This document shows positions 1 to 21,820 of a DNA stretch of 21,820 bases, in pieces. Each line of letters opens with the position of its first letter. The stretch's first letter is position 1. The DNA is taken from the IMG/VR virus record IMGVR_UViG_3300005563_000861, positions 1-21,820 of that record; one strand, given 5' to 3'. The translations under genes and the position numbers were made by a program. The notes below the pieces were generated by a model. It was given only the letters and a program-made list of their open reading frames with translations, did not search any database and was not told the DNA's origin. This stretch comes from a virus.

Positions 1-1673
1 CGCGCCACCGGCTTGCCGTCGTCCCCCGTGATCAGCGCCAGCTCCTCGTCCGAGATATACTGCTGGCACAACTGCATCATCTGCATCAGCGCATCCTGCA
101 ACGAAGTCAAAAACTGCTGCGCCATCCCGCTCTGATGCAACTGCGTCAGCATCGGCGGCACCGTCTCGGAAATGCGCCCGAAATATTCGTCCACGCGCAT
201 CTTGATCTGCTTCTGCTGCGCCTCGTTCCCCTGCGGATACGTCGGCGGCTCCATCCACGAGACATCCCCCGGCCGGTCCTCCTTGATGATCTTCAACGGC
301 CCGATCACCAGCGAAAGCTTGCTGCGCCGCCGCGGCACCTTGATCGGCGGCACCGTCGCCAGGCTCACATTGTCGTTAAACGAATCCGCCAGCAGCTTCT
401 GGCTCCACTGCTCCGTCGCCACCAACTCCGGCACGCCTCGCGAATCCAGCAGCCGGCTGCCGATGATCTCGCGCATGAACCACGTGAACGGATATTCCCC
501 GTGCTTGAAATCCAGCAGCCGCCGGTCGTACGCCGTGAAATCCACCTGCCCGTGCAGCGTCAGGTAATAGATGCCCGGCACGTTGTCCTCATTCACCGCC
601 TTGTAATAACTGTGCACCAGCTCGTACATCCCGCGGTACGCATCCTTGCTCTCCTCCTGCTTGATCACCATGAAATCCCCCTGCGTCGGGTTCCGGCGAT
701 ACAGCGGGAACATCGAATCCGCCTCGTGCTCCAGCACCTCCTCCACAAAATCCGGATCGTACCCCTCGCTCACGATTCGCTCGCGCAACTCCGCCTCGCT
801 CACCCACTCGCGCACGAAATACGCGCGACACCGCTGGCCGTCGCTCGTGTTCGTCGGAAAGAAAATATCCTCGTACAACCGGTACGCGCACAGCACCGGA
901 TGATCGTTCTTTAGGTACGGGCTCGGAAATTCCGCCTGCTCGGCCGTCCGCAGGTCCGCCACCACCTGCCTCGCCCGCTTGTCCGACAGGTGCGGCAAAA
1001 ATTGCTGCAACGCCTGCGCGCTCCCCGCGTCCTGGTCCGGGTTCATCAGCTCCGCCTCCAGGTGCGCGATCGTCATCGCGTCCACCCCCGTCTGCTGCAA
1101 CAGTTGCAGGATCTGTTGCATCGTGATCGTCTGCATCTCCAGTTGCACCTCCTGCTCCCACCACACGCCCAGGATCGCGCCCGCCGGCGAATCCGCCTCC
1201 TGATACTGCGCCAGCTTCACGATCTCCCGGAAATACTGGCTCCCCAGCTTGTTCTTCAACACCCACTTCAGCACCGTCGTCAGGCGATGCCCCAGGTCCT
1301 CGTTCTCCAACTCCAGCCCCTTCACGCGCGGCAGATTGCGCAGCGCCGCCGCCGTCAGGATCAGCACCCGCTCGTTCACGATCTGGTCCGCCAATCTGAT
1401 CCGGGCGTCCGAAGCGCCCTCGAACGGGAACGCCGGCTTGCCGTCCTGCGCATCCGCGTGCTTCCGGCCGTCCGGCGATTGCCCCTCCCAGATCGTGAAC
1501 CGCACCTCCTCGCTCGCGAACCGCCGCTCGTTCACATTGTACGCCGCCGCCCGGGCGATCTGCGCGCACTCATCCTTGAACTTCAGCAATTCCTCTTTCG
1601 TCACCTCGGCGTTGCCGCCGTCGCCGGCCACCATCGCCACATTCGTTTCCGTGTTCACTTGGTCTTTGGTCAT
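1..1673 (-). CDS. Phage portal protein (C-terminus outside window)
   Basis: This frame is open from an ATG at 1673 down to the left edge, giving at least 557 residues with no stop, so the gene is 3' truncated by the window. Portal proteins form the dodecameric ring at one capsid vertex through which DNA is packaged and ejected. Residues about 82-96 read FPFEGASDARIRLAD, a Pro-hydrophobic-Glu-Gly-Ala-Ser-Asp stretch of the kind seen near the N-terminus of P22-like portals. The rest is an acidic, Gln-rich alpha/beta protein (for example IYYLTLHGQVDFTAYDRR at about 335-355) ending in the window with a Gln/Met-rich helix (SLQDALMQMMQLCQQY) like a portal stem or crown. It follows a small HTH gene by 13 bases and lies two genes downstream of the large terminase, the usual packaging order. 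The start has only a weak ribosome site. The assignment is from motif and context, without a database search. Confidence 0.8.
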   Translation of the reverse strand, partial: MTKDQVNTETNVAMVAGDGGNAEVTKEELLKFKDECAQIARAAAYNVNERRFASEEVRFTIWEGQSPDGRKHADAQDGKPAFPFEGASDARIRLADQIVNERVLILTAAALRNLPRVKGLELENEDLGHRLTTVLKWVLKNKLGSQYFREIVKLAQYQEADSPAGAILGVWWEQEVQLEMQTITMQQILQLLQQTGVDAMTIAHLEAELMNPDQDAGSAQALQQFLPHLSDKRARQVVADLRTAEQAEFPSPYLKNDHPVLCAYRLYEDIFFPTNTSDGQRCRAYFVREWVSEAELRERIVSEGYDPDFVEEVLEHEADSMFPLYRRNPTQGDFMVIKQEESKDAYRGMYELVHSYYKAVNEDNVPGIYYLTLHGQVDFTAYDRRLLDFKHGEYPFTWFMREIIGSRLLDSRGVPELVATEQWSQKLLADSFNDNVSLATVPPIKVPRRRSKLSLVIGPLKIIKEDRPGDVSWMEPPTYPQGNEAQQKQIKMRVDEYFGRISETVPPMLTQLHQSGMAQQFLTSLQDALMQMMQLCQQYISDEELALITGDDGKPVA

Positions 1674-1686
1674 AAAAATCCGTTCA

Positions 1687-1989
1687 CTATTTGCCCATGG
1701 CCTTGTTGGTGCCCGGGCGGGTTGCTGTCTTGGGAACGGATGCGTGGGTGGCCGGCGGAGTGGAACCGTTACCAGTGAGTGAAACTGGCGTTAAAACCTG
1801 TGGTATGAGTTTTAACAAATCCTGTCGAGCAAAATGTGCGCGCTTGCTCCCCGGCAGCACCCGCGCCTGCAACGTCCCCGCCCGGATCAGCTTCGTCATC
1901 TCCTCCTCCGAAAAGCCGAAGATGTCCCGCACCTCCCCGCGCCGGAAATAAAACTTCTGCGGCAGCTCGATGCTCGTCGCGTTGCTCAT
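1687..1989 (-). CDS. Small excisionase/MerR-like helix-turn-helix protein
   Basis: The product is 100 residues. Residues about 12-63 (FYFRRGEVRDIFGFSEEEM, then LIRAGTLQARVLPGSKRAHF and ARQDLLKL) look like the winged helix-turn-helix of excisionase/MerR-type proteins: a helix that reads the entry, a Gly-containing turn, a strand pair with Arg/Lys, and a closing helix. The C-terminal 35 residues are Pro/Thr-rich and probably disordered. I chose the ATG at 1989 over the upstream in-frame ATG at 2019 because its ATGA overlaps the stop of the preceding gene and a perfect GGAGGT lies at 1998-2003, eight bases upstream. It is translationally coupled between the 78-residue gene and the portal. It may regulate or assist packaging, but a DNA-binding role is inferred only from the fold. 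Confidence 0.7.
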   Translation of the reverse strand: MSNATSIELPQKFYFRRGEVRDIFGFSEEEMTKLIRAGTLQARVLPGSKRAHFARQDLLKLIPQVLTPVSLTGNGSTPPATHASVPKTATRPGTNKAMGK

Positions 1990-2222
1990 GCGGCTGGACC
2001 TCCGGTTGGTTCGTTCCATGTCGCCTCCACGGCTTTCACAGCCTTCAAAATCTCATCCGTCTCCACCGGCCCCAGCACAAAGATTGCCGCGCCGATCGGC
2101 TTTTCCTGCGCATCGCGATACACGATCTGCTGCATCGCCGCGTTCATCGCCCCCAGATTGAAAAACTTTTCCTTGATGGAGTCGCTGACTAATCCCGGCT
2201 GTTCTGTGGTTGGTTCGCTCAT
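1986..2222 (-). CDS. Small phage protein of unknown function (78 aa)
   Basis: The product from the ATG at 2222 is 78 residues: an acidic, Thr/Glu-rich start (MSEPTTEQPG), a predicted helix pair (SIKEKFFNLGAMNAAMQQIV) and a short beta stretch (KPIGAAIFVLGPVETDEILK), ending in TWNEPTGGPAA. I do not recognise a family. An in-frame upstream ATG (2255) would add MDTDEHGFLKP, but that segment is a translation of the interspersed spacer repeat at 2234-2264, so I prefer 2222. The gene lies between the large terminase and the HTH/portal pair and overlaps the next start by ATGA, so it belongs to the packaging operon. The leader is A-rich (AAAACCTATGA) without a clear Shine-Dalgarno site. Confidence 0.6.
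   Translation of the reverse strand: MSEPTTEQPGLVSDSIKEKFFNLGAMNAAMQQIVYRDAQEKPIGAAIFVLGPVETDEILKAVKAVEATWNEPTGGPAA
1998..2003 (-). promoter_or_regulatory. Strong ribosome binding site, GGAGGT
   Basis: A perfect GGAGGT on the minus strand lies eight bases before the ATG at 1989. It decides the start of the HTH gene and sits inside the end of the upstream coding sequence. Confidence 0.75.
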
Positions 2223-2233
2223 AGGTTTTAAAA

Positions 2234-2264
2234 ATCCGTGTTCATCTGTGTCCATCCGTGGTTA
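2234..2264 (-). repeat. Interspersed ACCACGGATG-family spacer, copy 1
   Basis: On the minus strand the terminase stop codon TAA is the first element of a spacer containing CCACGGATGGACACAG, then ATGAACACGGAT. It fills the gap up to the next start (2222). It shares CCACGGATG and GAACACGGAT with copy 2 at 4598-4633 and more loosely with 12431-12467. The same style of sequence is, from memory, common between genes in some environmental bacterial genomes. Confidence 0.6.
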
Positions 2265-4304
2265 ATAAAAATTCTTCGGTTGCGCCACAAAATCGCTGCG
2301 GTGGCCGTCCACGGCCCCTTCGTCCTCCGTCACCCCGCCCAGGTACGGGCATTCGTCTAGGAAAAAGTACCGGTCACAATCCACCGGATCTTTGCACGCC
2401 CCGTCCATCGCCCGCCGCCCCTCCTTCGTCATCCCCGTCCACGTCATGAGCGCAAAAATGCTGTTCACGCACTCCTCGCTCACGTACAGCTTCGGCGCGT
2501 TGAAATAATCCACCGGCTTCGTCTCGTCATAATCCAGCGCATCCTGGATCATCGTCACCCCCTCCTCGATATCGTCGCCCGGCGTCGCCTCGAAAAACAG
2601 GTTGATGTCCGCAAAATTCTCGATCAACGTCACCGGCCGGTCGTTCTCCAGCTTCGGCGTGCTCCCGAACCGGCTGTCGATCTTCCGGTCCTGGATCACC
2701 TCGCGCGCCCCGTTGTGCTCGCTCATCCCGTCCAGGAACTCCTCGCGCACCTCCTTCGGCATCTGCATGAACTCCCGCTCGTATTTCTTCAAATCATGCC
2801 AGCCCTCCAGCCGCGCGATCTCCTCCTTGTACCGCCGCAACCCCCAGCCGAACGGCTTCTGCGCCGGCCCCCGCTTCCCGTCCGGATGCTTCCCGTCCGG
2901 CAACGCCCACGGCCCCGGCACGCCGATCCCAGGTATCGAATAATTCCCAGGCCACTCGCGATAGATGTACACCGCCCGCGGTGTCACCCGGTACCACTTC
3001 ATGAAAAAATTGCGACCCGCCGGGTCCACCCGCTGATAATTCGTCCCCTCCTTGGGGATCTGGTTCGCCGGGATCACGTGCACCGTCCGGTTGAACTTCT
3101 TGAACCGTGCGCTCATCGTCTTCGTCGCGATCCCGTAAAAGCGTTCCTTGATGAAATCCGCCGGCTTCCCCGCGATCTTGCGCCAGATGTTCTTTGGGTT
3201 CCCGTACGGATTGTCGCTCGAATGGAAATACACCACCGCCCGCTCCACCTCCTGGTTCTCTCCCGGTGCGCACTTCAACACCCGCGGCACCACCTCGAAC
3301 TCCCGCCCCGCCGGCACCGGCACCTGGCCGCTGTTGACCGGGTTCACATCGCTCGCCCCCTCCCACGCCTCCAGCCACTTCTGACACTGCTCCGGGCGGC
3401 TTTGCGGATACAGCGCCGCCCGCTTCTCTGTCACCGCCCGCCACAATTCCTCGTACTCCGCCTCCGACACTCCGAGCGCCCGGACCGGGTCCGGCTTGCC
3501 CCCGTCTTTCGGACATAAAAATGCCACGCTCTCCTTCACCACCTCCGCCCCGTCGCACAGCAACCGCACCGTCTCCGTATAACCCTCCACCGGCGTGAAC
3601 GTGATCACCACCCACCCGTTCTTCTCCGCCACGCGCAGCTCCAGCGTCTCCACCCAGTCGCTCGGCACCAGCTCGTCCGGCCACACGATCTCCAGGTTGC
3701 CGCCCTCAATTGACCGGATGTCCTGCTCATACGCCTTGAACGTGCAGCTCGCCCCCGCCTCCCCCGAAGTCGCGCTCTGCGGCGGCAGCACGAACTGCTC
3801 GTCGCTAAAACCCGTCTTCTGCTTGTACGCGATATATGCCGTCTTTCCCTTGATGTCCCCGCCCTTCAAGTGCGACGGCAGGTAATTGTAAAACAGCGGC
3901 TGCTGGTAATCCCGGCTCATCTGCAATGTGCTGTGCAGCGCCCACGCCTTCGCCGCCACGTAATGGAACAGCACCCGCATCGTCCGGTTCGCCGCGAACT
4001 GCGTCTTCCCCGCGCGATTCCCGCCCAGGATCAGCAACGTCCGCACCGCCTTGTCGAACCGCAGATGCTTCCGCATCTGCTCCGCCCACACCTTCTCCAC
4101 CCACGGCATGCCCAGCAACGCATCACACACCCGCCAGATCGGCGGCTGCCACAGATGCGAGAACGGGTCCGCCTTCTCCTCCGCGATGATCCGCTCCCGC
4201 CGCACCATCGCCTCGTTCCAGGCCTGCGACCCCATCGCCACCGCCTGCTCGGCCGTCGGCAGGCCCAGCACCGGATGCGCCGTCGGTTGAAAAGGTTTGG
4301 CCAT
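2262..4304 (-). CDS. Terminase large subunit (DNA packaging ATPase/nuclease)
   Basis: The product from the ATG at 4304 is 680 residues. It would pump phage DNA into the prohead and cut it. The ATPase half shows a Walker A box GGNRAGKT at about 94-101, a hydrophobic-Asp-Glu Walker B (LEIVWPDE, 204-211) and a coupling motif TFTPVEGYTE (235-244). The C-terminal half contains RVDPAGRNFFMKWY (about 425-438), placed where the first acidic residue of the RNase H-like nuclease is expected; the other acidic residues cannot be assigned with confidence. A segment rich in Pro/Gly at about 265-335 looks like an insertion. I chose the ATG at 4304 rather than 4322 because AAGGAG lies at 4313-4318, eight bases upstream. 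The preceding gene stops two bases before this start. No small terminase subunit is adjacent. The 680-residue length is on the long side for large terminases. Confidence 0.92.
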   Translation of the reverse strand: MAKPFQPTAHPVLGLPTAEQAVAMGSQAWNEAMVRRERIIAEEKADPFSHLWQPPIWRVCDALLGMPWVEKVWAEQMRKHLRFDKAVRTLLILGGNRAGKTQFAANRTMRVLFHYVAAKAWALHSTLQMSRDYQQPLFYNYLPSHLKGGDIKGKTAYIAYKQKTGFSDEQFVLPPQSATSGEAGASCTFKAYEQDIRSIEGGNLEIVWPDELVPSDWVETLELRVAEKNGWVVITFTPVEGYTETVRLLCDGAEVVKESVAFLCPKDGGKPDPVRALGVSEAEYEELWRAVTEKRAALYPQSRPEQCQKWLEAWEGASDVNPVNSGQVPVPAGREFEVVPRVLKCAPGENQEVERAVVYFHSSDNPYGNPKNIWRKIAGKPADFIKERFYGIATKTMSARFKKFNRTVHVIPANQIPKEGTNYQRVDPAGRNFFMKWYRVTPRAVYIYREWPGNYSIPGIGVPGPWALPDGKHPDGKRGPAQKPFGWGLRRYKEEIARLEGWHDLKKYEREFMQMPKEVREEFLDGMSEHNGAREVIQDRKIDSRFGSTPKLENDRPVTLIENFADINLFFEATPGDDIEEGVTMIQDALDYDETKPVDYFNAPKLYVSEECVNSIFALMTWTGMTKEGRRAMDGACKDPVDCDRYFFLDECPYLGGVTEDEGAVDGHRSDFVAQPKNFY

Positions 4305-4306
4305 GA

Positions 4307-4588
4307 TTATTGCTCCTTCCACCAGTCACCCGCGTCCGGTTTGACGTTGCCGCCCTTCAGTTGGACGATCTCCGCCGCCATCGAACCCGCCAGCGCCTCC
4401 ATGAATTGCAACTTGTTCTGCAACATCTTCACCTGGTGCTTGCGCGATTCCTCCCGCTCCTGATGCAGCTTGTGCACCTCCGCCCAGCCGCGGACCGTTT
4501 CCGTCCAGATGCGAGCCAGCGCGATAAACGCCAGCCAACCCACCACCGCCGCCACCGCCAGCAACACGATCAAAAGCGTTTCATTCAT
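4307..4588 (-). CDS. Small single-pass membrane protein with coiled coil
   Basis: The product is 93 residues. Residues 4-27 (LLIVLLAVAAVVGWLAFIAL and flanks) form one strong membrane segment directly after a three-residue start. They are followed by a charged helical stretch (VHKLHQEREESRKHQVKMLQ, about 38-57) with coiled-coil character and a second helix ending in an acidic/aromatic tail (DAGDWWKEQ). The topology fits a phage small membrane accessory such as a spanin- or holin-associated protein, but I see no lipobox and no lysis enzyme nearby, so the role is unassigned. It stops two bases before the terminase start and starts after spacer repeat copy 2 with an AAAACCTATGA context and no Shine-Dalgarno site. 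Confidence 0.65.
   Translation of the reverse strand: MNETLLIVLLAVAAVVGWLAFIALARIWTETVRGWAEVHKLHQEREESRKHQVKMLQNKLQFMEALAGSMAAEIVQLKGGNVKPDAGDWWKEQ
4313..4318 (-). promoter_or_regulatory. Ribosome binding site AAGGAG of the terminase gene
   Basis: AAGGAG on the minus strand, eight bases before the ATG at 4304, lies within the last codons of the upstream gene. It selects the start that yields MAKPF rather than MEGAII. Confidence 0.7.
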
Positions 4589-4597
4589 AGGTTTTCT

Positions 4598-4633
4598 TTG
4601 TTTCCGTGTTTAATCCGTGTTCATCCGTGGCTA
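4598..4633 (-). repeat. Interspersed ACCACGGATG-family spacer, copy 2
   Basis: On the minus strand this begins with the TAG stop codon of the HD hydrolase and continues CCACGGATGAACACGGAT, then TAAACACGGAAACA. It fills the gap to the start at 4588. It has the same layout as copy 1: stop codon, CCACGGATG, ACACGGAT, A-rich run, AAAACCTATGA. Confidence 0.6.
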
Positions 4634-5245
4634 ATTGCGTTTCTGCCCATTCACTCCCGTCAGAATGCGTGGCTCCGTCAGCGCTAGGTAATACGCATTA
4701 AAACTCTGTCGTGCCTCCTCCGGCCCCCACGGCAACACTGTCCCCGGCAACGGCGCGATATGCTCCGTGCTCCACTTGTGCGGCGAGGCCGGCAGCAGAT
4801 CCCGCCGCTCCGTCATCAACGCCCGCACATCCGCCTCCTTCACCCGCGGATCCAGCTCGAACGGCAGCCCGAACTTCAACGCGATCGCGTGCCAGATGCG
4901 CCACTCGATCTCCTTGAACTCCGGCAGATGCAACTTCAGCGGCTGCACCATGTCCCCGCAATACGCCTCCGTCGCGTCATGCAACAACCCCTGCAACTGC
5001 AACTCCGGCGGCAACTGCATCGCCACCAGGATCGAATGTTGCGCCACCGAATAAAACTGCCGGCAATGCCCCCCGAACCGGCAGATGTTCGCCAGCGCAT
5101 GCGCGATGTCCTCCAGGCACACCTCCGCCGGCAGCGGCGACATCGGATAAAACTGCCGCCCCGAAAACGTCAGTTGCCAGTTCCCCCGCCCGTCCGGGGC
5201 CGGGACAGCCTGTCCCGGCATCAAGTCGTTCGGTTCGTTATTCAT
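4631..5245 (-). CDS. HD-domain phosphohydrolase (phage nucleotidase type)
   Basis: The product from the ATG at 5245 is 204 residues. HD hydrolases of this phage-borne class resemble 5'-deoxynucleotidases and are thought to adjust nucleotide pools. I see FSGRQFYPMSPLPAEV (about 27-42), then DIAHALANICRFGGHC (46-61), YSVAQHS (65-71) and LLHDATEAY (87-95), the last carrying the metal-binding His-Asp pair (H89, D90). The start is set by an AGGAGG at 5252-5257 and by overlap with the stop of the upstream gene (ATGAATAA). The N-terminal 22 residues (DLMPGQAVPAPDGR) are translated from a perfect palindrome and look inserted relative to the conserved fold. It precedes the membrane protein and terminase genes. 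The substrate is unknown. Confidence 0.85.
   Translation of the reverse strand: MNNEPNDLMPGQAVPAPDGRGNWQLTFSGRQFYPMSPLPAEVCLEDIAHALANICRFGGHCRQFYSVAQHSILVAMQLPPELQLQGLLHDATEAYCGDMVQPLKLHLPEFKEIEWRIWHAIALKFGLPFELDPRVKEADVRALMTERRDLLPASPHKWSTEHIAPLPGTVLPWGPEEARQSFNAYYLALTEPRILTGVNGQKRN
5199..5219. repeat. Perfect palindrome inside the HD hydrolase gene
   Basis: Arms GCCGGGACAG (5199-5208) and CTGTCCCGGC (5210-5219) surround a single C, so ten base pairs match perfectly. It encodes part of the probably disordered N-terminus of the HD protein (PGQAVPA). It would fold as an RNA hairpin close to the start codon, or it may be an interspersed palindromic element. Confidence 0.7.
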
Positions 5246-5480
5246 GGCCCGCCTCCTGCGCATTCTTCTCCGCCGCGGCGGCGATCGCCCGCCGCTCCAG
5301 CTCGGCGATGCACCGCTCCGCCACCTGCAACTTTTCCTTTACCTTCACGAACATCGCCGCCGGCACCGGGTTCACCATGCCCACCTCCACCACCCGCTGC
5401 ATAAACATCGCCGCCTCATCCGTCGCCCGCACCACGCCCGCCGCCAGCTCGGCGTGGGACTGCTGCAAATAATCGTTCAT
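5238..5480 (-). CDS. Small helical phage protein of unknown function (80 aa)
   Basis: The product from the ATG at 5480 is 80 residues and almost entirely helical: MNDYLQQSHAELAAGVVRAT, a Met-rich middle (AAMFMQRVVEVGMVNPVPAA) and a charged C-terminal helix (KVKEKLQVAERCIAELERRA) that could coil. It is not a family I recognise. A longer in-frame start at 5540 would add 20 very basic residues, but AAGGAAA at 5484-5490 supports 5480. Its stop overlaps the start of the HD hydrolase, so the two are co-translated. Confidence 0.55.
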   Translation of the reverse strand: MNDYLQQSHAELAAGVVRATDEAAMFMQRVVEVGMVNPVPAAMFVKVKEKLQVAERCIAELERRAIAAAAEKNAQEAGHE

Positions 5481-5541
5481 AAGTTTCCTTCGCTTGATCC
5501 GTCGCCGGACCTGTCTTCGGTTGTAAAATGGATCACCCATT

Positions 5542-5775
5542 TCAAATTAAATTAAACGTCCGTTGCTTCACCAACACCGCCAGCACATCGTGGTAACTGG
5601 CCGATTGATCACTGAACCCCTTCGCCGCCGCGTGCACTCCATCCGTCCGGAGCGTGAACGTCCACTCCACCCCCTCGATCACCTGCACCCACGACGAATA
5701 CACATGCCGCTGCCGCACCTTCTTTACCTTCTCCGGCGCGCCCTGGGGGGGGGGTAATTGCGTTTCCGTTTTCAT
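5542..5775 (-). CDS. Small phage protein with a C10 tract near the start (77 aa)
   Basis: The product is 77 residues with no recognised family. After a polar start (MKTETQLPPPQGAPEKVKK) comes a likely small beta fold (SSWVQVIEGVEWTFTLRTDG) and a helix (SYHDVLAVLVKQR). Codons 8-11 contain a run of ten C on the coding strand (5745-5754), which is intact in this sequence. Gain or loss of one base there would stop translation early. A GAGG precedes the start. It lies between the ParB-like gene and the small helical gene, 61 bases upstream of the latter's start. Confidence 0.55.
   Translation of the reverse strand: MKTETQLPPPQGAPEKVKKVRQRHVYSSWVQVIEGVEWTFTLRTDGVHAAAKGFSDQSASYHDVLAVLVKQRTFNLI
5745..5754. 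repeat. Homopolymer G10/C10 tract
   Basis: Ten consecutive G on the plus strand, read as CCC CCC CCC C in the 77-residue gene, lie within the first 11 codons. Confidence 0.9.
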
Positions 5776-5793
5776 TCATACCATCCTCGTGGT

Positions 5794-7506
5794 TCACTTT
5801 TTCTTCGCCGCCTTCACCTTGGCCTTCGGCTTCTCCGCCGGCACCGGTGCCGCCTTGGCCGCCTTGTTGCTCTGCGGCCACAACGCCATGAGCTTGTCGC
5901 GGTCGGATTGTTCCTTCTTGCTGCCATAGCCCACCCACGTCGAAGAGGTCCGTAACAGCAGCTCCACGGCATAGCCGGGCAGGTTGTCGATCAATGGCGT
6001 GGTCTGGATGGTTTTGCTGATGATCTCGGCGTTCTTCTTCCAATCCTTGTCCACCTGGTGGCCCATGCCGTGCCCCTTCATCACCGCCACGATTTCGGAC
6101 TCGTCATAGTTCTCCAGGAAAACGGACAACGCCATCTGCGCCAGGTTGCGCCAGAACAGGGCCGGCATTTTCCGCAGCGCATCGCTGGACGAGCTGATGA
6201 TCTCCGTCAGCCGCTCCTCCATCTTCTTCTGTTCCGCCGCCTCCTTGGCCTCCTCCGCCTTCTGCTTGGCCTCGTCGCGCTTGCGCTGGGCCAGCTCCGC
6301 CGCGCTCGCTTTCCGCTTCGGCTCGGGTTTGATCAGTCCGTTGTCCTTCGCGAACTTCACCAGCTCCGCCTTCTTCCAGATGCGCTTCAACCGCATGCTG
6401 TCCCCGTTGTCGAAACGGCTCCCTTCCGTCAGCGCATAGATCGCCGGCGGCGCTTTCGTGCCCAGGATCTCTTTCCACTTTTTGTATCCGGGCGCCTCGT
6501 AGCAGGTATCGTCCTCGGACACGTAGTCGTTGCTATACCGGTTCTTTTCGTACTGCTTCGCGGTCCAGACGCCGGCGATAACCGGCGAACTGTTGGACGC
6601 CACCGCGCCGCACTTCTCCCGGAAGCAGCCCGGGTTCGTGCAGATGTTTGCATCCCCCTCCGCCGCCGGGATGTTCCCGGTGCGATACGGACAATCCGTG
6701 CACTTCGGTGCCGGCTTGCCGTCGAGTTTCACCGCCGCGAACAGCATCTCCTGGCTGAACGGCGCGTTCTTCAGCGTGATCCGGTAATTCGTTTGGATGA
6801 TCGTCTTTAATTCACGGAAACTCGGCGGCTCGTCATCACCCCGTCTCGGTTCGGTGGCTTCCTTCAGCACCTCCAGTTGGTTCTGCTGGTCCGGGATCTG
6901 GGCGATCAGCGCCGCCTTGCTGGCATCGAGCTTGCCCTCCCGCACCGCCGCCTGCACCGCCGGGGCCGTCTTCAACAACGCCAGCTTCCCATAAACCGCC
7001 GTCGGCTTCCGGTCGATCTTGCCCCCGATATATTCCACCGCCGCCTGCACCGTCTTCACCGTCCCCGCCTTTAGCAGGCTGTCCCGCCACGCCGCATACC
7101 CCTGCGCCTCCTCCAGCGCGCTCAGGTCCGCCCGTTGCAGATTCTCGATCTGCTGGATCTCCACCACCTGCGCGTCATCCAGCCCCTCCAGCACCAGGTT
7201 GATCTCGGCCAACTTCGCCTCCAGCGCCGCCGTCACCCGCCGTTCCCCCGCCACCAGCTCGTACTTCTTTCCCTTCGCCGCCGCGGCCGACCGGCCCGCC
7301 GGCAAGGGACGCACCAGCGGCCACTGCTTCACCCCGTGCTGCTTCACGCTGGCCACAAACTCCGGCCAGTCCGCCGCCTTCGTGAAATCCTGCCCGCGCG
7401 GATTCGTCAGGCTCCGCGCGATCTCGCCCGGCGCCGCCTTGATGTGTTTCGATTCAATCGTTTTGCTAACCGTCGTTGCTGTCGTTGTTGATGCGTTTTG
7501 GTTCAT
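5794..7506 (-). CDS. ParB-like nuclease/partition-domain protein with cysteine cluster
   Basis: The product is 570 residues. The N-terminal ParB/Sulfiredoxin-type domain shows a strand/NPR segment (SLTNPRGQD, 32-40), ELVAGERRVTAA with the GERR box at 87-90, and QQIENLQRADLSALEEAQGY (118-137), the usual continuation into the HTH-containing part. From 269 there is a cysteine cluster (C269, C272, C289, C294, C299) that looks able to bind a metal, as in several phage and plasmid ParB-like proteins. Residues about 400-445 are a Lys/Glu/Ala-rich coiled coil, and the C-terminus (KAKVKAAKKK) is strongly basic. No ParA lies beside it, so chromosome-style segregation is not supported; DNA binding, nicking or regulation are possible. 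The nearest upstream gene is the frameshifted winged-helix gene. There is no clear Shine-Dalgarno site before the ATG at 7506. Confidence 0.85.
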   Translation of the reverse strand: MNQNASTTTATTVSKTIESKHIKAAPGEIARSLTNPRGQDFTKAADWPEFVASVKQHGVKQWPLVRPLPAGRSAAAAKGKKYELVAGERRVTAALEAKLAEINLVLEGLDDAQVVEIQQIENLQRADLSALEEAQGYAAWRDSLLKAGTVKTVQAAVEYIGGKIDRKPTAVYGKLALLKTAPAVQAAVREGKLDASKAALIAQIPDQQNQLEVLKEATEPRRGDDEPPSFRELKTIIQTNYRITLKNAPFSQEMLFAAVKLDGKPAPKCTDCPYRTGNIPAAEGDANICTNPGCFREKCGAVASNSSPVIAGVWTAKQYEKNRYSNDYVSEDDTCYEAPGYKKWKEILGTKAPPAIYALTEGSRFDNGDSMRLKRIWKKAELVKFAKDNGLIKPEPKRKASAAELAQRKRDEAKQKAEEAKEAAEQKKMEERLTEIISSSSDALRKMPALFWRNLAQMALSVFLENYDESEIVAVMKGHGMGHQVDKDWKKNAEIISKTIQTTPLIDNLPGYAVELLLRTSSTWVGYGSKKEQSDRDKLMALWPQSNKAAKAAPVPAEKPKAKVKAAKKK

Positions 7507-7543
7507 ACGTTCGGAGTGTTTTGGTTTCAGTTGAAAATAAAAT

Positions 7544-8078
7544 TCACAGATTGATCACCTTGTAAGTCGCGTCCGCGCCATCCCCGTCCTTGGACAGCTT
7601 CCCCGTCTTCGTCCAGTACGCCAGGTTGCCGTACAACGTTGTCGCGCTCGCCGCCTCCAGCAGCTTCGCGTAATCCGCGTCCGCCTTGATCTTCTCGATC
7701 AGCTCGGACACCGTGAACGTCTTCAGCCCGTTCGCCAGCAGCTTCATCGCCGCGCCCAACGTCTCCGGCTTGCCGTCCGGCGCTAATAACACCCCACCCG
7801 CGGCAGCACCATTCGTTGCGCCAGCGGATTTCCCGCCCCCCCCCCCGGCTGGATTTCTTGTCGCTTGGTTTGTCGCTTCTCACGTCCAGGAATGCCGGAC
7901 GGTTGCGCGTTTTCTTCGGCTCCGGCACTTCCGTCTCGCCGCCGTACAGGCTCATGATGCCCTCGCGCATCGTCCGCAACTGTTGCAGGTCGCCCTCAAG
8001 CTGGAGTATGTCCCCGTCGATCTCCGCCACCGTCTTGCGGATGTGCGGTGCCATCTGATTGTCCGTGTTCGTTTTCAT
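7544..8078 (-). CDS. Coiled-coil/winged-helix protein, frameshifted at a G11 tract
   Basis: Two frames join into one plausible protein. From the ATG at 8078 the first frame gives MKTNTDNQMAPHIRK, a helical coiled region (DGDILQLEGDLQQLRTMREG) and a Lys/Ser-rich linker ending SDKKSS. At 7836-7846 there is a run of eleven G on the coding strand. Past it the sensible reading is one frame over: GGKSAGATNGAAAGGVLLAP, then a winged-helix-like domain (TFTVSELIEKIKAD, ATTLYGNLAYW, GKLSK, DATYKVINL), stopping at 7544. Deleting one G (ten instead of eleven) restores a continuous protein of about 177 residues. The break could be a sequencing or assembly error, phase variation, a mutation or ribosomal slippage. 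A GTG at 7792 could start the C-terminal part alone, without a clear ribosome site. Confidence 0.6.
7836..7846. repeat. Homopolymer C11/G11 tract at a frameshift
   Basis: Eleven C on the plus strand, read as G11 by the minus-strand gene. This is exactly where the reading frame of the winged-helix protein changes. Confidence 0.9.
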
Positions 8079-8131
8079 TTTTGGATGTGTTGAATGATTT
8101 GTTGCGTTGTTTGAAATGATTGGGTCCAGCG

Positions 8132-8827
<696 letters not shown>

Positions 8828-8854
8828 TTTGATTTGGATGTGTGTTGTTTTGGT

Positions 8855-10306
8855 TTATTGAGTCAAAGTAAAATCAATCGCCCCCTGGTTCGGCTCCACG
8901 TGGAATTGCAACGTCTCGTGGTGGAAATACAGCCAGCGCGCCCCGTTCTGGTTCGTCCCCGGATACCGCTGCTTGCTGTGCGTGAACTTGCTGTCCCACA
9001 CCTTCCGCAACTTCTCCCGCGCCTCCCGGATCACCTCCGGCGCCTTGCTCCGCGCCGCCTCCTCCTGCTTCAGCTCGATCAGCTCCTGCGCCTTCTTCTC
9101 GTTCCGCTCCATCTTCACCACGTTGTCCGGTGCGTCCGTCAACTGCTTCGAGCCCCGCACCTTCTGCTTCATCGAACCGTCCCCCTTGTTCTCATGCACC
9201 ACCACCACCGTGTGCGCCTTCCACTTCATTGAAAAACCGCACACCCCCTGGATGAAATAACCCTGCGCCGCGTAATCATCATCCGCGATCCCCACCTTCA
9301 TCATGTTGTCGATGATGAAAAACTTCCCCCCGTGATGCTCCGCCGCGTAATGGAACGTGTTCAGCAGATCGTTCTTGTCCGTGATCCCCCAGAAATTATA
9401 AAGCACCACCCGCTTGTTCAGCCACGCCAGCGCCCGCACGATCCGGTGGATGTTCTCCTCCGTCCGCTCCAGCTTCCCCAGGCCCATCAACTGCCGCGCC
9501 ATGATCCACAACGTCACCTCCGGCCGCATCTCCATGCTCGCCACCACCACCCGCTCCCCCTCCGCCAGTTGCGCCGCCACGCAGATCGCCATCAGGCTCA
9601 GCATCGAAGTCTTCCCCGAGCCGTTGTCCCCCGTGAACAACGTCGTCTCCCCCGGCCGCAACCGCAGCGTGTACTCGAACGGCAGACGGTACCCGTACTC
9701 ATCCTCCTTCCGGTCAAAAAACTGGTTGTAATACGCCTCCGCAAACTCGTTCGGAAACGACAAATTCTTCGGCTGCACCGTCCCCCGGTGCGTCAGCCGC
9801 ACCCACTCCTCATGCCGCAACTGGATGTTCGCGATCTTGCTCTCCGTCAGCTCCCCGGACTCCATCACCGCCGCCGTCTGCTCGGAATTTTTCTGGATCA
9901 GCCGTCGCGCCACAAATTTTTCCCAGACCAGCCGCAGGTAATCCTCGATCATCGAGGGCGAAACCGCCGCATCCTGGCACTGGCTCAAGTACGCGTACCC
10001 CCCCACCTGCTCCAGCAACCCGCGTGCCTTCAGCTCCGCCTGCACCGTGATCACGTCCAGCCGGCCGTCCCGCGCCTTCAGGAAGGTGATCGCGTTCCAG
10101 ATCGCCAGATGCGCCAGATCGTAAAACACCTCGTCACTCCCGAACTGCGCCTGGCACCGCTCGATCGCCGCCAGCGCCTTCGCCATCTCCCCGTCCACCA
10201 TCGACACCGACCCGCCCAGGCAACACCCCAGCACCGCCCGCTCCGCCAGCCCGTCATGCGGCGGCAGCTTGTCCAGCGTCGGATTTTGTTGGGAAACGGA
10301 TTCCAT
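8855..10306 (-). CDS. dnaB: DnaB-type replicative helicase
   Basis: The product is 483 residues, close to the usual length for DnaB. The N-terminal domain has LAERAVLGCCLGG (20-32) and helices through about 140. The RecA-like motor has a Walker A box GDNGSGKT (226-233), VVVASMEMR (253-261), a Walker B FFIIDN (329-334), a sensor-type His in VVVVHENKG (367-375) and RGSKQLTDAPDNVVKMERN (384-402), which resembles the DnaB arginine-finger region. It unwinds the phage DNA ahead of the fork and would recruit host primase and polymerase. It starts one base after the stop of the exonuclease (TGATATG) with no ribosome site, so it is probably translated by reinitiation. Its likely loader partner is the replisome organiser at 10883-11839. 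Confidence 0.9.
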   Translation of the reverse strand: MESVSQQNPTLDKLPPHDGLAERAVLGCCLGGSVSMVDGEMAKALAAIERCQAQFGSDEVFYDLAHLAIWNAITFLKARDGRLDVITVQAELKARGLLEQVGGYAYLSQCQDAAVSPSMIEDYLRLVWEKFVARRLIQKNSEQTAAVMESGELTESKIANIQLRHEEWVRLTHRGTVQPKNLSFPNEFAEAYYNQFFDRKEDEYGYRLPFEYTLRLRPGETTLFTGDNGSGKTSMLSLMAICVAAQLAEGERVVVASMEMRPEVTLWIMARQLMGLGKLERTEENIHRIVRALAWLNKRVVLYNFWGITDKNDLLNTFHYAAEHHGGKFFIIDNMMKVGIADDDYAAQGYFIQGVCGFSMKWKAHTVVVVHENKGDGSMKQKVRGSKQLTDAPDNVVKMERNEKKAQELIELKQEEAARSKAPEVIREAREKLRKVWDSKFTHSKQRYPGTNQNGARWLYFHHETLQFHVEPNQGAIDFTLTQ

Positions 10307-10307
10307 A

Positions 10308-10835
10308 TCAGAGCTTGATTTGCAGGGCGTAAAGGATGTCCATCAAATGCACCGCCTGGCTCCTGGCATCGTCCAGCGCGTTGTGGTGCGTGCCGGTGCG
10401 TGCCATTTTCACCTGCGGCGCGAGCGCCTTCATCGTCCGGTAACACCGGTCATTCCAAAGCTTCCACGGTGCCTCCTCATGGATCGCCCGGTAGGCCGCC
10501 ACCAAAATCGGGTTGTCAAACGACGCGCCATTGCCCCACACCTCCGCCTCGTCCGGCAACAGCCAGTTCCGGAACTGCGTCAACGCCGTGATCAGTTCGG
10601 TGCCGCCCTGGCAGATGCCGCCCCGCGCCGGCTCGTTCCGCTCCAGCCACCACTTCACCGTGCCCGCGTCGATCGTCAGCCCCGCGCGCTGCGCGTCCAC
10701 CATGTCGATGACCTGGTAAAATTCCTCCCCCAGCTCCATGTTCGCCGGGTTGAACTTCACGGCACCGATCGCCACGATCACCGCGCCCGGGCCGGTGCCC
10801 AAAGTTTCCAGATCCAGCATGACTTGTATTTTCAT
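10308..10835 (-). CDS. DEDDh 3'-5' exonuclease (Rv2179c-like)
   Basis: The product from the ATG at 10835 is 175 residues. The DEDDh residues are all visible: D8 and E10 in MLDLETLGTGPGAVI, D107 in WGNGASFDNPIL, H151 and D155 in GTHHNALDDAR. KWWLERNEPAR (61-71) and CYRTMKALAP (131-140) also match the phage/Rv2179c-like 3'-5' exonuclease group. It would remove nucleotides from 3' ends of DNA or RNA during replication or recombination. An in-frame extension back to 11123 overlaps another gene and is not used. The leader is A-rich with ACACCTATGAAA and no Shine-Dalgarno site. The stop is directly followed by the helicase start. Confidence 0.9.
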   Translation of the reverse strand: MKIQVMLDLETLGTGPGAVIVAIGAVKFNPANMELGEEFYQVIDMVDAQRAGLTIDAGTVKWWLERNEPARGGICQGGTELITALTQFRNWLLPDEAEVWGNGASFDNPILVAAYRAIHEEAPWKLWNDRCYRTMKALAPQVKMARTGTHHNALDDARSQAVHLMDILYALQIKL

Positions 10836-10882
10836 AGGTGTGTTTTCTTCGTTTGTTTTTTGGTTTGAACGTCCGGAGTGGT

Positions 10883-11839
10883 TTAAGCCGTGTGCAACTC
10901 CTCCTCCAGCGCCGCGATTTCTTCCGGCACGCCGCTTTGACGCGCCAGCTCCAGCGCTTGCAAAATCTCCCCGCGCGGCCGCCCCGTTTTTGTCACCCGC
11001 TCGCCGTGGCTGCCATTGGGTCCAGGCACCGCCTGCTCGCGCTGGCCGTAGTAATCGTGAAAGTTCGCGCCGAACAACGTCCCCGGCTTCAGCCAATGCC
11101 GCGCCTTCGGGTCGTTTTTCCACAAAGCCACCTGCCGCCGCAGCATCCGTTCGATCCCCGCCACATCCCGCCCCGCCTCCAGCAGCCGGCCCGTGATCTG
11201 GTCCAGCTCATGCAACGGCGGGTTGAACTTGGAACCCGTCAGCGCGTTCAGCAGCGACACCAGCCTCGCCGCCGTCTCTGCATCGCCCTCCCCCACACCC
11301 CCTGTGGGAGAAGGAACGATAGAAGGAACGAATGATAGTGCGCTGGCTTCGCGGTGGCTTCCTGATGGGGTACCCGTAGGGGGAACCGTTGGGTTATCGT
11401 TGGCTTCCGTCGAAATGCGTCCAGACCCACCTTTAGACCCACCCCTGCGACTGGCCGGAACCGCCGCTATATCCGTACGGTTAACCGTTGGGTTCTCGGT
11501 GGGTTTTTGCCCGCGTCTCCCAAAGGGATTACGCTGCCAGTTCCCCACCATCTGGCTGTTCATCTCGTTCCAATCGTGGATCCGCACCCCGTCTTTTTCA
11601 ACCACCACGAACCCCGGCTTGCCGCACTCCGTCAGACCCTTGAACAGCGCCCCCTCCTGGCCGTCCCAGCCGCAGATCATCTCCACGTACGAGGCATCCG
11701 CCCCCGCCCAGAACTCACCCCGCTGGTTGCTCTGGCAATGCCCCCAGATCGCCACCAGGAACTCCATCGCCCGCTCACCGGCGATGCGCTTCAGACGAAG
11801 GAACTTCGGGTGCCGCGGCAATTCAGGTTCAACACGCAT
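10883..11839 (-). CDS. Phage replisome organiser (DnaD/phg_2220_C-like)
   Basis: The product from the ATG at 11839 is 318 residues. The N-terminal part (MRVEPELPRHPKFLRLKRIA, AMEFLVAIWGHCQSNQRGEF) looks like the winged-helix of phage replication initiators of the O/DnaD type. A Gly/Ser/Thr/Pro-rich linker (about 110-190) follows. The region around residues 198-268 (LVSLLNALTGSKFNPP, GIERMLRRQVALWKNDPK, HWLKPGTLFGANFHDYY) matches what I know of the conserved phage C-terminal domain phg_2220_C. Such proteins bind the origin and load the helicase, here the DnaB two genes downstream. A TTG six codons upstream is also possible; the ATG is preferred but lacks a ribosome site. The origin may lie within the gene, as in lambdoid initiators, but I could not locate iterons. 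Confidence 0.8.
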   Translation of the reverse strand: MRVEPELPRHPKFLRLKRIAGERAMEFLVAIWGHCQSNQRGEFWAGADASYVEMICGWDGQEGALFKGLTECGKPGFVVVEKDGVRIHDWNEMNSQMVGNWQRNPFGRRGQKPTENPTVNRTDIAAVPASRRGGSKGGSGRISTEANDNPTVPPTGTPSGSHREASALSFVPSIVPSPTGGVGEGDAETAARLVSLLNALTGSKFNPPLHELDQITGRLLEAGRDVAGIERMLRRQVALWKNDPKARHWLKPGTLFGANFHDYYGQREQAVPGPNGSHGERVTKTGRPRGEILQALELARQSGVPEEIAALEEELHTA

Positions 11840-11872
11840 GTCAAAAGTAAGGTTCAATCGGATGTCAAAAGT
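11838..11872. repeat. Two direct copies of ATGTCAAAAGT, 24 bp apart
   Basis: ATGTCAAAAGT occurs at 11838-11848 and 11862-11872. On the minus strand this is ACTTTTGACAT, each copy holding TTGACA. The nearer copy includes the ATG of the replisome organiser. The repeats could be a binding site or a local duplication. A good -10 at the right distance is not present. Confidence 0.6.
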
Positions 11873-11875
11873 TGT

Positions 11876-12334
11876 TCACCACCGGCCTGGCTGCCGGGGC
11901 AGTTTTCTCGCCAGCTCATACCGGCCGTCCGCCAGCAACCGCACCGGCACCTCCATCCCCAGCCGGAAATTCGCCACCGTCTTCACCCGCACATTCACCA
12001 CCGCCCGGCTCGGCAACTCCACCGCCATCAGCCGCGGGTTCAGGAAAAACCGCTTCACCCGGCCCTCGATCTCCGCCGCGCCGTTTTTTTGGCCCAGCAC
12101 CGACTTCTCCAGCAACGTCGCCAGCTCCGCCGGCGTCACCGCCAGGCCCGTCACCAGCTCCAGCACGCGGGGCACCGCGTTTTTTGCGTACGCCACCCGC
12201 AACACGTTCAGGTCCCAGTCCAGGCCGTGCCGCAGATTTTTTGTCCGCACCCGCTGAAAATGCTTCACCGCGATCCCGCAGGCCTGCGCCAGCTCCGCCT
12301 CCCCGTGGATGAACACCGTGCCGGACTCGCTCAC
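11876..12334 (-). CDS. Phage early protein of unknown function, possible HTH (152 aa)
   Basis: The product from the GTG at 12334 is 152 residues. The first third (GTVFIHGEAELAQACGIAVK, HFQRVRTKNLRHGLDW) has the spacing of a helix-turn-helix, and the rest is mixed alpha/beta with many Arg/Leu (VLELVTGLAVTPAELATLL, RVKRFFLNPRLMAVELPSRA). It is probably DNA-binding, but I do not recognise the family. AAAGGGGG lies at 12340-12347, five bases upstream, and supports the GTG; an in-frame TTG at 12370 has no such support. It directly precedes the replisome organiser, separated by the direct repeats at 11838-11872. Confidence 0.6.
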   Translation of the reverse strand: MSESGTVFIHGEAELAQACGIAVKHFQRVRTKNLRHGLDWDLNVLRVAYAKNAVPRVLELVTGLAVTPAELATLLEKSVLGQKNGAAEIEGRVKRFFLNPRLMAVELPSRAVVNVRVKTVANFRLGMEVPVRLLADGRYELARKLPRQPGRW

Positions 12335-12495
12335 AGCAACCCCCTTTGCCCAAAAGTTTCCGCAGCCCAATCCCTAGCCGCCTCAACCCCCCCGCCCCGA
12401 ACGCCACCGGCACCCCCCCCTCCCCGGTCCAGCCACGGATGGGATGGATACAAAGATGGATACACACCGCGCAAAACTGTTGATTTCATTGGCAT
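12331..12495 (-). CDS. Possible small gene of 54 codons in the spacer
   Basis: A minus-strand frame runs from the ATG at 12495 (MPMKSTVLRGVYPSLYPSHP) through two G tracts (8 and 7 G) to a TGA that overlaps the GTG start at 12334 (GTGA). The overlap is typical of coupled phage genes, but the frame is low-complexity (Gly-rich), includes the third copy of the interspersed spacer sequence, and has no ribosome site. It may just be a spacer. If it is not coding, the gap 12335-12523 holds only the repeat and the two homopolymer tracts. Confidence 0.25.
   Translation of the reverse strand: MPMKSTVLRGVYPSLYPSHPWLDRGGGGAGGVRGGGVEAARDWAAETFGQRGLL
12387..12420. repeat. C7 and C8 homopolymer tracts
   Basis: Seven C at 12387-12393 and eight C at 12413-12420 lie within one short spacer upstream of the 152-residue gene. 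They add to the G/C runs at 5745 and 7836. Confidence 0.8.
12431..12467 (+). repeat. Divergent interspersed spacer, copy 3 (opposite orientation)
   Basis: AGCCACGGATGG, then GATGGATACAAAGATGGATACAC, on the plus strand follows the same plan as the spacers at 2234 and 4598 (CCACGGATG, then ACA and GAT units) but inverted and more diverged. It contains GATGGATACA twice, 14 bases apart. Confidence 0.4.
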
Positions 12496-12523
12496 ATTTA
12501 ATAGTTAAAGTTCTGACTGCACC

Positions 12524-13225
12524 TCACTCCGCGCCACCAGCCGCACCCGCCGCCGACTCCGCTCGCGCACCCTCGGCCATCGCGCCCCCATTTTGTCCCG
12601 CCGTTCCGCCCCGCAAACCCATTGCCGTGCCGGTCGCTGGGTCTGGAGGTAGGTCTATGACCTTGGATGGGTCTATGGCCGGCGCCGCTTTTTTCAGCCC
12701 CTCGATATACAGATTGAACGCGTCATGTTCGGGCGTCTGGAGTTCATGCACCTCCACGCGGCTCGTCGGTGCGCCCGACAAAAGCTGCCCGTTCTGCACC
12801 GCCACACCCGCCACGATTGCTAGGTCCTTGGCATCCTTCACCGTCAGCTTCCGGCGCTTGTACGGGTCACTCATCACCTCTTCCACGATGAGCTTCGCCG
12901 CCTCCAAGGCATCACCCGCCAGGTCAAAACCCTCGCCAGAAAGCCGCGCCTTCACGCTCTCGATCGTCTGCCCTTCGCGCGTCCGGACCGCCTTCACCGT
13001 GTTTTTGGACACCTTCAGCGTGTCCGCGATCTTCTGTGCGCCCCAACCACGCGCCAGCAACGCCACCACACCGCGATAAATCTCCGGCTTCTGGGCGAAC
13101 AAACGGTCCCCCGTGAACTCACCCTCATGCTCCAGCATCTGATCCGTAAAAACATCCGCCGCATAACCAGGCTGCCCTGGTAACAACGGCTGACCATCAG
13201 CCTCTGGATTGATAAGCGAATCCAT
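12524..13225 (-). CDS. Helix-turn-helix protein; possible small terminase or early regulator
   Basis: The product is 233 residues. Residues 51-82 (RGVVALLARGWGAQKIADTL, then KVSKNTVKAVRT) form a clear helix-turn-helix. A long helical middle follows (GDALEAAKLIVEEVMSDPYK, KDAKDLAIVAGVAVQNGQLL), then SGAPTSRVEVHE and an Ala/Gly-rich tail. HTH plus a QLLSGAPTSRVEV-like segment is reminiscent of small-terminase-like phage proteins, and no other small terminase is evident, but the gene is over 8 kb upstream of the large subunit, so an early regulator is equally likely. The start has GAGG only two bases upstream of the ATG, the same GAGGATATG context as the gene at 13705. It is separated from the gene above it by a likely terminator. 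Confidence 0.65.
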   Translation of the reverse strand: MDSLINPEADGQPLLPGQPGYAADVFTDQMLEHEGEFTGDRLFAQKPEIYRGVVALLARGWGAQKIADTLKVSKNTVKAVRTREGQTIESVKARLSGEGFDLAGDALEAAKLIVEEVMSDPYKRRKLTVKDAKDLAIVAGVAVQNGQLLSGAPTSRVEVHELQTPEHDAFNLYIEGLKKAAPAIDPSKVIDLPPDPATGTAMGLRGGTAGQNGGAMAEGARAESAAGAAGGAE

Positions 13226-13234
13226 ATCCTCAAA

Positions 13235-13265
13235 AGTAAAAATAAATAAACGGGCGCCCGCTTTA
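13235..13265 (-). terminator. Likely rho-independent terminator after the excisionase-like gene
   Basis: Immediately after the TAA of the HTH gene, the minus strand reads AAGCGGGCGCCCGTTT, which can fold with a GCGC loop and five or six pairs, followed by ATTTATTTTTA. The stem is short, so efficiency is uncertain. Confidence 0.4.
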
Positions 13266-13463
13266 TACGGTCTGCCCCTCCAGGAACGCGTTCACCGCGC
13301 TCGCCGGGATCCGCGTGATCCGGTGCCCCAGCTTCCGCACCGGCGCGATCTTCCCCTGGCCGATCCACCGCCACACCGTGGACACATCCACCTTCAGCTT
13401 CGCCGCCACCTCATCCGGCGTCAGCTGCTCCTCCACGACCTTGTTGGCAACGTGTTTCGACAT
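13263..13463 (-). CDS. Excisionase-like helix-turn-helix protein
   Basis: The product from the ATG at 13463 is 66 residues, the size of an excisionase. Residues about 11-60 (EEQLTPDEVAAKLKVDVSTV, WRWIGQGKIAPVRKLGHRIT, RIPASAVNAFLEG) match the HTH_17/MerR-type fold used by phage excisionases and small regulators: helix, VSTVWRWI recognition helix, a basic wing and a final helix. It would bind DNA near the attachment site or an early promoter and could direct the integrase towards excision, although it lies 2.4 kb from the integrase. A longer frame to 13580 overlaps the neighbour and is not used. The start lacks a Shine-Dalgarno site. Confidence 0.75.
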   Translation of the reverse strand: MSKHVANKVVEEQLTPDEVAAKLKVDVSTVWRWIGQGKIAPVRKLGHRITRIPASAVNAFLEGQTV

Positions 13464-13480
13464 GGGAAAAATTGAAAAAC

Positions 13481-13705
13481 CTACGACCGCCAGCCACCAT
13501 TCACCGCCAGCCAGAAATGCAACCGCCGGCCGCGGTGATTCACCTCCTGGAGGCCAAAAAAAGAACTGAACCAGCCGCAACGGTCACCGCGACCGCCAGC
13601 AGCACAGACGAATTTGCTAAAACAACTGCGCCGGAAATAAGGCGGGTTATCGCTACGCCGCGACTGGTTCAAAAATTGAAAAAGCTGATCGGTGGTCGCC
13701 TTCAT
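13481..13705 (-). CDS. Small early protein of unknown function (74 aa)
   Basis: The frame from the ATG at 13705 encodes 74 residues: MKATTDQLFQFLNQSRRSD, an Arg/Phe/Cys-rich middle (FRRSCFSKFVCAAGGRGD) and an aromatic end (RRLHFWLAVNGGWRS). I do not recognise it. Support comes from position: it fits neatly between the neighbours (16 bases after one stop, 17 before the next start) and its start context GAGGATATG is the same as at 13225. A plus-strand frame overlaps it (13472-13870) but has no such context. Confidence 0.45.
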   Translation of the reverse strand: MKATTDQLFQFLNQSRRSDNPPYFRRSCFSKFVCAAGGRGDRCGWFSSFFGLQEVNHRGRRLHFWLAVNGGWRS

Positions 13706-13721
13706 ATCCTCGGATGCAACG

Positions 13722-14222
13722 TCACGTTGCCCACCGTCCTTTCGGAAAAGCATTATGCTCCGCCTCCGACAAAACCCCGCGCGCCACCAACTGCTGCGCC
13801 AGGCCCGCATCCAGCGGAGAAAGAGAAAGAGGTTGGACGGCTACTTTACTTACTGCCTTCCCTGGATTAACAGACGCCTTAGCACAAGGGATCGGGGCCA
13901 CACCAGACCCGGCATCCTGCGGACTGCCGGCAGCAGACTTCATTTCACCGTCCGAAATTAAGGCGGGTGGCTGTATGCTGGCACTCCGCACTCCGCACTC
14001 CGCACTCGCCGCGATCGCGGCAATAAATTCAATCGCCACATCCAGCTCATGGATCGCCAACTGACACTGAAACCCCGCCCGCAAATGCCCCAGCCGGGCC
14101 AGCTGCTCGCTCACCCGGCCTGCGTACGCGCGCAACTCATGCAACGCCGCCTCCGCCTGCACCTGCCGCTCCGCCTTGGACAACGCCGGCTCAAACCCCG
14201 GATTTTGATCGGTGGTGTTCAT
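13722..14222 (-). CDS. Early protein with helical N-terminus and 7-bp repeat (166 aa)
   Basis: The product from the ATG at 14222 is 166 residues. The first 80 residues are a long amphipathic helical region (EPALSKAERQVQAEAALHEL, GRVSEQLARLGHLRAGFQCQ, HELDVAIEFIAAIAA). A low-complexity middle is encoded partly by a 7-bp tandem repeat (SAECGVRSAS). The C-terminal segment (SPLDAGLAQQLVARGVLSEA) looks helical again. No family is recognised. The start overlaps the stop of the upstream gene by ATGA, so it is in the same operon. The repeat makes the reading frame vulnerable to slippage. Confidence 0.6.
   Translation of the reverse strand: MNTTDQNPGFEPALSKAERQVQAEAALHELRAYAGRVSEQLARLGHLRAGFQCQLAIHELDVAIEFIAAIAASAECGVRSASIQPPALISDGEMKSAAGSPQDAGSGVAPIPCAKASVNPGKAVSKVAVQPLSLSPLDAGLAQQLVARGVLSEAEHNAFPKGRWAT
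13981..14008. repeat. 7-bp tandem repeat (GCACTCC), four copies
   Basis: GCACTCC is repeated three times and followed by GCACTCG. The unit is not a multiple of three and lies within the 166-residue coding sequence. Confidence 0.9.
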
Positions 14223-14656
14223 GAGTAACGCAGCTTCGTCATTTCCTTCCACACCGCCTTCACCAGGCTCCACTCACAGGCAACCTCCAGCGCGCGCTTC
14301 AAAGACTGGTTACCCAGCTTGGAATAATATGCCCGCTTCCCACGCGATTCATTGGGAGCCCACGTCTTGAAATCCTGCCAGTTACGCAAGTGATGGCGCA
14401 TCTTGCCCCGCACACCATTGAAAGCCTCACGGATGCAATCCAGATCCCGCGGCGAAGGATCCACCATTTGAGAGATATAGACCGGCAACCGGCCTGGCTG
14501 AAAAGTCTCATACTCCAACTGCACCCACGTCTGACCGGCATTGTAGCCGCTGTCTTCAGCGTACCGCTTCACCTTCAGCAGGTAGTCCACATCCGCCACC
14601 GTCACCGAATATTCAGTGATCAGATCGCCCGTCATGGGTGTGGCCCTGGAGATCAT
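14219..14656 (-). CDS. Early protein of unknown function (145 aa)
   Basis: The product is 145 residues. A beta-rich N-terminal half (ITEYSVTVADVDYLLKVKRY, TWVQLEYETFQPGRLPVYIS) leads into a basic helical half (DLDCIREAFNGVRGKMRHHL, WQDFKTWAPN, SLKRALEVACEWSLVKAVWK). The basic helices could bind nucleic acid, but no family is recognised. The ATG at 14656 overlaps the stop of the preceding gene and has GGAGGT at 14663-14668, seven bases upstream, so I prefer it to the ATG at 14635. It is coupled at its 3' end to the 166-residue gene. Confidence 0.65.
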   Translation of the reverse strand: MISRATPMTGDLITEYSVTVADVDYLLKVKRYAEDSGYNAGQTWVQLEYETFQPGRLPVYISQMVDPSPRDLDCIREAFNGVRGKMRHHLRNWQDFKTWAPNESRGKRAYYSKLGNQSLKRALEVACEWSLVKAVWKEMTKLRYS

Positions 14657-14934
14657 CCCACCACCTCCAATTCACTCTCCGTCGAAATATTATGCCCCCG
14701 CTCCTCGCGCTGGAATTGGACCCGCTTACCACCCGCCGTCTGCACCACCACCGTCCTGCGCGCCACCGGCACGATCTTCGCGCGACACTCATTCACCAGC
14801 ACCACACGATGGACCTCATGTGCAAAACGCACCAACATCCCGGGGCGCAACCGCGCCAGCGAAGCCGGAGAACACCCCATAGCCAAACCGCCTTCGGCTT
14901 GGCAACGTGGCATTGTGGCACTCATCGGCTTCAT
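14653..14934 (-). CDS. Small early protein, possible SH3-like fold (93 aa)
   Basis: The product is 93 residues. After a Met/Cys-rich start (MKPMSATMPRCQAEGG) the region LARLRPGMLVRFAHEVHRVV, LVNECRAKIVPVARRTVVVQ looks like a small beta barrel of the SH3/KOW type often found in phage accessory proteins, followed by a charged tail. The second methionine (14925) is an alternative start; neither has a Shine-Dalgarno site. Its stop overlaps the next gene's start (TGATG arrangement). Function unknown. Confidence 0.5.
   Translation of the reverse strand: MKPMSATMPRCQAEGGLAMGCSPASLARLRPGMLVRFAHEVHRVVLVNECRAKIVPVARRTVVVQTAGGKRVQFQREERGHNISTESELEVVG
14663..14668 (-). promoter_or_regulatory. Ribosome binding site GGAGGT of the 145-aa gene
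   Basis: GGAGGT lies six to seven bases before the ATG at 14656, inside the end of the preceding gene. It fixes the longer of two possible starts. Confidence 0.7.
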
Positions 14935-14945
14935 ATTTTAAAAAC

Positions 14946-14985
14946 GACAAAAAAAGGTGAAAACCAGCGCCCTCAAGCGCTCACG
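14946..14985 (-). terminator. Possible terminator after the minus-strand RHH gene
   Basis: AGCGC and GCGCT can pair across the RHH stop codon region, followed by GGTTTTCACC and a run of seven T on the minus strand. The stem is only five pairs, so this is a weak call. If it works, it would limit readthrough from the RHH promoter into the early genes. Confidence 0.3.
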
Positions 14986-15176
14986 GCCTCCGGTTCAGGC
15001 TTCAAAGCCGGCACCACCGGCGGAATCTCCGGCGTCCCAATCCCCAAATCCCGCCGGATGAGCCGCCGCAAATACTGGCTCCGGTTCAAGTCCAGTTCAT
15101 CCGCCCGGGAATCAATTTTCCCAAGCAAATCCGGCTCGATTTGCACAGTTACATTCTTAAACTCATCGGCTTTCAT
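14973..15176 (-). CDS. Ribbon-helix-helix (CopG/Arc-type) regulator A
   Basis: The product is 67 residues. The order strand (FKNVTVQIEPDLLGKI), helix (DSRADELDLNRSQYLRRLIR) and a Pro-rich tail is typical of ribbon-helix-helix repressors, which bind DNA as dimers of dimers through the paired strands. LNRSQYL (about 30-36) is identical in the divergent regulator at 15267. The start codon abuts the operator-like repeats at 15181-15206, so autoregulation is likely. The protein may control the lysis-lysogeny decision or the early operon, which continues downstream of it on the same strand. Confidence 0.8.
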   Translation of the reverse strand: MKADEFKNVTVQIEPDLLGKIDSRADELDLNRSQYLRRLIRRDLGIGTPEIPPVVPALKPEPEAVSA

Positions 15177-15180
15177 GTGG

Positions 15181-15206
15181 ACAGCTTACTACAGCTTAAT
15201 AAGCAG
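15181..15206. promoter_or_regulatory. Operator-like array between the divergent RHH genes
   Basis: ACAGCTTA occurs at 15181-15188 and again at 15191-15198, exactly ten bases (one helical turn) apart. The second copy runs into GCTTAATAAGC, a near-perfect palindrome. Tandem short sites on one face of the helix are what ribbon-helix-helix proteins bind. The array lies directly upstream of the start of regulator A. Confidence 0.55.
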
Positions 15207-15229
15207 TCAAGACAAAATAACATTCCTTG

Positions 15230-15258
15230 TTGACAGCCTGAAATAATGAATATTTAAT
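15230..15258 (+). promoter_or_regulatory. Putative sigma70-type promoter for regulator B
   Basis: TTGACA at 15230-15235 is followed after 17 bases by TTTAAT at 15253-15258 (or TATTTA at 15-base spacing). Transcription would begin only a few bases before the ATG at 15267, so the message could be nearly leaderless; no Shine-Dalgarno site is present. Confidence 0.45.
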
Positions 15259-15266
15259 AACCGCCG

Positions 15267-15482
15267 ATGACAACACACAAACGAAGCGATGCCCAAACGG
15301 CCATCAGTGTTTCCATCCCCAAAGAACTCCTCGTCCTGGTGGATAAACGCGCCGCGGCCCTCGGCCTGAACCGGTCCCAATACCTTTCCCAGCTAGCCCG
15401 TGCCGATTTGCATGAAGGCGGCACCCTGACACTGCGCGAAGGACCCACTCCCTATCGCACTAGGCCCAAAGATTCCGATTGA
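15267..15482 (+). CDS. Ribbon-helix-helix (CopG/Arc-type) regulator B
   Basis: The product is 71 residues: strand (TAISVSIPKELLVLVDKRAA), helix (ALGLNRSQYLSQLARADLHE) and a short Arg/Pro tail. It shares LNRSQYL with the divergently transcribed regulator A, so the two are probably paralogues reading related sites. It is one of only two plus-strand genes in the window, and its promoter faces away from the early operon, the position of a lysogeny-side repressor. A membrane protein gene follows 32 bases downstream in the same direction. Confidence 0.8.
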   Translation: MTTHKRSDAQTAISVSIPKELLVLVDKRAAALGLNRSQYLSQLARADLHEGGTLTLREGPTPYRTRPKDSD

Positions 15483-15514
15483 CTTGGTGCGTGCCTTGGG
15501 TGCTGACTTATAGG

Positions 15515-15889
15515 ATGGCCGAGCCCAAAGTTAAATTCTCTGAATTTGGTGGGGAAAATGACCCTCCTTACAGCCAGCAACAGATAGATCAAATCTGCGC
15601 TAGGCTCGACACTCTGAAAGAACCCGTCTTCATTCGCCCGCCGGATACAAAGCTGCAAGTTTTTAAGTGGATAACCCTCCTCTTGTGTGGTGCCGCCCTT
15701 GGCCTCTTTGCCCTCTCACATCGCTACGCCACCACATCGCAGATTGTGACGATTCAGAATCACCAATGGATGGTGGCCATCAAAGTGGACAACCTGACTG
15801 GCACCACCTCCTTCTGTCGCATCGGCGATCCGTTGGAAGATACCTATTCCCCCTTACCTTCACCTTGGGTTAACATGTCCGTCAAATAG
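15515..15889 (+). CDS. Small membrane-anchored protein, possible lysogeny-expressed gene
   Basis: The product from the ATG at 15515 is 124 residues. An acidic 49-residue N-terminal part is followed by one membrane segment at about 50-68 (FKWITLLLCGAALGLFALSH) and a short domain (IVTIQNHQWMVAIKVDNLTG, TTSFCRIGDPLEDTYSPLPS) outside or inside the membrane. It follows regulator B and would be made from the same promoter, so it may be expressed in lysogens, for example as an exclusion or conversion factor; that is inference. A TTG at 15479 could extend the frame. Its 3' end overlaps the integrase stop by eight bases, tail to tail. Confidence 0.6.
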   Translation: MAEPKVKFSEFGGENDPPYSQQQIDQICARLDTLKEPVFIRPPDTKLQVFKWITLLLCGAALGLFALSHRYATTSQIVTIQNHQWMVAIKVDNLTGTTSFCRIGDPLEDTYSPLPSPWVNMSVK

Positions 15890-17216
15890 TCCGCGCGTCC
15901 GGAGTCTTTGCTGGCTTCGCCAGCGGTGTAAGGGCGCACGCGCCCTCGGACCAGGCATCCAAGGCCACATCATCCCGATGCCCCTGCGCGTCTTTGACGG
16001 TAATCCCTATGTCCAGACCAAGTCTGCGCCACGGAAACCACCGCTCAAAATAATGCCGCTCCGCCACCCCTTGCGGCACATGGCGCAAAAACGCCTTCGC
16101 CGCCTCATGCCCATACCGCTCCTCCATCACCTGCGCCGCCCAGCGCCGCAACTCATACCCCGCCTTCGCATAATCCTTGGCGGGTAAAAACTGACGCATA
16201 AACTTAGCATGCACCTCATTCACCAGGTCATGCCGCTCCGTCACATCCTTCGCCACAATCAGAAAATCATCCGGCCGTTTACCGCTCACAAATGGCAGAA
16301 ACAAAGCCGCCACCTCCGCCGTCAGCGGAATGTGTCCCTCCGACCGCTTCGGCTCAAAATACGGCGTGCGAAGAACCGAAAAGAAAACCTGCCCCCACGG
16401 CGCGCGTTTGAACCACTCCACCCGCGCCTGGCACATCTCATCATTGCGCAGACCAAGGAACTTCTGCAAATGATGCACCAGCCACAACTGCGGCTGCGTT
16501 TCCTTCAACTTGTCAATGGCGGTTTGTATCTCCAGCAACGTCCCCGCCTGGATCGGCAAATGGATCCGCGCCTCCGTCTCGATCACCGCCGCCGCCCTAA
16601 ACCGTGTCAGGTCCGGCAAATTCAGATCCCGATAAATCAACAAGGCCTGCGCTGAAAACATGCTCTTCACCTGGCGCAAAATCGAATCCGCCCCACGCCG
16701 GCGACTCTCCCGCGCCTCCCGATCCTCACCCGCCGCCTTCACATAATTCGCCTTAAAATTCGCCACCAAAATCTCATCCGCCAAAATCCCGGCCGAAAGC
16801 CCGTCCACGTTCAAAGTCTCATTCTTCTTCCCCTCGGCCCCGTGCGCCCAACGCAAAAAAGTGCGCAACGCCGAAACATTCTTGATGATCGAGCTATGCT
16901 CCAGCCCCTCATTCACCGTTTTGATTTTGCCCTTGTAGGCAGCGATAATCTCGCCGAACGTCGCCGGCATCCGCGTCCGTGGTCCGCGCAACTGCTGGAT
17001 TTGTTTCTCCGTCATATCCCGCAACAACGCATTTCGTTTGGCGATGGCCAGCGAGCGGTCCTTTGTCTCCAGCGAAAGGGAAACCGTTTTCTTGTGAATG
17101 CGCTTGCGAAAGTACCACCAGCCATAGCGGCACATGAGATTGGAAGGATTAGCCGCCCGCGGTGCGCTGTATTTGATGGGAGCAGGTGTAACCATAAGTG
17201 GTGTCACGCGACGCAC
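15882..17216 (-). CDS. int: Tyrosine recombinase / phage integrase
   Basis: The product is 444 residues from a GTG at 17216, or 437 from the ATG at 17195; neither has a clear ribosome site. An N-terminal arm-binding-type segment (CRYGWWYFRKRIHKKTVSLS, about 29-48) leads into a core-binding domain (GEIIAAYKGKIKTVNEGLEH, ALRTFLRWAHG) and the catalytic domain. Catalytic candidates are R257 in FLGLRNDEM, K290 in EPKRSEGHIPL, R357 in GYELRRWAA, H379 in FLRHVPQG and the nucleophile Y389 in ERHYFERW. The usual first His of the H-x-x-R box is Tyr (Y354). It would integrate and excise the phage at the tRNA-Arg fragment 108-130 bases upstream of its start. The terminal codons overlap the convergent membrane gene. 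Confidence 0.85.
   Translation of the reverse strand: MRRVTPLMVTPAPIKYSAPRAANPSNLMCRYGWWYFRKRIHKKTVSLSLETKDRSLAIAKRNALLRDMTEKQIQQLRGPRTRMPATFGEIIAAYKGKIKTVNEGLEHSSIIKNVSALRTFLRWAHGAEGKKNETLNVDGLSAGILADEILVANFKANYVKAAGEDREARESRRRGADSILRQVKSMFSAQALLIYRDLNLPDLTRFRAAAVIETEARIHLPIQAGTLLEIQTAIDKLKETQPQLWLVHHLQKFLGLRNDEMCQARVEWFKRAPWGQVFFSVLRTPYFEPKRSEGHIPLTAEVAALFLPFVSGKRPDDFLIVAKDVTERHDLVNEVHAKFMRQFLPAKDYAKAGYELRRWAAQVMEERYGHEAAKAFLRHVPQGVAERHYFERWFPWRRLGLDIGITVKDAQGHRDDVALDAWSEGACALTPLAKPAKTPDARTI
15910..15946. terminator. Two adjacent hairpins at the convergent gene ends
   Basis: GCTGGC/GCCAGC around TTC (15910-15924) and AGGGCGC/GCGCCCT around AC (15931-15946) lie inside the last codons of the integrase, 20 bases past the stop of the plus-strand membrane gene. 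No T run follows, so they are plausible but unproven stop points for the convergent transcripts. Confidence 0.35.
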
Positions 17217-17247
17217 AAACCATAGCTATACACCGCCACACATGGCA

Positions 17248-17253
17248 AGTATA
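17248..17253 (-). promoter_or_regulatory. Putative -10 box of the integrase promoter
   Basis: On the minus strand TATACT follows an A/T-rich stretch (AAGATATTT). The -35 region 17 bases further up is poor. The region 17217-17323 is otherwise an A/T-rich spacer between the integrase and the attachment site. Confidence 0.35.
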
Positions 17254-17305
17254 AAATATCTTCATGGCATAAAAATCAGCTTGATAACAAAAGGAGTTAT
17301 GTTGT

Positions 17306-17421
17306 AAAACCCAATAAAATAGGTGGTGCATCCGGCAGGACTTGAACCTGCAACCTTCTGATCCGAAGGCTACTTGTAGTGGTTTTTTAAGACGGCACAC
17401 CAACTCCAAAAACCCAATAAA
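17306..17421. repeat. 13-bp direct repeats flanking the attachment core
   Basis: AAAACCCAATAAA occurs at 17306-17318 and 17409-17421, 103 bases apart, on either side of the tRNA fragment. They could be integrase arm-type binding sites. The right-hand copy lies inside the end of the endonuclease gene. Confidence 0.6.
17324..17368 (-). other. Attachment site: 3' half of tRNA-Arg (TCG)
   Basis: The 45 bases on the minus strand run from CTTCGGA (anticodon loop, anticodon TCG) through TCAGA (3' half of the anticodon stem), the T arm (GCAGG TTCAAGT CCTGC) and the acceptor strand CGGATGC, to ACCA. The D arm and 5' acceptor strand are absent; upstream there is only the end of the endonuclease gene. 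A tRNA 3' half beside an integrase is the classic phage att core. The acceptor 3' sequence matches bacterial tRNA-Arg genes I know. Confidence 0.8.
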
Positions 17422-18236
17422 CGCTGAATATTCTTGTGATTTTCCCAGTTTTGACGGGCCCTTTTAAATGCAGTGGTGTCATTTACAATTCGCTCTCCGG
17501 ACGTGCGGAGATGGGAAATGGCGTTGTCCATCGCCCGCAGAGATGCGGTCTTTCGCTTGGCTGATTGCAGATCATCGGTCCCAGTATTGATGTCGTGCTT
17601 TTCGCCTTGGACTATACGGCGATAGTGCCATACACCCTTTACTTTTTGATAATGCTTCGAGTGGGTGCGTCTGGCCCGGGCGGCCTTTGTAAACTGGCCA
17701 AATTGATGATGCGTTGTGCCCTCTGCAAAATCGATTTTGGCCAAGCGCCCGAGATCTCGGATGGTTTTTGGTGGAGGGATTTTGGGGACCAAAATGGCGC
17801 CCTCTGGAGTCGTGTTCAGTATGGCATGTTCACCATAAAGTCTTAAAGATGCCCAATTATAGACTTGGGCGGCCTGTTCTGCGGTTGGGAAACAACCCAG
17901 GTTTATTCCTGCGGTTGATGCCTTAAAATTTCCAGGCCCTAATTCCAACACACCACGATACCCAGTTTTGTTTTGCCATAAGCGGTTTCTGGCATTTTGC
18001 GCGTGGGTTGCATGCCTTAGATTTTGCCGCTGGTTATCCAACCGGTTGCGGTTAATGTGATCAATCACCTGTCCCGGCCTTTTCCCTACGATCATGGCAT
18101 GCATTGACTGGGTACGCCGGGCCACCGTGGTAACGGCATACCCTCCGGAGTAATGCCATTTGTAACGGATCAATTGGGTATAATCCGTATCGTCGACGAG
18201 TGCCTTCATCCCATTGGAAATGATGATTTCCTTCAC
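17370..18236 (-). CDS. HNH-AP2 endonuclease with integrase-like C-terminal region
   Basis: The product from the GTG at 18236 is 288 residues. The N-terminus (VKEIIISNGMKALVDDTDY) and the HNH core (MHAMIVGKRPGQVIDHINRN, RLDNQRQNLRHATHAQNARN; about 45-84) are those of phage homing-type HNH endonucleases. Residues about 90-141 (TGYRGVLELGPGNFKASTAG, INLGCFPTAEQAAQVYNWAS) are an AP2 DNA-binding domain. The extra C-terminal part (195-245: GVWHYRRIVQGEKHDINTGT, DDLQSAKRKTASLRAMDNAI) looks like the arm-binding region of tyrosine integrases. Base composition is visibly richer in A/T than the neighbours, suggesting separate acquisition. The TAG stop is one base before the tRNA fragment. GTG was chosen because relatives start at (M)KEI; a TTG at 18242 is the alternative. 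Confidence 0.8.
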   Translation of the reverse strand: MKEIIISNGMKALVDDTDYTQLIRYKWHYSGGYAVTTVARRTQSMHAMIVGKRPGQVIDHINRNRLDNQRQNLRHATHAQNARNRLWQNKTGYRGVLELGPGNFKASTAGINLGCFPTAEQAAQVYNWASLRLYGEHAILNTTPEGAILVPKIPPPKTIRDLGRLAKIDFAEGTTHHQFGQFTKAARARRTHSKHYQKVKGVWHYRRIVQGEKHDINTGTDDLQSAKRKTASLRAMDNAISHLRTSGERIVNDTTAFKRARQNWENHKNIQRLLGFWSWCAVLKNHYK

Positions 18237-18269
18237 ACACAAAGGCTATCAAAAACAATAATTATCACA

Positions 18270-21200
18270 CTAAAATTTCGGCTTCACCCGCGCCCGCTCT
18301 TCCTCCGCCACCTTGTTCACCAGGGCTTGCGCCGCCTTCGGCTCGCTGGTGGCCAGTTCATCCAGACGTTCGGAGAGCCGTTCCCGGATGGCCGCGCCGC
18401 TCTCCGCGATCCAGTTGTAATATTCGTCCGGCGTCATCGCCCGGGCGAACTCCGGACCGGCCTTCGGGTTGCCGATGATCTGCTCCTTCGCCGGCGTCGG
18501 TACGAAGGCCTGTTGCGCCACCAGCACCCGCCACAGCGCATCCGTCGTCGCCTTGCTCTCCCAATAATGGAACGGCGCGCTTTCCACCGGCTCGCCCAGC
18601 ACGTTCAGCACCGGCTTGTTCTCGCGCCGGACGAACGGGATCTGCCCCAGCACCAACGCCTGCACGCCGGTCGCATCGTAGAGCTTCGGGTCAAAAAAAC
18701 GGTCCGCCTGCTGCACCAGGTTTGGCACCACAAAGGAACTGGCCGTGCGCGCCGCCAGCTTCTCCAGCTTGTTCGCGCCGTCGCTCGTGTCCTCGCTGCC
18801 GATCGCCTCAAAAAATCGTTTCATGCTGTCCAGCATCCCCTGGCTGACGATCGCCTGTGCCGTCGCCTTGGTGACAAAGCTGAACCGCGCCAGGCTGTCG
18901 GCGGCGCTGCCGTGGCCGTAACGCTCCCAGTCCTTCGTGTTGCCGATGATCGCCAGCCCCAGCGCCGCCGGCGTGTTCATGTAGGAATAATACCGGCCGT
19001 GGTACTCGATGCTGTGCGGGATCCACCCGGCCGCCTGGAGCTGCTTGCGCTTGTTCGGGTCGCTCGGGCCGTTGCCGTGCAGGTGCGGTCCAAAGTATTC
19101 CGCCGCCAGCCCGATCACGGCCGTCCCGAGGATCGCCCGGGCGTACAGCTCGGACCGTTCGTGCGGATCCATGATCTCCCGGCCGTAGAGTTGCTCCGTC
19201 TTGTGGCTCACGGCCGCGCGCAACAATCCCACCGGCGTCCAGTTCAATTTCTCATTGAGGATGTTCGCCACCACCGTGGTGAACGGGATCTGCGTCTTCG
19301 CCGCCGTGCCGGCGATCGGAAATTCCTTCCGCATCTTCTCCAGGACGGACCGCACGCCGCCGGCGAACATTCCCAGCAATCCGTACGGCTCGTTCAGGTA
19401 CGCCGTGCGCAGCGCAAAATCCCGCGCCGTGGCCGTCGTGCCGGGCATCCGCTCCTCGCGCACCTGCTCGATGATCTCGCGCGTGCGCCGGGCGATGTCC
19501 AGCCGGTTGCCGCCGGGCAGGTCCGTCAGCGCCTGGCTCCGGGCCTTCGCGAACTCCTCCGGCGTGTTCGCCAGCAGATCCGCCACGCGCTGGTGCAACG
19601 CCGTGCCGGCCAAACCTTCCGTGCGCGCCACCTCGCGCGCCGCCAGCAGTTGGCGGATCTCCCAGCTCGGCTTGAACGTCAGCTCGTGCGCCGTGGAGAT
19701 CACCCGCGTGAACCATTTCCAAAAATTGACCGGCTCCATCCGCTCGCCGAACGGCTTCATCTCCATGATGCCCGTGTGCCGCGGCGCGTCCCAGATGCCG
19801 CTCACCACGCCGCTGCGCATCGTGCCCTGGGCCTGCAACCCGCCCTTGACGATGCCCCGGCCGTACGCGCCCGCCACCGATCGCACAAAATCCACCGGGT
19901 TCATCAGCTCCGCCGGCCGCGCGATAAAACCCGCGATCGTCGTGCCCGCCAGCAGGTTCATGTTCTCGAACGCGATCTTCGCCGGCGTGGTGATGCCGCT
20001 CAGCACGTTCGCGTAAAAAATCGCCATCGGCACGTCCTTCCACGTCACCTCGCCCTTCAGCTTCTCCGTGTACTTCAGCACCTCCACGGCCGCCTGGTCG
20101 CGCAAAAATCCCTCCGGCTTCGCCTGCGCCGTGGCCACCAGGTCCTTCAGCCGGGCCGCATCCTCCGGCGTGAGCTGCTTCAGCTTCAACGCCGTCTTGA
20201 CCGTCTCCAAAAATTTTGCATCGGTCAGCCCGCCCAGCCGGTCGATCTCCACCAGCTTGTCGAAAGCGCTCTTCAGCTTCGGGGTGATCTTCACGCCGGC
20301 GCGAGCTGCCAGCGCCTCCAGGGCTTTCTGTTGTCCCTCGCTCACCAGCGCCTCCCAGCGCCGCTTCAGCGAGGCCTTGAGCTGGTCCGCCGCCGGGCCT
20401 TTGAGCCCGGACCGGTCCACCACGCGATCGGCGATATGCCGGCCCAGCGCATCCTGCTCCGCCGGCGTCTGTCGGATGGCATCGCCCAGCCGTTGGTTCA
20501 GCTCGCGCAACTGCCGGCGGATCGCCTGGTCCACCAGCGGATCCGTCTGCGCCTCGGCTTCCCGTTTCAACTGCCGGGCCCGCTGCATCGCGATCCGCGC
20601 ATCGAGCTTGCCCTGGGCGATCTTCAGTTGCGCGTCCCACTCCTTGCTCAACGAGGTCGCGAGCTGCACCGCCTTGCCGCGTTCAAGGCCCAGCCGCTGC
20701 ATGAGCTTGTCCACCAGCGGCACGCCGGGCTCAGCACCCTGCACGTGGCCGGCAAAAATCATCGCCGCCCGCTTCGCCAGGTCATCCGACAGCACCCGGA
20801 AATGTTGTCCAGCCGTCAGGCCCGGCGGTACCGGCTTGTTGCCTAAAATCAGTTGCGCCTTCTCCGCAACGATCTCCCGCGCCTTGTTCAGGATGTGCGG
20901 CACTTGGGCCCACACCGCCGCCAGCTCCATCACCACGGCCTGGTGCACCGCCGGCGAGGCCTTCACCGCCTCGTCCACGGCCGCGCGGGCCGACGCATTG
21001 ACCTCCGCATCCTGGCGCACCGCCTCGATGCCGGCGCTGCGGCCGCCGGCCAGCGCCTCGCGCATCGCCGTCACCTGGTCCCGGACCTTGTTGAGCACGT
21101 GCGCCGCCGCCTTCTCCAGCTCCAGCTTCGTCCGCGCGATCACCGCCGCCGGCGAAAAATCCGTCACCGATTTCATCGCCTGCAATCCCTGCGCCAGTTC

Positions 21201-21820
21201 GGTGGACCGCGCCAGGGCATCATCCCAAAAACGCGCCGCCTTTTGTGCGATTGCATTGGCCGCGGCCTCGTTGCCGGCCGCCCGGGCGTCCCGTTCCTGC
21301 GTCGCCAGGGCCCGGCCGATGCTCCGGATCATCTGGCTGCGGACCGCTTCCGGGAAATTCGCCGGCGGATGATTGAACGTCTCGATCGCCACGTCCGCGC
21401 CGAACTCTTTCACCAGCCCGTCCGCCACTGAAGCGTCCACCACGTTGGTGCGCTTCTCATAAACCCAGTTCGTGATCTGGTCTTTCACCGCGTCCGGTAC
21501 CGTCGTGGAGTCAGCCACCTTCAGGCCCGTCGCCCGCTCACCCAGGGACGACAGCAGATGCGTCCGCGCGCCGTTCTCGTCGAAGGCCTCGGTCGCCTGC
21601 CCGCTGCTCCGGAGCTTCGCGATGCCGGCATCAATGGCATCCTTCACCGCCATGCCGCCCCGCACTGCCAGCTTGATCCCGTCCACCAGCGTGTTCCACA
21701 CCTCCGGGATCAGTCCGAACGCATGGAGCTGCCCGTTCGTATCCAGCTTCAACGATTCCAGCTTGTCGAGAATGCCCTGGAACAAAGGCGAGCTGAGGCT
21801 GTTCCGGTCCACGTGGACCG
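18270..21820 (-). CDS. Giant phage polyvalent/internal virion-type protein (N-terminus outside)
   Basis: This frame is open from the right edge to the TAG at 18270, giving more than 1,180 residues without the N-terminus. Long helical, Ala/Lys/Glu-rich stretches fill most of it (for example AHVLNKVRDQVTAMREALAG). Around 595-640 there is a hydrophobic block (PMAIFYANVLSGITTPAKIA, LLAGTTIAGFIARPAELM), then NFWKWFTRVISTAHELTFKP and, later, GWIPHSIEYHGRYYSYMNTP plus AALGLAIIGNTKDWERYG. That combination resembles the LPD38-type associated domain of phage large polyvalent proteins, which are thought to be packaged in virions and ejected with the DNA. The first in-frame GTG in the window (21812) is probably internal. 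In circular order it is the last gene before the attachment site. Confidence 0.7.
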   Translation of the reverse strand, partial: VHVDRNSLSSPLFQGILDKLESLKLDTNGQLHAFGLIPEVWNTLVDGIKLAVRGGMAVKDAIDAGIAKLRSSGQATEAFDENGARTHLLSSLGERATGLKVADSTTVPDAVKDQITNWVYEKRTNVVDASVADGLVKEFGADVAIETFNHPPANFPEAVRSQMIRSIGRALATQERDARAAGNEAAANAIAQKAARFWDDALARSTELAQGLQAMKSVTDFSPAAVIARTKLELEKAAAHVLNKVRDQVTAMREALAGGRSAGIEAVRQDAEVNASARAAVDEAVKASPAVHQAVVMELAAVWAQVPHILNKAREIVAEKAQLILGNKPVPPGLTAGQHFRVLSDDLAKRAAMIFAGHVQGAEPGVPLVDKLMQRLGLERGKAVQLATSLSKEWDAQLKIAQGKLDARIAMQRARQLKREAEAQTDPLVDQAIRRQLRELNQRLGDAIRQTPAEQDALGRHIADRVVDRSGLKGPAADQLKASLKRRWEALVSEGQQKALEALAARAGVKITPKLKSAFDKLVEIDRLGGLTDAKFLETVKTALKLKQLTPEDAARLKDLVATAQAKPEGFLRDQAAVEVLKYTEKLKGEVTWKDVPMAIFYANVLSGITTPAKIAFENMNLLAGTTIAGFIARPAELMNPVDFVRSVAGAYGRGIVKGGLQAQGTMRSGVVSGIWDAPRHTGIMEMKPFGERMEPVNFWKWFTRVISTAHELTFKPSWEIRQLLAAREVARTEGLAGTALHQRVADLLANTPEEFAKARSQALTDLPGGNRLDIARRTREIIEQVREERMPGTTATARDFALRTAYLNEPYGLLGMFAGGVRSVLEKMRKEFPIAGTAAKTQIPFTTVVANILNEKLNWTPVGLLRAAVSHKTEQLYGREIMDPHERSELYARAILGTAVIGLAAEYFGPHLHGNGPSDPNKRKQLQAAGWIPHSIEYHGRYYSYMNTPAALGLAIIGNTKDWERYGHGSAADSLARFSFVTKATAQAIVSQGMLDSMKRFFEAIGSEDTSDGANKLEKLAARTASSFVVPNLVQQADRFFDPKLYDATGVQALVLGQIPFVRRENKPVLNVLGEPVESAPFHYWESKATTDALWRVLVAQQAFVPTPAKEQIIGNPKAGPEFARAMTPDEYYNWIAESGAAIRERLSERLDELATSEPKAAQALVNKVAEEERARVKPKF

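Follow-up and report, generated by a model that had tools for sequence, protein, structure and literature searches.

A divergent pair of RHH genes as a proposed early-gene switch in uncultivated temperate phages

Two small ribbon-helix-helix (RHH) genes, RHH1 and RHH2, face away from each other across a 90-bp gap in a stretch of 21,820 bases from a virus record (the window, meaning the whole stretch of DNA that was analysed). We propose, with a probability of about 0.6, that they form a temperate-phage switch in which RHH2 would repress the leftward early operon and RHH1, the first gene of that operon, would act as a Cro/Arc-like partner. The proposal draws on the arrangement of the genes, the homology of their products, the promoter-like and palindromic sequences between them and the recurrence of these features in related phages, from which we infer what binds, which way the repression runs and a connection with lysogeny. 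RHH2 is accordingly put forward as the maintenance (CI/Mnt-like) repressor, and its gene probably shares a transcript with that of a small membrane protein.

The gene pair, its neighbours and its relatives

The genes considered here are the following:

2262-11857, minus strand: genes that follow downstream of RHH1 on its strand (replication initiator-like, exonuclease, DnaB-like helicase, ParB-like, 5'-nucleotidase-like and terminase)
2262-4322, minus strand: terminase, one of the RHH1-strand genes
5794-7506, minus strand: ParB-like gene, about 8 kb from the RHH pair
13263-13580, minus strand: excisionase-like HTH_17 protein (HTH_17, 49.6 bits; phrog_66 excisionase, 7.7e-9), in the RHH1 operon
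14973-15176, minus strand: RHH1, 67 aa (Pfam RHH_1, 25.0 bits against a cut-off of 20.5), first gene of the leftward early operon
15267-15482, plus strand: RHH2, 71 aa (Pfam RHH_1, 20.2 bits against the same cut-off of 20.5)
15479-15889, plus strand: small protein with one hydrophobic segment, its start overlapping the RHH2 stop (Kyte-Doolittle maximum 2.04, the highest of 19 window proteins tested)
15882-17216, minus strand: tyrosine-recombinase-like integrase, divergent in sequence and convergent with the RHH2 unit (DUF6538, E 0.008, below the cut-off)

Judged from their sequences, RHH1 and RHH2 are true relatives, with 21 of 46 residues identical (46% over 46 aa; E 7e-11 in a single BLASTP comparison). 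Both contain LNRSQYL, as the original prediction of two divergent RHH paralogues had it; this motif is in part the consensus of the RHH family, and a longer stretch, ELDLNRSQY[LF]RRL, is common to the four RHH1 orthologues. RHH1 passes the curated cut-off of RHH_1 (PF01402) and RHH2 is borderline, 0.3 bit short of it; the RHH2 orthologues of loci L012 and L021 both pass (21.1 bits each), and that of L023 gives no match to this model, matching only a NikA-like RHH model below its cut-off. The AF2 model of RHH2 (mean pLDDT 72) has two helices, at residues 19-31 and 36-50, and its best Foldseek matches are MazE6, MazE-mt10 and Arc chains (probability 0.95-0.99, E >0.1), with CopG and ParG also among the matches, all with weak E-values. 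Comparison of the RHH proteins with GenBank phages and PLSDB plasmids returned nothing useful, the sole weak match being to Bacillus phage G (E 0.08).

The divergent pair recurs in related phages. L012, found by scanning with the terminase alignment, lies in a 44.5-kb record (G006), where the genes run in the order of the window: integrase, hydrophobic protein, RHH2-like, a 99-bp gap and RHH1-like, followed by homologues of the excisionase-like protein, p233, p164, rep, DnaB, ParB and the terminase. A scan with four RHH sequences gave three loci, L012 again together with L021 (record G010) and L023, and all three carry the pair in divergent orientation. Hence, synteny of the pair holds in four of four phage records that possess it, the window included; the relatives are all uncultivated phage records. 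The L021 record has a distant terminase of the same family and none was found for L023, which suggests that the RHH pair travels with different packaging genes. In the tree, the RHH1 and RHH2 proteins form two separate orthologous groups (UFBoot 83, SH-like 0.94), with the L023 RHH2 as the outlier; the duplication is therefore probably older than these phages.

Among nine related records searched with RHH_1, matches occurred only in G006 (the pair) and in G004, a more distant terminase relative in which a single RHH gene heads an operon without a partner; several of the other seven are fragments that stop short of the region. The G004 gene (L020, 2597-2938) is immediately preceded by an integrase-like gene of the same orientation and has no divergent partner. 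Single-sequence scans of viral contigs with RHH1, RHH2, p233 and the integrase gave no relative, and a DnaB scan gave one distant locus. The terminase scan of viral contigs gave four loci, and the terminase alignment 13 IMG/VR contigs including those four. Two pattern scans for the terminase in genome contigs found none, and no host was found; together these results suggest a phage lineage that seems to be uncultured.

Integrase and excisionase-like genes lie near the RHH pair. The window integrase has no match to Pfam PF00589, and contains LRNDEM and LRHVPQGVAERHY, which we take to be catalytic-motif-like sequences of a tyrosine recombinase. The integrase-like protein of L023 likewise lacks a Pfam match, and close kinship between the window and L012 integrases was rejected (E 0.06). 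In the window, RHH2 and the hydrophobic protein are oriented opposite to the rest of the assigned genes. The repressor unit of a prophage usually runs against the other phage genes, and the orientation seen here is the one expected of such a unit. Hydrophobic proteins hold the same position after RHH2 in all three relatives, and family searches with the window protein gave no convincing match. The sequence TTGACTTGG spans the RHH2 stop codon in the window (15479-15487) and in L012 (1583-1591); the overlapping frame starts LTW in both, the remainder being not detectably alike, and this overlap may be a conserved translational-coupling start. Elsewhere in the window, positions 8132-8360 form an Ala/Asp/Tyr low-complexity repeat, the C-terminal part of a 231-aa protein with a 62% identical counterpart in L007.

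Promoters and a recurrent palindrome in the 90-bp gap

The gap between the two genes (15177-15266) contains these elements:

15181-15188, plus strand: ACAGCTTA, proposed third half-site, 10 bp from the next half-site and over the putative RHH1 -10
15183-15188, minus strand: putative RHH1 -10, TAAGCT, weak, with a 16-bp spacer
15191-15207, no strand assigned: 17-bp near-palindrome ACAGCTTAATAAGCAGT with one mismatch, proposed RHH operator of two half-sites
15205-15210, minus strand: putative RHH1 -35, TTGACT, which shares bases with the operator at its outer end
15230-15235, plus strand: RHH2 -35, TTGACA
15253-15258, plus strand: RHH2 -10, TTTAAT, with a 17-bp spacer, ending 8 bp upstream of the ATG

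The palindrome on one side and TTGACA on the other are thus present as originally described. It had also been claimed that a repeat recurs at exactly one helical turn; ACAGCTTA does occur twice (15181-15188 and 15191-15198), at a spacing of 10 bp, which is near but not exactly 10.5 bp. The 17-bp near-palindrome is an extension of a perfect 11-bp palindrome, GCTTA-A-TAAGC, at 15194-15204. In 5000 dinucleotide shuffles of the 90 bp, 8-mers recurring after 10 or 11 bp arose in 0.14%, repeated 8-mers at any spacing in 5.0% and palindromes of the 8-1-8 form with one mismatch or none in 3.8%. The RHH2 promoter is sigma-70-like with 11 of 12 matches, a score equalled in 0.1% of 1000 mononucleotide shuffles; a generic promoter scan overlooked it because it accepts only A as the second base of the second hexamer. 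The RHH1 promoter of the window matches the E. coli consensus at 8 of 12 positions and is equalled by 71% of shuffles, which is not above chance. Taken singly, only the phased repeat and the RHH2 promoter clearly exceed chance, and the palindrome becomes convincing because it recurs in relatives.

An operator-like palindrome, ACnGnnTA-n-TAnnCnGT, stands at the RHH1 promoter in two of the three relatives (L012 and L021), and hence in three of four records with the window. With the gaps oriented so that RHH1 lies to the left, the best common palindrome reads ACAGCTTA-A-TAAGCAGT in the window, ACGGAATA-A-TATTCTGT in L021 and ACTGTATA-T-TATACCTT in L012. These share four invariant symmetric pairs, a result reached by one of 600 shuffled triples in a test that presupposes no pattern. 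Pairwise, window with L021 (0.7%) and L012 with L021 (0.8%) are both significant, and window with L012 (23%) is not. If a single mismatch is allowed, the pattern ACNGNNTANTANNCNGT, derived from the window and L021, is present in the gaps of the window, G006 (1 mismatch) and G010 (0); L012, the independent case, matches 9 of 10 consensus positions, equalled by 0.26% of 5000 shuffles. It should be noted that the L012 palindrome covers the TATAAT -10 on the RHH1 side, so that this match could partly be promoter sequence. L023 has ACGGTTGA-GAACCAGT at the corresponding place, a match that is no more than suggestive, with 7 of 10 positions; ACnG-N8/9-CnGT occurs in 4.9% of shuffles. The L021 and L023 gaps were 1 and 14 bases longer in the palindrome, shuffle and promoter scans than in the triple test, owing to the choice of start codon, which leaves the result for L012, the window and L021 unchanged.

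Genome-wide, the palindrome pattern was no commoner than its reversed control (forward strand, 1 against 2 in G006 and 2 against 3 in G010), so the count was rejected as evidence and only the location is significant. In the window, L012 and L021 the distance of the palindrome centre from the gene starts is about 16-28 bp for RHH1 and 68-83 bp for RHH2, and in the window and L021 the palindrome takes up the spacer between the putative -35 and -10 of RHH1; this position suggests the promoter of the early operon as the target. The third half-site was not seen by eye in the gaps of the relatives. A role of TTGACA in an RHH2-side operator was considered and rejected, as it is the RHH2 promoter and no recognisable site lies over it. 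RHH2-ward promoters score 11 (window), 11 (L012), 10 (L021) and 10 (L023) of 12, and are thus present in all four gaps. The expectation of a minimal switch made only of RHH proteins is well supported in its two-sidedness by the synteny (four of four) and the palindrome (three of four), with the correction that the operator is found on the RHH1 side only.

As to which protein would bind, the residues AxSxS of the RHH2 strand, with strand positions assigned by alignment to known RHH structures, are identical in the window, L012 and L021 and differ in L023, and those of RHH1 vary. Across these four phages, RHH2 residues are constant where the palindrome is present, which points to RHH2 as its main binder.

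The proposed switch would then operate as follows. The gap would be the control region of the early genes, with a strong sigma-70-like promoter driving RHH2 and probably the small membrane protein to the right, and a weaker promoter driving RHH1 and then the excisionase/replication operon to the left. RHH2 dimers on the 17-bp palindrome and the extra half-site would cover the leftward -35 and -10 and keep the early operon off, much as Mnt acts on arc-ant in P22. A low level of RHH2 would let the leftward promoter fire and RHH1 would be made first, competing for the same half-sites and/or damping both promoters as Arc does; the role of RHH1 as autoregulator and antagonist is proposed by analogy with Arc. 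RHH dimers are described as binding short major-groove sites and associating along DNA, with promoter occlusion as the mode of action (PMC5569661).

The best -10 elements in the gaps of the window, L012, L021 and L023 lie, on either side, with only 6-23 bp between their ends and the start codons, and no Shine-Dalgarno sequence was obvious by eye in these four gaps. Several messages may therefore be near-leaderless, possibly including that of RHH2; the lambda cI message is likewise near-leaderless.

Known systems and alternative explanations

The nearest precedent is the immI region of P22, where mnt (14519-14770, minus strand) and arc (14861-15022, plus strand) are separated by exactly 90 bp containing two promoters and two operators. 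The original prediction likened the region to a Cro/CI-type arrangement and did not recognise this layout of two small divergent RHH genes with an identical gap, the operators of the window being putative. In P22, Mnt functions in lysogeny and Arc in the lytic cycle (PMC11016777, PMC7549136). Mnt represses arc and ant, and Arc in turn inhibits mnt and has a moderating effect on ant (PMC11016777); the homology between the two is given as about 40% (PMC7549136). The systems differ in several respects: the Pfam Arc model PF03869 recognises both P22 proteins (about 1e-30) but neither RHH1 nor RHH2, and the P22 promoters overlap whereas the putative promoters of the window are separate.

The P22 module is a secondary one that controls an antirepressor, and the most serious alternative is that the window pair is of this kind, its control confined to its own genes and a side function (an antirepressor or exclusion gene) under an unseen primary repressor that decides lysogeny. 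The shared architecture and gap length fit this explanation, the hydrophobic protein after RHH2 would suit an exclusion gene, and the window is a 21.8-kb fragment, so that another repressor could lie outside it. However, antirepressor domains (P22_AR_N, PF10547; Bro-N, PF02498) were found in none of the four records, RHH1 heads excisionase-like and replication genes, and the CI-type Peptidase_S24 and above-cut-off HTH_3 were likewise found in none of the four (G011 has one weak HTH_3 match). We regard this explanation as unlikely, though it is the best of the alternatives.

Considerably less probable is that RHH2 is an antitoxin for the downstream membrane protein, with the gap as its autoregulatory operator only. 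The nearest solved sequences are indeed MazE/VapB-type antitoxins, NCBIfam VapB models match far under their cut-offs, and CopG-family RHH_1 regulators (CopG, MazE6, VapB) belong to the same sequence and fold family as the window pair. Unlike in those systems, no plasmid copy-control or toxin partner was recognised in the window; family searches of the neighbours found no toxin family, the downstream proteins differ between phages (window against L012, E 0.43), and the common palindrome stands at the promoter of RHH1 and not of RHH2. Less probable still in our estimation would be a phage-plasmid in which the RHH proteins serve partition or copy control as ParG/CopG-like regulators working with the ParB-like protein. 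The ParB-like gene and the ParG and CopG structural matches speak for it, as does an RHH protein reported with a ParM-type system in Bacillus phage B83 (PMC6669507); yet there is a single palindrome and no iteron array, the ParB-like gene is distant, an integrase is present and no ParA-like protein was found among the genes scanned. Finally, it is very improbable that repeats and palindrome are chance products of an AT-rich gap between functionally unrelated genes, for although such palindromes (3.8%) and repeated 8-mers (5%) do arise in shuffles, the pair and the palindrome recur in relatives.

The proposed temperate-phage switch led by RHH2 also resembles lambda CI/Cro in its divergent putative repressor genes with operator-like sequence between them and in the probable joint transcription of repressor and accessory gene. 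The TP901-1 CI/MOR pair is grouped with the lambda type. Lambda employs helix-turn-helix/S24 proteins, whereas the window pair is RHH, and no three-site operator was seen in the window; for co-transcription of the cI-rexAB kind, epsilon34 may be compared (PMC2629481). In archaeal viruses, the small RHH protein F55 of SSV1 is a CI-like keeper of lysogeny acting at early promoters with tandem repeats, and AvtR of AFV6 occupies the stretch of about 100 nt that separates its own promoter from the promoter of a second, predicted RHH gene (PMC5569661); F55 is presented in the passages concerned without an opposed paralogous partner. Another Arc-type protein, YosL of SPbeta, has been linked to lysis-lysogeny control (PMC10516654).

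Significance of a paired RHH switch

A paired RHH switch is not new, P22 Mnt/Arc being the precedent. What is new here is the different RHH sequence family, the position at the head of an excision/replication operon, and that neither an antirepressor nor a CI-type repressor was found; searches of an open-licence library brought up no bacterial phage whose primary switch is described as a pair of RHH proteins. More tentatively, and at less than even odds, the paralogue pair may be the only, primary lysis-lysogeny switch in uncultivated temperate phages with different terminases. The second helices of RHH1 and RHH2 are very alike, so mixed dimers may form and let early RHH1 titrate RHH2; if so, this would be a protein-exchange switch and not simple operator competition.

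The findings suggest that the Mnt/Arc logic known from secondary immunity in P22 may, in uncultured phages, also work as a switch in its own right at their main early operon. Pipelines that seek CI-type HTH/S24 repressors would overlook such switches. A bistable circuit made of two proteins of about 70 aa each and 90 bp of DNA would be very small, and its operator consensus is concrete enough to be tested.

Follow-up and report, generated by a model that had tools for sequence, protein, structure and literature searches.

Gene content of the viral contig

The window, meaning the whole stretch of DNA analysed here, is the entire virus record of 21,820 bp, and nearly every gene in it lies on the minus strand. 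Read in the direction of transcription from the open right end, it starts with a gene for a giant protein, followed by an HNH endonuclease, a tRNA fragment and an integrase; then come several small genes with an HTH gene, a Phg_2220_C protein, an exonuclease and DnaB, and finally ParB, a phosphatase, the terminase large subunit (TerL) and a portal-like gene at the open left end (Table 1). The preliminary description had placed the 3' half of a tRNA-Arg gene between the integrase on one side and the endonuclease and a giant virion-type protein on the other, which is borne out here, with all three genes on the minus strand. In addition, a gene resembling deoxyribonucleoside 5'-monophosphate phosphatases (4631–5263; phrog_318, 3.9e-73) is present between those for ParB and the terminase.

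Table 1. Features of the window in order of position.
Feature	Position	Strand	Evidence and remarks
Portal-like protein, 3' end cut by contig end	3..1673	-	homologous to a gene of phage C75C1 (1e-34)
Terminase large subunit	2262..4322	-	weak Terminase_6N match below cut-off; homologues in phage C75C1, G258:C149 and IMG/VR contigs at up to 63%
ParB-like protein	5794..7506	-	PF02195, PF17762; homologue in G258:C149
DnaB-like replicative helicase	8855..10306	-	PF00772, PF13481
3'-5' exonuclease, Rv2179c-like	10308..11123	-	PF16473, 1.6e-51
Replication-associated protein with Phg_2220_C domain	10883..11857	-	PF09524, 6.6e-9; start codon uncertain; overlaps preceding ORF
Tyrosine recombinase (integrase), 444 aa	15882..17216	-	on CCA side of core; start codon 107 bp from core
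13-bp direct repeat AAAACCCAATAAA, copy 1, CCA-side arm	17306..17318	+	candidate Int arm-type site (inferred)
attP core (very probable), 3' half of tRNA-Arg(TCG), anticodon-loop first base to CCA	17324..17368	-	45/45 identity to complete genes
HNH (AP2-like) homing-type endonuclease, 290 aa	17370..18242	-	PF13392, 6.5e-9; phrog_99, 2e-25
13-bp direct repeat AAAACCCAATAAA, copy 2, anticodon-side arm	17409..17421	+	inside 3' end of HNH gene
Giant internal-virion-type protein, C-terminal 1182 aa, 5' end cut by contig end	18270..21820	-	phrog_6651, 9e-11

The giant protein matches a family of internal virion proteins, and its relatives were found in the phage genome MW202801, in G258:C149 (a contig from a metagenome-assembled genome, MAG, of the host order) and in 12 IMG/VR contigs. 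In a close-relative scan of viral contigs the protein alone had no match, and the same scan with DnaB returned one distant locus; it took alignments to detect relatives among viral contigs. The portal-like protein is also homologous to the gene that follows TerL in G258:C149 and in four further loci (L055, L057, L064 and L065).

Both end genes, those for the giant protein and the portal-like protein, are cut by the contig ends, and the window is devoid of the capsid gene and most tail genes. By comparison with G258:C149 and MW202801, the complete genome is expected to be about 40 kb in size, of which the window should be roughly half. A terminal repeat of at least 13 bp, as would mark a circular complete contig, was looked for in the 21.8-kb sequence and none was found. 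The window has a GC content of about 60%, with 49% in the HNH gene, 58% in the integrase gene and 67% (0.665) in the giant gene. Tetranucleotide correlations between the giant gene and the left part range from 0.38 to 0.64, and those of the left blocks among themselves from 0.36 to 0.81; the two sides are compatible in composition.

The tRNA-Arg half and its counterpart in the probable host group

Read 5' to 3', the tRNA fragment is CTTCGGATCAGAAGGTTGCAGGTTCAAGTCCTGCCGGATGCACCA, 45 bases which comprise the anticodon loop (C-T-TCG-G-A), the 3' side of the anticodon stem, the variable loop, the T-arm, the 3' side of the acceptor stem and an encoded CCA. The 5' half is lacking, and ARAGORN accordingly reports no complete tRNA anywhere in the window. 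An Rfam search gave no match, no terminator was found around the fragment, and no match to the exact 45-mer was found in the close-relative scan of viral contigs.

The exact 45-mer is present in eight of the genome records that were searched, all of which are titled Verrucomicrobia or a verrucomicrobial group, and several of which belong to subdivision 3 or Limisphaerales. A search for the complete tRNA-Arg(TCG) gene in the host had been proposed in the preliminary description, and six Verrucomicrobia MAGs were indeed found to carry one that matches the core at all 45 positions; the remaining two of the eight occurrences are orphan halves. On one side, the identity between the window and the host genes breaks off precisely where the anticodon loop begins, at its 5' edge, and on the other precisely at the CCA; a chance match is excluded by this exact stop at both edges. 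Moreover, when the host 5' half (taken from L008) was joined in silico to the window core and the flank on the integrase side, ARAGORN recovered a complete tRNA-Arg(TCG), while the opposite junction, corresponding to attR, gave none. Judged from these matches, the host of the phage most likely belongs to Verrucomicrobia subdivision 3.

The two orphan halves with the identical 45-nt core are located at 1531–1575 of L002 and at 3644–3688 of L004, both in Verrucomicrobia MAGs. The L002 half adjoins an integrase gene, which is on its anticodon side, while putative host genes are on the CCA side. Other elements thus appear to use the same host tRNA-Arg.

A diverged tyrosine recombinase beside the core

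The integrase was identified through its relatives and its fold and not through a profile match of its own: as a single query it had no match in Pfam, PHROGs, NCBIfam or PDB, nor in the close-relative scan of viral contigs. It is homologous, at 20–26% identity, to recombinases matching PF00589 and phrog_1, and its family profile matches solved Int and XerA/XerC-like proteins. The catalytic residues of tyrosine recombinases (R, K, HxxR, H/W, Y) align with R257, K290, R357, H379 and Y389, with the usual histidine of the HxxR motif replaced by Y354. A single-sequence AlphaFold model was uninformative (pLDDT 35), whereas the alignment-based model (mean pLDDT 63) had its best fold matches in lambda Int and Cre. 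On this homology and predicted fold, the product of 15882–17216 is assigned as a diverged tyrosine recombinase.

Searches of 293 genomes of the host order with the integrase, the virion protein and TerL returned distant relatives only, and no integrated copy (attL/attR with the same core) was found in this sample. Distant integrase relatives are present in 16 of the 293 genomes. Among 12 relatives that were fetched, eight (L015, L017–L022 and L024) have a core-like tRNA 3' half that starts at the same base and lies upstream of the integrase gene, and the orphan halves of these chromosomal relatives are likewise tRNA-Arg 3' halves. In all eight, the anticodon side faces the integrase in an attR-like manner, whereas in the window the orientation is reversed and the CCA side faces it. 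The layout of the relatives is what the displaced end (attR) should look like in an integrated element whose integrase lies at that end. A fixed orientation of the integrase relative to the tRNA was considered and rejected, given the reversed orientation in the chromosomal relatives. In addition, short repeated motifs (e.g. aagcgaa and cgaac) were observed between the integrase and the core in L015, L017, L018, L019, L020, L021, L022 and L024, and these may be arm sites.

The HNH gene and a pair of 13-bp repeats

On the anticodon side, the stop codon of the HNH gene ends 1 nt before the core. The homologues of this gene are free-standing phage HNH(-AP2) endonucleases, and G258:C149 has one with 34% identity between its virion and integrase genes, while L058, L060 and L062, three contigs that are described below, yielded no homologue. 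The HNH gene is AT-rich and was probably inserted later; G258:C149 would hold a second case, in inverted orientation. The two related phages carry their HNH-AP2-type genes beside the attachment region (17370–18242 in the window; 1702–2625 in G258:C149, locus L030), both AT-rich and in opposite orientations, which suggests that a homing endonuclease has been inserted repeatedly beside attP.

The core is flanked by two copies of the direct repeat AAAACCCAATAAA, and these are the only copies in the window when up to 2 mismatches are allowed. When the region was shuffled 2000 times with its dinucleotides preserved, a repeat of this length arose once. The pair is put forward as candidate arm sites of the integrase, of which the second would lie within coding sequence.

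Conserved gene order in related phages

G258:C149 is a contig of 41,854 bp with DnaB, ParB, TerL and portal genes at one end and the virion protein, HNH and integrase genes at the other. All seven have homologues in the window, and the circular order is the same as that of the window but cut at another point, so each contig bridges the ends of the other. It differs from the window in that the virion gene is on one strand and the HNH and integrase genes are on the other, and in that no tRNA-Arg half was found in it, only a complete tRNA-Met. This tRNA-Met (5886–5960) sits between the integrase and the replication genes; complete tRNA-Met genes were also observed in the related phage contigs L063 (137–214), L036 and L038 (both 4955–5029).

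MW202801 (Podoviridae sp. ctQWt234) is a circular genome of 40,140 bp that contains, in order, the virion protein, lysis genes, integrase, replication/KorB genes, TerL and portal. As in the window, a tRNA 3' half (39983–40024) adjoins the integrase, and the circular order of virion protein, integrase, replication/KorB, TerL and portal is shared. In contrast to the window, the tRNA is a different one, lysis genes separate the virion gene from the integrase, the virion protein is just 28% identical, and the integrase, TerL and portal proteins are not alignable pairwise by BLASTP.

The same arrangement is found around other tRNAs. L058 (a tRNA-Ser half) and L060 and L062 (tRNA-Lys halves) have the order giant gene, tRNA 3' half, integrase and replication genes, and the latter two continue to DnaB and TerL. 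In L055 and L103 the order is integrase, tRNA-Lys half, replication genes and TerL, so that the tRNA half again lies between phage genes. The Ser and Lys identities are readings of the anticodon loops of these halves. Homology between the giant genes of L058, L060 and L062 and that of the window was tested for and none was detectable, and these contigs are therefore a precedent for position only. The giant gene ahead of the tRNA half in L060 (46–5262) differs from that of the window in that its N-terminal part is of a DarB-like antirestriction/helicase type (phrog_10089, 1.6e-186).

Interpretation of the locus

The observations above very probably identify 17324–17368 as the attP core of a temperate tailed phage, likely of a Verrucomicrobia subdivision 3 host, and the contig as its un-integrated form. 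The core is identical to part of a tRNA gene that is restored in silico upon integration, a site-specific recombinase lies 107 bp away, and phage DNA is present on both sides, with replication, TerL and portal genes on one and the HNH and internal-virion-type genes on the other. The right-hand genes belong to the same phage map because the same circular gene order recurs in G258:C149 and MW202801, and because phage genes flank the core on both sides, the contig is best read as the un-integrated form. The preliminary description had arrived at attP rather than a prophage end, and this is supported by the absent 5' half, the phage genes on both sides and the conserved order in relatives. Its view that the contig forms one circular phage map agrees with the order in both relatives, but the map itself is incomplete with both end genes cut. 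Of its proposal of a free, excised or circularly assembled phage, the un-integrated form stands as the best explanation, while circular assembly is unsupported, with no terminal repeat of at least 13 bp. A free state of the phage DNA is the simplest reading of the sequence, but the same junction would be seen in linear DNA from particles, in DNA under replication and in copies integrated in tandem.

During integration, the phage integrase (15882–17216) would exchange the core with the identical 3' half of the host tRNA-Arg(TCG) gene, and strand exchange might occur at or near the anticodon loop, where the identity begins. At one end of the product, the host 5' half and the phage core would form an intact tRNA followed by the integrase gene; at the other, the HNH and virion side would be followed by the displaced 3' half and then by host DNA. 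The DNA that was assembled would come from an excised circle, from replication or from particles, in the last case with attP in an internal position.

Among the alternatives, the internal junction between two prophages, whether of one phage or of two, that sit in tandem in a single tRNA-Arg gene is improbable. Its sequence would equal attP if the two phages were identical; with different phages, one would end where the next begins. Other elements with the 45-bp core are indicated by the orphan halves in L002 and L004, and tandem islands at single tRNA sites are recorded by Islander (PMC4383910), but the gene order across the core matches that of single phages, the composition of the two sides is compatible, and two integrated copies are required with neither attL nor attR in the contig.

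Somewhat less probable still is a misjoin, in which a short-read assembler fused two elements at a shared 45-bp repeat. Host tRNA genes and further integrated elements contain the core as well, the assembly k-mer could exceed it in length, and the GC content of the giant gene is above that of the rest of the contig. Yet the giant genes of G258, L060 and L062 are likewise GC-rich relative to most of their own contigs, and the same neighbours are found in contigs with other tRNAs (L058, L060 and L062) as well as in G258:C149, which has no tRNA half at the site; the conserved order together with the compatible tetranucleotide composition makes a misjoin unlikely. Least credible of all is that the core marks the actual end of a prophage (attR or attL), bordered on one side by host DNA. 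Orphan 3' halves are indeed found at prophage ends in other cases, such as L002, but here the integrase is on the CCA side, where a prophage junction (attL) would include the 5' half of the host tRNA; no such half is present, and the other side, in place of host DNA, carries an HNH gene and a virion-type protein gene of the kinds found in phages.

Beyond the attP reading itself, we propose only tentatively, and regard as rather doubtful in its entirety, that the window belongs to an undescribed temperate phage lineage of Verrucomicrobia subdivision 3. In such a lineage, attP would have stayed between the integrase and a giant tail-end virion gene while the target tRNA changed (Arg, Lys and Ser), and an HNH homing endonuclease would have entered an attP arm, leaving an arm site of the integrase in its coding sequence.

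Comparison with known systems

Phages and islands that integrate into tRNA genes with an attachment core starting at the anticodon loop are known as class A in Islander (PMC4383910). The window resembles this class in its exact tRNA 3' half from the anticodon loop, the adjoining tyrosine integrase and the tRNA restored in silico; it differs in the HNH gene on the anticodon-side arm and in that no integrated copy was found. Metagenomic phage contigs have been linked to their hosts by attP/tRNA identity by Mizuno et al. 2013, including a marine Verrucomicrobia phage (PMC3861242), and the same kind of link was made for glacial viruses (PMC4490671). The evidence for the window is of the same type, and the host phylum is shared with the Verrucomicrobia phage of PMC3861242; the linked genome there, of group G11, belongs to another phage group and is marine with 43.8% GC, whereas the host here is most likely in subdivision 3 and the window has about 60% GC.

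In metagenomic phage contigs, an exact tRNA match next to an integrase is thus already an established way to recognise attP, and the mechanism is textbook. The arrangement is well known and the phage group is little known: the present analysis connects strongly diverged phages with a host lineage, Verrucomicrobia subdivision 3, and singles out the gene that probably carries out their integration. Moreover, it illustrates that one linear contig can suffice to recognise attP where a tRNA half lies between phage genes.
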